A stretch of DNA of 64,000 nucleotides from an uncultured Lentisphaerota bacterium (GTDB lineage: Bacteria > Verrucomicrobiota > Kiritimatiellia > CAIQIC01). Made by a program: the position numbers and the translations under genes. This document shows positions 1 to 64,000 of this stretch, piece by piece (position 1 is the stretch's first letter; each line of letters opens with the position of its first letter). The stretch spans positions 1 to 64,000 of the forward strand of contig CAISWQ010000065.1 of assembly GCA_903889245.1 (NCBI GenBank), given 5' to 3'. The notes under the pieces are model-generated. The model saw only the letters and a list, made by a program, of their open reading frames with translations, did not search any database and had not been told where the DNA came from.

Positions 1-102
1 GAATACATCGAACTGTATTACAACCGGCGGCGGAAACATTCCGCACTCGGCTTTAAAAGCCCCGTAGACTTCGAAACCCAATTCAGGTATCAACAAAACT
101 AA
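1..102 (+). CDS. IS3-family transposase (OrfB), C-terminal fragment
   Basis: The window opens inside a reading frame that ends at TAA 100-102. Its 33 residues include [16 protein letters not shown] and VDFE, the classic C-terminal end of IS3/IS150-type OrfB integrases, which carry a DDE catalytic core upstream. The rest lies outside the window, so completeness cannot be judged. No terminal inverted repeat is obvious right after the stop, and the next gene starts three bases later, so the right end of the element may be lost. It marks the neighbouring accessory genes as possibly transferred. Confidence 0.88.
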
Positions 103-104
103 TC

Positions 105-1707
105 ATGACCCCCGCGTGTCCATCAACCCGGGGCAACCTCAGAGAGTTGGCTAAAAAAGAATATACGGACGAAGAATGGGATAAGGCCCTGTACTGGTTT
201 ATGAGGTTGGCGGACAAAGGCGAGGTGATCTCCAAGTATTACACGGCATGTATCTTGGTAGGAATGACAACCGACGATTATCTGGATAAATCCGATTCAG
301 CTGCAGTGAGAACAAAAACAACGAAGCAACTGAAACTTCTTCAAGCAAGAAATCTTTTGAACGAGTGTAAAACCAACGGATTGTGGGCTGCATCTAGTGG
401 AACACTTGATTTTCTGGACATGCTATCTGCGGACGAGCATCCGATTATTATTTTTAATTCTAACCCCCCCCCCACACGATGTTCAACTTCTTGGCCGAAT
501 TGCTAAAGCATTCGATCCTAATACTGCACTAGGGGAACGCGACTACTGGGACCGCGTTGTTGATAAAGATGCCCCGAAAAATATGTTGGGAGCACCGAAC
601 CTACTTGCAGGCGTTCGGCTTTCATGGTTCATCAAGGCTCACCAAAAAAATCCAGAGACCGCAATAAAATGGTATCGGTTTGCCGCTGAAAGTGGTGACG
701 CAGAATCAGCGTTTATAATGGGTTGTTTCTTCGAGGAGGGTAAAGGTGTCCAAATTGACAAGAATGAGGCCAAAAGATGGTATCTTGTCGCTGCAAGAGC
801 TGGCAATGCATTTGCACAATGGAATCTTGGTGTTTTGATGGGGAAGGATTTTGGAGATCATGTCGAAGCCTATAAATGGATGAATATTGCGATTGCAATT
901 GATCAAAGAAAGCCTTTCGGAAATCGAGGGGCATGGAAAGTTCACGACTTAGAGAATCTTGAACGGAAAATGACGCGTGAACAGGTGCTGGAGGCGCAAA
1001 GGCGGTCAACCGCTTTCCTCGAGGGCAAGTCGGAAGGGCCGAATGGTGAGGCAGGGACCCGGCAAGAGGCAGCCCTAGATTGCAAGGCCAGCGGGACAGG
1101 TTTCTTCGTCACATCCGATGGTTACATCATTACGGCAAGCCATGTCATTCACGATGCTACGCGGGTTGAAATTAATACGAAAACCGGCAAGGTGAGGGCA
1201 AAAATCATTCGCACCGATCCAGCCAACGACATCGCGATCTTGAAAGTGGAGGGGCAATTTGCCGCCGTTCCGCTGGAAAATAGTAAGACGGTCAAGTTGG
1301 GTGACGTTATCACTACCATCGGTTTTCCGAATCCCGGCATTCAGGGATTCAGCCCCAAGTTGACCAAGGGAGAGATCAGCAGCCTATTCGGTATTCAAGA
1401 TGACCCGCGCCATTTTCAGATTGGTGCGCCAATTCAGCCGGGGAATTCAGGAGGTCCGCTGTTAAACACCAAGGGTAACGCTATTGGGACGCTGGTAACG
1501 AGGTTAAGCGATAAAATTACGCTCAAGCTGACCGGGATGCTGCCGCAGAACGTCAACTACGCCCTGAAAAGCTCCTATGTCCTTGCCATGGTCGAAGCGC
1601 TGCCCGACATTGCAGACAAATTGCCCAAGCCACATAATGGAGTGCGATCAACAACGGACATCGTAAAGGATTCTGAACCAGCAATTGTCATGGTGCTTGT
1701 CTATTAG
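105..1707 (+). CDS. Sel1-repeat / trypsin-like serine protease, frameshifted at a C10 run
   Basis: Two overlapping frames form one gene: the first runs from ATG 105 to about 470, the second from about 463 to TAG at 1705-1707. They join at ten Cs (464-473); nine Cs would fuse them into a protein of about 533 residues. The middle part has Sel1/TPR-like repeats (AIKWYRFAAESGDAESAFIMG, then EAKRWYLVAARAGNAFAQWNLG). The C-terminal part is an HtrA/trypsin-fold protease with His in ITASHVIHD, Asp in DPANDIAILKV and Ser in PGNSGGPL. No signal peptide is visible, so it is probably cytoplasmic. The run may be a sequencing error, a phase-variable switch or a true lesion. It sits between an IS3 end and an FRG gene in AT-richer DNA. 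Confidence 0.75.
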
Positions 1708-1731
1708 AAATTGCGGACAGGTGGTGTGGGT

Positions 1732-2622
1732 ATGAATCTCAGTCCATCACTTAAAACCACCATCGTCTCCGCTGACTTGCGAGAATGGACGCCCTGCTGT
1801 TTCGATTCGTTTGTGCAGGAACTCTCGTACACCGTTGCCCAATGCGAGGCAGTTCAGCATCGAGTGCTTTTTCGCGGACATCGCGACAGCCGCTGGCTTT
1901 TGGATTCAACCTTTGTTCGTCGGGTCAAGGAAGAGGTTCTAGGCATCAGCAGCATGTCGAGAATCTCAAAAGAATACCGTGCATCGAAAAACTACCTCAA
2001 CCTCTTATCCTCGCTCTTCTTTTTCAAATTTGGGGTAGGCGTCCGACCATCACAACAACTATTCGGTGTCTGTGCAAAGGATGAAGAATTAGACCCGTGG
2101 TTTGAGTTGATGAAGCGTATTCAGCAGTATCCAGAAGAAGATTGTGGAACACTTCGAGGGACGTTCTTGCTTGATTGGACCCAGAATAGAGATGTAGCGA
2201 TGTTTTTCGCGAATGAATTGCGCTGTTCTCATGCGTCGGGTGCCGTCTGGATTGCTGATATAACGGCGATGGGGGCAATTCTCCATCAAGATATGAAAGT
2301 TATCGAGATTATGAAGATCATGGAGGAATCTATTGCCGTGGATAAAGCGTCGGGGTGTCCTCTCGTGTTTTGTCCTAAAAAGCAGACTGCCTGTGCGAGA
2401 GCCCGTAATCAGGATGCTATTTACATGGCGCAAATGGATCTGCGGTATGACTTGGCCGATATTTGGTCCCGAATGCCAGCAAATGGTGAATCAGTTTTCC
2501 TGAAAATCATTCTTCCCGCCGGGACTGTGCATGAATGCGAAGCTTGGTTAGCAGAAAGAGGAATAACCGAAACTTTTATCTATCCAGATAAAAAAAGTTC
2601 GACGACCACCGATCTTTCTTAA
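1732..2622 (+). CDS. FRG-domain protein
   Basis: 296 residues from ATG 1732; an in-frame TTG at 1711 is a possible alternative start. The FRG signature is visible: VLFRGHRDSRWLLDSTF near the N-terminus and FLLDWTQNRDVAMFFAN in the middle, matching the family's FRGH...W and DWT...A.FFA motifs. FRG proteins have no single settled activity but recur in mobile and antiphage or toxin-like loci. The gene follows the protease gene by 24 bp on the same strand, so the two are probably co-transcribed. A linked role in defence is inference from the pairing and the island setting, not from a known system. Confidence 0.78.
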   Translation: MNLSPSLKTTIVSADLREWTPCCFDSFVQELSYTVAQCEAVQHRVLFRGHRDSRWLLDSTFVRRVKEEVLGISSMSRISKEYRASKNYLNLLSSLFFFKFGVGVRPSQQLFGVCAKDEELDPWFELMKRIQQYPEEDCGTLRGTFLLDWTQNRDVAMFFANELRCSHASGAVWIADITAMGAILHQDMKVIEIMKIMEESIAVDKASGCPLVFCPKKQTACARARNQDAIYMAQMDLRYDLADIWSRMPANGESVFLKIILPAGTVHECEAWLAERGITETFIYPDKKSSTTTDLS

Positions 2623-2665
2623 TCGTGTTTTTCCCAAGGCCGCTTGGAATAACCAGCGACCGGAG

Positions 2666-2682
2666 TTTCCAAGGGTTGGAAA
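2666..2682. repeat. dyad repeat (TTTCCAAGGGTTGGAAA), single copy
   Basis: One copy of the window-wide dyad family lies in the 94-bp gap between the convergent FRG and pckG genes. A related imperfect copy (CCCAAGG...GCTTGGAA) sits just upstream near 2634-2650. It could form a bidirectional hairpin between the two gene ends, but there is no clear T-run. Confidence 0.8.
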
Positions 2683-2716
2683 TCCGGCCGCTGCCTTCAG
2701 TCTGCGGTCTTCGGCC

Positions 2717-4498
2717 TTAAGCCTTCAGCCTTTGCTCCAGCGCGTCGAGTTCGTCGGCGAGGCCCTTGGGGAACTTCGCGCCGAACTTGGCGAAGTGTTC
2801 GCGGATGCCGGGGATTTCGGCGAGCCACTTGGCTTTGTCCACACTCAACAACTCCGCCATGTCGGCCGGCGGAACGTTCAAGCCGCTGACGTCAATGGCG
2901 TCGGGCGTCGGCAGCCAGCCGATGGCGGACTGGACGGCCTTGCCGGTGCCGGCGCAGCGCTCGAAGATCCAGCGCAGCACGCGCGCGTTCTCGCCGAAGC
3001 CGGGCCAGAGCCAGCGGCCGTCGGCGGACTTCCGGAACCAGTTGACGTAGAAAACGCGCGGCATCTGCGCGCCCTTGGTCGCGCCGACCTTGAGCCAGTG
3101 CGCGAAGTAGTCGCCCATGTGGTAGCCGCAGAACGGGAGCATCGCCATCGGATCGCGACGCGCGACGCCGACCGCGCCGGCCTGCGCCGCCGTGGTCTCC
3201 GACGCCTGCTGCGCGCCGAGGAAGGTGCCGTGTTGCCAGCTCAACGCCTCGAAGACGAGCGGGACGGTGGTCGGGCGGCGACCGCCGAAGAGGATCGCGC
3301 TGATCGGCACGCCCTTCGGGTCCTGCCACGCGGGATCAATCACCGGGCACTGCGCGGCGGGCGTGGTGTAACGGGCGTTCGGGTGCGCGGCTTTCTTGCC
3401 GCAACCGGGTGTCCAGGCTTCGCCGATCCAGCTCGTGAGCTGCGCGGGCGCCTGCGGCGTCATCTCCTCCCACCAGATGTCGCCCTTGGCCTCGTCGAAC
3501 GCGACGTTGGTGAAGATGCTGTTCTTCACGAGCGTCTTCATCGCGTTCGGGTTCGAGTGCATCGAGGTGCCCGGCGCGACGCCGAAGAAGCCGGCCTCGG
3601 GGTTGATCGCGTAGAGGCGGCCATCGGCGCCGAACTTCATCCACGCGATATCGTCGCCGACGCACTCGGCTTTCCAGCCAGGAATGGTCGGCGTGAGCAT
3701 CGCGAGGTTGGTCTTGCCGCACGCGCTCGGGAAGGCGGCCGCGACGTAGATCTTCTGGCCCTGTGGATTGGTCAGGCCCAGGATCAGCATGTGCTCGGCG
3801 AGCCAGCCGCCGTCGCGCGCCATGATCGAGGCGATGCGGAGCGAGAAGCATTTCTTGCCGAGCAGCGCGTTGCCGCCGTAGCCGCTGCCAAACGACCAGA
3901 TCATCCGCTCTTCCGGGAAGTGTACGATGTATTTGTGCTCCGGGTTGCACGGCCACGCGGCGTCCTGCTGGCCGGGCGCGAGCGGCGCGCCGAGCGAGTG
4001 CAGGCACGGCACGAACTCGCCGTTGGCGCCGAGCGCCTCGAACACCTTCGTGCCGATGCGCGTCATGATGCGCATGTTGACGACCACGTAGGGCGAGTCG
4101 GTCAGCTCGACGCCGATGTGCGCGATGGGCGAGCCGATCGGGCCCATGCTGAACGGGATGACGTAGAGCGTACGGCCCCGCATCGAGCCCTTATAGAGCG
4201 CGGTGAGCTTGGCCTTCATCTCCGCCGGCTCGCACCAGTTGTTCGTCGGGCCGGCATCTTCCTTGTTCTTGGAGCAGATGAACGTGCGGTCCTCGACGCG
4301 GGCGACGTCGCCCTGGTTCGAGCAGCACCAGAAACTGCCGGGCCGCGCGGGGATCGGCTTGAACGTGCCGCCCTTGACCATCAGCGCGCACAGCTCGTCG
4401 GCTTCCTTTTGCGAGCCATCGCACCAGTGGATGCTATCCGGCTGGCAGAGCGCGGCGACCTCGTTGACCCAGTTCAGCAGCTTCGTGTTATTCGTCAT
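2717..4498 (-). CDS. pckG: phosphoenolpyruvate carboxykinase (GTP)
   Basis: 593 residues, typical length for GTP-dependent PEPCK. It converts oxaloacetate plus GTP to PEP, CO2 and GDP in the cytoplasm, at the junction of the TCA cycle and gluconeogenesis. The kinase-1 loop [12 protein letters not shown] is intact, as are the [16 protein letters not shown] stretch and the metal/substrate region [11 protein letters not shown]. The ATG at 4496-4498 is preceded on the minus strand by a GAGGA ribosome site. It is divergent from queA across 151 bp. PEPCK is expected in a bacterium feeding on sugar acids and plant polymers. Confidence 0.97.
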
Positions 4499-4607
4499 GA
4501 CGTCCTCGTTTTTTCCATCGGTTCACCAAGCATAGGCGCCCCGTGGGGGCGGGAGGATAATGACGGATCGCGGAGTCGGCAAGTGGAAAAAGGTCTGTGA
4601 GGAAGGT

Positions 4608-4637
4608 TTGCTCTCCCCGCGACATTTTTTGTATTAG
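4608..4637 (+). promoter_or_regulatory. candidate sigma-70-type promoter for queA
   Basis: TTGCTC at 4608-4613 and TATTAG at 4632-4637 are separated by 18 bp. Transcription would start close to the queA ATG at 4650, giving a very short leader; no strong ribosome site precedes that ATG, which fits. This is pattern matching only. Confidence 0.35.
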
Positions 4638-4649
4638 TGTCCGCCGTCT

Positions 4650-5696
4650 ATGCTAACGGCTGATTTCAACTATGACCTGCCGCCGGAACTCATCGCGCAG
4701 GAACCCGCCGCGCGGCGTGACGCCTCGCGCCTGATGGTCGTCCGCCGCGCCACCGGCAACCTCGAGCACCGCGTCTTCGCCGAGCTGCCCGGACTGCTCC
4801 AGCCCGGCGACCTGCTGGTGCTGAACGACACCCGCGTCCTGCCCGCCCGCCTTCTTGGCCACAAGCCCACCGGCGGGAAAATCGAATTGCTGTTTCTGGA
4901 GGAAAACACCGATGGCTCGTGGGACGCCTTGCTGCGGACCGGCTCCAAGCGTCCGGTTCTCGGCGCGACGTTGCAACTCCCCGGCGGCGCCACCGCCACC
5001 CTGCTCGCCGCCGGTGAGAAAGGCCGCGTCACCGTACGGATCGCCAGCCCCCTGCCCGTGTTCGCTCTGCTGGAGCAACACGGCCTGCCGCCGCTGCCAC
5101 CCTATATTCAGAGATCAGAGGTCAGCGTTCAGCAGTCAGCGGAGGACCGGACGCGCTACCAAACGGTCTACGCCCGTGAGCCCGGCGCCGTCGCTGCGCC
5201 GACGGCCGGCCTGCATTTCACGCCGGAACTTTTCCAAGCCCTGGAAACGCGCGGCATCCAGCGCGCCTTCGTCACGCTCCACGTCGGCCTCGGCACCTTC
5301 CGCCTCGTCACGGCCGCGCGCGTCGAGGATCACCAGATGGAGGCCGAGCGCTATACTGTCCCGCCGGAAACCGCCGCACAGGTTGCCGCCACGCGCCGCG
5401 CCGGCGGCCGCCTCGTCGCCGTCGGCAGTACCAGCACGCGCACCCTCGAAACCGTCGCCGCGGAACACGCCGGCGAACTCCGTGCCGGCAGCGGGCGGAC
5501 CAGTCTGTTCATCACCCCACCCTACCGCTTTCGCGCCGTCGAGGCGCTCATCACCAACTTCCACCTGCCCTGCTCGACGCTGTTGATGATGGTCAGCGCC
5601 TTCGCTGGGACCGACCTCATCCGCCGCGCCTACGCCGAGGCCATCCGCGAACGCTACCGCTTCTTCAGCTATGGCGACGCGATGCTGATCCTCTGA
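4650..5696 (+). CDS. queA: S-adenosylmethionine:tRNA ribosyltransferase-isomerase
   Basis: 348 residues. QueA transfers and isomerises the ribosyl part of SAM onto 7-aminomethyl-7-deazaguanine in tRNA, the penultimate step of queuosine synthesis. Family blocks are present: DFNYDLPPELIAQEPA, LLVLNDTRVLPARL, YQTVYAREPGAVAAPTAGLHFT, FVTLHVGLGTF, TNFHLPCSTL and the C-terminal RYRFFSYGDAML. Two oddities: the segment after LPPYIQR (bases about 5110-5145) is about five residues longer than I recall for E. coli QueA and reads like a repeat-derived insert, and a perfect dyad repeat (5231-5247) is translated as LFQALET. It is followed by four dyad repeats and faces apt. Confidence 0.96.
   Translation: MLTADFNYDLPPELIAQEPAARRDASRLMVVRRATGNLEHRVFAELPGLLQPGDLLVLNDTRVLPARLLGHKPTGGKIELLFLEENTDGSWDALLRTGSKRPVLGATLQLPGGATATLLAAGEKGRVTVRIASPLPVFALLEQHGLPPLPPYIQRSEVSVQQSAEDRTRYQTVYAREPGAVAAPTAGLHFTPELFQALETRGIQRAFVTLHVGLGTFRLVTAARVEDHQMEAERYTVPPETAAQVAATRRAGGRLVAVGSTSTRTLETVAAEHAGELRAGSGRTSLFITPPYRFRAVEALITNFHLPCSTLLMMVSAFAGTDLIRRAYAEAIRERYRFFSYGDAMLIL
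5231..5247. repeat. dyad repeat inside queA
   Basis: TTTCCAAGCCCTGGAAA lies within the coding region and is read as the start of FQALET, where other QueA proteins have a helix of the pattern ELLxxLxxxG. It replaces rather than lengthens the protein, so it may be chance, gene conversion or an old insertion trimmed to fit. Confidence 0.6.
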
Positions 5697-5699
5697 AAG

Positions 5700-5858
5700 T
5701 TTTCCAGGGATTGGAAACCGGGACGGGTGTTTTCCCCAGGGATTGGAAAATCTCACAGAAGTTTTTCCAAGCCCTGGAACTTTTCGCGCTATTTTTTCCA
5801 AGGCTTGGAAAACCGGCGCGGCAACGCCGCGCCCTCCACGCTGGAGGGCGGCGCGGAG
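5700..5858. repeat. four tandem dyad repeats plus a GC-rich hairpin between queA and apt
   Basis: Dyad copies lie at 5700-5717, 5730-5750, 5762-5779 and 5793-5812, separated by 11-13 bp of unrelated sequence. Directly after comes an inverted repeat CCCTCCA...TGGAGGG inside GCCGCG/CGGCGC arms at about 5826-5858; a related CCCTCCA/TGGAGGG hairpin recurs at about 13291-13330. A smaller hairpin, GATACCT...AGGTATC, lies at 5877-5899. The array lies between two convergent genes, where terminator function is plausible. Confidence 0.8.
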
Positions 5859-5913
5859 CAATCCGGCCAAGGTGATGATACCTGGTAGTTCTAGGTATCG
5901 CGGCGGCAGGCAA

Positions 5914-6435
5914 TCAGAAGACGACCGGCGCGTAGACTGGCCAGCGGGTGAGCTTGGCGCGGCCCTTGAGGAAGGCCAGTTCGATCAGGAATTCAATTTC
6001 GACCACGGTGCCGCCGAGCTGCTCGATCAGGCCGGCGGTCGCGGCCGCGGTACCGCCGGTGGCGAGCAGGTCATCCACGAGCAGCACGCGCTCGCCGGGC
6101 AGGATCGCATCGGTGTGGGTGTGGAGCGTGGCGCTGCCGTATTCAAGCTCGTAGCTGGCGGAAATCGTGCGGCCCGGCAGCTTGCCGGGTTTGCGGATCA
6201 GCGCGATGCCGCAACCAAGCTTGAGCGCGACACCCGTGCCGAACGTGAAACCGCGCGCCTCGATCATCGCCACCTTGTCAATCCGGCCCTTGAGGTGCCG
6301 GTCGGCGAGCAGGTCCACTGCGGCGCGGAAGAGCTTGGGGTCGGAGAGTATCGGCGTGATGTCCTTGAAGAGGATGCCGGGCTTGGGGAAATCGGGCACG
6401 TCGCGGATGGCCCGCTTGATGGTCTCGGCCTTCAT
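5914..6435 (-). CDS. apt: adenine phosphoribosyltransferase
   Basis: 173 residues, the usual size. It converts adenine plus PRPP to AMP in purine salvage. The N-terminal FPKPGILFKDITP block and the PRPP-binding loop VLLVDDLLATGGTA are intact. Its ATG (6433-6435) overlaps the TGA of the upstream sigma-factor gene in an ATGA arrangement, implying translational coupling and one transcript. Confidence 0.96.
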   Translation of the reverse strand: MKAETIKRAIRDVPDFPKPGILFKDITPILSDPKLFRAAVDLLADRHLKGRIDKVAMIEARGFTFGTGVALKLGCGIALIRKPGKLPGRTISASYELEYGSATLHTHTDAILPGERVLLVDDLLATGGTAAATAGLIEQLGGTVVEIEFLIELAFLKGRAKLTRWPVYAPVVF

Positions 6436-7349
6436 CGTTTCTTCCTCGGATGGTGTACTGGCGCGGTACGGCGGCGCGGCGCGGCCTTGGGTTTGGGCGG
6501 CGGCGCCACCGGGCGCGGCTCCGGTTCCGGCGGCAGGTCCTGCTCCAGCAGGTCGTGCAACTTGGAGACGGCGGCGTTCTGGATCTGGCGGACGCGTTCG
6601 CGGGTGATGTGGAAGCGCTTGCCGACGTCGTCGAGCGTTTCCTCCTCCGTGTTCTGGAGGCCGAAGCGGAAGCGCAGGATTTCGCGCTCGCGGAAGTCGA
6701 GGCGCTTCATCAGCCGCTCAACCTCGTGGCGCAGTTGCGCGTCGTTGAGCAACTCGTAGGCCGTGTGCGAGGCTTCGTCGCCGATGATTTCACTGAAACT
6801 GGTGTCGCCGTCCTCGCCGATGGGCGCGTCGAGCGAGGCCGGGCGTAGCGCGACCACCTGCCACTGCTGAATCACCGCCGGTTCCACGTCGAGAGCCAAC
6901 GCGATTTCCTCGGCGGTCGGCTCGCGGCCGAATTTTTCGGTGAGCTGGTGCTCGGCGCGACGCATCTTGGCGATCTTATCCACGAGGTGCGCGGGCAGGC
7001 GGATGGTCTTGCTCTGGTTGGCGAGCGCGCGCTTGATCGCCTGCTTGATCCACCACGCCGCATAGGTGCTCAACTTGCCGCCCTTCTTGGGATCGAAGCG
7101 GTCCACCGCCTTCATCAGGCCGATGTTGCCCTCGCTGATCAGGTCGAGCAGCGGCAGGCCATAGCGCGCATAGTCGTGGGCGATCTTCACCACAAGCCGC
7201 AGGTTGGCGAGGATCATCTGCTGCCGCGCGGCGGCGTCGCCGCGCTTGATCCGCGCGGCCAAGGTGATTTCCTGGGCTGGCGTGAGCAGCGGCGTCTGGC
7301 CGATTTCGCGCAGGTAAATCTTGATGCCGTTTTCTTCTCTATCGAACAT
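6432..7349 (-). CDS. RNA polymerase sigma factor, RpoD/RpoS-like (short)
   Basis: 305 residues from ATG 7349, preferred over an upstream GTG/TTG because MFDREENGIKIYLREIG begins the conserved region. It has region 1.2 (IKIYLREIGQTPLLTPAQE), region 2 (LRLVVKIAHDYARYGLPLLDLISEGNIGLMKAVDRFD, STYAAWWIKQAIKRAL), region 3 and region 4 (TLDDVGKRFHITRERVRQIQ), with a Pro/Arg-rich tail. Region 1.1 and the long non-conserved insert of true RpoD are missing, so it is a group 2 (stationary or stress type) factor. It is divergent from the larger rpoD gene and co-transcribed with apt. Confidence 0.93.
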   Translation of the reverse strand: MFDREENGIKIYLREIGQTPLLTPAQEITLAARIKRGDAAARQQMILANLRLVVKIAHDYARYGLPLLDLISEGNIGLMKAVDRFDPKKGGKLSTYAAWWIKQAIKRALANQSKTIRLPAHLVDKIAKMRRAEHQLTEKFGREPTAEEIALALDVEPAVIQQWQVVALRPASLDAPIGEDGDTSFSEIIGDEASHTAYELLNDAQLRHEVERLMKRLDFREREILRFRFGLQNTEEETLDDVGKRFHITRERVRQIQNAAVSKLHDLLEQDLPPEPEPRPVAPPPKPKAAPRRRTAPVHHPRKKR

Positions 7350-7482
7350 GGGACAATCCTTGGCACGGCGCCATGCGCCGCGCACGGTGCGGCCATTGTG
7401 CAAACGCGCGGCGGAAAAGCAAGCCGTGGTTTTTTACCGTGGTTTTTTCCGGATGGCGTGGCGGACGGGACGTGCCGCAGAC

Positions 7483-7512
7483 TTGACAAGGGGGGGTGGC
7501 ATCCGATATTAA
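7483..7512 (+). promoter_or_regulatory. strong sigma-70-type promoter for rpoD
   Basis: A consensus TTGACA (7483-7488) is followed after 18 bp by TATTAA (7507-7512). It lies 59 bp upstream of the rpoD ATG in the divergent sigma/sigma region. The G-run in the spacer is unusual. This is the best promoter match seen in the window. Confidence 0.7.
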
Positions 7513-7570
7513 GCGCCGCTTTTGATATAATTATAGTGATTTTCCGGTGGGCATCCGGGGAAGGAATGGC

Positions 7571-9454
<1,884 letters not shown>

Positions 9455-9460
9455 GGCGCG

Positions 9461-10810
9461 ATGAGCCAGCCCGGTCCCATCACCCAGATCGTCAAGCGTG
9501 ACGGCAACGTGGTGGCCTACGACCGGGAGCGTATCACCAACGCCATCTTCAAGGCCGCGGCTTCCCTCGGCGGCCAGGACCGCGCGCTGGCGGAGAAACG
9601 CGCGCTGGATGTCGAGCAGGCGCTCGTCGCCACCTACGGCACGGGCGCGCAGCCGACCGTCGAGGAAATCCAGGACATCGTCGAGCGCGTGCTGATCCTC
9701 AAGGGCCACGCCAGCACCGCCCGCGCCTACATCATCTACCGCCACGAGCGCGCGCAGGCCCGCGCCACGCGCGCCAAGCAGCCGGTCGAGGCCACCGACA
9801 ACATCCCGTACAAGAAAATCTACGAGGTGCTGCGCTGGAATATGGACCACGGCTGCGAGACCATCGCGGGCGTCAACCGCCTCATCGCCGGGAACCGTTT
9901 CCCGGAGCTCATCGCCGCGAGCAACCAGCGGTATGACGACGAGATCGCCGCCGGCGCCCAGCTCGTGCTCGCGCGGAGGCCCGCCGTCCGCATCGTCATC
10001 ATCGCCGGCCCCTCCTCCTCCGGGAAGACCACGACGACGATCAAGATGAGCGAACACCTCCAGCGCGCCGGGCTCGAGCTGGTCGCGCTGACGGTGGACC
10101 ACTACTTCTTCAACCTCGAACAACACCCGAAGGACGAGTTCGGCGACTACGATTATGAGACGCCGCAGGCGCTCGACCTCCCGCTGATCAACGACCACCT
10201 CGTGCGGCTGCTCAAGGGCGAGACCATCCGTACACCGCACTACGATTTCAAGACCGGCCAGCGCACGCTCGACGTCCACGAGCTGCGCCTCGCGCCGAAC
10301 CAGGTCCTGCTGATTGACAGCCTGCACGGCCTCTATGGCGACATGACCTCCGCCGTGCCCGCGGAGAAAAAGTTCCGGCTCTACATCGAGACGCTCGGCC
10401 AGCTCCGCAACGAGGCCGGCGACTTCATGCGCTGGGCCGACAACCGGCTCCTGCGCCGGATGCTGCGCGACAGTTGGCATCGCAACCTCCAGCCCGTCGA
10501 GACGCTCGCCCACTGGCACTACGTCCGCCGCAGCGAACTGCGGCACATCATCCCGTTCATCGGCTCGGTGGACTACGTCGTCAACAGCGCGCTGCCCTAC
10601 GAGCTGCCGCTCTTCAAGGCGCGGCTGTTCAAGTTCCTGCCGGAGGCGATGGAGAAATTCCGCGACCAGCCCAAGCGGCAGGACGCCTACATCCGCGCCA
10701 AGCGCGTCGCCGAATTTTTGGAGTCGCTGACCGCCGTCGCCGACGACTCCGCCGTGCCGCGCAAGGCGCTGCTCCGCGAATTCATCGGCGGCAGCGAGTA
10801 CAAATACTGA
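9461..10810 (+). CDS. ATP-cone / uridine-kinase-like nucleoside kinase
   Basis: 449 residues starting 6 bp after rpoD. Residues 1-100 form an ATP-cone (QIVKRDGNVVAYDRERITNAIFKA ... VERVLILKGHASTARAYIIYRHER), the nucleotide-sensing module of NrdR and ribonucleotide reductases. The rest is a P-loop kinase of the uridine kinase/phosphoribulokinase superfamily with Walker A IIAGPSSSGKTTTTIK, followed by VDHYFFNL and a YDYETPQALD block. This fusion is known in scattered anaerobes and PVC bacteria. The likely job is phosphorylation of a nucleoside or related sugar under control of dATP/ATP, but the substrate is not certain. Confidence 0.85.
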   Translation: MSQPGPITQIVKRDGNVVAYDRERITNAIFKAAASLGGQDRALAEKRALDVEQALVATYGTGAQPTVEEIQDIVERVLILKGHASTARAYIIYRHERAQARATRAKQPVEATDNIPYKKIYEVLRWNMDHGCETIAGVNRLIAGNRFPELIAASNQRYDDEIAAGAQLVLARRPAVRIVIIAGPSSSGKTTTTIKMSEHLQRAGLELVALTVDHYFFNLEQHPKDEFGDYDYETPQALDLPLINDHLVRLLKGETIRTPHYDFKTGQRTLDVHELRLAPNQVLLIDSLHGLYGDMTSAVPAEKKFRLYIETLGQLRNEAGDFMRWADNRLLRRMLRDSWHRNLQPVETLAHWHYVRRSELRHIIPFIGSVDYVVNSALPYELPLFKARLFKFLPEAMEKFRDQPKRQDAYIRAKRVAEFLESLTAVADDSAVPRKALLREFIGGSEYKY

Positions 10811-10848
10811 TCCACGTGACATATAGAGAGCAATACTCTCCTCCCATC

Positions 10849-11013
10849 GTGAAAATAATTGGCGCAATTAAAGACTGCAGGGAGCACACCGCCACTCCAA
10901 GCAAACGTCCGAAATACCAAACGCCGGCGCGTAAGTTGAAGCGCAAGGCAGGCCTGGAGGTGGATTGTATCGCAGAGTTGCTGGCGAAAGTGGAAGGAGA
11001 AGCCTCTCGGTAA
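10849..11013 (+). CDS. possible small basic protein (54 aa), doubtful
   Basis: A GTG-initiated frame in the 221-bp gap between the kinase and the acyl-CoA ligase encodes a 54-residue Lys/Arg-rich peptide ending in LAKVEGEASR. There is no clear ribosome site, and I recognise no family. The gap is less GC-rich than its flanks. It may be a small gene, a decayed fragment or chance. Confidence 0.2.
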   Translation: MKIIGAIKDCREHTATPSKRPKYQTPARKLKRKAGLEVDCIAELLAKVEGEASR

Positions 11014-11031
11014 CCTGCCAGAGTATTCAGA

Positions 11032-12624
11032 ATGCCAAGAAAGACGACCATGCTTGATCCAAACCCAAATCCACTATCCCTGCCGGAGTTATTTCAGAAC
11101 AACCTCGCGCGGTGCGCCGATAAGCCGGCGATTTTCTTTGGCGGGCGCGTGCTGACGTTCGCCGAGTTCGACCGGTTGAGCGCCAACGTCGCCGGCGCGC
11201 TGGCGGCGCGCGGCGTCGGCCGCGGCGACCGCATCGGCCTCTACTGCCCGAACTCCGACGCCTTCGCCATCGCCTACTTCGGCATCCTCAAGGCCGGCGC
11301 GGCGGTCGTCCCGCTGAACCTGCTGCTCAATCCGAAGGAGGTCGCCTTCATCCTGAACGACGCCGGGGCCAAGGCGCTGCTCTACCACGAGGCCTTCGCG
11401 CCCGCCGTCGCCGCGCTGCGCGGCAGCGTTCCCGGCCTCGCCTTCCTTGCCTGCATCGGCGCGGGCAATCCGCTGAACGATCTTCCTTTTTCAGCCTTCA
11501 CCATCAGCTATCAACCATTCGCCATGCCCACGCTCGATCCCGCCGGGGATCTCGTCGCCATCATCTACACCTCCGGCACCACTGGCCGGCCGAAGGGCGC
11601 GATGCTGACGCACCGCAACCTCTTCTTCAACACCTTGAGCGTGCAGCAGGCGCTCCAGCTCCAGCCGGGCCAGGAAATTTTCATCACCGTGCTGCCGATG
11701 TTCCATGCCTTCGCCGCCACGGCGTGCATGCTCTCGCCGCTCCTCTACGGCAACGCCATCGTGCCGTTGCCGAAGTTCGACCCCGGCCAGGTCGCCGACG
11801 CCATCGCCGCGACACGCGCGACGATCTTCTGCGGCGTACCGAGTATGTTCACCAGCCTGCTCCGCCTGCCCGACGCCGCCGTGCCCAAGTTCGCCAGCCT
11901 GCGCTACGCCGTCTCCGGCGGCGCCGCGCTGCCCGTCGCGGTGCTCAAGCAGTTCGAGCAGAAATTCGGCAAGGTGATTTACGAGGGCGATGGCCCCACC
12001 GAGTGCTCGCCGGTGACGTGCGTCAATCCCATCGGCGGCCGCGCCAAGCCCGGCACCGTCGGCCGGCCCGTCCCGTTCGTCGAGATGCAGATTCGCGACG
12101 ACGCCGGCGTCGAACTCCCGCGCGGCCAGATCGGCGAAATCTGCGTGCGCGGCCCGAACGTCATGCAGGGCTACTGGAAACTGCCCGACGAAACGCGCGA
12201 CGCCTTCTTCGGCGAATGGTTCCGCACCGGCGACCTCGGCTGCGTGGACGCCGACGGCTACTTCAGCATCGTGGACCGCAAGAAGGACATGATCATCGTC
12301 AACGGCATGAACGTCTATCCGCGCATCATCGAGGAGTTGCTCTACCGGCATCCCGCCGTGCGCGAGGCCGCGGTCGTCGGCGAGCCGGACGAACTCCACG
12401 GCGAAATCCCCGTCGCCTTCGTCGTGCTCAAGGAAAATGCCGCGGCTACCGCCGCCGACCTCCGCGCCTTCTGCCGCGAACAGCTCGGCCGCCATGAAGT
12501 GCCGCGCAAGGTCTTCTTCCGGCCGGAGCTGCCCAAGAACGCCGCCGGGAAAATCCTCAAGCGCGAGCTGCGCGCCGCCGGCGAACTCGAACGCGGCGTG
12601 GATAGCCGCCAGCCCGGCGGTTGA
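11032..12624 (+). CDS. AMP-forming acyl-CoA synthetase (long-chain fatty-acid-CoA-ligase-like)
   Basis: 530 residues; a second in-frame ATG at 11050 is an alternative start. The adenylation motif YTSGTTGRPKGAMLTH, the YEGDGPTECSP block, the WFRTGDLG motif and the C-terminal PKNAAGKILKREL lysine motif are all present, so the enzyme should be active. It would activate a fatty acid or other carboxylate with ATP and CoA in the cytoplasm or at the inner face of the membrane. Chain length cannot be predicted. No lipid genes lie next to it. Confidence 0.9.
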   Translation: MPRKTTMLDPNPNPLSLPELFQNNLARCADKPAIFFGGRVLTFAEFDRLSANVAGALAARGVGRGDRIGLYCPNSDAFAIAYFGILKAGAAVVPLNLLLNPKEVAFILNDAGAKALLYHEAFAPAVAALRGSVPGLAFLACIGAGNPLNDLPFSAFTISYQPFAMPTLDPAGDLVAIIYTSGTTGRPKGAMLTHRNLFFNTLSVQQALQLQPGQEIFITVLPMFHAFAATACMLSPLLYGNAIVPLPKFDPGQVADAIAATRATIFCGVPSMFTSLLRLPDAAVPKFASLRYAVSGGAALPVAVLKQFEQKFGKVIYEGDGPTECSPVTCVNPIGGRAKPGTVGRPVPFVEMQIRDDAGVELPRGQIGEICVRGPNVMQGYWKLPDETRDAFFGEWFRTGDLGCVDADGYFSIVDRKKDMIIVNGMNVYPRIIEELLYRHPAVREAAVVGEPDELHGEIPVAFVVLKENAAATAADLRAFCREQLGRHEVPRKVFFRPELPKNAAGKILKRELRAAGELERGVDSRQPGG

Positions 12625-12678
12625 AATAAACCACGCCCTCGCGCGTTGGGCCTTGTGTCCGGTGCGAAGGAGTCAGCC

Positions 12679-13158
12679 CTGAAAACATATCAGCGCGGTT
12701 TCGTCGCAATGCTGTTGAGCGCCCTGCTGGGGATGCTGGCGCCGGCGGCGGAGAAAACCACCAAGGACGCTGGCGAGAAACCCGCGGCCGGGAAGAAGGA
12801 GTCCGCGCTGGCGGGCGAATGGAAAATCACCTGCGTCGGCAAGCAAGGTAACATGGGCCAGAAAGCGGCGGCCATGAGCCAGAGCTTCGTGCTGACCTTC
12901 AACGAAAAAGCGGTCAAGGGCAAAGCCATCGAGGGCAAGCCGTTCGGTTTCGACATCGTCAGCTCGCGCTACACCGAGGCCAAGCCCGGCGGCAACGTCA
13001 GCTTCACGACCACCTACAAGAAGATGAGCAACGTGCCGATCAACTGGCACGGCAAGTTGAGCGAGGATGGCACGCAGATCACCGACGGCAAGTTCTCGTT
13101 CATGCTCGGCTCCGGCACCTTCACCGCCGAAAAGAAATCCTCCGGCGACGCCAGGTAG
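12679..13158 (+). CDS. small secreted protein of unknown function, probable CTG start
   Basis: The reading frame has no suitable ATG before its signal peptide. A perfect AAGGAG (12667-12672) lies six bases before CTG 12679, giving (M)KTYQRGFVAMLLSALLGMLAPAAE, a textbook signal peptide with an AxA-type end. An ATG at 12709 would cut the signal short, and a TTG at 12646 would add a non-matching extension. The mature part (about 135 residues) starts Lys-rich and continues as a beta-rich domain (LAGEWKITCVGKQGN ... FSFMLGSGTFTAEKK) that looks like a lipocalin-like or substrate-interaction domain. No family is recognised with confidence. Confidence 0.65.
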   Translation: MKTYQRGFVAMLLSALLGMLAPAAEKTTKDAGEKPAAGKKESALAGEWKITCVGKQGNMGQKAAAMSQSFVLTFNEKAVKGKAIEGKPFGFDIVSSRYTEAKPGGNVSFTTTYKKMSNVPINWHGKLSEDGTQITDGKFSFMLGSGTFTAEKKSSGDAR

Positions 13159-13164
13159 GCTCTG

Positions 13165-13330
13165 TTTTCCAGGGCTTGGAAAACTCCGCGCGCTTTTTTC
13201 CAAGCCTTGGAAGATCCGGCCCGTTTTTTTCCCAAGGCTTGGAAAAAGCGGCCCTCGACACTTTCCTTCTGTCCCCGGCGGTCGGGCCGACCGCCCTCCA
13301 CCAATCGCCTCATGGAGGGCGGCGGGCCTC
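13165..13330. repeat. dyad repeat array and GC-rich hairpin downstream of the small secreted gene
   Basis: Three dyad copies (13165-13183, 13194-13212, 13224-13247) follow the stop codon within 7 bp. A CCCTCCA...TGGAGGG hairpin with GC-rich flanks at about 13291-13330 resembles the one at 5826-5858. This begins a 410-bp stretch (13159-13568) without an intact gene that also holds an AraC remnant and two more dyads. Confidence 0.8.
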
Positions 13331-13385
13331 CGCCGCCGATAAACAAGCCCGGCGCGACTCAAGGCCGGGTGGGTGATGAGCCGCG

Positions 13386-13430
13386 TCAGAGGCCGCGGGT
13401 GTGGGCGCGGTAGGCGGAGGGCCAGTGGCC
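13386..13430 (-). pseudogene. remnant of an AraC-type regulator C-terminus
   Basis: Read on the minus strand, these bases encode GHWPSAYRAHTRGL followed by TGA. The intact regulator at 14038-15174 ends in GHWPSAHRAELRHL at the equivalent place, so this is the last 14 codons of a paralogue. Upstream similarity stops abruptly at 13431, where dyad-repeat-like DNA begins. The rest of the gene has been lost, apparently at the repeat boundary. Confidence 0.7.
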
Positions 13431-13455
13431 GGACCTTGGAAATTATCCCGCGAGG

Positions 13456-13506
13456 TTTTCCAAGCCATGGAAAAAATGCGCCGGAAACGTCCAAGGTTTG
13501 GAAAAC
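13456..13506. repeat. two dyad repeats abutting the AraC remnant
   Basis: Copies lie at 13456-13475 (central CCATGG variant) and about 13490-13506 (CCAAGGTTTGG). A half copy (CCTTGGAAA) at 13434-13442 touches the break point of the AraC remnant. Confidence 0.65.
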
Positions 13507-13539
13507 ACCCACCCCCGCCACAGATTCAGCTTTCAGCGG

Positions 13540-13602
13540 GAGCTAACGAAGCCATTGAGGCGCGAGCTTTAGCGAGTCGCCTCCGATGGCTGGTTCGGGG
13601 CC
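13540..13602 (-). other. attC-like imperfect hairpin (candidate integron cassette site)
   Basis: On the minus strand the segment runs from CCGAACCAGCCAT near 13601-13587 to ATGGCTTCGTTAGCT near 13555-13541. The inner arms AGCCATCGGAGGCG and CGCCTCAATGGCT pair with one extra base in one arm, as attC sites do with extrahelical bases. The outer ends read CGAAC and GTTAGC, close to the RYYYAAC/GTTRRRY boxes. It overlaps the 3' end of the lipoprotein gene, the normal place for attC behind a cassette gene. No integrase is in the window. Confidence 0.45.
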
Positions 13603-13874
13603 TTCTGTTTCTTGGCTGCTTGGAGTCTTTCTCGGAACCCGGAACTCAGACCAGCCGCCTCTGTGTACAGGATTTCCTCACTCCAGCTCTTTCCAAACAA
13701 AGGAGCGGACTTCCGCAGGAGATATGCCTTGCCATCTGCCTCGCCTATGTACTCGGCCCAATGAAAGGTTTGGATCAAGCCAGTTTCGATTTCAAATTGC
13801 TTGGGCGAGACGTGATGAACACTGGCACATCCGGCCAGCACGAGCAGTCCCAACGCTATTGAATATGCCTTCAT
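13569..13874 (-). CDS. small lipoprotein of unknown function
   Basis: 101 residues from ATG 13874, which has an AGGAAGGTGG ribosome site. MKAYSIALGLLVLAGCASVHH is a lipoprotein signal with lipobox LAGC, so the mature protein is anchored at the inner or outer membrane. The remaining 80 residues (including FHWAEYIGEADGKAYLLRKSAPLFGKSWSEEILYTEAA) match no family I recognise. The last eight codons (NQPSEATR) lie inside the attC-like hairpin, suggesting that the gene arrived as a cassette. It is less GC-rich than its surroundings. Confidence 0.7.
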   Translation of the reverse strand: MKAYSIALGLLVLAGCASVHHVSPKQFEIETGLIQTFHWAEYIGEADGKAYLLRKSAPLFGKSWSEEILYTEAAGLSSGFRERLQAAKKQKAPNQPSEATR

Positions 13875-14037
13875 TTCCACCTTCCTCGAACAGTGTTGTT
13901 GGACGAACTTCAAGTTGTGTTTATGCGGTTTCAGTTTCCGCTCACGACGGCAGGTTAAAGAGACCTTGGCTCTAAGGCAAGGCGGGAAAGGAACCGTGTT
14001 ATCGGGCTTGGGCGGCGGCCTCTGGCGGGGTGTGGCG

Positions 14038-15174
14038 TCAGAGGTGACGCAGCTCGGCCCGGTGCGCGGAGGGCCAGTGGCCGGTGTGCTGGCGGAAGGC
14101 GCGGCTGAAGCTGGCCGCGGTGCCGTAGCCGCAGGCGCGCGCGATCGCGGCGATGGTCTGCGCGGGATCGGCCAGCAGCGCGCGCGCCTGGTTCATCCGC
14201 ACGCGCAGCAATTCCTCACGCGCAGTCCGCCCCAGCGCCGCGGCAAAGCGCCGGTCCAGCGTGCGGCGCGCGACGTTCAGCGACTGCGCCACGTGCTTCA
14301 CGCCGATCAGGTTCCCCGCCTGCGCGCGGATGAACCCGGCGGCGTCCTTCACCAGCGTATCCTCGACGGCGACCAGATCGGTCGAACCGCGCGCGACGAC
14401 GCCGGTTGGCTGGACCTGGCGATGCGGCTCCCTGATCTTTTTCCTGGCCAGCGCCTGCGCGAGCAGGTGCGCCGCCTCGTAGCCGAGGCGCGGCGTGGGG
14501 AAGCTGACGCTGGAAAGCGTCGGCGAGCTGACCTCGCACATGAGTTCGTCGTTGCCGATGCCGAGCACGGCGACCTGCTGCGGCACGGCGAGCTGGGCGG
14601 CGCGGCAGGCGGCGAGGACGCGCTCGCCAAGTTTGTCATCGAAGACCAGCACGCCGACCGGCTGGGGCAGTTGCCGGAGCCAGCGCAGCAGCGGTTCGAG
14701 GTCCGCTTCGCCCTCGCTGACGGCATCGGCGAACGCGGCGAGCTTTTTCCCTCCGAGCGCGGCGGCGAGGCTGGCGCGGCGCTGCTCCGAGGCGAGCCGG
14801 CCTTTCGCGCCGCAGTAGGCGACGTGTTTGAGCCCGGCCTGCGCAAAGTGCTCCACCGCGAGCCGCGCGACGGCGGCGTTATCGAGGCTGACGGTCATCG
14901 GCACGGCCAGTTCGCCGAAGGCCGTGTCCACCAGCGGAATCTTTTGCGCGCGCGCGGCGGCGAGCAGCCAGCGGTCGGCGATATAGGCGATGACGCCATC
15001 GGGCTGGAGGCGCACGACCTCGCGCGCGGCGGCGCGGCCGGTGTGGCGGACGAGCAGCATCCGCCAGCCGGGCCGGCGCAGGTATTGCGCGACGCCGTGC
15101 AGGCGGCTGCGGCCCGCGCCGTCGCGCGTATCAATGCAGACGGCGACGGCGGGCGGCTGGGCGGCGGGCTTCAT
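14038..15174 (-). CDS. XylR-type regulator: LacI-like ligand domain plus AraC helix-turn-helix
   Basis: 378 residues. Residues 1-270 form a periplasmic-binding-protein-like sensor (AVAVCIDTRDGAG ... LGIGNDELMCEVSSPTLSSV), and the C-terminal 100 residues are an AraC-type double helix-turn-helix (VKHVAQSLNVARRTLDRRFAAALGRT ... IARACGYGTAASFSRAFRQHTGHWPS). The start is ATG 15174; the frame stays open upstream to 16035, but that part overlaps the SDR gene on the other strand. It is divergent from the sugar-acid operon at 15289 and probably controls it in response to a sugar or sugar acid. Confidence 0.9.
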   Translation of the reverse strand: MKPAAQPPAVAVCIDTRDGAGRSRLHGVAQYLRRPGWRMLLVRHTGRAAAREVVRLQPDGVIAYIADRWLLAAARAQKIPLVDTAFGELAVPMTVSLDNAAVARLAVEHFAQAGLKHVAYCGAKGRLASEQRRASLAAALGGKKLAAFADAVSEGEADLEPLLRWLRQLPQPVGVLVFDDKLGERVLAACRAAQLAVPQQVAVLGIGNDELMCEVSSPTLSSVSFPTPRLGYEAAHLLAQALARKKIREPHRQVQPTGVVARGSTDLVAVEDTLVKDAAGFIRAQAGNLIGVKHVAQSLNVARRTLDRRFAAALGRTAREELLRVRMNQARALLADPAQTIAAIARACGYGTAASFSRAFRQHTGHWPSAHRAELRHL

Positions 15175-15204
15175 GCGCGGAGAGGCTAAGCGGCCGTGTC
15201 CAAA

Positions 15205-15239
15205 ATTGCAATGCGCATGACGCAATAAGGCAATTGACG
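15205..15239. promoter_or_regulatory. candidate operator and promoter between regulator and sugar-acid operon
   Basis: The 114-bp divergent gap holds an ATGCGCAT palindrome (15211-15218) flanked by ATTGC (15205-15209) and GCAAT (15222-15226). It is followed by TTGACG at 15234-15239, a good -35 element, with only a weak TAGCCT 17 bp later. A site where the adjacent XylR-type regulator binds is the natural reading, but this is inference. Confidence 0.4.
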
Positions 15240-15288
15240 GCTGGGCAGCGCGCCCGTAGCCTCGCGGGCGTTGCGAAAAAGGTGCGTC

Positions 15289-16059
15289 ATGCGTTTCAAA
15301 AACAAGTTCGTGCTGGTGACGGGGGCGGGACAGAACACGGGGCTGGGCCTCGCGGCGGCGTTCGCCAAGGCGGGCGCGACCGTGTTCCTCAATGACCGGA
15401 CCGCGGAGTCCGTCGCCGGAGCGCTCGCGGCGCTGCGGCGACGCGGGCTGAAGAAACTCGTCGGCGTCCCGGCCGATATCGGCATCCCCGCCGAGGTCGC
15501 GGCGCTGTTCCGGCAGATCAGGGCGCAGGCCGGGCGGCTGGACGTGGTGGTGAATAACGCCGCGCACCTGGGGCTGGGCCATACCGCGCTCGAAATGCCG
15601 GTGGAATTCTTCGCGCAGGTGGTGCGGGTCAACCTGGTCGGCACCTTCCACGTGGCGCAGCAGGCGGCGCGGCTGATGGGCCGGCGCGGCGGCACCATCA
15701 TCAACATCGCCTCGAACGTCTCGACGCGCGCGATCCAGAAGCGCTGCGCCTACGTCGCCAGCAAGGGCGGCGTGGACGCGCTCACGCTCGCGCTGGCGAG
15801 CGAGCTCGGCCCGCTCGGCATCCGCGTGAATGCCATCGCGCCCGGCTATATCCACTCCGACCGCTGGAAGACATTGCCGACTGCACACGCGCAGCGGCGC
15901 CGCGCAAACATCCCGCTTGGCCGCGAGGCCACGCCGGAGGATATCGCGAACGCGGCGCTCTTCCTCGCTTCCAGCGACGCGGCCAACATCACCGGCGCGC
16001 GCCTGGTCGTCGATGGCGGCTGCTCCGCCCAACACCTGCCCCGGGACATTGACGTGTGA
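15289..16059 (+). CDS. short-chain dehydrogenase/reductase
   Basis: 256 residues from ATG 15289. Classical SDR features are visible: the nucleotide loop TGAGQNTGLG, NNAAH, the catalytic Ser region IINIASNVS, YVASK with catalytic Tyr and Lys, and the C-terminal ITGARLVVDGG. It oxidises or reduces a hydroxyl or keto group with NAD(P). As first gene of the operon with an MFS transporter, a lactonase-like protein and a galactonate-dehydratase-like enzyme, it probably acts on a sugar or sugar acid. Its stop overlaps the GTG start of the transporter. Confidence 0.9.
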   Translation: MRFKNKFVLVTGAGQNTGLGLAAAFAKAGATVFLNDRTAESVAGALAALRRRGLKKLVGVPADIGIPAEVAALFRQIRAQAGRLDVVVNNAAHLGLGHTALEMPVEFFAQVVRVNLVGTFHVAQQAARLMGRRGGTIINIASNVSTRAIQKRCAYVASKGGVDALTLALASELGPLGIRVNAIAPGYIHSDRWKTLPTAHAQRRRANIPLGREATPEDIANAALFLASSDAANITGARLVVDGGCSAQHLPRDIDV

Positions 16060-17345
16060 GCGAGACCATCCAACCGGTTACCGCGCGCCCGCGTTACAAG
16101 TGGGAACTGCTCGCGCTGCTGTTCTGCGCGTTCTTCTTCCACCAGGGCGACCGCGCGATCTACGGCGTCGTCCTCTCGGCGATCAAGGGCGAGCTCGGCC
16201 TCTCCGATAGCCAGCTTGGGATGGTCGGCACCGTGCTCTTCGCCACGCTCGCGGTGATGATGCCCATCGCCGGCTACCTCGGCGACCTCTGGAACCGCAA
16301 GCGCATCATCATCGGCAGCCTCCTGTTCTGGAGCGCGGCGACGATGTGCACCGGGTTCGCCGGCGGACTCGCCGCGCTGATCGCGCTCCGCAGCGTGGCG
16401 ACCGCGGGCGGCGAATCGTTCTACGCGCCCGCCGCCTATCCGCTGCTCGCTGCGCACCACGTGCGGACGCGCGCGCTGGCGCTCTCCATCCACCAGGCGT
16501 CGCTCTACATCGGCGTGATGGTCAGCGGCTTTCTTGGCGGCTACATCGCGGACCAGTGGGGCTGGCGCTCGGCCTTCTACGTCTTCGGTGGCGGCGGCCT
16601 TGTACTCGGCGCGATTTTGATGTGGCGGCTGCTCGACGCGCCGCCGCCCGCCGCGCAGCTTGCCGCCGGCGCGCGCATCAGCGTGTGGGAGGCGCTCGGC
16701 GCGGTCTTCCGCTCGCCCACCGCGCTGCTGCTGACCGCGGGCTTCACCGCGATTGTTTTCGTCAACAACGCCTACGTCGTCTGGGCGCCGGTCTTCCTCC
16801 AGGAACGGTTCCAGCTCAACCAGACGCAGGCCGGCGGCTATGCCATGTTCTTCCACCACCTCGCCGCACTGCTCGCGATCATCGGCGGCGGCTGGCTCTC
16901 CGACCGGCTGGCCGTGGCGCGCCCGGTGTTCCGCCTGCAACTGATGGCGACCGCAATGCTGCTGGGCGCGCCGGTGATCTTCCTGCTCGGCCGCGCGGGC
17001 GACCTCGTGCTGGCGTGCGGCCTGATGGCCGGCTTCGGTCTGTTCCGCGGGCTCTACGAGGCGAACACCCACGCCGCGCTGTTCCAGGTTATCGCACCGC
17101 GTTACCGCGCCTCGGCGGTCGGCATCATGACGATGCTCGCGTTCCTCGTCGGCTCGCTCGCGCCGCTGCTGCTCGGCCATCTGCGCGAAACGCTGCCCGC
17201 CGGCCAGGGCCTGGGCGTCGGCTTCTCCGCCATCTCTGGCGCGTACCTGCTCGGCGGACTCGCGCTCGTCGCGGCGATCCTCTTCACCTTCCGGCGCGAC
17301 CACTGTCCCGAAGATGCGTCGCAGGCCATCACCGGAGGCCATTGA
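16056..17345 (+). CDS. MFS transporter, probably for a sugar acid
   Basis: 429 residues with about twelve hydrophobic segments. GTG 16056 overlaps the SDR stop. The loop after TM2 (GYLGDLWNRKRIIIGS) matches the MFS G-x-L-D-R-x-x-R-R motif, and ESFYAPAAYPLLA resembles the TM4 region of the anion:cation symporter group (hexuronate and galactonate carriers). Position in the operon supports uptake of the substrate handled by the neighbouring enzymes. The exact substrate is not visible. Confidence 0.87.
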   Translation: MSETIQPVTARPRYKWELLALLFCAFFFHQGDRAIYGVVLSAIKGELGLSDSQLGMVGTVLFATLAVMMPIAGYLGDLWNRKRIIIGSLLFWSAATMCTGFAGGLAALIALRSVATAGGESFYAPAAYPLLAAHHVRTRALALSIHQASLYIGVMVSGFLGGYIADQWGWRSAFYVFGGGGLVLGAILMWRLLDAPPPAAQLAAGARISVWEALGAVFRSPTALLLTAGFTAIVFVNNAYVVWAPVFLQERFQLNQTQAGGYAMFFHHLAALLAIIGGGWLSDRLAVARPVFRLQLMATAMLLGAPVIFLLGRAGDLVLACGLMAGFGLFRGLYEANTHAALFQVIAPRYRASAVGIMTMLAFLVGSLAPLLLGHLRETLPAGQGLGVGFSAISGAYLLGGLALVAAILFTFRRDHCPEDASQAITGGH

Positions 17346-17346
17346 G

Positions 17347-18105
17347 ATGAGCCCGCGCATCACCTGGCTGGGGCAGTCGGGTTATCTGCTGGAGAGCGCG
17401 GGCCACCGCCTCGTGCTCGATCCCTATTTCAGCGACGCCGTCGAGCGCCTGCAGGGACTGCGCCGGCTGGTTCCCCCACCCTGCCCCGCCGCCGAGTTGC
17501 AACCCGATGCGCTACTGATCACGCACGACCACCTCGATCATTTCGATGAAGAAACCTTCGCCGCCATCATGCAGAGCGCGCCGCGCTGCCAGTTGATCGG
17601 CCCCGCCAGCGTGCTGCGGCACGCAGAGAAAATCGGCCTGCCCGCCGCGCGCCTGACGCCGTTCGCCCGTGGCGCCACGGTGACCGCGGGCGGCTTCACC
17701 CTCACCGCGACGCCCGCGCAGCACAGCGACGCCGCAGCCATTGGTTTGCTGGTGGAGGCCGGCGCGCTGCTGCTGTGGTTCAGCGGCGATACGCTCTACG
17801 CGCCGGACCTGGCGGCGCAGCTTCGCGCGCTCGCGCGCCGCGCGCGCCGCGCGCCGGACGTCGCCTGCATCTGCATCAACGGCAAGCTCGGCAACATGAA
17901 CGCAGACGAGGCCGTCACGTTGATGATGGAACTCCGGCCGCGCCTCGCCATCCCCACGCACTACGGCATGTTCGCGGAGAACACCGCCGACCCCGCCGCG
18001 TTCCTCGCCGCCTGCCGGCAGCGCGGACTGGCGGCGGCCGCGCTGCCGTATGGCCGCGCCATCCGCATCGCAGAACTTTTCCAAGCCACCGAGGTTCCCG
18101 CATGA
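17347..18105 (+). CDS. metallo-beta-lactamase-fold hydrolase, UlaG-like
   Basis: 252 residues starting 1 bp after the transporter stop. The metal motif ITHDHLDHFDEE is the HxHxDH signature; a second ligand block is WFSGDTLY, and IPTHYGMF supplies a later His. UlaG-type members open L-ascorbate-6-phosphate lactone, and others are general metal-dependent hydrolases. In this operon a sugar lactonase feeding the dehydratase is the obvious role, but that is inference. Its TGA overlaps the next ATG. Confidence 0.83.
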   Translation: MSPRITWLGQSGYLLESAGHRLVLDPYFSDAVERLQGLRRLVPPPCPAAELQPDALLITHDHLDHFDEETFAAIMQSAPRCQLIGPASVLRHAEKIGLPAARLTPFARGATVTAGGFTLTATPAQHSDAAAIGLLVEAGALLLWFSGDTLYAPDLAAQLRALARRARRAPDVACICINGKLGNMNADEAVTLMMELRPRLAIPTHYGMFAENTADPAAFLAACRQRGLAAAALPYGRAIRIAELFQATEVPA

Positions 18106-19289
18106 AGATCACCGCGCTTCAAACCCATATCTGCCACGCCTACCGGACGAACTGGGTGTTCGTCAAAGTCCTGACGGACTCCGGTCTGCACGGCGTCGGC
18201 GAGTCCACGCTCGAACACCGCGAGCAGACCGTCGCACAGGCGGTGCGCGAGCTGGAGCGCACGCTCCTCGGCAAGGACCCGCACAACATCGAGGCGCTGT
18301 GGCACCAAATCTATCGCGACGCCTACTGGCGCGGCGGCGCGGTGCTGATGAGCGCGCTCTCCGGCGTCGAGATGGCGCTATGGGACATCAAGGGCAAGGC
18401 GCTCGGCGTGCCCGTCTGGCAACTGCTCGGCGGCAAGGTGCGCGATGCGATTCCCTGCTACGCCAACGGCTGGTTCGCGCCCGCGAAGACACCCGACGAA
18501 TTTGCGGAGAAGGCGAAGCTCGCGGTGCAAGCCGGCTTCCGCGGCCTGAAGTGGGACCCGTTCGGCGCCGCTTACCTGGAGATTGATAAGCGCGGCCTGC
18601 GCGAGGCGCTCGCGTGCGTCGGGGCGGTCGTCGCCGCCGTCGGGCCGGAGGTGGATATCCTGATCGAGGGCCATGGCCGCTTCAACGTGCCCACCGCGAT
18701 CCGCATCGCGCACGCGCTGGAGGATTTCGATATCCACTGGTTCGAGGAGCCGATTCCGCCCGACAACCTTGAGGCGCTGGCCGAGGTCAAGCTGCGGACG
18801 CGCGTGCCGATCGCGGCGGGCGAGCGCCTCTACAGCCGCTGGGACTACCAGCGCTTCTTCGCGCTGCGCTGCGCCGACTTCGCACAGCCGGACGTCAGCC
18901 ACGTCGGCGGCATCATGGAGGTGAAGAAGATCGCGGCGCAGGCCGAGGCCAACCACCTCGCCATCTGCCCGCACAACCCGAGCGGGCCGGTCGCCAACGC
19001 TGCGGGCCTGCAGCTCGCCGCGTGCGTACCGAACTTCTCGGTGCTCGAAACCATGAGCGCCGATGTGCCCCATCGCCGCGAGATCAGCACCGAGCAGATT
19101 GTGTTCGAGAACGGCGCCATGAAGATCCCCGACGCGCCCGGCCTCGGCATCGACCTGAACATTTCGGCCATGGCCGCGCATCCCTACGACCCGCGCGACC
19201 TGCGCCACTACAACGGCCAGCTCACCAACATCCGCCCGCCGGACGCCACCGGCTACTTCGGGAAAAATGCCAAACGGAAAACCAAATAA
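18102..19289 (+). CDS. enolase-superfamily sugar-acid dehydratase, galactonate-dehydratase-like
   Basis: 395 residues. It belongs to the mandelate racemase/muconate lactonizing family. Visible active-site blocks are ILIEGHGRF (metal ligand Glu plus His), HWFEEPIPPDN, IAAGERLYSRWDYQRF, DVSHVGGIMEVKKIA and the catalytic-His motif ICPHNPSGP, closest to D-galactonate dehydratase. The reaction would be loss of water from an aldonic acid to a 2-keto-3-deoxy acid. The ATG at 18102 overlaps the preceding stop; a longer frame running back to 17775 only shadows the previous gene. It is the last gene of the regulator-linked operon. Confidence 0.9.
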   Translation: MKITALQTHICHAYRTNWVFVKVLTDSGLHGVGESTLEHREQTVAQAVRELERTLLGKDPHNIEALWHQIYRDAYWRGGAVLMSALSGVEMALWDIKGKALGVPVWQLLGGKVRDAIPCYANGWFAPAKTPDEFAEKAKLAVQAGFRGLKWDPFGAAYLEIDKRGLREALACVGAVVAAVGPEVDILIEGHGRFNVPTAIRIAHALEDFDIHWFEEPIPPDNLEALAEVKLRTRVPIAAGERLYSRWDYQRFFALRCADFAQPDVSHVGGIMEVKKIAAQAEANHLAICPHNPSGPVANAAGLQLAACVPNFSVLETMSADVPHRREISTEQIVFENGAMKIPDAPGLGIDLNISAMAAHPYDPRDLRHYNGQLTNIRPPDATGYFGKNAKRKTK

Positions 19290-19297
19290 GCGCGGCC

Positions 19298-19313
19298 GGG
19301 AACAGTTGTTCCC
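19298..19313. terminator. possible terminator hairpin after the sugar-acid operon
   Basis: GGGAACAGTTGTTCCC forms a 7-bp stem with a two-base loop nine bases after the dehydratase stop. No T-run follows, so a rho-independent terminator is only a guess. Confidence 0.35.
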
Positions 19314-19344
19314 TGGATTCGAGGGACACGACGGAATCCATATT

Positions 19345-19559
19345 CGCCGGGTCGGTGACCCGGCCTACAATCTTGTTGTAGGCCGCGTGACCTCACGCGG
19401 CGTCAGTCCGCGGCCGTTTCCAAGGCTTGGAAAAATCTGGCCGGAATTTTCCAAGCCTTGGAAAACCGTGACGGAAATTTTCCAAGCCCTGGAAAATTTT
19501 CCGCGGGAATTTCCAATCCTTGGAAAAACCATGGAGCCAGCTTTCCAATCCTTGGAAAA
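19345..19559. repeat. composite repeat copy 1 (58 bp, not in a gene) plus five dyads
   Basis: The composite (19345-19402) has the three inverted repeats CCGGGTC/GACCCGG, CCTACA/TGTAGG and CCGCGTGA/TCACGCGG. Five dyads follow between 19417 and 19559, ending just before the AGGAG of the next gene. This is the only composite in the window outside a reading frame, and its 58-bp length does not fit the 62/65/68 series of the coding copies. The stretch fills the 282-bp gap between the two operons. Confidence 0.9.
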
Positions 19560-19571
19560 CAGGAGTTGAAG

Positions 19572-21038
19572 ATGAAAATAATTCTGTTGTCGGTGTTGGC
19601 GTTAATCGGCGTGGCGGCGGCGCAGGTGCTCGACACCTCGGAGACGCGCGTGCAGACGACGCTCGAGCCGCAGCTCAAACGGATCGGGACGCTCACGCCG
19701 CGCAGCGTTGGCGAGATCGCGGGCCAGAACTGGTGGCTCGGCTGCGAGACGCTCGACCGCGGCTTCGCGTGCTGGGATTCCTACAAGGATTATCTCGCGC
19801 CGCTCGGCATCAAGCGCATCCGCCTGCAGGGCGGCTGGGCGACGACCGAGCGCGAGCAGGGCAAATATGACTGGCGCTGGCTGGACCGGATCATTGACGA
19901 CGCGCGCAGCCGCGGCCTGGAAATTTTCCTCCAGACCAACTACGGCAATCCGGTCTATCCCGGCGGCGGCGGGCGGCATCTCTCCGGCGGTTTCCCGACC
20001 GCGCCCGAGGCGTGGGCCGCGTGGGACAAGTGGGTCGAGGCGATGGTGACGCGCTACAAGGACAAGGTGCGCGACTGGGAGATGTGGAACGAGCCCGATG
20101 GAAATAAAAATCACACGCCGGAGATGGTCGCCGACCTCGACATCCGCACGGCGGAGATCATCAAGCGCGTGATCCCCAGCGCCCGCATCGCGGGCGGTGT
20201 GCTGTGCGGGCCGAAGGTCGCGTTCGCGGAAGGCTGGCTCAAGCGCGTCACGGAACTGAAGAAGGAGGCGCTGTTTCATTGGTTCATCTACCACGGCTAC
20301 ACGCGCAATCCCGACGAGAAGCATTATGACGAGGTCGAGAAGCTCAAGGCGGTGTTCAAGCAGTACGCGCCGCACATCAAGCTGTGGCAGGGCGAGGCGG
20401 GCACGCAGTCGGAGTTCTGCCTCGGCGGCGCACTCTCGAAGTATCCGTGGACCGAGCTGACACAGGCGAAGTGGGACACGCGCCGGATGCTCGGAGACCT
20501 CGGGCACGACGTGGAGTCGCTGGTCTTCTCCATCGCCGATCTCGACTACAACCGCTGGGACGGCTACCGCCTCGGCGACATGGACCGCTACGGGCTGGTG
20601 AAGACCGACAAGCAGTACCGCCTGCTCAAGGTGAAGCCGGCCTACTACGCGGTGCAGAACATCGTCGCCGTGTTCGATGACACGCTCGCGCGCGTGCCGG
20701 ATTATCCGTGCGCAGTCGAGTGCGCGAAGCCGGTCGCGTGCTACGCCTACCGGAAGAAGCAGGGCGGCCAGCAACTACTGGCGTTCTGGGACAAGAGCAG
20801 CGTGCCCTCGAACGGCAACGAGACGGTGAGCGCGACCTTCACCATCGCGAAAGGCGCGTTCAGCGAGCCGGTCTGGGTGGACGTGATCACCGGTGGCATC
20901 TTCGAGATTCCGCCGGAGAAAGTCCTCGTTGAAGGCGAGCAGGTGACCTTCAAGGACATCCCGGTCTATGATGCGCCGGCGCTGATCGGCGACAAGCGGC
21001 TCTTCCTGAAACCCGTCAACGGAGGGACCACGCCATGA
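19572..21038 (+). CDS. exported clan GH-A glycoside hydrolase (GH39-like)
   Basis: 488 residues. MKIILLSVLALIGVAAAQ is a Sec signal peptide; AGGAG at 19561-19565 supports ATG 19572. The TIM-barrel domain has IKRIRLQGGW, acid/base Glu174 in MWNEPD and nucleophile Glu275 in WQGEAGT, the usual clan-A pair on strands 4 and 7. A beta-rich C-terminal domain follows (about 390-488). It is a paralogue of the central part of the 880-residue protein at 32624. Beta-xylosidase or related retaining activity is plausible; the substrate is unknown. Its stop overlaps the next ATG. Confidence 0.82.
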   Translation: MKIILLSVLALIGVAAAQVLDTSETRVQTTLEPQLKRIGTLTPRSVGEIAGQNWWLGCETLDRGFACWDSYKDYLAPLGIKRIRLQGGWATTEREQGKYDWRWLDRIIDDARSRGLEIFLQTNYGNPVYPGGGGRHLSGGFPTAPEAWAAWDKWVEAMVTRYKDKVRDWEMWNEPDGNKNHTPEMVADLDIRTAEIIKRVIPSARIAGGVLCGPKVAFAEGWLKRVTELKKEALFHWFIYHGYTRNPDEKHYDEVEKLKAVFKQYAPHIKLWQGEAGTQSEFCLGGALSKYPWTELTQAKWDTRRMLGDLGHDVESLVFSIADLDYNRWDGYRLGDMDRYGLVKTDKQYRLLKVKPAYYAVQNIVAVFDDTLARVPDYPCAVECAKPVACYAYRKKQGGQQLLAFWDKSSVPSNGNETVSATFTIAKGAFSEPVWVDVITGGIFEIPPEKVLVEGEQVTFKDIPVYDAPALIGDKRLFLKPVNGGTTP

Positions 21039-22291
21039 CAACACAACAGGGACTGACCCGCCGTCGCTTTCTCGCCGGCACCACGCTGGCGGCCGGCGGT
21101 CTGATGATGTCGCGCACGCGGGCCGAGGCTACGGCAGCTATGCCGTTCGCGTACCGGCTGGGGCCGGCGGACCGCTACATTGACTCGCAGCGCGGCAGCA
21201 AGGCGTTCGCCTACTCCGAGGGGCAGCTTCATCTCTCCGAGGATTGCGGGCGCACATGGCCGCATCGGCTCGCGTTCGCGGACGCAAAGCGGATCACCTT
21301 CAGCCATATCCTGAAGAACGGAAACATCCTCTTCGCCACCGGCAACCAGCTTTTCTTGAGCACGGACTCGCTCAAAAGCTGCCGGCCCATCACCGTCAGG
21401 AAGCCGGACGGCTCCGCACTGACGCCGCACACGCCGCAGAACGCGGCGCATACCGGCTGGTATTTCCACACGCTGCCGGGCGTCGTGTCGTGGGACGTGA
21501 ACGGCAAGGAGATGATGGTGTGGGGCAACTATTGCAATGTGCTCGGCGGCGCGACGCCGGTCCACATCTACTACTCGACCGACAGCGGGCAGACGGTGAA
21601 GATCGCGTACGCCTTCGGCCAGAACCCGCACTTCCGCGACAACGGTTCGCCGGGCGGCGGCAAGACCGGTACGCTGCTGGGTAATCCGGATTGTCCCGTG
21701 CTGTGCCGCCACGTCCACACGGTGGCCTACAATCCGGCGGAGAACGCGTTCTATGCCTGTACCGGCGATCTCGACCGTGGCGCGGGCCACGAGTGTCACT
21801 GGCTGCGCGGCGTCTACGATGAAGTGAAGGATGCGTGGCAATGGAAGGTGCTGATCTCCACGATTTCCAACTCGCGCTTTAAGTCCGGCGGCATCACGTT
21901 CGCCGGCGGCAAGCTCTACTGGGCCAGCGACGCCAACGGCCCGCTCGAGGGCGCGGCAGAACATGACCGCGGCATCTTCTGCTGCGACCCAGCCGACCTC
22001 ACGCGCCCGGAGAAGCATACGCGGCTGTTCAACCCGCAGGTCGAGTCCGGCATCATGCACATCCAGGATGGCCTGATCGTGGCCGCCCACTGCGCGCCCG
22101 CCTCGCCGCTGAACACAGGCCTGATTGTCTCGACCGACATGGGCCAGACGTGGGCGCAACATGACCTCAAGGAATTCGGCAAGCGCTCGCCCGCCCGCAT
22201 CCACGAAAAGAACAGTGATGGCTGGCTCCGGATGGACCTGCGCTCGGGCTGGATTCAGCAGGCGGAAGTTCTGTTCATCAAGCCGAAGTGA
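21035..22291 (+). CDS. Tat-exported sialidase/BNR-type beta-propeller protein
   Basis: 418 residues. LTRRRFLAGTTLAAGG is a canonical twin-arginine signal at residues 7-22. Asp-box-like turns (LSEDCGRTWPH, STDSGQTVK, STDMGQTWA) mark a sialidase-like six-bladed propeller. The arginine triad of true sialidases is not obvious, so the substrate and even catalysis are open. It overlaps the preceding GH gene by 4 bp, so both are probably made together. Confidence 0.75.
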   Translation: MTTQQGLTRRRFLAGTTLAAGGLMMSRTRAEATAAMPFAYRLGPADRYIDSQRGSKAFAYSEGQLHLSEDCGRTWPHRLAFADAKRITFSHILKNGNILFATGNQLFLSTDSLKSCRPITVRKPDGSALTPHTPQNAAHTGWYFHTLPGVVSWDVNGKEMMVWGNYCNVLGGATPVHIYYSTDSGQTVKIAYAFGQNPHFRDNGSPGGGKTGTLLGNPDCPVLCRHVHTVAYNPAENAFYACTGDLDRGAGHECHWLRGVYDEVKDAWQWKVLISTISNSRFKSGGITFAGGKLYWASDANGPLEGAAEHDRGIFCCDPADLTRPEKHTRLFNPQVESGIMHIQDGLIVAAHCAPASPLNTGLIVSTDMGQTWAQHDLKEFGKRSPARIHEKNSDGWLRMDLRSGWIQQAEVLFIKPK

Positions 22292-22300
22292 GGAAGAACC

Positions 22301-23539
22301 ATGATGCCAACGGCCAAGGTTATTTTTATCTGCGCCGCCGCCGCCACGTTCACGGTGGCCGCGGAAGCCGCGGAGCTGAAGTTCGCTTTCCCCGCCGGCG
22401 CGCCGCAGCCGGCCTATGAGGCCAAGCGCGGTTCGGGCTTTCTGGTCGCGGCCGCGCCCAACACACCCGCGATTTTCGCGGCGGATGTTGCGGAGGGTAA
22501 CTACGATGTGACCATCCGGTTCGGCAATGCCACCGCCGCGACGCGGACCACGATCAAGGCCGAGTCGCGCAGGCTGATGCTGAAGGACGTGGCAACGAAA
22601 CCCGGCCAGTTCGTGACGCGCACCTTCACGGTCAACGTGCGCAAACCCACCATCGCGTCGCTGAACAGCCGCGAGAAAGGTCCGCCGCCCACGCCCGACT
22701 GGGACGAACACCTCACGCTGGAATTCAACGGGCCGCATCCCGGCGTCGCGTCGCTGGAGATTGCGCCGGCCAGGGATGCGCTCACGGTCTTCATTGCAGG
22801 CGATTCCACGGTGACTGACCAGCGGCACGAGCCGTATGCCGGCTGGGGCCAGATGCTGCCGTGCTTCTTTGAGCGCGGCGTTGGCATCTCGAACCAGGCG
22901 GAGTCGGGGCTGGCGCTCTCCTCGTTCGAGCACCAGAAGCGGCTGGAGAAAATTATGAGCCTGCTGAAGCCGGGCGATTACGTGCTCATCCAGTTTGGTC
23001 ACAACGACCAGAAGGACAAGCGCGCCGGCGCCGGGCCGTTCACCACCTACAAGGCGGCGCTCAAGCGTTTTGTGGCGGTGATCCGCGCCAAGGGCGGCCT
23101 GCCGGTGCTGGTGACCTCGATGGAGCGGCGACGCTTCGACGAGGCCGGCAAGCCGACGCCAACCTTGAAGGATTATGCCGAGGCCGTCCGCCAGGTCGGC
23201 TCCGAGGAGCAGGCGCCGGTGATCGACTTGAACGCGATGAGCTTGAAGTTTTACGCGGCGCTCGGCCCGGAGAAATCCACGCAGGCGTTTGTCTTCTATC
23301 CGCCGAAAACTTTTCCCGGCCAGGACAAGGAACTGAAGGACAACACGCATCACAACGCCTACGGCGCCTATGAACTCGCGCGCTGCGTGGTCGAGGGCCT
23401 CAAGGCGCAGGTGCCCGTGCTGGCCGCGCATCTGGTCAAGGATGCCGGCGCGTTCGATCCGGCCAAGCCCGATGCGCCGGAGCAGGTCGCAATTCCCGCG
23501 AGCGCGAGCACCGCGACGGAAAAGCCGGCGGGTAATTGA
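22301..23539 (+). CDS. exported SGNH esterase, rhamnogalacturonan acetylesterase-like (CE12)
   Basis: 412 residues with an N-terminal signal (IFICAAAATFTVAAEAAE). Residues 25-155 form a galactose-binding-like beta domain. The SGNH domain has catalytic Ser in FIAGDSTVTDQ, Asn in FGHNDQKD and the Asp/His pair in DNTHHNAYGAYELA, the pattern of CE12 rhamnogalacturonan and xylan acetylesterases. It would remove O-acetyl groups from polysaccharide outside the cytoplasm. The C-terminal tail is low-complexity Ala/Pro/Ser. Confidence 0.86.
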   Translation: MMPTAKVIFICAAAATFTVAAEAAELKFAFPAGAPQPAYEAKRGSGFLVAAAPNTPAIFAADVAEGNYDVTIRFGNATAATRTTIKAESRRLMLKDVATKPGQFVTRTFTVNVRKPTIASLNSREKGPPPTPDWDEHLTLEFNGPHPGVASLEIAPARDALTVFIAGDSTVTDQRHEPYAGWGQMLPCFFERGVGISNQAESGLALSSFEHQKRLEKIMSLLKPGDYVLIQFGHNDQKDKRAGAGPFTTYKAALKRFVAVIRAKGGLPVLVTSMERRRFDEAGKPTPTLKDYAEAVRQVGSEEQAPVIDLNAMSLKFYAALGPEKSTQAFVFYPPKTFPGQDKELKDNTHHNAYGAYELARCVVEGLKAQVPVLAAHLVKDAGAFDPAKPDAPEQVAIPASASTATEKPAGN

Positions 23540-23543
23540 ACGG

Positions 23544-23560
23544 TTTCCAAGGTTTGGAAT
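23544..23560. repeat. single dyad repeat between two esterase genes
   Basis: TTTCCAAGGTTTGGAA sits in the 35-bp gap, five bases after the CE12 stop and just before the GAAAGGA ribosome site of the next gene. Confidence 0.75.
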
Positions 23561-23574
23561 TTGAAAGGACGATC

Positions 23575-25434
23575 ATGAACATGCGATGGCTGGTGGCGGC
23601 GCTGATGTTGGTTGGCGGCGTGCGTGCGGCGGATTTCTATCAGGTGCGCGGCGGGATTCCGAACGCCCAGTATTTTTTGAAGAACGACAAGGTGGGCAAC
23701 CAGTACCAGTTCTATATCGGCAACTCGGTGCTGGCGGGCACCGGCCTCAAGGATGCGAACCTGCGCTACTCGGCACAGATGGTGAAGAGCTTCAAGAAAT
23801 ATTTCCCGCAGGCGGGCATCCATGAGACGCGGCACATGCAGCCGGGCGGGAGCTGGTTTGGCCTCTATCGCGTCAGCAAGGGCCAGGCGGTGTTCGGCGA
23901 GGTGATCGCGAGCGGCTATCTGGCGATCCTCGATTTCGCCGCCGATGATCGCAGTGTGCCGGTCGAGCAGGCTCAGCTCTCGCTCGAAGGGCTCGTGCGG
24001 CAGATCAGGCTCTATCGCCCGACGCACAGCGAGATGCTGCTCTACACGCTGACGCCGGAGATGCTCGCGGACTATCGCGCGGGCAAAACGCCGGACTACA
24101 TCAAGGCCGGCGAGCAGATCGCCGACCACTACGGCATCCCGAGCGTGAACCTCGCACAATATGCGGCGCAGAAGATCATCGCCGGCGAGATCGCCTTCGA
24201 GAAGTTTTCTGCCGATGGCCTCAACCCGACCGATGCCGGCGCGAAGATCTATGGCGACGCCATCGCGAAATTTGTGGACGCGCTGATGACCGCCTATCCC
24301 GTGCCGGACAAACCCGTGAACTATAAGTTGCCACCGCCACTGTTCCCGCAGACCGATGACAACGGCCGCATCATCGCCTACGAGGATCCGCAGGTGAAGC
24401 AGTCCGGCCACTGGCAGCCGGGGCAAGCGAGCCCGATCGGTCCGTTCCGGCACGTGCTCGTCTCGTCGGAAAAAGGCGCGTCGCTGTCGCTCAAGTTCAA
24501 AGGCTCGGAGATCGGCCTTATTGACGTGGTGGATAAGGACAGCGCCGCGCTCGAATTTTCCGTGGATGGCGCACCGCTCCAGAAGCTCGCCGTACCTAAG
24601 GATGTGGCCGCACCGACGATGCGGCCGGTGTCGCTCGCGAAGAACCTCGACCGGAAAGTGGAGCACGAAATTATTCTCAAGGTGGCCTCGGCTGGCACAG
24701 CGCGGATGGGCGGCTACCTGCTCAACGGCACGGTCGCCGACGCGTTCGCCGGGATGGACACGCTGCAAAAGATTGACGCGATCTACGCGGCGATGGATCC
24801 GCTCAAGTTCCAGCCGCCCGCCGGCCGCTTCGCCAACATCCCGAAGACGATGCAAAAGCTGCGCGAAGGTGGCGAGCTGCGGATGGTTCTGCTGGGCGAT
24901 AGCATCATGGGCAACACCTCCGGCTCGCAGTTCGAGCTGCTGCTGATGCGCGCCTATCCCAAGTGCAAGCTCATCAAGATTCCCTCGCTGCGCAGCTCGA
25001 CCGGCTGCAAATATTACAAGGAGGAGAACCGCGTGCAGGACTACGTGCTCAAGCACCATCCCGACCTGCTCGTCATCGGCGGCATCTCCAACGGCGGCGA
25101 CGCCGAGGCCGTGCGGTCGGTGATCCAGCAGGTGCGCGCGCAGCAGCCGGGCGTCGAGGTGCTGCTGCTGACGCCGGTCTTCGGCGCGATGCGCGATGAG
25201 CACATCAAGACCTTCACGCGCGAGATAGACACGACGAAGCCGAACTTCCGCTGGAACATGCAGAAGGTCGCCGCCGAGGAGCAGTGCGCGTTCTTCGATA
25301 TGACCGGCCCGTGGTGGGCCTACATCCAGCAAAGCGGCAAAACCTACGGCTGGTTCATGGGCGACGCCGTCCACGCCAACGCCCGCGGCTGCCAGATCAT
25401 CGGCCGCCTGCTGGAAAGCTGGTTCAAGGAATAA
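23575..25434 (+). CDS. exported double-SGNH hydrolase-like protein
   Basis: 619 residues from ATG 23575 (RBS AAAGGAC), signal MNMRWLVAALMLVGGVRAA. The first SGNH-like half keeps the fold cues (YQFYIGNSVLAGTGL, DGLNPTDAGAKIYGDAI), but its GDS motif has become IGNS. A middle beta domain (about 260-400) follows. The second half is an intact SGNH domain (VLLGDSIMGNT, VIGGISNGGD, DAVHANARGCQII). The N-terminal half may bind rather than cut. An acetyl-esterase role fits the neighbouring CE12 gene. Confidence 0.75.
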   Translation: MNMRWLVAALMLVGGVRAADFYQVRGGIPNAQYFLKNDKVGNQYQFYIGNSVLAGTGLKDANLRYSAQMVKSFKKYFPQAGIHETRHMQPGGSWFGLYRVSKGQAVFGEVIASGYLAILDFAADDRSVPVEQAQLSLEGLVRQIRLYRPTHSEMLLYTLTPEMLADYRAGKTPDYIKAGEQIADHYGIPSVNLAQYAAQKIIAGEIAFEKFSADGLNPTDAGAKIYGDAIAKFVDALMTAYPVPDKPVNYKLPPPLFPQTDDNGRIIAYEDPQVKQSGHWQPGQASPIGPFRHVLVSSEKGASLSLKFKGSEIGLIDVVDKDSAALEFSVDGAPLQKLAVPKDVAAPTMRPVSLAKNLDRKVEHEIILKVASAGTARMGGYLLNGTVADAFAGMDTLQKIDAIYAAMDPLKFQPPAGRFANIPKTMQKLREGGELRMVLLGDSIMGNTSGSQFELLLMRAYPKCKLIKIPSLRSSTGCKYYKEENRVQDYVLKHHPDLLVIGGISNGGDAEAVRSVIQQVRAQQPGVEVLLLTPVFGAMRDEHIKTFTREIDTTKPNFRWNMQKVAAEEQCAFFDMTGPWWAYIQQSGKTYGWFMGDAVHANARGCQIIGRLLESWFKE

Positions 25435-25467
25435 GGCGGGTGGGCCACCATTGATGAAGGCAGAAAA

Positions 25468-27426
25468 ATGAAAGCAGCAGATTCATCGCGCCGGGTCGGA
25501 GACCCGGCCTACAGTGCGGTCCAGTTTGGTTGTAGGCCGCGTGACCTCACGCGGCGGCGTTTTCCAAGGCTTGGAAAAGTTCGCGGTCTTTTTTCCAAGC
25601 CTTGGAAAAATCGGGTCCGAAATTTCCAAGGCTTGGAAAGCATGCAGGCGCTCGTCTGGGCCGGCTGGCTCTGGTGCGCTGCCGTGCAGGCACCGGCGGC
25701 GAACGTCGAGGTGAGCTGCACGTTCACGAACGGGAGCGTGGAGAAGAAGACGCTGCCGCTGGAGGCGCAGGGCGAGGTGCTGCGCTTCCGCTGGCAGGCG
25801 GCGGAGGTGCCGGCCGGGCTGAAGCACGTGGAGGTGCGCGCCGACTTTGCGACGGCGCGGACGGGCGAGGACGGCTACTTCGTCATGCCGAACGGCTTCC
25901 TCGGCACTTTTCACGAGCGCAACGGCGAGCAGTCGCTTTCGTCGAGCTGCATGCCGATCTTCGGAATGCAGACGCCGCGCGCCACGTTCGTCGCCATCGT
26001 CACCGGGCTGCCCCACGAATACACGCTCGTCGCGCGCGCCAGGGATGGCGTCTACACGCTCTTCCCGCGCTTCGTGCTGGATGGACGCAAGCCGCACGCG
26101 GATCTCGCGATCGATTTCCATCTGCTTACGGGCGCGGAGGCGACCTACGCGGGGATGGCGCGCGTCTATCGCCGGTTCCAACTCGACCGCCACGCCTGCG
26201 TGCCGCTGAAGGAGCGGATGCTGGCGCACCCCGAGCTCGCCTACGCGGCGCAGGCGCCGGAGATTCGCATCCGCATGGGCTGGAAGCCCGCGCCCAGCCC
26301 CGTCGAGGAGCAGACGCCGGCGACCGAGCCGCCGATGAAGGTCGCCGTCACGTTCGACCGCGCCGGGGAAATTTTGGACGAATGCAAGCGGCGGGGCATC
26401 GAGCGCGCGGAGTTTTGTCTCGTGGGCTGGAACCAGAAGGGCCACGACGGCCGCTATCCGCAGCTCTTCCCGGTCGAGGCGGCGCTCGGCGGCGAGGCGC
26501 GGCTGCGCGCGCTGATCGCCAAGGCGCAGCAGCTCGGCTACCAGATCGTCTGCCACAACAACCACTCCGACGCCTACCACGTCGCCGACTGCTGGAATGA
26601 GGAGTTCGTCATCAAGAACCCCGATGGCTCGCTCTCGAAGAATGCGAGCTGGAGCGGCGGCCGGATGTATAACCTCTGCCCGCGCCGCGCGTGGGAGCTG
26701 TTCGCGCCGCGCGATCTGCGCGCGATTGCCGCGCTGGGCTTCCGCGGCGTGCACTACATTGATGTCCTCTCCATCGTGCGGCCGCGCGCCTGCTTTGATC
26801 CGCGCCATCCGCTCAACCCCGACGAATCGGCAGAGTGGCTCAACAAGATCATGGACGAGGCGCGCGCGGTCTTCGACGGCGTCGCTTCGGAAGGCCCGTT
26901 CGACTTCTGCTGCGGCCAGCTCGACTACGCGCTCTACGTCTCGTTCGGTCACATGACGAACATGCCGAAGCTGGTGGATCGCGTCGTGCCCCTCTGGCAG
27001 CTCGTCTATCACGGCATCATCATGAGCAATCCGTTCACCGACACGGCGAACTACACACTGAAAGGTGACGTCGCCCGGCTCAAGCTCGTCGAGTTCGGCG
27101 GCCGCCCGATGTTTTATTTCTATTCAAAATTTCTCGAGGGCAACAAGCAGTGGATGGGCGCCGAGGACCTGACCTGCGCCGACCAGCCCGCGCTCGCCGC
27201 CAGCGTCGCCAAGCTCAAGGCCGGCTACGACGAGTATGCCGCGCTCTGCCACCTGCAGACGCAGTTCATGGAGAACCACGAACAACTCGCGCCGGGCATC
27301 ACGCGCACGGCGTACTCCGATGGCACGGCGATCGTGTGCAACTATCGCGACACGGCGTTTGCCTTTGAGGGCAAGCAGGTGAAGCCTCACGACTATCTCA
27401 TCATCCCCGGAGGCGCTTTCCAATGA
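25468..27426 (+). CDS. exported putative glycoside hydrolase (DUF5696-like TIM barrel), repeat-derived N-terminus
   Basis: 652 residues from ATG 25468, which follows GATGAAGG. The first 58 residues are translated composite repeat plus three dyads (SRRVGDPAYS ... RPRDLTRRRFPRLGK, FSKPWK, FQGLE). The hydrophobic signal core then begins at an in-frame ATG (25642): MQALVWAGWLWCAAVQAPAA. That internal ATG is a real alternative start, with GGAAAG of the last dyad as its ribosome site. The mature protein has a beta domain, then a barrel with AEFCLVGWNQKGHDGRYPQLFP and YHGIIMSNPFTDTANY, reminiscent of DUF5696/GH101-like proteins. Its stop lies inside a dyad that also holds the next start. Confidence 0.72.
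   Translation: MKAADSSRRVGDPAYSAVQFGCRPRDLTRRRFPRLGKVRGLFSKPWKNRVRNFQGLESMQALVWAGWLWCAAVQAPAANVEVSCTFTNGSVEKKTLPLEAQGEVLRFRWQAAEVPAGLKHVEVRADFATARTGEDGYFVMPNGFLGTFHERNGEQSLSSSCMPIFGMQTPRATFVAIVTGLPHEYTLVARARDGVYTLFPRFVLDGRKPHADLAIDFHLLTGAEATYAGMARVYRRFQLDRHACVPLKERMLAHPELAYAAQAPEIRIRMGWKPAPSPVEEQTPATEPPMKVAVTFDRAGEILDECKRRGIERAEFCLVGWNQKGHDGRYPQLFPVEAALGGEARLRALIAKAQQLGYQIVCHNNHSDAYHVADCWNEEFVIKNPDGSLSKNASWSGGRMYNLCPRRAWELFAPRDLRAIAALGFRGVHYIDVLSIVRPRACFDPRHPLNPDESAEWLNKIMDEARAVFDGVASEGPFDFCCGQLDYALYVSFGHMTNMPKLVDRVVPLWQLVYHGIIMSNPFTDTANYTLKGDVARLKLVEFGGRPMFYFYSKFLEGNKQWMGAEDLTCADQPALAASVAKLKAGYDEYAALCHLQTQFMENHEQLAPGITRTAYSDGTAIVCNYRDTAFAFEGKQVKPHDYLIIPGGAFQ
25489..25639. repeat. composite repeat copy 2 (68 bp) plus three dyads, in frame
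   Basis: The composite spans 25489-25556; dyads lie at 25560-25578, 25589-25610 and 25623-25639. All are inside the open frame at 25468 and are read in three different phases (FPRLGK, FSKPWK, FQGLE) without a stop. Confidence 0.9.
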
Positions 27427-27580
27427 TTGGAAAAAATTTCGCGGAAATTTCCAAGCCTTGGAAAAATCCAGCCCCGGCTTTTCCAAGCCTTGGAATTCAG
27501 GCTGAACACTTCCCTCGCCGGGTCGGTGACCCGGCCTACAGCAACGGACTGCGTTGTAGGCCGCGTGACCTCACGCGGCG
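27417..27580. repeat. three dyads plus composite repeat copy 3 (65 bp), in frame
   Basis: The first dyad (27417-27433, CCAATGATTGG centre) contains the TGA of the previous gene and the ATG of the next. Further dyads lie at 27448-27466 and 27479-27495; the composite is 27516-27580. Confidence 0.9.
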
Positions 27581-28640
27581 GCAGATGCTCGGGACGGTAC
27601 TCGCCGCCGGTGCGCTGGCGCAGGGCTGCAAGAGTCCGGCGCCAACTGGCGCGAAGCCTGTCCTCGGCGATCCGCGCGTCCGGGGTCCGTTCCCGATTCT
27701 CTCCACGCCATTTTTGGCCTCGGGCGCCGTGGATTTCGACGTGCTGGCGCGGGAGGCGCAGTTCGTGGATTGGTGCGGCAGCCCCGGCATGATCTGGCCG
27801 CAGTCGGGCGACAGCGTGGACCTGCTCACGGTCGGGGAGAAACTGCGCGGCATGGAAGTGCTGGCCGCGGCGCTCCGGGGCCGGCGGTCAGCGCTGTGCC
27901 TCGGCGTGCAGGGCAAAGACACGGAGGAGATGCTCGTCTTCGCGAAGCACGCCGAGAAACTCGCGCCCGCGGCGCTCATCTCGCGACCGCCGGACTCGGG
28001 GAAAACGGAGGACGACCTGCGCCGGTACTGGCGCGCGCTGGCGGGCGTCGCGCAGCGGCCGGTGATCATCCAGACCTCCGGCGGCGTCGCGTACAAGGGG
28101 CCGGCGCCCTCGACCAAGCTGTTGATCGAACTCGCGCGGGAGTCGCCGCACTTCGGCTACGTCAAGGAAGAGACGGCGCCCGTGGTGCCCAACATGAAGG
28201 AGCTGCTCGCGGCCCGGCCGGTGATCAAGCGCGTCTTCAGCGCGATGGGCGGGTTCGGCTGGCTCTATGAGGCGCGCGTGGGTTCGGAGGGCCTGATCAC
28301 CGAGCGCGCGGTCTATGCCGATCTGCTGGCGCGCATCTGGGAGCTGATGCAAAGCGGCTCCGACTCCGCCGCGCTGAACGACGCGTTCAGCAAATTCCTG
28401 CTGATGCTGAACCTCAAGGAGACGATCCCCGGTAACCAGTTGCGCGGGTTCCACCTCTATGTCTGGAAAAAACGCGGCGTGTTCAAAAACCTGCTGTCGC
28501 GCGCCTACGGCCCGAAGAACAGCGTGCCGCCACAGCCGGTCGTGACGGAGCAGTCGCTCTCGCAGGAGGACGTCGCCGAGATCGAGCGCCGGTTCGCGGC
28601 GCTGCAGCCCTACCTGAAGCCGGGTTCGCCATTTTTATGA
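27423..28640 (+). CDS. exported DapA/NanA-family aldolase-like lipoprotein with repeat-derived N-terminus
   Basis: 405 residues. ATG 27423 overlaps the preceding stop. The first 47 residues are translated dyads and composite; they run straight into LTRRQMLGTVLAAGALAQGC, a Tat-type signal with a lipobox (AQGC), so the protein is probably a Tat-exported lipoprotein. The body is a dihydrodipicolinate synthase/N-acetylneuraminate lyase-type barrel with RGPFPILSTPF at the start and a Schiff-base Lys248 in FGYVKEET. Exported members of this cytoplasmic family are unusual. The reaction would be aldol cleavage or condensation of a keto acid; the substrate is unknown. An ATG at 27585 is an alternative start. 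Confidence 0.78.
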   Translation: MIGKNFAEISKPWKNPAPAFPSLGIQAEHFPRRVGDPAYSNGLRCRPRDLTRRQMLGTVLAAGALAQGCKSPAPTGAKPVLGDPRVRGPFPILSTPFLASGAVDFDVLAREAQFVDWCGSPGMIWPQSGDSVDLLTVGEKLRGMEVLAAALRGRRSALCLGVQGKDTEEMLVFAKHAEKLAPAALISRPPDSGKTEDDLRRYWRALAGVAQRPVIIQTSGGVAYKGPAPSTKLLIELARESPHFGYVKEETAPVVPNMKELLAARPVIKRVFSAMGGFGWLYEARVGSEGLITERAVYADLLARIWELMQSGSDSAALNDAFSKFLLMLNLKETIPGNQLRGFHLYVWKKRGVFKNLLSRAYGPKNSVPPQPVVTEQSLSQEDVAEIERRFAALQPYLKPGSPFL

Positions 28641-30079
28641 AACAGCTCATCCAACTGGAAAACTTTGCGGCGCTCCTTTCCAAGGCTTGGAAAAATCACA
28701 TCCCGGATTTTCCAAGCCTTGGAAAACTTGCTGGGCGCTTTCCTCGCCGGGTCGGTGACCCGGCCTGCAGCAACGGACAGAGCTGTAGGCTGCGTGACCT
28801 CACGCGGCGTCTGCTGCTGGCGGCGTTGCTGACCGCCGGCGCGGTGGTGGCGGAGCTACCGGGCGCAGCGATCAGCGACCGGCAATTGAGCGCGAAGGCC
28901 GGGGACGCGTGGCGCGCGGCGTGGGACCGTTTCTTCGATGAGCGCACGTACTTGTTCTATGACTATGTGTGCAGCTATGACCCGGCGCAGCAGTTGGCTG
29001 GATTGCCAACCCCGGCAGAGGCTGCGCAGCAGAAGCCCAACCCGAATGGCTGGGGTACCGGGATGGAAGATTGCGCGATCAGTGGTGGGCTGATGCTCGC
29101 GATGGTCTGCGACCGGTTCGCCGCGACGGGTGACGCCGCGATGTGTCCGTATGCGCAAAAAGTTTTTGTTGGGCTGAAGGCGCTGGTCGAGAGCAGCACG
29201 ACCGATGGTTTCGTCTGCCGCGGTCTCTGTCCCGCCGACGGGAAGTCGCATTATCCTGAAAGTTCCCGCGACCAATACACGTGGTATATCTACGGACTGT
29301 GGCGCTACTACCATTCGTCGATCGCGCTGACCGAAGATAAAGCTGCGATCCGGAAACTTATCACCGCCGTCTGCGTGCGCATGGAGCGGAACATCGTGCC
29401 CGGGCGCAATTTCTCCATCGGCAAGGACACCGGCACGTTCGATGGCATCGTGGACAAGATGTGGGAGAACATGGCGCACGAGGTCGCGCGGCTGCCGATG
29501 ATCTACGCTATCGGCGCGGACATCACCGGCGACAAGCATTGGAAAGATCTCGCGCGTCGTTACAGCGTGGAAGCCGCGGCGAAATCGAAGGAGGCGTCCA
29601 CGAAAGTTCCGTACGCGCTCTTGCAGCAGCAGACCTCGCTGGAAGTGCTCCAGCAACTGGAAGACGATCCCGCCCTGAAGCAGCAGTGGCTGGAGGCGAT
29701 GCGGCTGGTTGCGGAACGGTCGCAGGGCTTTCTGACCAAGTGCCTCAAGTACCAGCCGCCATCCGGCGACAGCCTCAATTTCGATTGGCGGACGTGGCCG
29801 CTGAAGAAGTCCGGACCCTACCTGGTGCCCACGCGCCCGGAGGCCTTGCTCGCCGAAGACCGGACGATCCGCGAACCGGCCGAGGCCGCGCTGGTGCTGC
29901 TGCTGCGCCCCGCGCCGCAGTTGACGCCGGAACAGCTCGCGCTGGTGAAGCGGATGATCGCGCAGGTGGATTACAGCAAGGTGGTCTATTACGGCCACTA
30001 TTACCAACTGGCGCTCTACTGGCGCGCGGTGCGACTGGGCGTGCTCAAGCTGCCGGCAACAAAAAGGAGGGGCGTGTGA
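28637..30079 (+). CDS. exported protein of unknown function with alpha/alpha-barrel look
   Basis: 480 residues; ATG 28637 overlaps the preceding stop. Residues 1-56 are translated dyads and composite, ending in LTRRLLLAALLTAGAVVA, where the repeat-encoded twin Arg is followed by a non-repeat hydrophobic core. The mature part is mostly helical with Trp/Tyr-rich segments (WGTGMEDCAISGGLMLAMV, SRDQYTWYIYGLWRYYHS, YYGHYYQLALYWRA), resembling alpha6/alpha6-barrel enzymes such as unsaturated glycuronyl hydrolases, but I cannot assign a family. It is coupled to the sialidase-like gene downstream. Confidence 0.65.
   Translation: MKQLIQLENFAALLSKAWKNHIPDFPSLGKLAGRFPRRVGDPACSNGQSCRLRDLTRRLLLAALLTAGAVVAELPGAAISDRQLSAKAGDAWRAAWDRFFDERTYLFYDYVCSYDPAQQLAGLPTPAEAAQQKPNPNGWGTGMEDCAISGGLMLAMVCDRFAATGDAAMCPYAQKVFVGLKALVESSTTDGFVCRGLCPADGKSHYPESSRDQYTWYIYGLWRYYHSSIALTEDKAAIRKLITAVCVRMERNIVPGRNFSIGKDTGTFDGIVDKMWENMAHEVARLPMIYAIGADITGDKHWKDLARRYSVEAAAKSKEASTKVPYALLQQQTSLEVLQQLEDDPALKQQWLEAMRLVAERSQGFLTKCLKYQPPSGDSLNFDWRTWPLKKSGPYLVPTRPEALLAEDRTIREPAEAALVLLLRPAPQLTPEQLALVKRMIAQVDYSKVVYYGHYYQLALYWRAVRLGVLKLPATKRRGV
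28677..28809. repeat. two dyads plus composite repeat copy 4 (65 bp), in frame
   Basis: Dyads lie at 28677-28695 and 28708-28726; the composite is 28745-28809. The layout (dyads, then CTTTCCTCGCCGGG-type junction, then composite of the same length) closely matches copy 3 in the preceding gene, suggesting local duplication or conversion. Confidence 0.88.
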
Positions 30080-31218
30080 AATCACATTTAATTTGGTTGG
30101 CCGGCACGGCCCTCTGCTGCCAGATGGCGGCGGCCGAACCGCAGGCCGAAACCAACGCGCCGCTGTTCGCGCATCACGACAAAATCTTCTACCGGCTGCC
30201 GAGCCTGATCATCACGAGCAACGGCACGGTGCTGGCCGCGTGCCAGAAACGGCTGGGCAGCATCAGCGACTTCGCGCCCTCCAGCCTCGTGCTACGCCGC
30301 AGCCGCGATGGCGGCAAGACCTTCGAGCCGGAGCAGACGCTGTTCGAGCACACCGGCGACTGCGTCTTCAACGGTAACCTCGTCGAGGATCGACAGAGCG
30401 GAACACTCTTCGCCACGTTCATCGCGTTCCCGCAGGCGGAGCGTGCCACGTGGTTCCAGAAAATATGGATGCCGGCCGGCGGCGGTTTCTCCCTCGTCAA
30501 GAGCAGCGATGACGGCCGGACCTGGTCGGCGGCGGTCGCGGTGATGCCGGTGCCGAACGCCGAGGGCTGGCATGGCGGCGGCGCGTTCAACAACAACCAC
30601 GGCCTCCAGCTCCAGCGCGGCCCGCATGCCGGCCGGCTCGTGATCGGCGCGCGCGTGTTCAAGCAGGGCGTGTACGAGAACCGCGACAAGGGTGGCCTCA
30701 TCTATAGCGATGACCACGGCGCCACATGGCGGGTCGGCGGTGTGATGCTGAAAACCGCGGGCGGGATCAATGGCGAAGTCACCGTGGGCGAGACGCCGGA
30801 GGGCGAGGTCTATGTGAACTCCCGCAACGAGGCCGGCAAGAGCCGCAAGGGCGTGGCGCCCGCCGGCATCGTCCCGCACCAGCGCCTCTTCGCGCGCAGC
30901 CGCGACGGTGGCGAAACGTTCTACGCCGAGGGCTGTCACGCCGAACTCTTCGACGGACCCTGCAACGCCGGCCTGACCAGTTTCGGCGGTGTAATGTTTT
31001 TCACCGCGCCCGTCGGGAAGAGCCGCACGCAACTGACCCTCTACGCCAGCCGTGATGGCGGCCAGAAGTGGGCCGCGGAGAAGGTCGTCGCCGAAAAATC
31101 CGGCGGCTACTCCGACGTGGCCGTGCTGCCCGACCGGACCCTCCTGGTGCTGCACGAAAGTCCGCAGGGCCTTTTGCTGGAGCGCGTGTCCACGCAGAGG
31201 GAAGAAGGCGGCAAATGA
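30076..31218 (+). CDS. exported sialidase-like (exo-alpha-sialidase family) protein
   Basis: 380 residues from GTG 30076, which overlaps the previous stop and follows AAGGAGG (30064-30070). Signal peptide: KSHLIWLAGTALCCQMAAAE. The RLP motif (FYRLPSLIIT) and five Asp boxes (SRDGGKTFEP, SSDDGRTWSA, SDDHGATWRV, SRDGGETFYA, SRDGGQKWAA) give a six-bladed sialidase propeller. Family members release terminal sialic acid or related keto acids from glycans. A secreted NanA-family protein two genes upstream makes a keto-acid substrate plausible. No repeat is present in this gene. Confidence 0.85.
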   Translation: MKSHLIWLAGTALCCQMAAAEPQAETNAPLFAHHDKIFYRLPSLIITSNGTVLAACQKRLGSISDFAPSSLVLRRSRDGGKTFEPEQTLFEHTGDCVFNGNLVEDRQSGTLFATFIAFPQAERATWFQKIWMPAGGGFSLVKSSDDGRTWSAAVAVMPVPNAEGWHGGGAFNNNHGLQLQRGPHAGRLVIGARVFKQGVYENRDKGGLIYSDDHGATWRVGGVMLKTAGGINGEVTVGETPEGEVYVNSRNEAGKSRKGVAPAGIVPHQRLFARSRDGGETFYAEGCHAELFDGPCNAGLTSFGGVMFFTAPVGKSRTQLTLYASRDGGQKWAAEKVVAEKSGGYSDVAVLPDRTLLVLHESPQGLLLERVSTQREEGGK

Positions 31219-32627
31219 AAGGTGAAAGATTATTACGCCGGGTCGGAGACCCGGCCTACGGAGTCGCGCGGGTTGGCTGTAGGCCGCGTGACCTCACGCG
31301 GCGGCTTTTTCCAAGGCTTGGAAAAGCGAACAGAATTTTTTCCCAAGGCTTGGAAAATCTCACAGGATTTTTTCCAAGGGTTGGCAGCAAGGCTGCCTGT
31401 CTCGCAAGCTCGGCTGGAACTTTGGCCCTGCTGTTTTTCCAAGCGTTGGAAACGCAGGCAGCCACGCCGCTCGCGCAAAACCACAGCATCGTCTTTCACA
31501 ACCCCGATCCGGAATACTACGTGGAAGGGCCGGGGCTCGCGCGACTCGATGATGGTGCGCTGGTCGCTGTCGCACCAGTGGTGCCGCGCGAGCAGTGGAG
31601 CAAGGAGCGCCGCGCCGCGCACAGCCGCGTGCATATCCTGCGCAGCACCGATGGCGGCCAGACCTGGCAGCCGGGCTCCGCACTGCCGTACTACTCCGCC
31701 ACGCCGTGGACGCACAAGGGTGCGCTCTATCTGTTCGCCAACAAGGGCGGCACAGCCTCGCGCAACGACGACCTACTGTTGCTCCGCAGCCTCGACGGCG
31801 GAAAGAGCTGGTCGGAACCCGTCACGTTATTCAAAGGACATTTTTGGAATTGTCACACCGGCATGGCGGTGCGCGATCAGCATCTCTATTGGGCGGTGGA
31901 CGATCTCGCCCTCGGCGCGAAGCGCGGCCCGCGGTTGATCGCGGGCGATCTCGCGGGAGACCTGATGGAGGCGCGGAGCTGGCGCATATCGGAGGCGGTC
32001 CCGTTCCCCGGCGTGCCCGAGGAGCTGACCAACCCGGCCTTCGCCAAGCTCACCAGCCAGTATCTGGAGCCGAATGTGCTCAACGTGCGCGGGCAGTTGC
32101 GCGTGCTGATGACCGTGAAGCCCAAGCGCCAGACGACGGCGGGCCTGTGTGCCGTGCTCGACGCGGGCGACAGCGGCGGCAAGCTCGATTTGAAATTTCG
32201 CCAGTTCCATCCGATGCCGGGCGGGCAGTTGAAGTTCTGCGTGGTGTGGGACGAGGTCTCGCAGCTCTTCTGGGCTACGGCGAATGCCGTCGTGGATGAC
32301 CAGGGCGTGTTCGACTGGTGGGAGCAGGGCTCGAAACGCGGCAACTTCAGCTACGCGACGACCGGCGGCAACGACCGGCGCCTCCTGATGCTGCAGTACA
32401 GCCTCGACGGCCTGAACTGGTTCCAGGCGGGTTGCGTCGCGCAGGCCGGCAAGATTTCGCAGTCGTTCATGTACGCGCGGCCGGTGATTGACGGCAACGA
32501 TCTCGCGATCATCTGCCGCTCGAGCGTCAACGCGCCGAATCAGCACGACGCCGATTACGCCACGTTCCATCGCGTCACCAATTTCCGCCAACTGGCGCTC
32601 AAGCTGACCCCGGAGTCCGAACCATGA
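31215..32627 (+). CDS. exported BNR/sialidase-like propeller with the longest repeat-derived N-terminus
   Basis: 470 residues; ATG 31215 overlaps the preceding stop. Residues 1-78 are entirely repeat-encoded: composite (LLRRVGDPAYG ... RPRDLTRRLFPRLGK), two further dyads, a second hairpin module (VGSKAACLASSA) and the TLALLFFQALETQAA core that supplies the hydrophobic stretch and an AxA-like end. The n-region of about 60 residues is far longer than usual for Sec or Tat signals. The mature part has Asp boxes (STDGGQTWQP, SLDGGKSWSE, SLDGLNWFQ) and is a sialidase-fold propeller of unknown substrate. Confidence 0.75.
   Translation: MKGERLLRRVGDPAYGVARVGCRPRDLTRRLFPRLGKANRIFSQGLENLTGFFPRVGSKAACLASSAGTLALLFFQALETQAATPLAQNHSIVFHNPDPEYYVEGPGLARLDDGALVAVAPVVPREQWSKERRAAHSRVHILRSTDGGQTWQPGSALPYYSATPWTHKGALYLFANKGGTASRNDDLLLLRSLDGGKSWSEPVTLFKGHFWNCHTGMAVRDQHLYWAVDDLALGAKRGPRLIAGDLAGDLMEARSWRISEAVPFPGVPEELTNPAFAKLTSQYLEPNVLNVRGQLRVLMTVKPKRQTTAGLCAVLDAGDSGGKLDLKFRQFHPMPGGQLKFCVVWDEVSQLFWATANAVVDDQGVFDWWEQGSKRGNFSYATTGGNDRRLLMLQYSLDGLNWFQAGCVAQAGKISQSFMYARPVIDGNDLAIICRSSVNAPNQHDADYATFHRVTNFRQLALKLTPESEP
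31236..31452. repeat. composite copy 5 (68 bp), dyads and a second hairpin module, in frame
   Basis: Composite 31236-31303; dyads 31306-31325, 31336-31357, a left-half dyad 31368-31384 and a closing dyad 31434-31452. Between the last two lies a 39-bp module (31381-31419) with GGCAGC...GCTGCC, which recurs at 43953-43991 with the same length. Confidence 0.9.
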
Positions 32628-35266
32628 AGATGCAATCTATGCTGTGGAGCCTGCTGCTCGCCACCGACGTGGCGCTCGGCGAATCGCTGGGTTACTGGCG
32701 GTTTGAAAATGATTTCGCCGGCGGCGGAAGCGTGGCTGGCAGGGCCGGCACGTTCGAAAAAGGCGCGCCGCCGGTCTTCGAGGCGCAGGTGCCGGCCACG
32801 AACATCTGGGATGGCGCGACGTTCGCGCTCGTGAACGCGGCGAACAAGAGCGCACTGCGCTTCGTCAACGAGGGCACGGGCGGCGCGGGCAGCCCGGTCG
32901 GCGGCGAGGTGGTGGTCACAGGCGCGAAGCTGCAGCCGGCCGACTTGACCATCGAGGCGTTCGTGAAGATGGGCCGGCAGATGCCGCGGCACGCGCTGAT
33001 CGCCAGCCAGCGGCGCAACGGGCAGAGCGGCGCGACGTGGTCGCTCTCGATTGATCCGCAGGGCAACGTGCGCGCGCGATTCGATACGCAGCCGGGCGGC
33101 GAGTCGAAGGGCGAGGGGTTCAATCACTCCATCGGCTCCACCGCCAGCTTGGCGGACGGCGCGTGGCATCATGTGGCGCTGACGTTCGAGCAGGCGATGC
33201 GGTCGGCGAACCTCTATGTGGACCATGTCCGCTGCGGCAGCGGCACGACCAAGGGCGCGCTGGTCTATGACGATAGCCCGCTGATCTTCGGGCGCGGGTT
33301 GGATGGCTGGCTCGATGAGGTGCGGCTGACCGGCGCGGTGTTGCATCCCGAACAGTTCCTGCGTTGCACGCGCTTTTTCTCCGAGCTGAAGCCACGCGCG
33401 CCGACGGTGACGATGCTGGACCAGACGCCGACGCGCGTGCAGTCCGCACTGAAGCTCGATTGGAAGAAGCTCGGCACGCTCAAGCCGAAGAGCGTGGACG
33501 AGCTCGGCACCTCGATGTGGTCGCTGGGCTGCGAGACGCTCGACCGCGACCTCGCCGACTGGGACGCCTACAAAACCTATCTCCAGCCGCTGGGCATCAA
33601 GCGCATCCGGCTGCAGGGCGGCTGGAACCGGACCGAGAAACAGAAGGGCGTCTATGACTTCGCGTGGCTGGACAAGATCGTGGACGACGCGCACGCGCGC
33701 GGGCTGCAGGTCTGCCTGGAAACCTCCTACAACAACCGTCTCTACGAGCCGCAGGGCGCGACGGGGCCGGGCGGGCAATTGCCGCAGGGCGCGGAGACGC
33801 TGGCGGCGTGGGACCAGTGGGTCGAGGCCATGGCGCGCCATTACTCGGCGAAGGGCGTGCAGGAATGGATGATGTATAACGAGCCCAATCTGAACAAGAG
33901 CAACACGCTGGAGAAGATTGTTGCCAACAACATCCGCACGGCGGAGATCATCAAGCGCGTGGATCCGCAGGCGCGGATCGGCGCATTCGTGCTCGCCGGG
34001 CTGGCGGTGGAATCCATCGCGAAGATGCTGGAGCAGATCAAGGCGCAGGGCAAGCTGGACCTCTTCTATTGGGCGATCTACCACGGCTACAGCGGCAATC
34101 CCGACCGGCTCAACGAGCGGATGGCGGAGTTTACGGCGCTGCTCGCGAAGATCGCGCCCAACATCAAGCCGTGGCAGGGCGAGGCCGGCTGCGCCTCGGA
34201 AGAGGTGCAGTTCGCGCTCTCTGGCATCGACTGGACCGAGTACTCGCACGCCAAGTGGAACGCGCGGCGGATGCTGTGCGACCTCGGGCACGGCATCGAG
34301 TCCTCGGTCTTCACGATCACGGACTTGAGCTATCACCGCGATTTTATCTCGCGCTACGGCCTGCTCAAGACCAGCCCCGACAACGCGATCATCAAGGTGA
34401 AGACCGCCTACTACGCCGTGCAGAACGTCGTCTCGGTTTTCAACGACGCGCTGGAGCGCGTGCCGGACTATGCGCTGACGGTCACCGGAACGGAGCAGGC
34501 GCTGACGTGGTTCGCGTTCCGCGACAAGCAGAGCGGGCTGGATGTGGTGACGCTCTGGGACGGCACGGAGATTCCGTCCAACGCCTCGGATGTCGAGACG
34601 GTGCAACTCGCGATCAAGGGCGGGCGCTTCAAGCAGCCGGTGTGGGTGGACCTGATCACCGGCAACATCTACGAAATCCCGGCGGAGCAGATGCAGATTG
34701 CCGGCGGGATGGTGACGTTCAAGGACGTGCCGGTCTACGACGGCCCGGCGGTCATCACCGACCGGAGCCTGCTTTCGTTTGTGCCGGCGCGCGAGAGCAA
34801 GAAAACAAAAGCGGCAGCGGCCAAGACCAAGCGCGCGGCCAAGGCCGACGCCGTCGCGATGGTGAAACATCTCCTGCCGGGGACGCAGCAGCCTGCGCCG
34901 GCGGTGCTGCTGTGCGCTGCCAAGGGCGAGGATCTGGGCGGCCTCGTGCAGTGGCTGAACGCGCAGGAGGTCCACGTGTTCGTCGTGGAAAAGGCTGCGG
35001 ACATGCAGCGTGCGTTGCAAACGATCCGCGGCCGCGCGGCCGAATGGCAGGTGCGCGCCGGCTCCGTCGGTGTCTTAGGCCGCGGCTCGGAGGGTGCGGA
35101 GCTTGTGAAGGGCGTGCTCGGCGACGCCGATTTCGCGGTGCTGTTGGACGCGGGCGCGGTGACTATGCCCGAGGCGAAGCGCAAAGCCGTGTTCATCGGC
35201 AAACAAGTCGAGTTCGAGAAACCGCTGGCCGGCTGGCTGGAAAAATACAAAGGGAAGGTGTTTTGA
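32624..35266 (+). CDS. exported multidomain glycoside hydrolase: LamG-like, clan GH-A barrel, degenerate esterase-like tail
   Basis: 880 residues; ATG 32624 overlaps the previous stop. After a signal (MLWSLLLATDVALGE), residues about 25-260 are a LamG/concanavalin-like domain (WRFENDFAGGG, WHHVALTFE, GWLDEVRLTGAVL). Residues about 280-750 are paralogous to the GH at 19572, with Glu420 in MYNEPN and Glu520 in WQGEAG. A Lys/Ala linker leads to an alpha/beta segment (IRGRAAEWQVRAGSVGVLGRGSEG) resembling the BD-FAE esterase nucleophile elbow (normally VMGFSAGGH) with the serine displaced, so probably inactive. No repeat is present; the signal is ordinary. Confidence 0.8.
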   Translation: MKMQSMLWSLLLATDVALGESLGYWRFENDFAGGGSVAGRAGTFEKGAPPVFEAQVPATNIWDGATFALVNAANKSALRFVNEGTGGAGSPVGGEVVVTGAKLQPADLTIEAFVKMGRQMPRHALIASQRRNGQSGATWSLSIDPQGNVRARFDTQPGGESKGEGFNHSIGSTASLADGAWHHVALTFEQAMRSANLYVDHVRCGSGTTKGALVYDDSPLIFGRGLDGWLDEVRLTGAVLHPEQFLRCTRFFSELKPRAPTVTMLDQTPTRVQSALKLDWKKLGTLKPKSVDELGTSMWSLGCETLDRDLADWDAYKTYLQPLGIKRIRLQGGWNRTEKQKGVYDFAWLDKIVDDAHARGLQVCLETSYNNRLYEPQGATGPGGQLPQGAETLAAWDQWVEAMARHYSAKGVQEWMMYNEPNLNKSNTLEKIVANNIRTAEIIKRVDPQARIGAFVLAGLAVESIAKMLEQIKAQGKLDLFYWAIYHGYSGNPDRLNERMAEFTALLAKIAPNIKPWQGEAGCASEEVQFALSGIDWTEYSHAKWNARRMLCDLGHGIESSVFTITDLSYHRDFISRYGLLKTSPDNAIIKVKTAYYAVQNVVSVFNDALERVPDYALTVTGTEQALTWFAFRDKQSGLDVVTLWDGTEIPSNASDVETVQLAIKGGRFKQPVWVDLITGNIYEIPAEQMQIAGGMVTFKDVPVYDGPAVITDRSLLSFVPARESKKTKAAAAKTKRAAKADAVAMVKHLLPGTQQPAPAVLLCAAKGEDLGGLVQWLNAQEVHVFVVEKAADMQRALQTIRGRAAEWQVRAGSVGVLGRGSEGAELVKGVLGDADFAVLLDAGAVTMPEAKRKAVFIGKQVEFEKPLAGWLEKYKGKVF

Positions 35267-35269
35267 AAA

Positions 35270-36601
35270 ATGAAATTGTTACATTCATCGCGCCGGGTCG
35301 GTGACCCGGCCTACAACAACGGACACCGCTGTAGGCCGCGTGACCTCACGCGGCGGCTTTTCCCAAGCCTTGGAACATTGGCCCTGCTGTTTTTCCAAGC
35401 CCTGGAAATCGGCGCTGCCGAGCCGGTGCCGGTGTGGGATCTGGCGAAGGATGCCTTTGCCGCCACGACGGGAAAAATCGAACGCGTGAACGGGCAGGTT
35501 CACATGGATGGCCACAGCGCGTTCGCGATTCCCAACAGCGCGCTGCCCGATCCCAACTGCTTCACGATCGCGATGGACATCCGCTTCCACAAGCTCGAGC
35601 AGCGCGGCCATCTGCATCTGCTGGACCAGCGCGTGTCGGATACCGGCTTCAGCATCGCTGCGCTCAACTTCAGCGCGGTCGGCAGCCCGCTGACGACAAC
35701 GGTCAACGGCATCGCCTATGCCCGCAACAGCTTTCGCGCCTCGACGAATCAGGTCTGGCAGTTCGTCTTCGCCGTGCGCGATGGCGCGGTCGCGGTCTAC
35801 CAGAACAAGTCGGCCGGCCCGGAGTATTTGCTGCGCATCACGCCGAACCTCGCGCCGATCTGGGTCGGGCGCACGAAGAGCGAGCCGATCGCCGACTACG
35901 ATATTCTTAGCCTGAAGGTCTACGGGCCGGATTACAAATATTACCTGCCGGGTGAGTCGGCGGACGCGCGGAAGAACGGGTTCACCGGCGGGCAGGGCTG
36001 GCTGGTCCGGCTGCCGGGGAAGATCGAAAAGCCGCTGCCCCGCATCCTCTATTACGGCGACTCCATTTCCGGCGGCTACGGCGACCGTTTCACCGCGCTC
36101 ATGAAGGACAAGGCCTATTGCTATCACTGGGTCCACTTCGTTGGTGGTGTCGGCGGTTTCCAGATCAATGCGTTTGTGGCGGCGGCGGGCGTCGCGCCGT
36201 TCGACGTGATCATCTTCAACAACGGCCTGCACTCGTTGAGTTGGACGCCCGACAAGGTCACCGATGCGCAGATCGAAGCAGTGCTGCGCAACATGGTTCG
36301 CGCGTTTCGCCAAGGCGCGCCGAGAGCGAAACTGATCTGGGCCACCACCACGCCGCACACCGCCAAGGGCAAACCCGTCAAGGAACTCGGCGAGAAGAAT
36401 CCTGTCGTCATCCGGATCAACATGTGTGCGGAAAAAGTCATGAAAGCGGAAGGCGTGGACACCGTGGACCTCTACGCGCTGCTGAAGGACCGGCTCGCGC
36501 TCGCCGCCGGCGACCAATACCACTGGAGCGGCGAGGCCTATCAACTGATCGCCAAGGCGCTCGCGGAAAAGTGCGCGGCCATTTTGCCGCAGCCAAAGTA
36601 A
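35270..36601 (+). CDS. exported SGNH hydrolase with LamG-like domain and repeat-encoded signal peptide
   Basis: 443 residues from ATG 35270, 3 bp after the preceding stop. The first 50 residues are composite plus dyad pair: MKLLHSSRRVGDPAYNN..., then RPRDLTRR, then LFPSLGTLALLFFQALEIGAAE, a complete signal core with an AxA-like cleavage site. No other Met precedes the mature domain, so the repeat must be translated. Residues about 55-230 are a LamG-like beta sandwich. The SGNH domain has YYGDSISGGYG, FNNGLHS and DQYHWSGEAY. Esterase or deacetylase activity on an exported substrate is likely. Confidence 0.82.
   Translation: MKLLHSSRRVGDPAYNNGHRCRPRDLTRRLFPSLGTLALLFFQALEIGAAEPVPVWDLAKDAFAATTGKIERVNGQVHMDGHSAFAIPNSALPDPNCFTIAMDIRFHKLEQRGHLHLLDQRVSDTGFSIAALNFSAVGSPLTTTVNGIAYARNSFRASTNQVWQFVFAVRDGAVAVYQNKSAGPEYLLRITPNLAPIWVGRTKSEPIADYDILSLKVYGPDYKYYLPGESADARKNGFTGGQGWLVRLPGKIEKPLPRILYYGDSISGGYGDRFTALMKDKAYCYHWVHFVGGVGGFQINAFVAAAGVAPFDVIIFNNGLHSLSWTPDKVTDAQIEAVLRNMVRAFRQGAPRAKLIWATTTPHTAKGKPVKELGEKNPVVIRINMCAEKVMKAEGVDTVDLYALLKDRLALAAGDQYHWSGEAYQLIAKALAEKCAAILPQPK
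35291..35408. repeat. composite copy 6 (65 bp) plus dyad pair, in frame
   Basis: Composite 35291-35355, dyads 35358-35375 and 35390-35408, joined by ATTGGCCCTGCTG. Together they encode the whole signal peptide of the SGNH protein. Confidence 0.92.
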
Positions 36602-36629
36602 GCGCCGGCGCCTCTGATGAAGGAAAAAA

Positions 36630-38882
36630 ATGAAAATATTGTTTACATCGCGCCGGGTCGGAGACCCGGCCTACAGGTCGCGTGACTCCGCGCGGCGCGG
36701 AGCAAGCCTCACGCGGCGGCTTTTTCCAAGCCTTGGAATTTTACTGCTGTTGTTTTTCCAAGGCCTGGAAACGCGGGCGGCTGATGCGCTTCAGAATGCT
36801 GTCGGCGTGCTGACCGTGGACGAGCGGGGTATCAGTCTCGCGCCGGCCTCCACGAATTGTCCCGCCATCGTTGCGCGCGGCGAGCCGGTGTGGGCCGTGC
36901 TGATGCAGCCGGATACGCCGCCGCCGGTCGCCGGCACGCCGGTTGTGCTGACCGACAAAAATCAGAAGCCCAAACGCGAAGTCACCGCCGATGGCGTGCG
37001 CCTGATCTATGACCAGCTCACCGATGGCCAGCGGACGTGGCGCGTCGGCGTGACGCTCGACTTCCACCGCCAGGGCGATGCGTTCGAGGTGACGGGCGAG
37101 GTTCGCAACGCTGAGCCGGGCTGGCTCATGTGTGGGTTCACGGGGCCGGTGCTGCATGGCATCCGCGCCGACCTCGCGACGCAGCCGGCGCTGCTGCCCG
37201 ACGGACTCGGGCGCATCATCAACCGGATGTCCGATGACAAGAAAGCCGTCAACGAGATCGGCGCCGAATATCCGAGCCGCAAAGGAACGATGCAGTGGTG
37301 CGCGTTTGCCGGCGAGCAGGGCGGCCTCTACTACGGCTGCCACGATCCGTTGCACGGCGCAAAAACGATCTGCGTGCGTCGCGATGCGGCGGGCCAGACC
37401 TATGGCCTCGCGGTGAAGCACGAGGCCTTCTGCGCTGCGGGCCAGCGCTGGGCGCTGCCGCCGACGCTCATCATGCCCTACGCTGGGTCGTGGCACGTGG
37501 CCGCGCGCTACTACCGCGCGTGGAGCGAGGGCGTGGTGCAACCGCTCGCCGTGCCGGAGTGGGCGCGGAATGCGTCGGGCTGGCTGCTGTGCATCCTGAA
37601 ACAGCAGAACGGCGAGGTACACTGGGACTACTCGGCGCTCGGCAAGTTGTGCGACGTGGCCGAGGCGCGCGGGCTCGACATGCTCGGACTCTTCGGCTGG
37701 GCGCACGGCGGGCACGATCATCTTTATCCTGAATATTTCCCCGATCCCAAGATGGGCGGCGCGGAGACGCTGCGCCGGTCGCTGCAGGAAATTCGGGAAC
37801 GCGGCAAGCGCTCCATCCTCTATGCGAACGGCCAGCTCATCGAGCAGGGCACGGAGTTCTGGGAGAGGGAAGGCCGCGCGCTGGCGGTGCTCAAACGTGA
37901 CGGCACGCCCGTACAGCAGACCTATCACAAGTACCGCACGACGGCGCCGTTCCGGTTCGGCCTCGGCTGCCTGGCCGCGCCGGCGTGGTTCGACCGCATG
38001 CTCGCGCTCGCGGTGCAGGCGCACGCGCTCGGCGCGGATGGCATCCTCTATGACCAGCTTGGCGTCAACGAGCCGCTCGCCTGCTATGCCGCGGGCCACG
38101 GCCATCCGGTGCCGGCGCTGGTCTATGTGGAGGACCGCGTCCGCTTCCTGCGCCGGATCGAGGAGCACATGCGGAAGCTGAACCCGGACTTCATCGTGAT
38201 GACCGAGGGGCTGCACGATAGCGTGCTCGGCTCGATCAGCATGTTTCATGGCTGCATGACCGGCACGTTCGCGGTCTCTGGCAAGGAGATGCTCGCGCGC
38301 CTCCACCGGCAGGGAAATTCCGCGCCGTTCCCGGAGCTGTTCCGCTACACCTTCCCCGCCATGCTGACCACCATCCGCATGCCGACGCCGATGCTGGATC
38401 GCGCGATGGCGAACTTCACCTGCGTCTACGGGCTGCGCTTCGAGATCGAAACCCGCTACGCGCCTGACCGGCGCTACCTGTGCGAGGACCGCGTGCCCGA
38501 GGCCGCCGACTACGCCGACGTCATCAACAAGCCCGATCTCGCCCTGATGCACACGACGCCGCCGGCGGTCGCGGCGCGCTATCTGAAACAGGTGATCGAA
38601 TTCCAGCGTGCCCACGCCGACCTGCTCTGGCGCGGGCGCTTCACCGATGACGAAGGCTTCGCGCTCAAGGGCCGGAACCTTGTCACGAAAAGTTTCGTCG
38701 CCGGAAATAAACTCGGCGTGCTCGTCTGGAATCCCGGCGACCAGCCCGCCACGTTCGAGCTCACCGTACCGGGCGCGACGTTGCTTGCGGCGTCGGAACC
38801 GGAACAGGACAAGGTGGAGGCGTTCAGCCTGCTGCCGCCGCAGTCCATCCGGCTGATTGAGTGGAAGAGGAGTAAAAAATGA
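36630..38882 (+). CDS. exported putative glycoside hydrolase (DUF6259-like), repeat-encoded signal
   Basis: 750 residues; ATG 36630 follows GATGAAGGAAAAAA. Residues 1-50 are composite plus dyad pair, ending LTRRLFPSLGILLLLFFQGLETRAAD. The mature protein has a beta-sandwich domain, then a TIM-barrel-like region with PYAGSWHVAARYYRAW, GLFGWAHGGHDHLYPEYFPDP, candidate catalytic Asp in ADGILYDQLG and acid in FIVMTEGLHD, and a C-terminal beta domain. It is a paralogue of the next gene. DUF6259-type proteins are thought to be glycosidases, but no activity is established. Its stop overlaps the next ATG. Confidence 0.75.
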   Translation: MKILFTSRRVGDPAYRSRDSARRGASLTRRLFPSLGILLLLFFQGLETRAADALQNAVGVLTVDERGISLAPASTNCPAIVARGEPVWAVLMQPDTPPPVAGTPVVLTDKNQKPKREVTADGVRLIYDQLTDGQRTWRVGVTLDFHRQGDAFEVTGEVRNAEPGWLMCGFTGPVLHGIRADLATQPALLPDGLGRIINRMSDDKKAVNEIGAEYPSRKGTMQWCAFAGEQGGLYYGCHDPLHGAKTICVRRDAAGQTYGLAVKHEAFCAAGQRWALPPTLIMPYAGSWHVAARYYRAWSEGVVQPLAVPEWARNASGWLLCILKQQNGEVHWDYSALGKLCDVAEARGLDMLGLFGWAHGGHDHLYPEYFPDPKMGGAETLRRSLQEIRERGKRSILYANGQLIEQGTEFWEREGRALAVLKRDGTPVQQTYHKYRTTAPFRFGLGCLAAPAWFDRMLALAVQAHALGADGILYDQLGVNEPLACYAAGHGHPVPALVYVEDRVRFLRRIEEHMRKLNPDFIVMTEGLHDSVLGSISMFHGCMTGTFAVSGKEMLARLHRQGNSAPFPELFRYTFPAMLTTIRMPTPMLDRAMANFTCVYGLRFEIETRYAPDRRYLCEDRVPEAADYADVINKPDLALMHTTPPAVAARYLKQVIEFQRAHADLLWRGRFTDDEGFALKGRNLVTKSFVAGNKLGVLVWNPGDQPATFELTVPGATLLAASEPEQDKVEAFSLLPPQSIRLIEWKRSKK
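36651..36771. repeat. composite copy 7 (68 bp, rearranged middle) plus dyad pair, in frame
   Basis: Composite 36651-36718 has the first hairpin and the final CCTCACGCGG, but its middle is replaced by a CTCCGCGCGGCGCGGAG hairpin. Even so its length is 68 bp and the frame is kept. Dyads lie at 36721-36738 and 36753-36771. Confidence 0.88.
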
Positions 38883-41095
38883 AAGAGCAGGAACAGAAGT
38901 GTCGGGCGCGCCGGGTCGGAGACCCGGCCTACAACGGCGAGGCTTGTAGGCCGCGTGACCTCACGCGGCGGCTTTTTCCAATGATTGGAACTCTGGCCCT
39001 GCTGTTTTTCCAAGGCCTGGAAACCTGTGCTGCGCCGGAACTCTTCACCCTGAAAAACGACAAGGTCGAGGTGGCGGTGGACGCGCGGGGCGCGCTGGTC
39101 GTGCTGAAAAATCTGCAGACGGGGCAGGACTACGCGGGCGGGCAGCCGCTGTGGCGGCTCTATTTCGACCGCAAGACCGGACAGAAGGAGAACGAGGTGC
39201 GCGCGCCGGAGAACGCGCCGGAAATCCGCCGCGTGGGTGATGGGCTGGAGCTCCGCTATGGCTCGCTGAAGGCCGGGGACAGTGTGCTGCGCATGTCGTT
39301 GAAGCTGACGCTCAGGCTGGAGGATGGCCTCGTACGCTTCGGCTCCACCGTCGCGAACGAGGAACCGCACACGATCATCCGCGAACTGCATTATCCGCTC
39401 GTGGGGCATTGTCCGTTGCCGGCGGATCACAAATTGCTGACGACGCAGCGCGGTGGTCAACTCTTCCCGAATCCGAGGCAGCAGATTCTGGCGGCGGGCA
39501 ACAATCCGCCGTACATGGCACCGTCGCAGTTCTACCGGCAGATGGATCAGAAATATCCCGGACACAACTCGGCCAACTGCTTCGCGCTCGTCGGCGCGAC
39601 GCAGGGCCTGTATCTCGCCAGCCATGATCTGACGTTCCAGAGTACATGGCACGGTTTGCGTCTTTATCCCGATGCGGCGGGCGCGTTCACCGCGCTGGAG
39701 GTGGGGCTCTATAAATATCCGAACTGCATGCAGGGCCAGACGTGGGCGTGCGACGCGAACGTGATCGCGCCGTATGCGGGCAACTGGCACCAGACGGCGA
39801 AGCTCTATCGCCAATGGGCGGACACGTGGTGGCGCCAACGGCCCGTGCCGCTGTGGGTACGGCAGATGAAGGGCTGGCAGCGCGTGATCTTCGTCCACCA
39901 GTACGGCGAGAAGTTTTTCAACTTCGCCGACCTGCCCGGCCGGATGTTCAAGGCGGGCGCGAGCGTGGGCGTGAACGCCGTGCTGGCGTTCGGCTGGTGG
40001 CAGGCGGGCATGGACAACGGTTATCCGGATGCCTACTGGACAACCGATGCCGCGCAGGGTGGGGACGCGGCCTGGGCGCGGGCAATCGCTGCTTTCCGCA
40101 AGCAGGGCGGCCGGCTGATGCTCTACTTCAACGGCAAGCTGATTGATGAGGACAGCGCTTTCTATCGCAACGGCAGCGGGAGGCAGATCTGCTACCTCGA
40201 CAACACGGGCGCGCCCTACACGGAGCAGTACCGCTTCAAGGGGCTCGGCACGTTCACCGGCCACTACAACGCGCGGACGTTCGTCACCGCGGACACGGGC
40301 CGCGAGGAGTGGAGAAAGATGCTGCTGAAGATGGCGGACCGCGCGCTCGCGCTCGGCGTGGACAGTGTCTTCTATGACCAGCTCGGCTACGGCGAGGACT
40401 CGGCCAACTGGGATGTGAGCGGCGAGTTCCCGGTGCCGAACACGCGCCTGATGGCCGACAAGGCCGGGGCGCTGAAGACGATCCACGACTATCTGGACGC
40501 AAAGGGCCATCCCGGGATTGCACTCGGCACCGAGCATTTCACCGACGTCACTGCGCAGCATGTGGACTACATCCACAACATCACCGGCGCATGCGGCCCG
40601 ACGGATTTCACCGAGTGGATCCGCTACGCCTTCCCCGAGGTCATCCTCTCCGACCGCGAAATCCGCGACGACACCGATGTCCCGCGCCGCGTGAACCACG
40701 CGATGCTCAAAGGTCTGCGCAGCGACATCGAGATCTACCGCTGCCGCGACCTGATCGACCAGACGCCCATCTACCAGCAGTACCTCGCGCAGGTCAACCG
40801 GTTGAAGGACAAGTTTGCCGACACGTTGCTGCTGGGTCTCTATCGTGACACCGATGGCTTCGTGAACGATAACCCGAAGGTCAGCGCCCGCAGCTTCGTC
40901 AACGGCAACCGCATGGCCGTGGTGGTCACCCAGAGCGCGGCGCCGGGCGCGACGACGCGCATCAGCGCGCCCGGTTATGTCTTCAAGGAAGCGGATAGCG
41001 TGGGCGCGGTGGAGATGTCCAAGTTGGCCGGCGGTGGCCAGGAGTTGAAGGTGGGACGCGATGGCCTCGCCGTCCTCCTCTTCGAGAAGGAGTGA
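38879..41095 (+). CDS. exported putative glycoside hydrolase (DUF6259-like) paralogue, repeat-encoded signal
   Basis: 738 residues; ATG 38879 overlaps the preceding stop. The repeat-encoded signal ends LTRRLFPMIGTLALLFFQGLETCAAP. The mature protein parallels the previous gene: beta sandwich (FTLKNDKVEVAVDARGALVVL), PYAGNWHQTAKLYRQW, barrel with FGWWQAGMDNGYPDAYW, candidate Asp in VDSVFYDQLGYGED and acid in ALGTEHFTD, then a beta domain. Moderate divergence from the paralogue, against near-identical signal DNA, implies that the 5' ends have a separate history from the enzymes. Confidence 0.75.
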   Translation: MKEQEQKCRARRVGDPAYNGEACRPRDLTRRLFPMIGTLALLFFQGLETCAAPELFTLKNDKVEVAVDARGALVVLKNLQTGQDYAGGQPLWRLYFDRKTGQKENEVRAPENAPEIRRVGDGLELRYGSLKAGDSVLRMSLKLTLRLEDGLVRFGSTVANEEPHTIIRELHYPLVGHCPLPADHKLLTTQRGGQLFPNPRQQILAAGNNPPYMAPSQFYRQMDQKYPGHNSANCFALVGATQGLYLASHDLTFQSTWHGLRLYPDAAGAFTALEVGLYKYPNCMQGQTWACDANVIAPYAGNWHQTAKLYRQWADTWWRQRPVPLWVRQMKGWQRVIFVHQYGEKFFNFADLPGRMFKAGASVGVNAVLAFGWWQAGMDNGYPDAYWTTDAAQGGDAAWARAIAAFRKQGGRLMLYFNGKLIDEDSAFYRNGSGRQICYLDNTGAPYTEQYRFKGLGTFTGHYNARTFVTADTGREEWRKMLLKMADRALALGVDSVFYDQLGYGEDSANWDVSGEFPVPNTRLMADKAGALKTIHDYLDAKGHPGIALGTEHFTDVTAQHVDYIHNITGACGPTDFTEWIRYAFPEVILSDREIRDDTDVPRRVNHAMLKGLRSDIEIYRCRDLIDQTPIYQQYLAQVNRLKDKFADTLLLGLYRDTDGFVNDNPKVSARSFVNGNRMAVVVTQSAAPGATTRISAPGYVFKEADSVGAVEMSKLAGGGQELKVGRDGLAVLLFEKE
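38909..39023. repeat. composite copy 8 (62 bp) plus dyad pair, in frame
   Basis: Composite 38909-38970, dyads 38973-38990 (CCAATGATTGG centre) and 39005-39023, joined by CTCTGGCCCTGCTG. Confidence 0.9.
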
Positions 41096-41102
41096 AGCAA
41101 GC

Positions 41103-42041
41103 ATGCACCAAGGTGAAGTGGTGGAGTGGTTCAGCTACCGGGGCTGTCTCCGGCTCGAAAATGATGTTGGGACCAGCGTGGTGCTGTGTCCGCAGGCAGG
41201 CGGGCGCGTGCTGGAATATGCGCAGCGCGGCGTGAACGTCCTCCACCTGAATCCCGGGCAGCGCGGCTGGCATCGCGCGTCCGGCGCGCCCGCGGTGGAC
41301 CCGTGCGGCGGGCGCTTCGACGTGGGGCCGGAGCGCGTCATCGCGCCGCATCCCGACCTGTGGCTCGGTGACTGGACGGGCGAGCTGCTGGGCGATGGCC
41401 GCGCGCGGCTCGTCAGCCAGCGCGACAGCGCCACCGGCCTGCGGCTGGTGCGCGAGTTCGCGCTGGCGCCGGACTCCGCGCGGCTCACCTGTACGCAGCG
41501 CATCAGCAACGAGTCCGACCGCACGGTCATGTGCTGTCATTGGAGCCGGACGCTCGCGGTCGGCGGCGGCATCGTGCTGATTCCACTGACGCCGCACAGC
41601 CGTTTCCCGAAGAACTACATCATGTACGGGCCCGGCCCGGTGATGAACTTCCAGCCGGTGGATCCCAACATCCGCATCCGCGACCGCTTCCTGGAAATCC
41701 TCGGCATGCCCGCCAACCCGAAACTCGGCATGGACTCCGCCGCCGGCTGGTTCGCCTACCTGATGCGCAGCGACCTGCTGTTCGTCAAACGCTATCCGGT
41801 CCATCCCGAGCGCGTCTATGGCGAGATGGCCGGGCTGACCATCTCGATCTGGTACTATAAGGACGAGATGTGCGAACTGGAGCCGATCGGCCCGCGCGAA
41901 CTGCTCGCGCCCGGCGCCTCGGCGTCCTTCACCGAGGAGTGGGAGCTGCTGCGGTGCCGCTATCCGCAGGCCGCGACGAATGTAAATTTGGATGAGATCG
42001 AACACTTGGTTTCCAGCAAAGGGATTCGGCATGCAAATTAA
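41103..42041 (+). CDS. galactose-mutarotase-like protein (DUF4380-type)
   Basis: 312 residues from ATG 41103, 7 bp after the preceding gene. No signal peptide is visible, so it is probably cytoplasmic, unlike its neighbours. GGRVLEYAQRGVNVLHLNPGQ and a C-terminal WELLRC beta strand suggest the supersandwich fold of aldose 1-epimerases and DUF4380 proteins. The usual catalytic His/Glu pair is not clear by eye. A role in handling imported sugar is likely from context only. It overlaps the next gene by 11 bp. Confidence 0.55.
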   Translation: MHQGEVVEWFSYRGCLRLENDVGTSVVLCPQAGGRVLEYAQRGVNVLHLNPGQRGWHRASGAPAVDPCGGRFDVGPERVIAPHPDLWLGDWTGELLGDGRARLVSQRDSATGLRLVREFALAPDSARLTCTQRISNESDRTVMCCHWSRTLAVGGGIVLIPLTPHSRFPKNYIMYGPGPVMNFQPVDPNIRIRDRFLEILGMPANPKLGMDSAAGWFAYLMRSDLLFVKRYPVHPERVYGEMAGLTISIWYYKDEMCELEPIGPRELLAPGASASFTEEWELLRCRYPQAATNVNLDEIEHLVSSKGIRHAN

Positions 42042-43500
42042 ACACATGAGTTTGAAACGCCGGATCGGTGACCCGGCCTACAGAGGCAGATGCTGTAGGC
42101 TGCGTGACCTCTCGCGGCGGCTTTTCCCAAGCCTTGGAACTCTCGCCCTGCTGTTTTTCCAAGGCTTGGAAACGGTGGCCGCGCCGGGTGGCGGGCTGTT
42201 CAAGGATGGCGAGACGGTGTGCTTTCTCGGCGATAGCATCACCGCGGGCGGGCGCACCCAGACGATGCTCGCCGATTATTACCTGACGCGGTTCCCAGAG
42301 CGGACGCTCCGCTTTGTGAATGCGGGCCGCTCGGGCGACTCGGCGGGCGGCGCGCTGGGTCGCTTGCAGGAGGACGTCATCGCCAGGAAACCGACCTCGG
42401 TCACGATCATGCTGGGCATGAACGATGTCGGGCGCAGCTCCTATGTGGCGCAGCCCGACGCGGGCAAAAAGAAACAGCAGGAACAGGCGCTCAACAACTA
42501 CAAGGCGAACATGGCGAAGGTGGTCGCGCGCATCCGCGCAGAGGCGGGCGAACCGCGGCTGCTCTTCCTCACGCCCTCGCCGTTCGACCAGACGGTGGTG
42601 CTGGAGAAGGAGAACAACCAGCCGGGTTGCAATGAGGGTCTCGGCCGTTGCGCGGATTTCGTGCGCGAGCTGGCGGCGCAGAACAACGGCACGGTGGTGG
42701 ATTTCCACGGGCCGATGACGGCGCTGAATGTGGAGCAGCAGAAGAAAGATCCGAAGTGGACGATCATCGGCGGGGACCGCGTCCATCCGGGCGCGCCGGG
42801 CCACCTGATGATGGCGTGGCTGTTTTTGAAAGCGCAGGGCGCGCCCGCCGTGGTGTCGAGCGTAAAGGTGGATGCGGCAACGGGCCGCGCGGTGGAGAGC
42901 CTCAACGCCGCGGTGACGAAGCTTGCGAAGCAGGACGGCGGTATCGCGTTCACAGTGCTGGAAAAGGCGCTGCCCTTCCCGGTGGATCCGGGAGCGAAGC
43001 CGGTGCTGGCGTTGCTGCCGATTGAAAGGGACTTGAACCAGGAAATTTTGTCGGTGACCGGCCTGGCTGCCGGGACCTATGAGCTGAAGATCGATGGCGC
43101 GCCGGTCGGCCGGTATCCGGCGGAGGCTCTGGCGCGCGGGATCAACCTCGCCTTCAACGAAGCGACGCCGCAGTTCAAGCAGGCGCAACTCGTCGCCCGC
43201 CACGACGAACAGCGGCGGAACGCGGAGGCGCAGGCGTGCAGCCTGCTGAATACGCGGCGCTGGATGCAGAGCCATTACAAGGTCAACGTGGATGATCCGG
43301 CCGCGGTGCAGGCGCACTACGACCACTTCACCGACAAGAAGGAATACAATGCGGGCATGGCGCTGAACTACATCCGGAACTGGCCGAAGTACGGCGACCT
43401 CCGCCAACAGGTGCTGGCCCGCGAGCAGGACGCGCTGGCCGCCCGCGTGCCGGTGCCGCACGTCTATGTTGTTATTCCGGCCAGCCCCCAAACTCCCTAA
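42031..43500 (+). CDS. exported SGNH/GDSL hydrolase, repeat-encoded signal peptide
   Basis: 489 residues from ATG 42031 (ATG 42046 is also possible). The signal is composite plus dyad pair: KRRIGDPAYRG..., LRDLSRRLFPSLGTLALLFFQGLETVAAP. The SGNH domain has catalytic Ser in FLGDSITAGG, Asn in MLGMNDVGRS and Asp/His in GGDRVHPGAPGH. The C-terminal 200 residues are a beta domain plus a helical tail of unknown role. It probably deacylates a glycan outside the cytoplasm. This copy of the composite has the most substitutions, yet the frame and the Arg pairs are kept. Confidence 0.83.
   Translation: MQIKHMSLKRRIGDPAYRGRCCRLRDLSRRLFPSLGTLALLFFQGLETVAAPGGGLFKDGETVCFLGDSITAGGRTQTMLADYYLTRFPERTLRFVNAGRSGDSAGGALGRLQEDVIARKPTSVTIMLGMNDVGRSSYVAQPDAGKKKQQEQALNNYKANMAKVVARIRAEAGEPRLLFLTPSPFDQTVVLEKENNQPGCNEGLGRCADFVRELAAQNNGTVVDFHGPMTALNVEQQKKDPKWTIIGGDRVHPGAPGHLMMAWLFLKAQGAPAVVSSVKVDAATGRAVESLNAAVTKLAKQDGGIAFTVLEKALPFPVDPGAKPVLALLPIERDLNQEILSVTGLAAGTYELKIDGAPVGRYPAEALARGINLAFNEATPQFKQAQLVARHDEQRRNAEAQACSLLNTRRWMQSHYKVNVDDPAAVQAHYDHFTDKKEYNAGMALNYIRNWPKYGDLRQQVLAREQDALAARVPVPHVYVVIPASPQTP
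42058..42172. repeat. composite copy 9 (62 bp) plus dyad pair, in frame
   Basis: Composite 42058-42119 with substitutions in the first and third hairpins (CCGGATC..., CCTCTCGCGG); dyads 42122-42139 and 42154-42172. Confidence 0.88.
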
Positions 43501-43507
43501 GGACGCC

Positions 43508-43768
43508 ATGACATCCGCTGATATGGTCGGCTATGCGGCGACGGTGGTGGGAACTTCCATGATGCTGCCCCAGCTCGCGCGTTCGTGGCGGACCAAACAC
43601 ATGCGCGATGTGGCGTGGGGGATGATCACGCTGTTTCTGCTCAACTGCGTGCTCTGGCTCGCCTATGGCCTGATGATCTCCGCGCCGCCGATGGTCGTCG
43701 CCAACGCCATCGGCTTCCTCATCAGCCTGGCGCTGCTTGGCATGAAGATTCGGTTTCGAGGGAACTGA
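43508..43768 (+). CDS. SemiSWEET sugar transporter
   Basis: 86 residues with three hydrophobic segments, the size and layout of bacterial SemiSWEETs, which dimerise to form a facilitative sugar channel. The PQ motif (MMLPQLARSW) is in TM1 and the Asn of FLLNCVLWLAYG in TM2. Start is ATG 43508, 8 bp after the preceding gene. Its place inside the exported-enzyme cluster suggests uptake or efflux of a released mono- or disaccharide. Confidence 0.85.
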   Translation: MTSADMVGYAATVVGTSMMLPQLARSWRTKHMRDVAWGMITLFLLNCVLWLAYGLMISAPPMVVANAIGFLISLALLGMKIRFRGN

Positions 43769-43805
43769 CATGACGGCGGAAATAGGAAGTGAAAGGAACA
43801 GCCCG

Positions 43806-46040
43806 ATGAATATTTCGACATGTTGGAGTGTGCTGTGTTGGCTACGCCGGGTCGGTGACCCGGCCTACAGCGACGGATGCTGTAGGCCGCGTGACCTCAC
43901 GCGGCGGCTTTTTCCAATCATTGGAATTCTCGCCCTGTTGTTTTTCCAAGCGTTGGCAGCAGAGCTGCCCGTCTCGCAGACTCGGCTGGAAACGCGCGCG
44001 ACGGAAGACGGGATCGTGCTGTTCGATGCCGCCACGACGCCAATCTCGGTCATCACTTCGCAAAGTCATGCCCAGTTCGCGCTGAAGGATGGCCTGCTAC
44101 AGGTTGCGACGAAGGGTGGAACCGGGTTCCCCGGCGTGCTGATCAAAGGCGCGTGGGATCTTTCCAGTTGCAATCGCGTGACGTTCGAGCTGGTCAATCG
44201 CGACCAGAAAGGCGAACTGCCGCTGACCGTCCGGCTCGATAATCCCGACGCCGATCCCGGCCAGTCGCGCGGCGTGTTCATCGACCGCGTGAAGTTCTCC
44301 GGCCACGCCGTCACGATGTGCGAGGTCGCGTTGCCGCCCTATCTGCCGCAGGCGCGGGCGATCACGGCCAAGCTCGATGGCATGCGGCGCGGACCGTTCG
44401 CGACGTTCGGCGTCGCCGCCGATCTCGACGCGGCACAGACGGTCGGCGTCGCGGTCTATCTCAAGGAACCGAAGCTCGACTGGCAGTGGGGCGTGAGGCG
44501 CATCGTCGCGCACAAGGGCGCGCCGGCGGAAGTGCCGGACTGGATGAAGCTGCCGGCGGAGAAATTCTTCCCGTTCATTGATGTCTATGGCCAGTTCAAA
44601 TACAAGGAGTGGCCGGGCAAGACGCATAGCGATGCTGACCTTAAGGCCGCGCTCGCCAAGGAACAGACCGACCTCGCCGCGCATCCGGGGCCGGAAGGCT
44701 GGAACAAGTTCGGCGGCTGGGCGGCGGGTCCAAAGTTGAAGGCGACCGGCCAGTTCCGCGTCGAGAAGGTCGACGGCAAGTGGTGGTTTGTGGACCCCGA
44801 AGGTTGCCTCTGGTGGTCGCACGGCCCGGTGCGCGTCACCTCGTCCTCGGCGGTGACGCCGCTCGACAATCGCGAGTTCTACTTTACCGATCTGCCGCAG
44901 CCGGACTCGCCATTCGCGCTCTTCTACACGACGCATGACGCGCTGCTCTGGCCCTACTACGAGGCGCGCGGCCAGAAACGCACCTATGATTTCTCGTCGG
45001 CGAACGCGTTCCGGAAGTACGGGCCGAACTGGAGGGGGAAATACGCCGTCCTCGCCCACCGGCGGCTGCGGAGCTGGGGCCTGAACACGATCGCCAACAG
45101 CTCCGACCGCCGCATCTGCGAGATGCACCGCACGCCCTATTGCGACCGCTTCGAGCTGAAGTCGCCCGACATCGCGGGCAGCAAGCTCGGCTGGTGGAAA
45201 TTCAAGGATCCGTTCCACCCCGACTTCCGCGCGAACTTCCACAAGCAACTGCTCGCGCGCAAGGCGGAACTCGACGACCCGTGGTGCTTCGGCTTCTTCG
45301 TGGATAACGAGATCGCGTGGGGCGGCCCGGCCGAGTTGGGCGAGTGGACGCTGCAATCACCGCCGGACCAGCCCGCGAAAGTCGAGATGCTCGCGCGGCT
45401 GAAGGCCAAGTATGGCGACATCCAAAAGCTCAACGCCGCGTGGGGCAGCGCCTTTGCCGGCTGGGAGGCACTGCTCGCCGCGCAGGCGAAGCCGCCCGCG
45501 GGCGCGAAGGATGACTGCACGGAATTCAGCGCCGTGGTGACGGAGGAATATTTCAAGCGCGTCCGCGAGGAGTTCAAGGCCGTGGCGCCGGACAAGCTCT
45601 ACTTCGGCTGCCGCTTCGCCGGCTCCACCGAGGCCGCGGTCCGCATGGCCGCGAAATACTGCGACGTGATCAGCTACAACATCTATCGCCACACGCTCGA
45701 CGCCTTCAAGCTGCCGGAGGGCGTGGACAAGCCCGTGCTCATTGGCGAGTTCCACTTCGGCGCGCTTGACCGCGGCCTGTTCCACTCGACGCTGATCGGC
45801 GTCGCCAACCAGGAGGAGCGCGGCAAAGCTTACGCCGCCTATGTCACCTCCGCCCTGCGCCACCCGAGCTTCGTCGGCGTCCACTGGCACCAGTTCGGCG
45901 ACCAGCCAACCACCGGCCGCTTCGACGGCGAAAATTTCCAGAACGGCTTTGTGGATGTCTGCGACACACCCTATCCCGAAACCATTGCCGCCATCCGTGA
46001 GGTCGGCTACAAGCTCTACGAACTCCGCCGCGCGCCGTGA
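43806..46040 (+). CDS. exported clan GH-A hydrolase, agarase/beta-galactosidase-like, repeat-encoded signal
   Basis: 744 residues from ATG 43806 (RBS AAAGGAA); ATG 43770 would add 12 residues. The signal is composite plus dyad and a second hairpin module: LRRVGDPAYS..., LTRRLFPIIGILALLFFQALAAELP. Mature domains: a CBM-like beta sandwich (about 60-240), then a barrel with WWFVDPEGCLWWSHGPVR, acid/base Glu502 in FFVDNEIAWG and nucleophile Glu648 in VLIGEFHFG. The pattern resembles GH42/GH50-type beta-galactosidases and agarases. A beta-linked galactan or similar is a fair guess. It is the last gene of the long cluster. Confidence 0.8.
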   Translation: MNISTCWSVLCWLRRVGDPAYSDGCCRPRDLTRRLFPIIGILALLFFQALAAELPVSQTRLETRATEDGIVLFDAATTPISVITSQSHAQFALKDGLLQVATKGGTGFPGVLIKGAWDLSSCNRVTFELVNRDQKGELPLTVRLDNPDADPGQSRGVFIDRVKFSGHAVTMCEVALPPYLPQARAITAKLDGMRRGPFATFGVAADLDAAQTVGVAVYLKEPKLDWQWGVRRIVAHKGAPAEVPDWMKLPAEKFFPFIDVYGQFKYKEWPGKTHSDADLKAALAKEQTDLAAHPGPEGWNKFGGWAAGPKLKATGQFRVEKVDGKWWFVDPEGCLWWSHGPVRVTSSSAVTPLDNREFYFTDLPQPDSPFALFYTTHDALLWPYYEARGQKRTYDFSSANAFRKYGPNWRGKYAVLAHRRLRSWGLNTIANSSDRRICEMHRTPYCDRFELKSPDIAGSKLGWWKFKDPFHPDFRANFHKQLLARKAELDDPWCFGFFVDNEIAWGGPAELGEWTLQSPPDQPAKVEMLARLKAKYGDIQKLNAAWGSAFAGWEALLAAQAKPPAGAKDDCTEFSAVVTEEYFKRVREEFKAVAPDKLYFGCRFAGSTEAAVRMAAKYCDVISYNIYRHTLDAFKLPEGVDKPVLIGEFHFGALDRGLFHSTLIGVANQEERGKAYAAYVTSALRHPSFVGVHWHQFGDQPTTGRFDGENFQNGFVDVCDTPYPETIAAIREVGYKLYELRRAP
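43845..43991. repeat. composite copy 10 (62 bp), dyad and second hairpin module, in frame
   Basis: Composite 43845-43906, dyad 43909-43926 (CCAATCATTGG centre), left-half dyad 43940-43956, then the 39-bp GGCAGC...GCTGCC module (43953-43991), read in a different frame from its sister at 31381 and giving the ALAAELP cleavage region. Confidence 0.9.
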
Positions 46041-46109
46041 GCGCGAAGCCACGCCTGGCTTTCACGGACAAAATGGACGGTATGGACTTGATGGACATCC
46101 ATGCGGTCC

Positions 46110-46300
46110 ATGGTGGCGGGCGGTGGTTTGGGTTGGCCGCGTTCTGATGGTTCGACTGGCTCACCACAGGCGAACGCGGCTGCATCGGAGGTTCACAAAA
46201 TCATGCGGAGAGGACACGCTCCCAATGATTTTGTTGATTCCGTAGCCGCACTCGTGAGAGTGCGCGCTAGCTCAAGCCAGCCACGTTCCGGCGAACGAGG
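46110..46300. repeat. mosaic of hairpin repeats between two convergent genes
   Basis: The 260-bp gap holds an ACAAAATCAT (46195-46204) / ATGATTTTGT (46225-46234) inverted pair and a GTAGCCGCACTC/GAGAGTGCG hairpin (46242-46264), plus GCGTTCTGA- and GAACGCGGC-type arms. The same parts recur at 47259-47424 and 48669-48757. No gene is seen here. Confidence 0.75.
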
Positions 46301-47230
46301 CTACGGCCGATCGGGGAAAATGAATTTCAGGATGCCGCTGCCGACGGGATCGGCGGGCTCATACATGCCGGAGGCCATTTCGCCGTGGCTGTGGTTGGCG
46401 ACGGCGACGAAGCGGGCGTGGCAGCCGGCGGTCTTCAGTGCCTCGGCGAATTTTTTGCCTTCTTCGGCCGCGGCGGCGCGGTTGGTGGTGTTGAAGATCA
46501 GGAAGGCGGGATAGCGCTGTTTGTTCGTGACGTGATGCAGCGGCGAGGCGACTTTCAGCACCTGCGGATCTTCACCGAAGGCGGTCTTCACCATGCCTTT
46601 CACCAGCTTTTCGTTGTCGGCGCTGGTGAGGTCGAAGCTGGCGGTGTCCACCGGGATTACGCCGGCGAGGTCGCTGATCTTCAGGCCGTGTTTCTGGAGA
46701 TAGGCCGGGTCGGTGCCCAGCAGCGCCGCCAGGTGCGCGCCGGCGGAATGGCCGGAGAGAAAAATCTTCGTCTTGTCACCGCCGAATTCGGCCGCGTGGG
46801 AGAAAGCCCACGCGAGCGCCGCCGCGCAATCCTCGGCGTGCGCCGGATGCTTGAACTTGGGCGAGAGGCGGTAGTTTGGCGTGATGAACAGGACGTTCTG
46901 CGAGGCATAGAACAGGCCGGTGCTCTTCATCAACTTCTTGTCGCCAATCTCCCAGCCGCCGCCGTGGATGTGGACGAGGACCGGGACGAGCTTGTCTTTC
47001 TTCGGCGGGGCATAAACATCGAGCTTGTGCGCGCTCTCGCCGTCGGTCAGGTAGGGGACATCCAGCTTGGTGGCCACGTTGGTCGCCAGCGCTGCGACTT
47101 TCTTTTCGTCCTGCTTCTTCTTCATCCACATCTTCAGCAGGCCGCCGCGCCCGGGGCTTTCCTGGGCCGCGGCGGTCAGGCCGAGGGCGGCAACCAGCAA
47201 AATCGTCACACGTGTCAGCTTCATAATCAT
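46301..47230 (-). CDS. exported alpha/beta-hydrolase, BD-FAE/acetyl-esterase type
   Basis: 309 residues with signal MKLTRVTILLVAALGLTAAAQ (ATG at 47230 or 47224). Oxyanion motif HIHGGGWEIGD, nucleophile elbow LSGHSAGAH and a C-terminal His in VAVANHSHGEM complete the catalytic set. Such proteins hydrolyse acetyl or feruloyl esters on plant polysaccharides. It converges with the large GH gene and has an independent upstream region full of hairpin repeats. Confidence 0.87.
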   Translation of the reverse strand: MIMKLTRVTILLVAALGLTAAAQESPGRGGLLKMWMKKKQDEKKVAALATNVATKLDVPYLTDGESAHKLDVYAPPKKDKLVPVLVHIHGGGWEIGDKKLMKSTGLFYASQNVLFITPNYRLSPKFKHPAHAEDCAAALAWAFSHAAEFGGDKTKIFLSGHSAGAHLAALLGTDPAYLQKHGLKISDLAGVIPVDTASFDLTSADNEKLVKGMVKTAFGEDPQVLKVASPLHHVTNKQRYPAFLIFNTTNRAAAAEEGKKFAEALKTAGCHARFVAVANHSHGEMASGMYEPADPVGSGILKFIFPDRP

Positions 47231-47258
47231 CCAACGTTTTCCCGGGCCGGGTTATTTT

Positions 47259-47600
47259 GTAGCCGCACTCGTTAGAGTGCGGCTGGTCGCGTTCTGACGA
47301 ACGCGGCTACCTCGGAGGGTTCACAAAATCATGGCTACAAAATCATGCAGAGAGGACAGGTTGCCCCATGATTTTGTCATCATGATTTTGAGGCGCTCCG
47401 TAGCCGCACTCGTGAGAGTGCGGCCAGCTTATACCTAGCCCGTCACAACGCACTGGATTGCGTGGGAGTTGTAGCTCCCGCCCACCAGAAGCAGGGCTGG
47501 GCTTCTGTAGCGGCGGGCTGTGCCTGCCGTCGGCGGCCATAGGCCGCCGCTACAGCCGGTCGCGTTCTGACGAGCGCGGCTACAGCCTGCGGGCTCTGTC
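47259..47600. repeat. dense hairpin-repeat region, no gene
   Basis: This 370-bp gap (47231-47600) holds GTAGCCGCACTC...GAGTGCGGC hairpins (47259-47283 and 47401-47424), GCGTTCTGACGAACGCGGC arms (about 47288-47307; repeated near 47553-47581), an ACAAAATCAT/ATGATTTTGT pair (47323-47332 and 47369-47378), a GGAGTTGTAGCTCC hairpin (about 47465-47478) and a GGCGGCCATAGGCCGCC hairpin. No convincing open frame exists; apparent ones just read through the palindromes. Confidence 0.8.
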
Positions 47601-48602
47601 TCAATCGGCGGCGGGCTGGAGGATGATTTCTGCCGCACCGGGCAGGGCGGGGTAGCGCGCGAGGCCGCCGGCGACCTGCACCTTCGTTTTGGTTGCGCCT
47701 TGCATCACGGTGCACGCCTTCCAGTTCGCCGGGACGCGCGTGGCGAGCGTCAGGGGCAGGTCGTAGAGCGCGGGATCGGTGGCGCTGGTGAGCTGGAGGC
47801 GGATCTGCTTCGCGTCGGCGGCGAGCACCTTGGCCGTGGCGGCCTTCCGCTCGGTCAGATATTTGTGCCACGAGATCGGGTCGGTGACCCAGATCTGTTC
47901 GCGGTGCGCCTCGAGTTTGTCGAGGATGGCGCGGAACCAATCCAGCGGCGTGACGAGCCAGTCGCCGCCGACGCCGTGGAAATCAAGATGCCCCATCTCG
48001 CCCTTCGCGAGGGCTTGGTCAATGGTCTTGAGGCATTCGGCGGCGCTCTTCTGGTGGAGGGGCGGGCCCCAGAACGGCGGGCGGTCGATCAGGTTGAGCT
48101 TGGCGAGCGTGGCCATGGTCTCGTCCTTGGTGATCAGCCACTTTTCCTTTTTGACGCCGCCGGGCTGGCCATAGGAAATCAGCCGCGGCGTCTTGCGGTC
48201 GGGATAGCACTTGTTGATCTCGTCGGTGCATTGCTGGAGTTCGCGCTCGAAGTCGGCGACATCCAGCGCGTGGCTATGCGTGAACGTGTGGTTGGCCAGC
48301 TCCATGCCGGCGGCGGGGACTTCCGTTTCCCACGCGCGCTGCTTGTTCTTAAACGGGCCGTTGCCGGGGTTGATGTAGAACGTGCCGACCATGCCGCGCT
48401 TCTTCAGCTCGGGGATGGCGTTCTTGATATGGCTCTCGCAGCTATCATCGAACTCCAGCAGGAAGACCGCCTGCTTGCCGTCCTTCCATTTCAGGATCGT
48501 CGTCGCACCGGTTTCCGGCCCGGGTGCTTCGCGCGCGGGCGCCGCCGCCTGCGTTGCGCCGGCGAGGCCGAGCGCCATCAGCAACGTGGAGAGTGTTTTC
48601 AT
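47601..48602 (-). CDS. exported polysaccharide deacetylase (NodB homology domain)
   Basis: 333 residues with signal MKTLSTLLMALGLAGATQAAA. The NodB domain shows FLLEFDDSCESH (catalytic Asp pair) and ELANHTFTHSH (metal-binding His motif). It would remove N- or O-acetyl groups from an amino sugar or hemicellulose polymer. The C-terminal 90 residues form a beta domain. It stands alone on the minus strand between repeat-rich gaps. Confidence 0.87.
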   Translation of the reverse strand: MKTLSTLLMALGLAGATQAAAPAREAPGPETGATTILKWKDGKQAVFLLEFDDSCESHIKNAIPELKKRGMVGTFYINPGNGPFKNKQRAWETEVPAAGMELANHTFTHSHALDVADFERELQQCTDEINKCYPDRKTPRLISYGQPGGVKKEKWLITKDETMATLAKLNLIDRPPFWGPPLHQKSAAECLKTIDQALAKGEMGHLDFHGVGGDWLVTPLDWFRAILDKLEAHREQIWVTDPISWHKYLTERKAATAKVLAADAKQIRLQLTSATDPALYDLPLTLATRVPANWKACTVMQGATKTKVQVAGGLARYPALPGAAEIILQPAAD

Positions 48603-48668
48603 GGCCGCAGACCATGCCGCAACCGGTGCAGCAGCGCAAGGCGGATTCCCGCGGCTGACCGGAGGATC

Positions 48669-48890
48669 ACAAAATCATGCAGAGAATCTTGCCGTTCTTC
48701 ATGATTTTGTAATCATGATTTTGTCAATCTCTGTAGCCGCACTCGTCAGAGTGCGGCCGGCCGCAGCCAGCCACCCATTTCCAAGCCTTGGAAAAAATCT
48801 GGCGAACTTTTCCAGGGCTTGGAAAAATTTCCGCGGGATTTTCCAAGGCTTGGAAAAAGTGAGGGTTCCCGTTTCCAATCCTTGGAAAAA
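48669..48890. repeat. hairpin mosaic and four dyads upstream of the FAD oxidoreductase
   Basis: The 334-bp gap 48603-48936 contains ACAAAATCAT (48669-48678)/ATGATTTTGT (48701-48710), a GTAGCCGCACTC/GAGTGCGGC hairpin (48733-48757) and dyads at 48778-48796, 48808-48827, 48839-48857 and 48872-48890. No gene is seen. The dyads end 46 bp before the next start. Confidence 0.82.
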
Positions 48891-48936
48891 CCGCTATACA
48901 TCCCGCCGTGCTGGTCATGAGCGAAAGGCGGGAACG

Positions 48937-50367
48937 ATGAAGCGCAGGGATTTTTTTCTGGCAAGCGGCGCGGCGGCGCTGGCGCCGCTGGGGATGCGCG
49001 CGGCAGAACTGACGGCCGATGGCGTGCTGGTGCCGGCGCGCAAGGTGCCGGTGCTGGCCGAGGCCGAGGTCGTGGTCTGCGGCGGCGGAACCGCGGGCAT
49101 CGCGGCGGCCTGCTGCGCGGCGAAGCACGGCGCAAAGGTGCTGCTGCTCGAGCGCTGGCCGAGCCTCGGCGGCATGGCGACCAACGCGCTGGTCAATATC
49201 TGGCACACGAGCGACCGCCGGAAGCAGGTGATCTTCGGCTTCGTACAGGAGGCGATTGAGCGTGCCGGCGGTTTCATGCAGCGCTATCCCGATTTTCCCA
49301 GGCGCTACGAGACGCACAAGTTCGATCCCGAGGGGATGCGCGTCGTATTCTGGCAATTGCTCCGCGAGCGCGGCGTGCGCGTCCTATGCAACGTGACGGC
49401 GGTCGAGTCGGTGGTCGAAGGCGGGCAGGTGTGCGCGGTGCTGGTGGATACGAAGACCGGGCGCAAGGCGGTGCGCGGGAAAATTTTCATCGACGCCACC
49501 GGCGATGGCGACGTGGCGGCCAATGCGGGCCTGCCGTTCGATTTCGGACGCGTGGGCGATGGCCGTGTGCAGGGCATGACGATGATGTTCGAGCTGCGCG
49601 GCGCCGATCAGGCCGTGGCGCGTGCGACGCCGCGCGAGCAGGTGGCGCGCGTCCTCGCGCTGATGCAGGAGCAGCGCGATGCCGGGAAGTTCCCGCCGTT
49701 CAACGAGGGCCATGCCGCCAGCTACCTGCGGTCGGGCGCGACCGGCCTCTATAACATGTGCCCGGCCGCCGGCAATCCGCTCAACGAAGAGGAGCTGACG
49801 CAGCTCTCCGAGGAGGCGCGCGGCCATGTCTATCAATACCGCGACCTGTGGCGGCGCGAGCTGCCGGCGTTCGCCAAGGCGGAGATCGTCCAGATGGGTC
49901 ACGGCCTTGGCATCCGCGAGTCGCGCCGCATCCGCGGGCTCAAGATGCTCGATGGCCAGATGGTCATCAAGGCCGCGAAGCAGCCCGACGCGATCGGGCA
50001 CGGTTTTTGGATGATCGATATCCACGACCCCAAGGGCACCGGCTACACGACGCACAGCGATCACAAGCCCGGCCAGTGGCTGGAACCGGGCCAGAGTTAT
50101 CACCTTCCGCTCGGCATCTGCCTGAACGCGCAGCTCGCCAATCTCGCGGTCGTCGGCCGCTGCGCCTCGACGACGCACGAGGGCTGCGCCTCGGTGCGCC
50201 TGCAATCGCATGGCATGGTGATGGGCCAGGGCGTCGGCACCTGCGCCGCGCTTGCGCTGCGCAGCGGCACGCAGATGTCGCTGGTGGACATCAAGAAGTT
50301 GCAGGCCACGCTGCGTAGCGATGGCGTCTATCTGGAGGATGTACCGGCGGCGGCGCTGGCGACGTGA
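48937..50367 (+). CDS. Tat-exported FAD-dependent oxidoreductase
   Basis: 476 residues from ATG 48937 (RBS AAAGGCGGGA). MKRRDFFLASGAAALAPLG is a Tat signal, fitting export with bound FAD. The dinucleotide-binding motif VVCGGGTAGIAAACCAAKHG and the ATGDGDVAANAG motif identify the FAD-dependent oxidoreductase family that is common next to glycosidases in PVC genomes. The substrate is unknown, possibly a sugar. Its stop overlaps the GTG of the acetyltransferase gene. Confidence 0.85.
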   Translation: MKRRDFFLASGAAALAPLGMRAAELTADGVLVPARKVPVLAEAEVVVCGGGTAGIAAACCAAKHGAKVLLLERWPSLGGMATNALVNIWHTSDRRKQVIFGFVQEAIERAGGFMQRYPDFPRRYETHKFDPEGMRVVFWQLLRERGVRVLCNVTAVESVVEGGQVCAVLVDTKTGRKAVRGKIFIDATGDGDVAANAGLPFDFGRVGDGRVQGMTMMFELRGADQAVARATPREQVARVLALMQEQRDAGKFPPFNEGHAASYLRSGATGLYNMCPAAGNPLNEEELTQLSEEARGHVYQYRDLWRRELPAFAKAEIVQMGHGLGIRESRRIRGLKMLDGQMVIKAAKQPDAIGHGFWMIDIHDPKGTGYTTHSDHKPGQWLEPGQSYHLPLGICLNAQLANLAVVGRCASTTHEGCASVRLQSHGMVMGQGVGTCAALALRSGTQMSLVDIKKLQATLRSDGVYLEDVPAAALAT

Positions 50368-50834
50368 AGACTGCGGCTTCAACAGCGGATTTGAGCTGCC
50401 GCGAGCTGGCCTTCGGCTCGGCGGATTACCACGCAGCGGTGGCGTTGCGTGAGGTGGTGCTGCGCCGGCCGCTCGGCCTGACGTTGACGCCGGACGACTT
50501 CGCCGGCGAGGAAACCTCCTTCCACCTCGGCTGTTTTGCCGGCGGGCAGCTCGTGGGCACGCTGATTCTGCGCCCGCTCGACGCGCGGGTGCTCAAGATG
50601 CGGCAGGTGGCGGTTGCGCCGGAGTGGCAGGGCCGCGGCATCGGCACGGCGCTGGTCGCCTTTGCCGAGCACTGCGCCGCCGCGCGCGGCTTCACCACAC
50701 TCGTCGCCCACGCGCGCGGCACCGCGTTGGACTTCTACCGCAAGCTCGCCTATTGGGAAGAAGGCGCACCCTTCCTGGAGCAGGGCCTCCCGCACGTCGC
50801 CATCCGCAAAGAACTGGGGACAAGAACCGGGTGA
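50364..50834 (+). CDS. GNAT-family N-acetyltransferase
   Basis: 156 residues from GTG 50364, which overlaps the preceding stop. The acetyl-CoA motif RQVAVAPEWQGRGIGTALVAFAE is typical of GNAT proteins, followed by a C-terminal DFYRKLAYWEEG. It is closest in look to the small ElaA/YjcF group. The acceptor is unknown. It is coupled to an exported oxidoreductase but is itself cytoplasmic. Confidence 0.85.
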   Translation: MKTAASTADLSCRELAFGSADYHAAVALREVVLRRPLGLTLTPDDFAGEETSFHLGCFAGGQLVGTLILRPLDARVLKMRQVAVAPEWQGRGIGTALVAFAEHCAAARGFTTLVAHARGTALDFYRKLAYWEEGAPFLEQGLPHVAIRKELGTRTG

Positions 50835-50846
50835 TGAGGGACGCGT

Positions 50847-51176
50847 TTAGTGGACGGCGGACTTGGAGCAGAGGTTGATGACCATGACGCCTGCGATGAT
50901 CAGCCCGATGCCGAGCAAGGCCGCCGCGTCGAGCGCCTGCTTGAACACCAGCCAGCCGATCAGCGAGATCAGCACGATACCGACGCCGGACCAGACGGCG
51001 TAGGCGATGCCGACCGGGATGGTGCCGAGCGTGCGCGAGAGAAAGTAGAACGCGAGCAGGTAACCCACGACCACCACGGCCGAGGGGCCGGGCTTGGTGA
51101 ATCCTTCTGAGGGTTTCAGGGCTGTCGTCCCGACGACTTCCGCCGCGATCGCGATAAACAGATAGACCCAATGCAT
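50847..51176 (-). CDS. small multidrug resistance (SMR) transporter, EmrE/QacE type
   Basis: 109 residues with four hydrophobic helices; start at ATG 51176 with GAGGCGG upstream. The essential membrane Glu lies in AIAAEVVGTTALK, and YAVWSGVGIVLISLIGWLVFKQ matches the SMR signature. These proteins exchange protons for cationic drugs or guanidinium-type compounds as antiparallel dimers. It converges with the acetyltransferase gene. Confidence 0.92.
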   Translation of the reverse strand: MHWVYLFIAIAAEVVGTTALKPSEGFTKPGPSAVVVVGYLLAFYFLSRTLGTIPVGIAYAVWSGVGIVLISLIGWLVFKQALDAAALLGIGLIIAGVMVINLCSKSAVH

Positions 51177-51258
51177 AACCGCCTCCCGCGCCACACCTGT
51201 CCGGGCAACGCTGGCGCAGCCTAGGTGCGGCGACGGCGCGGGTCAAGCGCGCACTGGC

Positions 51259-51307
51259 TTTCCAAGCCTTGGAAAACGCCGGGAAAAATTTTCCAATCCT
51301 TGGAAAA
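51259..51307. repeat. two dyad repeats upstream of the 664-residue protein
   Basis: Copies lie at 51259-51276 and 51289-51307 in the divergent gap between the SMR gene and the next exported enzyme. Confidence 0.85.
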
Positions 51308-51366
51308 AGGTCGGCAGCCGCGCGGCGCGTGCGCTAAACTCGCCGCGCTTTTCTTCAGGAGCCCGC

Positions 51367-53361
51367 ATGAAGATGAAACTGCCGGTCGTGTTCGTCCTGC
51401 TCGGTCTGTTCGCCAGCGCCGCCAGCTCCGCGCCGCCGCCGCGGCTCACGCGCGCGGAGAGCTTCCTCGGCATCCATTTTGATTTCCACGCCGGGGCCGA
51501 CTGCACCAACGTCGGCGCGCACACGACGCCGGCGATGGTGGGGAACATCATCACGCTCGTCCGCCCCGACTACCTGCAAATTGACTGCAAGGGCCATCCG
51601 GGCTTTTCCAGTTACCCGACGAAGGTCGGCCAGCCGGTGCCCGGTTTCGTCGGCGACCCGCTGCGCGTCTGGCGCGAGGTGACCGCCGCGCGCGGCGTCG
51701 CGCTCTTCATGCACTACTCCGGCGTCTATGAGCGGCAGGCCATCCGCCGGCCAGGCTGGGCCGCGCTCAATGCCGATGGTAAGCCCAACGACCGCGCGAC
51801 CTCGCTCTTCGGCCCCTATGCCGACCAACTGCTGATCCCGCAACTGCGCGAGCTGGCAGGCGTCTATGGCGTGGATGGCGCGTGGGTGGATGGCGAATGC
51901 TGGGCGGCGGCGGCGGATTATGGCGCGCCCGCGTTGCAGGCGTTCCGCGCGGCGACCGGCCTCGGCGAGGTGCCGCGCAAGCCGGGCCAGCCGCACTGGT
52001 TCGAGTTTCTGCAATTCAATCGCGAGGCGTTCCGCAACTACCTGCGCCACTACGTCAGCGAGGTGAAACGCACCAACCCGGATTTTCAGTTGTGCAGCAA
52101 CTGGGCCTTCACCGACCACATGCCGGAGCCGGTCTGCGCGCCGGTGGATTTTCTCTCGGGCGATTACTCGCCGGACAACAGCGTGAACTCGGCGCGGCTC
52201 GCGGCGCGCTACCTCGCGCGGCAGGGCAAGCCGTGGGACCTGATGGCGTGGAGCTTCAGCCGCAAGACCAAGGAGGGCCGGACGCAGAAATCCGCCGTGC
52301 AGTTGCAGCGCGAGGCCGCGCTCGTGCTGGCGCAGGGCGGCGGCTTCCAGGCCTACTTCAAGCAGAAGCGCGATGGCTCGATCTTCGACGAGCAGATGCC
52401 GGTGATGGGCAAGGTGGCGAAGTTCTGCCGCGCGCGGCAGGAGCTTTGTCACCACGCGCAGGCTGTGCCGCAGCTCGGCCTGCTGCTCTCGACGGCCGAC
52501 CACTATCGCCGCGTCAACAGCCTGTTCGGGCGCGACCACTCGCGCATCAACGGCATCCTGCAGGCGCTGCTCGAAAGCCAGTGGCCGGTCGAGGTGCTCG
52601 GCGAGCATCAACTGGCCGGGCGGCTCGCCGACTATCCGCTACTGATCGTGCCGGAGTGCGATTATCTGGAGCCGGCCTTCCGCGACAGCCTCGCCGCCTA
52701 CGCCCGCGACGGCGGCCGCCTGCTGCTGCTCGGACCGAATACCGCGCGGCTGTTCGCCAGCGAGCTGGGCTTGCAAACGCAGGGCAATCTACAGACCAAT
52801 GCCGCGCTGCAACTCGTACACGGCGGACAGACGCTGGCGCTCAAGGGCAACGTGCAGTTTGCCCATGTGCCGGGCGCGCAGACCTGCGGGCAGTTGCTGG
52901 CCGCGAACGCACTCCAGGTTACCGGCCGGCCCGCGGCCACCCTCGTCAAGTTCGGTCGCGGTCAGCTTGCCGCGACGCACTGCAACCTGGGCCAAGCCTA
53001 TCTTCGCGACCGCCCGGAACTGCTGCGGCGCTACCTCTCTGACCTCGTGCGCGCCTTGTTCCCGCAGCCGCTGGTCGAGGTGCAAGGCTCGCCCGAGGTC
53101 GAGGTGACGCTGATGCGCAACCGCGGCAAGCTGCTGCTCAATCTCATCAACACCGCCGGGCCGCACCAGACGCAGCCGATTCTCGACGACATCCCGCCGG
53201 TCGGTCCGCTGACCGTGAGCCTTCGCCTCGACCGGAAACCGGCCGCCGTCACGCTGGAGCCCGGCGCGCGTCCGCTGGCCTTTGAGTTTCAGGACGGCCG
53301 CCTCCGCCTGACCGTACCGCGTGTTGAAATTCACGACATCATTGCGGTGCAACCGGAGTAA
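51367..53361 (+). CDS. exported putative glycoside hydrolase (TIM barrel plus GATase-like domain)
   Basis: 664 residues with signal MKMKLPVVFVLLGLFASAASSA. The barrel begins FLGIHFDFHAGADCTNVGAH and carries VDGAWVDGECWAAAADYG, where Asp/Glu may be catalytic. Residues about 400-530 look like the GATase-like trimerisation domain of GH42-type enzymes (LLIVPECDYLEPAFRDSLAAYARDGGRLLLLG), followed by a beta domain. It is probably related to GH29/GH42-like families, but the family is not certain. It is 5 bp upstream of an esterase gene. Confidence 0.68.
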   Translation: MKMKLPVVFVLLGLFASAASSAPPPRLTRAESFLGIHFDFHAGADCTNVGAHTTPAMVGNIITLVRPDYLQIDCKGHPGFSSYPTKVGQPVPGFVGDPLRVWREVTAARGVALFMHYSGVYERQAIRRPGWAALNADGKPNDRATSLFGPYADQLLIPQLRELAGVYGVDGAWVDGECWAAAADYGAPALQAFRAATGLGEVPRKPGQPHWFEFLQFNREAFRNYLRHYVSEVKRTNPDFQLCSNWAFTDHMPEPVCAPVDFLSGDYSPDNSVNSARLAARYLARQGKPWDLMAWSFSRKTKEGRTQKSAVQLQREAALVLAQGGGFQAYFKQKRDGSIFDEQMPVMGKVAKFCRARQELCHHAQAVPQLGLLLSTADHYRRVNSLFGRDHSRINGILQALLESQWPVEVLGEHQLAGRLADYPLLIVPECDYLEPAFRDSLAAYARDGGRLLLLGPNTARLFASELGLQTQGNLQTNAALQLVHGGQTLALKGNVQFAHVPGAQTCGQLLAANALQVTGRPAATLVKFGRGQLAATHCNLGQAYLRDRPELLRRYLSDLVRALFPQPLVEVQGSPEVEVTLMRNRGKLLLNLINTAGPHQTQPILDDIPPVGPLTVSLRLDRKPAAVTLEPGARPLAFEFQDGRLRLTVPRVEIHDIIAVQPE

Positions 53362-53366
53362 ACCTG

Positions 53367-54206
53367 ATGAGGAATCTGTTTCTGCGTTTTGCGCCATTCT
53401 GTGCCGTGGCGTTGTGCCTCCAAGCGGCAGCGGCACCGGCGACACCAGCCAAGCCCGGCAAATTCCCCGATCCCTCGCTGAAGCCGGATCAGGTGATCAA
53501 GGCCACACCGGGCACGAACAGCTACACGACGGCCAAGGGCAAATATGATGGCGGCAACTTCGCCGTGTATATCCCGAAGGAATACACCGCCGAGAAGCCG
53601 ATGCCGCTCGTCGTCAGCTCGCACGGCGCGGGCGGCACCGGCCCCAAGGAGCTCGGCGGCTGGCTGCGGTTCGCCGACAAGTACGGCTTCATCGTCGTCT
53701 GCCCCTCCTACGACAGCGCCACCAGCCACGGTTCGCTCGCCGCGCTGCAAGGCGTGATCGCGCAGGACGAGCGGCACCTCAAGGACATCATGGAGCGCGT
53801 CTTCAAGTCGCTGAACATTGACCGCGCGCACGTCCTGCACACCGGCTTCAGCGGCGGCGGCGTGCCCACCTGGTACATCGCGTGGGCGCACCCGGAGTGG
53901 TTCACCGCGCTCTGCTTCCGCAGCGCGAACTTCTACGGCGAGAAGGCCGTCCGCTTCACGCGCAAGAGCGAGTGGAAGACGCGCCCGCTGTACATCTTCT
54001 GGGGCTCCAACGACAACCCGATCATCGTCAAGCAGAGCCCGGTGATGGGCCCCGGCGGCGAAGGCCCGCCCGCGCTGGCGCTGCTCAAGAAGATGCAGTG
54101 CAAGCAGCTCAAGCACGAGATTCTCGAAGGCGGCGGCCACGACTCGCATCCCGACCTCGCCGCCAAATGGTTTGGCGAGGAAGTCCTCGCCACCCCCGCG
54201 CGGTGA
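53367..54206 (+). CDS. exported alpha/beta-hydrolase, PHB-depolymerase/feruloyl-esterase-like
   Basis: 279 residues with signal MRNLFLRFAPFCAVALCLQAAAAP. Oxyanion motif VVSSHGAGGTGP, nucleophile elbow HTGFSGGGVPTW and C-terminal His in GGGHDSHPD are in place. This subfamily cleaves polyester or carbohydrate-linked esters. Close spacing to the preceding glycosidase suggests joint action on an esterified polysaccharide. Confidence 0.83.
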   Translation: MRNLFLRFAPFCAVALCLQAAAAPATPAKPGKFPDPSLKPDQVIKATPGTNSYTTAKGKYDGGNFAVYIPKEYTAEKPMPLVVSSHGAGGTGPKELGGWLRFADKYGFIVVCPSYDSATSHGSLAALQGVIAQDERHLKDIMERVFKSLNIDRAHVLHTGFSGGGVPTWYIAWAHPEWFTALCFRSANFYGEKAVRFTRKSEWKTRPLYIFWGSNDNPIIVKQSPVMGPGGEGPPALALLKKMQCKQLKHEILEGGGHDSHPDLAAKWFGEEVLATPAR

Positions 54207-54300
54207 CCGGCTTGCGGATTTGAAATTTTGCTTTGCTCACTGGGCCAGATGTGGTCTCATCCCGGCAGTTTTTATCCGCCATCATGAAAGGACGTGTGCC

Positions 54301-55797
54301 ATGAAGATCACGGGGTTCCTAGGAAAAGTGCTGCTTCTGTTCGTTTGTGCCGCCCTGCTCTGTCCCACCGCCGAGGCCCAGAACAAGCCTGCCAAACACA
54401 AGCGCCGTCCGGGTACGGTGCTGTTCAAGTTCAAGCCCGACGCGACCCCGGCGCAGGTAAATGCGGCCAGTGCCATCCTGCTGCAATTCAACACCCGGCT
54501 TGACCGGCAGATGCGCGATGGCGGCAGTCTGCGTGTCAAGTCGCCGCTGGCCCAGGTGGTCAGCGAGGAAACGCTCGCCATGAAACTGCTGGCTTCCGGC
54601 GCGGTGGAATATGCGGAACCGGATTACGAGGTGCAGGCGCTGGTCACCCCCAACGATCCCTCATTCGCCTCGCAATGGTGGCTCACCACCGTCCGCGCGC
54701 CCGCCGCGTGGGACCTCACCACCGGCACCTCCAGCGTCATCGTCGCCGTCTGCGATACCGGCGTCCAGTCCACGCATCCCGATCTGGCGGCGAACCTGAT
54801 CCTGCCCGGCTACAACACCTACCTCAACAACACTAATGCCGAAGATACCCAAGGTCACGGCACGCTGGTCGCCGGCTGCATTGGCGCGATCGGCAACAAC
54901 GGCCTCGGCGTCGCCGGCATGGCATGGAGGATCAAAATCCTCCCGGTGCGCATCACCTACGCCGATGGCGTCGGCTCCGCCTATGTCAGCGACATGGCCG
55001 AGGGTCTGACCTACGCCGCTGATCGCGGCGCGAAGATCATCAACTGCAGTTTCAGCGGTTTCAATGCCAGCACGATCGAGTCCGCCGCCAAGTACTGCCG
55101 CGGCAAGGGCGCGCTCGTCTGCTTCGCCGCCGGCAACAGCGGCGTGGACATGAGCGTGGGCTATCCCGACACCACCAACATCGTCGTTGTCGGTGCCACG
55201 ACCGCCTCGGACGCGCGTGCCTCGTGGTCGAACTACGGCACACCGGTTGATGTCGTCGCCCCCGGCGAGGGCATCCTGACCACTGCGCTCGGCGGCGGCT
55301 ATGCGAGCGTCAGCGGCACCTCGTTCGCCTCGCCGATCACCGCCGGCCTCGCCGCGCTCGTCCTCTCCGCCAACCCGAAGCTCGGCCCGGCCGACATCGA
55401 GAGTACCATCACCAAGACCTGCAAAGACCTCGGCGCCATCGGCAACGACAGCGTCTTTGGTCACGGCCTGATCCAAGCCGGCGCCGCCGTCGCGCTCGCC
55501 GCCACTCCGGCGCCGACGCCGACCGCGCCCGCCGCGCCGACCGGCCTGACCGCCACCGCCGTCAAGCGCGTCATCACGCTCACGTGGACCGACAACGCGA
55601 CGAACGAGACCACCTATTACGTCGAGCGCGCCAAGGGCACCGGTTCCTTCTCCCGCATTGCCACGCTCGCGGCCAATGCCACAAGTTACAAGCAGAGCGT
55701 CAGCGCCGGCACCTACACCTACCGCGTACGGGCGTTCAGCACGACCACCGGCCTGACCTCTGGTTACTCCAATACCGCCACCCTGACGGTGAAATAA
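54301..55797 (+). CDS. exported subtilisin-like protease with C-terminal fibronectin type III domain
   Basis: 498 residues from ATG 54301 (RBS GAAAGGA). Signal MKITGFLGKVLLLFVCAALLCPTAEAQ, then a propeptide-like region (PGTVLFKFKPDATPAQVNAA...) and an S8 domain with catalytic Asp152 (AVCDTGVQSTHPD), His186 (GHGTLVAG) and Ser341 (SGTSFASPI). A Pro/Ala linker leads to a FnIII domain (APTGLTATAVKRVITLTWTDNA ... YRVRAFS). It is probably an extracellular protease; the FnIII domain may bind surfaces. Confidence 0.94.
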   Translation: MKITGFLGKVLLLFVCAALLCPTAEAQNKPAKHKRRPGTVLFKFKPDATPAQVNAASAILLQFNTRLDRQMRDGGSLRVKSPLAQVVSEETLAMKLLASGAVEYAEPDYEVQALVTPNDPSFASQWWLTTVRAPAAWDLTTGTSSVIVAVCDTGVQSTHPDLAANLILPGYNTYLNNTNAEDTQGHGTLVAGCIGAIGNNGLGVAGMAWRIKILPVRITYADGVGSAYVSDMAEGLTYAADRGAKIINCSFSGFNASTIESAAKYCRGKGALVCFAAGNSGVDMSVGYPDTTNIVVVGATTASDARASWSNYGTPVDVVAPGEGILTTALGGGYASVSGTSFASPITAGLAALVLSANPKLGPADIESTITKTCKDLGAIGNDSVFGHGLIQAGAAVALAATPAPTPTAPAAPTGLTATAVKRVITLTWTDNATNETTYYVERAKGTGSFSRIATLAANATSYKQSVSAGTYTYRVRAFSTTTGLTSGYSNTATLTVK

Positions 55798-55981
55798 CGG
55801 TGCCGTGAAAGACGGGCCGGCCGCGCGGAGGTGAGGACCTGTTCCCATCTAAGGGGGTTTCCCACCCCGCAACTAGGACACATACCTAGCCGGGCCTAGG
55901 ACTGCGCCGCAACGAGCCGGGCTTGCGACGGCTGCGGCAGCGTTTAATCTTGTGCCAGAGAGTGTAAGGGGTTGGGGTAAC

Positions 55982-56515
55982 ATGAGCGCCATGGATATTT
56001 TGGAGTACGACCACCGGATCATCACCGCTGCCTGCGCACTGGCCAGCGAGTTCGCGGACACCTTGGCGACGGAGGGGCAAGGCGCGACGGGAACGCTCCG
56101 CAGACTGACCGGCTTCTTCCACACTTTCGTGGATGACTGCCATTGCTTGAAGGAAGAGCGCGTACTCTTCGCCCTTCTTCTAAAGCGGCGCATGTCCCTG
56201 TTCCTCGGACCGATCACCGCGCTGACGAATGAACACCAGAAAAGCCGGCTGCTAATGAACCGCGTGCAGAGCCTGCTGGATGGGCAAGCCACCGTGACCG
56301 GCGCGACCACACTCACCATTGCGGGCCTGCTGAACGACTATGTAAATCTCGAGCTGGAGCACCTGCGCAAGGAGAGCGAGAGCCTGTTCCCGATGGTGGA
56401 CGAGATGTTGTCCACGGCACAGCTCGAACCTCTGACCGACGAATTTCTGCGCATTGAGCAGGAAGCCCTGCACGGCGAACCGGTCGAGCAATATGTCCGC
56501 CGCCTGCGCCAGTGA
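55982..56515 (+). CDS. hemerythrin HHE domain protein
   Basis: 177 residues from ATG 55982. Helices carry the expected iron ligands: EYDHRI, FVDDCHCLKEE, NEHQKSR and ELEHLRKESESLFP. Such proteins bind a di-iron centre and sense or store oxygen, NO or iron. There is no signal peptide, so it is cytoplasmic. The upstream 184 bp hold small hairpins (ACCTAGCCGGGCCTAGG near 55880-55898) but no gene. Confidence 0.85.
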   Translation: MSAMDILEYDHRIITAACALASEFADTLATEGQGATGTLRRLTGFFHTFVDDCHCLKEERVLFALLLKRRMSLFLGPITALTNEHQKSRLLMNRVQSLLDGQATVTGATTLTIAGLLNDYVNLELEHLRKESESLFPMVDEMLSTAQLEPLTDEFLRIEQEALHGEPVEQYVRRLRQ

Positions 56516-56570
56516 CCGGCCCGCGCCACGGCCGACAGCGTGACGACGCCCCCACACCACCCAACGTGAT

Positions 56571-56626
56571 GGCACACGTCAAGTGTGCCGCTCATGTACG
56601 CATACCCACACTTAGCTAAGTGTGGG
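56571..56626. terminator. two hairpins after the hemerythrin gene, including a perfect 22-bp palindrome
   Basis: GGCACAC/GTGTGCC (56571-56589, 5-base loop) is followed by a perfect 22-bp palindrome at 56605-56626 whose half is CCCACACTTAG. No T-run follows either. They could end the hemerythrin transcript or form a protein-binding site. Confidence 0.45.
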
Positions 56627-56651
56627 AATGCGACGACGGGTGGTCCAACCC

Positions 56652-56761
56652 TTCCAGGGATTGGAAAAAATTCGGCGCGCTTTTCCAGGGCTTGGAATTT
56701 TTCGCAGAACTTTTCCCGAGGCTCGGAAAAAACCGGCGAAAATTTTCCAAGCCTTGGAAAA
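56652..56761. repeat. four dyad repeats, one with paired substitutions
   Basis: Copies lie at 56652-56670, 56681-56697, 56711-56732 and 56743-56761. The third reads TTTTCCCGAGGCTCGGAAAA: an A-to-G change in one arm is matched by T-to-C in the other, which keeps the symmetry. They fill most of the gap before the propeller gene. Confidence 0.85.
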
Positions 56762-56801
56762 CGGCGTGCGCTGCCCGGCGCGCTGCGCTATAAAGCGCGT
56801 C

Positions 56802-59024
56802 ATGAAATCGTTCGCGTTTGCCTGGGCGCTGGCGGCGGCGCTCTGTGGGGCGGCGGCGGAACCGCGCCCGTTGGCGGTGCCGGCCAAGTTCATCACGGCG
56901 CTCGCGCCCGACGGCGCCGGCGGTTTCTGGGCCGGCACCGAGGATGATGGCGCGGTGCACATCGCCGCCGATTTGAAAACTTTCCGGGCCTTCGGCGTGC
57001 TCAACGGGCCGGGCGACACGAACATCTACGCCGTCGCGCTCGACAAGCTCGGCCGCGTGTGGGCCGGCACGCTCAACCACGGCGTCGGCGTCTTCAACGG
57101 CCAGGAGTGGCGCAGCTACGGCGTCGAGAACGGCCCGCTCGGCGAACGCGTCTTCGCCATCGCCTGCTGCCCGACCGATGGCGATGTCTGGCTGGCGACG
57201 AGCGCGGGGCTCGCGCGCTACGGCGCGGAGAAAAAACGCTGGAGCTACTTCACCGCGTGGGACAGCCTGCCCACCGACCAGGTTCAGAGCCTCGCCTTCG
57301 ACGCGCAGGGCAACCTGTTCGCCGGCCTGCAATGCGGCGGCGTCGCGGTCGCGCGCGCGGCGGAGCGCTATCAGAAATGGATTACCTACGCCGCGCCGTG
57401 GTATCGCGACGAAGCGCAGCGCATTCCGTTCCCCGTCGTCCACTCCGGCAAAGGCCTGCCGTGCAATTTCATCAACCAGGTCTTGTTCGCGCGTGAGGGC
57501 GCGCTGCTGGCGGCGACGACCGAGGGGCTCGCATGGAGCCGCGATGGCGCGAAGTCGTGGCGGCATATCCGCGGGCAGGATTTCGCGGCGAAGGTGAAGG
57601 GACTTTGGGGCGGCCCGCCGGTCGGCTGGCAGGAACCCGACGCAACCACGACGAACAAATTGCTGTCCGAGGATTTCGTCACGGCCCTCGCCGAAACGGC
57701 TGATGGAAAAATCTGGACCGGCTCGCGCGAGCACGGCGCGGCGTTGTTCGACCTGGCGAAGGAGGAGGTCGTCCAGCGCTGGACGCCGGAGAACAAGGAC
57801 CAGAAAAATCCGGTCTATGTTTCCGCGCTGCTGACGCTGCCCGATGGCCGCGTCATCGCCGGCACCTTGGGCCACGGTCTGTGGCTGCTACAGGACGCCG
57901 CCGCGCCGGCGGCGCCAGCGCCGGTCGTTGCCGCCAAGCCGCCGCCGTTGCCGGAGGATGCCGCCGCGCCCGGTCCGGCGACGCTCGCCGCGCTGGAAGA
58001 GCAACTCGGCAAGCTGGGCGACTCGCTGACCAATGGCAGCGCCGTGTTCGTCGGCGAGGACTGGGCGACGCAGGGCGACTGGGTCGAGCGTTATGGCGTG
58101 CTGGCCGCCTTCCTCTGCGGCCCAAACAAGGACGCCGCCTCGGTCAATGCGCGTAACTTCCAGATGGAGGAATTCGTCGGGCCCAACGCCAAGGCCGAGG
58201 AAGGCCCCTGCGTCTATATCCACGCGGAAAAGTGCGACGAGAATCGCGGCGCGCTGTTCTTTCCCGCGCTGGGCTTCCGGCAGGAGGCCGAGCTCAACGA
58301 CAGCAGTTTCCGCTATCCCCTCACGCAGGACGGCCCGGACCTCTGGCTGAAGATCAATCCGCCGGGCAATCTGCGCGGCGATTTTCTCGTCAGCCTCTAC
58401 TTCCACAACAAGGACGGGCACAGCGGCCGCAACCGCCTGCGCGATTACGGGATCGAGGTCCGGCGCGACGAGCAGGATGGCACGCGCGCGGAACTGTTCA
58501 ACCTCGGCGTGACCGATCCCAATGCGCCCGCCGACCTGCTGGTCAGCCCGGTGCTGGCGCGCACCCGCGTCCGCGATTTCTGCGGCGGCGTCTATAAGAC
58601 CTTCCTGCTGCGCGGGGCCGGCCCGTATTACGTCCGCATCGTGCGCCACCAGAGCCACGTCACCACGCTCGCCGGCGTCATGATGGATAGCTTCCCGCGC
58701 TCCGCCGGCAGCAAGGCGCTACAGCGCCGGATGCTCGTGCAATTTGGCGGCGGCCGGTTTTTTGGGCGGGGCGGCAATCCGTTTGGCGAGCTGGATGCGG
58801 AGGTGAACACCGCGCTGAAACTGTGGGGCGTGGCCGGTCGCGCCGGCTCCAAGGTCGGCGGCGCCGCGGCCGTGCGCCCGGTGCAATGCTTCGCCTACCG
58901 CGCCGCCGCGGCCTCCTCCAACGCGCCGCCGGAACTGCTCGATATGTTGCGCGCCCAGATTCCGATCTGGGACGCGCAGGACCGCTCCAACTTCTGGAGT
59001 TCGGTGAAGTCATCTGACCAGTAG
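56802..59024 (+). CDS. exported beta-propeller protein (two-component-regulator propeller type)
   Basis: 740 residues from ATG 56802 with signal MKSFAFAWALAAALCGAAAE. Residues about 25-370 contain repeats of the reg-prop kind (FITALAPDGAGGFWAGTEDDGAVH, IYAVALDKLGRVWAGTLNHGVGVF, VFAIACCPTDGDVWLATSAGLARY, VQSLAFDAQGNLFAGLQCGGVAV), as in periplasmic sensors of hybrid two-component systems. Here no kinase follows; instead a Pro/Ala linker leads to a beta-rich C-terminal half. It may bind or sense oligosaccharide; enzymatic activity is not evident. Confidence 0.72.
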   Translation: MKSFAFAWALAAALCGAAAEPRPLAVPAKFITALAPDGAGGFWAGTEDDGAVHIAADLKTFRAFGVLNGPGDTNIYAVALDKLGRVWAGTLNHGVGVFNGQEWRSYGVENGPLGERVFAIACCPTDGDVWLATSAGLARYGAEKKRWSYFTAWDSLPTDQVQSLAFDAQGNLFAGLQCGGVAVARAAERYQKWITYAAPWYRDEAQRIPFPVVHSGKGLPCNFINQVLFAREGALLAATTEGLAWSRDGAKSWRHIRGQDFAAKVKGLWGGPPVGWQEPDATTTNKLLSEDFVTALAETADGKIWTGSREHGAALFDLAKEEVVQRWTPENKDQKNPVYVSALLTLPDGRVIAGTLGHGLWLLQDAAAPAAPAPVVAAKPPPLPEDAAAPGPATLAALEEQLGKLGDSLTNGSAVFVGEDWATQGDWVERYGVLAAFLCGPNKDAASVNARNFQMEEFVGPNAKAEEGPCVYIHAEKCDENRGALFFPALGFRQEAELNDSSFRYPLTQDGPDLWLKINPPGNLRGDFLVSLYFHNKDGHSGRNRLRDYGIEVRRDEQDGTRAELFNLGVTDPNAPADLLVSPVLARTRVRDFCGGVYKTFLLRGAGPYYVRIVRHQSHVTTLAGVMMDSFPRSAGSKALQRRMLVQFGGGRFFGRGGNPFGELDAEVNTALKLWGVAGRAGSKVGGAAAVRPVQCFAYRAAAASSNAPPELLDMLRAQIPIWDAQDRSNFWSSVKSSDQ

Positions 59025-59042
59025 CACTCCTGCGTTCTCCGT

Positions 59043-59174
59043 GTAGCCGCAGTCGCGAGGCTGCGGCAGACCTCGTCCTGCGGCCGCACTATCACGCTTG
59101 TGGGCGGGAGCTACAGCTCCCGCGTTCATCAGCCCAGGGTTTCTTGCGCGGGAGCTGTAGCTCCCGCCCACAAG
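59043..59174. repeat. GTAGCCGCAG hairpin and a perfect 28-bp inverted repeat
   Basis: A GTAGCCGCAG...CTGCGGC hairpin (59043-59066) precedes two 28-bp arms at 59097-59124 and 59147-59174 that are exact reverse complements around a 22-bp spacer. Each arm itself holds a GGGAGCTACAGCTCCC-type palindrome. A relative sits near 47460-47480. The gap 59025-59254 between convergent genes holds no gene. Confidence 0.85.
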
Positions 59175-59254
59175 AGTTGGTTGCGGCTACCGCTACGCAG
59201 AAGACCCGCCTGTCCCTCCGCCACTCGACCCTCGACACTCGTCACTCGTCCCCC

Positions 59255-60760
59255 TCACACCGGCGGCGGGACGTTGTTCGGGCCGGGGCCCTTGAACTGC
59301 TGCCAGTAATGCGCCTTGAACGGATTGATCTTGGGCGCAGTCTTGTAGGCGTCCTCGTTGACGAGGCACGGCAGAATCTCCTGCCACCACGCGTCGTAGG
59401 CTTTGTCGAGCTTCGCGACCACGTTGCCATGCTGCGCGGCGACATCGGTCGTCTCGCCGGGGTCGGCCTTGAGGTCGTGCAGCTCCCAGCCTTTTTTCTC
59501 GCGGACGAGCAGGTAGTTCTGCCAGCGCACGCTGCAGCGGCCGTACTTCTCCGGCGACGAGCCGCCGTTCCGGTCGCCCCAGCGGCCGACGTGCGTGAAC
59601 AGGATGCGGTCAGCGTGCCCTGGCGCGGCGGCATCCTGGAGCAGCGGCAGCAGACTGAACCCATCGAGCTTCGCCGCCAGCTCCGCCGGCACCTTCGCAG
59701 CGGCGAGCGCGACGAACGTCGGGAAGAGATCGAGGTGCGCCGTGAGCTGCCCGCGCGCGCCGGGCTGGATCACGCCCGGCCAGCGCCAGAGCGACATCGC
59801 GCGCGTGCCGCCGTTATAGGGCGAGCCCTTCTGCCCGCGCATACCGGCGTTGAAGATCTTGCAGCCGCCCGTGCCGCCGTTGTCGTTCATGTAGATGACC
59901 AGCGTGTCGCGGTCGTGGCCCAGCTCCTTGAGCCGCGCCATCAGCCGGCCGACGTTGTCATCGATATTCGTCACCATGCCCAGATACTTCGCTTCCTTCT
60001 CGTTGACCTTGCCCGTATATATTTTTTCGTACTCCGGCGGACAATTCAGCGGCGCGTGCGGCGCGTTGGTGGCGATGTAGCAGAAGAACGGTTTGTCCCG
60101 CCGCGTTGCGATCCACTTCTGCGCCTGGCCGAAGAACTCGTCGGTGCAGTAGCCGCTGGTCTTCACGAACGTGCCGTTGTGCTTGACCACCGGCCCGAAG
60201 TAGCTGTTGCCCGGCACGTCGCCGCACGAGCCGGAGTAACTCTGGCCGATGCCGCCGCAGCCGTGGATGAAGACCTCCTCGAAGCCGCGCCGCCCGGGCT
60301 GATACTCGTCCTCGTCGCCAAGGTGCCACTTGCCGAAGATGCCGGTCGCATAGCCCGCACCCTGGAGCACCTGCGCGATGGTCGTCGCCTTCAGCGTCAG
60401 CCGCTCGCGCTCGAGGATCGTGTGCGTGATGCCGTTCTTGAACTCGTGGCGGCCGGTCATGATGGAGGACCGCGTCGGCGAGCAGGTCGGGCTGACGTGG
60501 AAATCCTCGAAGTGCGCGGCCTCGTCATGGAACTTGTCGAGGTTCGGCGTCTTGATGACCGTGTTGCCGTTGCGCCCGAGGTCGCCATAGCCCTGGTCGT
60601 CGGTCAGGATCAGGATGATGTTCGGTCGCCGGCCGGCGAGCGCGAAATTTTTTTCCAAGGCTTGGAAACCCGATGTGGCACTTTTTCCAAGCCTTGGAAA
60701 ACAGAAGGCGGCGCCCGCCGCGCCGAGGCCGGTATAACGCAGAAAATCACGCCGCTTCAT
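59255..60760 (-). CDS. Tat-exported sulfatase with repeat insertion after the signal peptide
   Basis: 501 residues from ATG 60760, overlapping the upstream sulfatase stop. MKRRDFLRYTGLGAAGAAF is a Tat signal. Next comes a segment encoded by two dyad repeats (CFPRLGKSATSGFQALEKN), then the sulfatase domain starts at RRPNIILILTDDQGYGDLG. The active-site motif SPTCSPTRSSIMTGR is the Cys-type C-x-P-x-R that must be oxidised to formylglycine; FGKWHLGD and NDNGGTGG are further conserved blocks. It removes sulfate esters from a glycan outside the cytoplasm. The C-terminus (GPGPNNVPPP) is Pro-rich. Confidence 0.93.
   Translation of the reverse strand: MKRRDFLRYTGLGAAGAAFCFPRLGKSATSGFQALEKNFALAGRRPNIILILTDDQGYGDLGRNGNTVIKTPNLDKFHDEAAHFEDFHVSPTCSPTRSSIMTGRHEFKNGITHTILERERLTLKATTIAQVLQGAGYATGIFGKWHLGDEDEYQPGRRGFEEVFIHGCGGIGQSYSGSCGDVPGNSYFGPVVKHNGTFVKTSGYCTDEFFGQAQKWIATRRDKPFFCYIATNAPHAPLNCPPEYEKIYTGKVNEKEAKYLGMVTNIDDNVGRLMARLKELGHDRDTLVIYMNDNGGTGGCKIFNAGMRGQKGSPYNGGTRAMSLWRWPGVIQPGARGQLTAHLDLFPTFVALAAAKVPAELAAKLDGFSLLPLLQDAAAPGHADRILFTHVGRWGDRNGGSSPEKYGRCSVRWQNYLLVREKKGWELHDLKADPGETTDVAAQHGNVVAKLDKAYDAWWQEILPCLVNEDAYKTAPKINPFKAHYWQQFKGPGPNNVPPPV
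60648..60701. repeat. two dyad repeats inserted in frame in a sulfatase gene
   Basis: Copies at 60648-60668 and 60682-60701 are read on the minus strand as FQALEK and FPRLGK, between the Tat signal and the catalytic domain. This is a disordered linker position where extra residues should be tolerated. Confidence 0.9.
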
Positions 60761-62346
60761 TGCGCCGCCCCTTTCTTTTTCTTCTGGCCGGGCTGGACGT
60801 AGGAGGTTTCCTTGGGCTGATCCTCGTTGTTGGCGAAGCGGTCGGCTTCGTCGCCCAGTTCCTTCTTCAGCCGGTAAAGCTCGGCCTTCAGCTTGGCCAC
60901 GGTCGCCTGCTCCGCGGGATCGTTGTAGACGTTCTTCAGCTCCTGCGGGTCCTTGACGAGGTCGAAGCATTCCCACTGGTTGCGCCGCCAGAAGTAGATC
61001 AGCTTGTGCGTGTCGGTGCGGACGCCGTAGTGCGCGGCAGTGTTGTGATCACCCGGATCGTGATAGTAGCGGTAGTAGATGCTCGAGCGCCACCCGTCCG
61101 GCTTGCCGCCGGCGAACAGCGGGACGAGGCTGCGGCCCTGCATGTCGGCCGGGATCTTTTCGCCGGCGAGGTCGAGGAACGTCGGCGCGAAGTCGCAGTT
61201 GATGCCGAGCGCCGCGCTCGTCGTGCCCGGCTTGATGCCGCGCGGCCAGCGGACGAGGAACGGCATGCGCGCGGAGTCCTCGTACATGAAGCGCTTGTCA
61301 TAGAGCCCGTGCTCGCCGAGGAAGAAGCCCTGGTCGCTCGTGTAGATGATGAGGGTGTTCTCCGCGAGCCCGGTCTTGTCGAGCCACGCGAGAATCTGGC
61401 CGACGCTCTCATCCACCGCCGCACAGCAGGCGAGATAGTCCTGCATGTAGCGCTGGTACTTCCATTTCTTCAACTCGAGGCCGGTCAGCGTCTGCTTCTG
61501 GCCATTGACCTCGATCTCGACTTCGGTCGGCTTGTGACCCATCCACTGCCGCCGCTGCGGGCCCTTGAGGTCGGCAGGCGGCTCGAGCTTGAGGTCGGTG
61601 CGCGTCATGTCGTCGAAGACCTTCTGCTTGCATTCGCGGATGGCGTCGGTGCGCGTCGCGTAATCGTCCCAGAGCGTCGCCGGTTCCGGAATCGTGCGCG
61701 CGCGCCAGATTTTCGCGAGCCGGTCGCACGGCTCCCACGGCCGGTGCGGCGCCTTGTGGTGGACCATCGCGAAGAACGGCTTGTCCTTCGGCCGCTTTTC
61801 CAGCCGTTGCAGCGCGAGGTCGGTGGTGATCTCGGTGACGTAGCCGGTGTACTTCTTCTCGCCCTCGGCCGTGTAGAAGAGCGGATCGTGATAGACGCCC
61901 TGCCCCGGCAGCACCTCCCAGTCGTCGAAGCCCACCGGGTCGCTGCCGAGGTGCCACTTGCCGATCATCAGCGTGTAATAGCCCGCGGCCTGCAGATATT
62001 TCGCCACCGTCGGCCGCTTGGGATCAAGCGGGTTGAAGCACGGCACGCCGTTGATGTGGCTGTATTGCCCCGTCAGGATCGTCGCGCGGCTCGGCGTGCA
62101 GATGGAGTTCGTCGCGAAGATGCGGTCGCAGCGCAGCCCTTCCTTCGCGAGCCGGTCCATGCTCGGCGTCTGGATCAGTTTGTCGTTGTAGGCGCTGATC
62201 GCCTGTGCCGCGTGATCGTCGGACATGATGTAGATGATGTTCGGCCGGTCCTTCTTTGCCGCCGCCCGCGCCCACGGCGGCGCCGCCAGCGCCGCCACAC
62301 CCAACGCCGCCACCCGCAGGAAATCCCGCCGCGTAGTCTGGTTCAT
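60757..62346 (-). CDS. Tat-exported sulfatase
   Basis: 529 residues. TTRRDFLRVAALGVAALAAPPWARAAA is a Tat signal ending in AxA. The catalytic motif NSICTPSRATILTGQ is Cys-type (C-x-P-S-R). Other marks are DRPNIIYIMSDDHAAQAIS, MIGKWHLGSD and YTSDQGFFLGEHGLYDKR, close to iduronate- or N-sulfoglucosamine-sulfatase-like enzymes. The Lys-rich tail (GQKKKKGAAQ) is unusual. It is first in a two-gene operon; the second sulfatase overlaps by 4 bp. No maturation enzyme (FGE or anSME) is in the window. Confidence 0.94.
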   Translation of the reverse strand: MNQTTRRDFLRVAALGVAALAAPPWARAAAKKDRPNIIYIMSDDHAAQAISAYNDKLIQTPSMDRLAKEGLRCDRIFATNSICTPSRATILTGQYSHINGVPCFNPLDPKRPTVAKYLQAAGYYTLMIGKWHLGSDPVGFDDWEVLPGQGVYHDPLFYTAEGEKKYTGYVTEITTDLALQRLEKRPKDKPFFAMVHHKAPHRPWEPCDRLAKIWRARTIPEPATLWDDYATRTDAIRECKQKVFDDMTRTDLKLEPPADLKGPQRRQWMGHKPTEVEIEVNGQKQTLTGLELKKWKYQRYMQDYLACCAAVDESVGQILAWLDKTGLAENTLIIYTSDQGFFLGEHGLYDKRFMYEDSARMPFLVRWPRGIKPGTTSAALGINCDFAPTFLDLAGEKIPADMQGRSLVPLFAGGKPDGWRSSIYYRYYHDPGDHNTAAHYGVRTDTHKLIYFWRRNQWECFDLVKDPQELKNVYNDPAEQATVAKLKAELYRLKKELGDEADRFANNEDQPKETSYVQPGQKKKKGAAQ

Positions 62347-62457
62347 GCTTGTGCTCCTGTTGCCCGCTGACGATGGCGCGGAAAATAAACTCCCGCCGTC
62401 ACGGACTCAATCCCTTTTCCGCTGGCTTCCGGCGGCGCGCTGTGCAATCAAGGGCGC

Positions 62458-63096
62458 GTGCCACCGCATCACGCAGCCGCGGAGTTCAAGCCCGACCTGA
62501 CGCACGAGCAGGTCATGGCGCTGCCGCTCTTCCGCTACGACGGACCCCTGCACCTCGTCCGCTCGCCCGCCGAGCTGGCCGAGGCGCTGCCGGCGCTCGC
62601 GGGGGAACGCGTGCTGGGGTTCGATACCGAAACGCGCGCCGCGTTCCGCAAGGGCGAAGCCTATCCGCCCGCGCTGATCCAGCTTGCGACCGCGCACGCA
62701 GTCTGGCTGCTCCAGTTGCGCGCGCTGCCGACGCTCGGCGGGCTGGCCGACCTGCTCGGCAGCGCTCACCATTTGAAGGCGGGCGTCGGTCTCGATTACG
62801 ATCTGCGCAAGCTGCGCGAAAGCTACGCGTTCAAGCCGGCGGGTTTCGTGGACCTCGCGAAGATGTCGGACGCGGCGGGCTTCCGCGCGAACGGGCTGCG
62901 CGGGCTGGCGGCGCACGTGCTTGGCCTGCGCGTGGCCAAGCAGGCGCAGTGCACCAACTGGGCGCGCGCCGACCTGACCGACCAGCAACTGCGCTATGCC
63001 GCCACCGACGCGTGGATCTCGCGCGAGATTTTTCTCGCCTTGGAAAAGCTTTTACCGCAAAACCCGCCGCACCATGAGCCACACACCAGCCGATGA
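62458..63096 (+). CDS. DEDD 3'-5' exonuclease domain protein (RNase D-like)
   Basis: 212 residues from GTG 62458; a shorter ATG start at 62514 would still keep the domain. The metal-binding residues are visible: VLGFDTETR (Exo I), GVGLDYDLRKL (Exo II) and LRYAATDAWISREIF (Exo III, DEDDy type). There is no HRDC domain, so it is a stand-alone exonuclease for RNA processing or DNA/RNA trimming. It overlaps the following transporter gene by 23 bp. Confidence 0.87.
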   Translation: MPPHHAAAEFKPDLTHEQVMALPLFRYDGPLHLVRSPAELAEALPALAGERVLGFDTETRAAFRKGEAYPPALIQLATAHAVWLLQLRALPTLGGLADLLGSAHHLKAGVGLDYDLRKLRESYAFKPAGFVDLAKMSDAAGFRANGLRGLAAHVLGLRVAKQAQCTNWARADLTDQQLRYAATDAWISREIFLALEKLLPQNPPHHEPHTSR

Positions 63097-64000
63097 ACCG
63101 ACCCGGGTCGTCCGCGACGAGGTCACCGAGCCGCCGGCCGACGCGACGACGCTCTCCGATGTGAAACAACTCGGCCTCTGGGCTTCCATCGCAAGCTTGA
63201 GCTACGTCTTCTGGATCGTCGGCGGCATGGAGATGGTCGAGCGCCTCGCCTACTATGGCGTTCGTTCCGTTGCCACACTCTACGCAACCAATCCCGTTTC
63301 GGAACATGGCCTTGGCGTGACGATGACCACCTTCGGCACGCTGATGTTTTGTTGGAATTTGCTGCAATCGCTAATCCCCATTCTCACCGGCGGGCTCGCC
63401 GACCGCTATGGCTACAAGCTGACGATTGCCATCTCCACTGCGGTCAAGATTTTTGCCTATTTGCTGATGGCGTGGCTGCCGACCTACTGGGGCTTTTTCC
63501 TCGGCGCGATGTTTCTGGCTGCCGGCACCGCGGTATTCAAACCCGGCATCCAGGGCACGCTGATCCGTTCCACCAGCCGACGCAACAGCTCGATGGCGTG
63601 GGGCATTTTCTACCAGACGGTCAACATCGGCGGCTGGATCGGCCCGCTGATCGCGCTGCACAACCGCGCCAATTATGGCTGGGCGCCCGTCTTCTATACC
63701 AACGCTGCAATCATCTGCCTCAACTTTGTCCTGCTGCTGACCTACCGCGAGCCCGGCAAGGAGGAGCGCCTCGCCCGCCAGCAGCGCATCCGCGATGGAC
63801 TCGAACCGCGGCGCTCGCTCGTCCTCGAGTCGTTAGCCGAGCTCAAAAAGCCGCACCTGACTCTTTACCTGCTCATTTTCTCCCTCTGGTGGATGATGTT
63901 CCCAATGCTCTGGGATGTGCTGCCCCGCTATATTGCGGATTGGGTCAACACTGTGCCCATGGTCCACCGCCTCTTTGGTCCCGAGGGAACAAGCAATCCC
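63074..64000 (+). CDS. POT-family (proton-dependent oligopeptide) transporter, 3' end outside window
   Basis: 309 codons from ATG 63074 to the window edge without a stop. The motifs ERLAYYGVRSVATLYA (TM1, corresponding to ERFSYYGMRA), LADRYGYKLT, AVFKPGIQGTL and IFYQTVNIGGWIGPL (the FYxxINxG family signature) identify the PTR2/POT group of the major facilitator superfamily. It would import di- or tripeptides with protons. About half to two thirds of the protein is present. Confidence 0.88.
   Translation, partial: MSHTPADEPTRVVRDEVTEPPADATTLSDVKQLGLWASIASLSYVFWIVGGMEMVERLAYYGVRSVATLYATNPVSEHGLGVTMTTFGTLMFCWNLLQSLIPILTGGLADRYGYKLTIAISTAVKIFAYLLMAWLPTYWGFFLGAMFLAAGTAVFKPGIQGTLIRSTSRRNSSMAWGIFYQTVNIGGWIGPLIALHNRANYGWAPVFYTNAAIICLNFVLLLTYREPGKEERLARQQRIRDGLEPRRSLVLESLAELKKPHLTLYLLIFSLWWMMFPMLWDVLPRYIADWVNTVPMVHRLFGPEGTSNP

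Follow-up and report, generated by a model that had tools for sequence, protein, structure and literature searches.

A probable integron cassette in one of a dozen dispersed attI platforms of an uncultured Lentisphaerota bacterium

Introduction

Integrons typically have one attI site, which lies close to the integrase gene, according to the available part of PMC9024848. The same part describes attI sites other than those of class 1 as little characterised and as not covered by the standard program. Systems with dispersed attI sites would for this reason be listed as isolated single attC sites or overlooked. Here we analysed a stretch of 64,000 nucleotides (the window) from an uncultured Lentisphaerota bacterium, in which a lipoprotein gene followed by an attC-like hairpin had been predicted, from the sequence alone, to be a possible orphan integron cassette.

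The system resembles a chromosomal integron in that an IntI above the family cut-off adjoins an attI, attC cassettes are present and the gene is read in the sense of the platform. The difference lies in the number of attI platforms, about a dozen where an integron has one; most of these lack intI and carry a single cassette or a few. With a CALIN, or a single attC without integrase in the terms of IntegronFinder, it has in common that one attC cassette stands by itself, with intI absent from the vicinity. However, attC sites alone define a CALIN, whereas the window cassette has an attI alongside; the available part of the description of IntegronFinder 2 (PMC9024848) has CALINs reported from two attC sites upwards, and the window has one. 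Insertion at attG sites (Loot et al. 2024, as cited in the available part of PMC12444791) also places cassettes at many genomic positions outside the integron, but attG is neither attI nor attC, while the targets described here are homologues of the intI-linked attI. In the Delta-attI-type cassettes of class 1 and 2 integrons, as presented in the available part of PMC12901181, attI sequence is likewise found outside its usual single place. There, however, a piece of attI replaces the cassette attC within one array, whereas here dispersed platforms lie upstream of the cassettes. We found no report of dispersed attI platforms in the open-access library searched, as far as the available parts of the related papers go (PMC12444791, PMC12901181, PMC9892861 and PMC9024848).

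We consider it likely that the cassette in the window sits in one of a dozen scattered copies of an intI-attI core, most of which have lost intI, and that a single IntI probably acts on them in trans.

Results

The lipoprotein gene of the window (minus strand, 13569..13874, with the ATG at 13874 and the stop at 13569) encodes 101 amino acids with the lipobox LAGC, and its C-terminus (...NQPSEATR) extends into an imperfect hairpin at the 3' end. The gene and, at 13541-13600, the hairpin were found as originally predicted, with the last codons running into the hairpin. The predicted lower GC content was also confirmed, as the cassette has 54.1% GC against 64.5% for the window, a value equally low in 4.7% of windows. 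A Pfam search with the protein gave no match.

The hairpin is part of a putative attC site at 13541..13600 on the minus strand, with an outer box at 13593-13600 (CCCCGAAC), the hairpin itself and a right crossover box at 13541-13547 (GTTAGCT). GTT crossovers are found at both ends of the cassette, on the left at 13891, where the similarity to the attI platform stops, and on the right at 13547. Counted from the T following the left crossover G to the right crossover G, the cassette measures 344 bp (13547..13890, minus strand), with attI at its left end and attC at its right end.

A cassette has a complete attC only when circularised, its own 5' end then supplying the right-hand box. For the window cassette, this 5' end (GTTCGAGG) pairs at 7 of 8 bases with the outer box CCCCGAAC, and the fold of the circular form runs through the paired outer boxes (-17.9 kcal/mol, z -4.4 for the bottom strand in mononucleotide shuffles). 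The linear 60-mer folds with about -13 kcal/mol (z -2.3 and -3.1, mononucleotide shuffles). Because the 5' end complements the outer box and the circle folds better, the main objection to an attC, namely the outer box that the original prediction had described as deviating from consensus, is removed. When a complementary outer box and a hairpin within 2.5 kb were scored together, the window cassette obtained 33, which was reached in 0.7% of 880 Markov sequences and 1.2% of 84 upstream controls. An Rfam scan around the site gave no integron-related match. The hairpin was also sought in the whole genome, and no second copy was found; the dispersal without cassette genes that would have spoken against a cassette is therefore not seen.

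Gene and hairpin could also be ordinary chromosomal sequence, with a terminator or a chance inverted repeat following a lipoprotein gene. The linear attC with its flanks has an unremarkable folding energy that stays within the shuffle range (z -0.8 and -1.4, dinucleotide shuffles), and a terminator scan gave plus-strand hairpins at 13581-13600 and 13767-13781, about the chance expectation, both of which would agree with such a reading. It does not account for the attI directly upstream, the complementary cassette ends with their circular-form z of -4.4, or the homologous gene that follows an attI in another genome, and we regard it as extremely improbable. Judged by this anatomy, the lipoprotein gene with its hairpin is very likely an integron cassette inserted in attI. 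The original prediction had proposed the cassette with its attC, but it had overlooked the attI at 13889-13994 and the intI at another place in the genome.

The homologous gene (44% identity over 91 amino acids) is the first behind an attI of G017, a genome from a different family of the same order. Both cassettes start with GTTCGAGG; the G017 copy has no convincing attC. Another homologue, in a Prosthecobacter MAG (L014 4573-6049), is one of three small consecutive genes, of which two or more are lipoprotein-like, with GGAACCGCGATT-type repeats on the flanks of the row; neither attI nor attC was seen by eye at this locus. Near the cassette, a palindromic TTCCAAGCCTTGGAA-type repeat occurs several times between genes of the window (13163-13254 and 13436-13506), and it is also intergenic in other contigs and in relatives, for instance at L012 7345-7420.

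Upstream of the cassette, at 13889..13994 on the minus strand, lies a copy of the attI platform, whose most conserved core (13889-13948) ends at the GTT crossover (G at 13891). This copy scored 73.4 bits (E 6e-20) against the 12-copy model R1 and 49.4 bits against model R2, both models having been built with the window attI included. The 21-base attI core pattern occurs once in the window, where 0 occurrences are expected. The window attI aligns with the region beside intI up to ACTGTTC, the crossover, and it retains the last ~105 bp of the platform. It does not adjoin intI, yet it is homologous to the attI of the resident integrase, with the cassette inserted at GTT.

Promoter-like hexamers are found within the platform in a degenerate form (13952..13980, minus strand; TTGCCT at 13975-13980, 17 nt, TAACCT at 13952-13957) and align with TTGCCA-17-TATCGT of the intI-linked copy. 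They did not pass in a promoter scan of the window. The regulator gene to the left of the platform has orthologues in G002 (81%) and G003 (70%), with no platform alongside. No exact empty site was found beside these orthologues, and the downstream or other neighbour genes differ too.

The genome has six matches to the integron-integrase family, one of which exceeds the curated NCBIfam cut-off (358.8 vs 265 bits). This match (C16:24189-25112) lies in an ORF of 449 amino acids with a SAM-like N-terminal domain and a catalytic tyrosine-recombinase domain. The search for an intI gene proposed with the original prediction thus found one, on another contig. 'Orphan' consequently describes the window cassette only in part: intI is not nearby, but the cassette sits in an attI and the genome encodes an integron integrase. 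On C16 a distance of 224 bp separates the intI start from the presumed attI. Cassettes come next, and the first of them starts with GTTCAGTGTCC, which complements its attC box perfectly over 11 bases. Among the platforms with flanks that were examined, an intact intI is found upstream only at G000_C16, in the genome studied here, and at G002_C41. Past the last attC of the intI-linked array (L012 12160-12775) there are two small overlapping ORFs, by eye an antitoxin and a PIN-domain toxin.

When the intI-linked attI region was used as a query, it matched 11 places in the genome (E 2e-7 or better). Counting the window, there are 12 attI platforms on 11 contigs, and one of them adjoins the intact intI. 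Similarity among the copies extends leftwards from the crossover for up to ~205-213 bp, which corresponds to almost the whole intI-attI intergenic region without intI, and the left edge of many falls around -204 to -213. When the 12 copies are aligned, mean pairwise identity reaches 0.90-0.93 in columns 74-111, compared to 0.57-0.65 in less conserved stretches, and it is also raised at the promoter-like hexamers (0.82 and 0.78). Non-orthologous alignments that reach the core stop at +1 to +8 of the crossover G in 405 of 473 cases, with different genes beyond; one extends to +197, via a shared cassette. Viral contigs gave 0 matches to one attI pattern, and plasmids gave none with the 206-bp attI region as query.

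Using the 110-bp model at E 0.01, matches were obtained in 13 of 56 relatives, including G007 and G042 (6 each) and the same-genus genomes G002 (14), G003 (15) and G001 (2). A family of dispersed attI sites is thus present in the genome and in the genus. The 60-bp model matched in 17 of 288 genomes of the class and in 9 of 288 genomes of a phylum sample, all nine belonging to the same class. Long relatives of intI were found, besides that of the genome itself, in G002 (85%), G007 (73%), G008 (69%) and G017 (77%, plus a second piece). The attI motif lies ~190-230 bp upstream of intI in G000, G002, G008 and G017, which are all the intI relatives with enough flank; the motif in G017 is weak (E 3e-4), and in G007 the contig stops before the region is reached. 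The 38 loci searched also comprised other intI families, and these have no such motif, as is expected if the attI is specific to its own integrase.

We also considered that the repeat might be a mobile promoter or a MITE-like element that is unrelated to recombination by IntI and adjoins intI by chance, as it adjoins other genes. Its multiple copies, the left edge shared by many of them and a right arm common to three are features that such an element would have. Its inner edge, however, is the GTT crossover with unrelated sequence beyond, the sequence past the crossover complements a downstream attC box, orthologous copies match outside and differ inside (see below), and the motif keeps a similar distance from intI in four genomes. 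Taken together, these features make a MITE-like origin very unlikely. The common right arm, which suggests a defined unit, follows the last attC of C103a, C103b and C64 over ~105 bp (L062 6384-6490, L064 right side and L063 4960-5060). The arm closes with a hairpin of the GCGTTCGTGAGAACGC kind and may be either the opposite edge of the unit that was copied or a terminator.

Several genomes (G001, G003, G024, G027 and G042) carry the attI motif and have no intI relative at E 1e-20. In G001, the genes that flank the integron of the genome studied here (bioB-like and DUF2723-like) are ~100 nt apart without an integron. In G003 both genes lie on one contig, 1.4 kb apart and without intI; this locus also holds a weak homologue (31%) of the antitoxin- and PIN-like ORFs noted at L012 12160-12775. 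Since the locus is present without intI in both genomes and the motif is kept, platforms can outlive intI.

Remnants of IntI were found beside four platforms that have no intact intI. Upstream of G002_C94, IntI residues 1-55 are closely followed by residues 394-434 (E 1e-7 or better). G007_C55 retains residues 9-46 and G007_C4 residues 1-34, and at G000_C19 there are weak pieces (11-30 and 436-449) in the correct order. The reversed-sequence control gave one match, with E 0.75. These remnants indicate that at least some of the orphan platforms are intI-attI cores from which intI was deleted.

Next to each platform we looked for the elements of a cassette. An automatic scan of the genome detected a complementary box and a hairpin (score of at least 30) at 8 of the 11 testable platforms, the window included. 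At C44, C123 and C113 boxes are visible only by eye, and at the C114 platform the contig ends. When the sites of all species were taken together, 21 of 43 had an outer box of 7/8 or better near the stop of the first ORF, compared to 7.0% of 8173 control windows, and 10 of 43 had one of 8/8, compared to 1.6%; a 7/8 box is missing there at the other 22 sites. A stricter scan (score of at least 32) retained 15 of 44 sites and left 29 below this value, compared to 2 of 84 upstream controls and 1.1% of 880 Markov sequences. At the few sites of G007 and G017, attC scores were not above those of the controls. Cassette starts resemble one another across sites. An ORF begins soon past the junction at 43 of 45 sites, modestly above random positions (67-69%).

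The products of the cassette genes include an EcoRI-type methylase, a TIR protein, an AAA_15 ATPase, a metallo-beta-lactamase-fold protein and a glyoxalase-fold protein, and several are lipoproteins by signal motif. Three of the genes are defence-like, encoding the AAA_15/AbiEii-like ATPase, the TIR protein and the EcoRI-type methylase in the first cassettes of G001_C5, G002_C117 and G000_C67 (L125, L105 and L065). At C123 of the genome studied here, the first segment behind attI (L059 5708-5870) has no ORF and resembles an attC-only cassette of ~160 bp, in which GTTCCCGCGACG lies near its complement CGTCGCGGGAAC; a second cassette with a lipoprotein gene comes next.

Comparison of orthologous platforms gave further insight into their content. 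Between G000_C113 and G003_C18 the outer flanks (81-87% and 85% at the DNA level) and the platform match, but the cassettes do not, and the same holds for G000_C67 and G002_C256 (flanks 87% and 81%). For G001_C75 and G003_C134 the match is limited to the right flank. Conversely, G002_C8 and G003_C18 have the same first cassette (405/492 bases, 82%), while the two platforms agree at ~73%, which is no more than they show with other platforms, and their outer flanks are unmatched. Turnover of cassettes at the platforms is well supported by these sequence comparisons.

These data also bear on the question whether the platforms are only relics, that is, cores that were copied or acquired widely, lost intI and are now decaying while IntI serves its own attI alone. 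Such decay would explain the intI fragments beside four orphan platforms, the genomes that carry platforms and no detected intI, the many platforms without a clear attC and the degenerate copies in G003 (for example C91 and C181). It is harder to reconcile with a crossover core that is still 0.90-0.93 identical next to stretches down to 0.57-0.65, with orthologous platforms that differ in cassette content, and with a cassette that is more alike (82%) than its two host platforms (~73%). We therefore judge it unlikely that relics are all that is left.

Discussion

The most far-reaching reading, which we hold to be somewhat probable, is that of a distributed integron, with one diffusible IntI and about a dozen attI-promoter platforms that would be non-autonomous, intI-deleted copies of the core, and with cassettes loaded singly and not queued in one array. 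In our preferred reading, which we consider likely, copies of the intI-attI core region would have spread over the chromosome. Most of them would then have lost intI, some keeping fragments of it (seen at four), with the attI crossover and the promoter-like stretch retained. The single IntI, encoded elsewhere, may recombine the attC of circular cassettes with the attI of any platform in trans; as far as the sequences can tell, that the one IntI present acts on all platforms is the most economical reading. Single genes would in this way be loaded, excised and exchanged at many loci, as suggested by orthologous platforms with different cassettes and by one cassette at unrelated platforms. A loaded gene would probably be expressed from the platform promoter, less convincingly so for the window copy.

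If this is true, several cassettes could each be the first behind a promoter, at different places on the chromosome, and every platform would be a marked hotspot for insertion. One enzyme may then swap genes at many places simultaneously. The platforms make it possible to test both the multiplication of attI as non-autonomous elements and the movement of cassettes between places in one genome. In G007, the attI sites at the ends of contigs C62 and C4 (L129 and L131) start the same cassette sequence, which is consistent with a repeated platform breaking the assembly.
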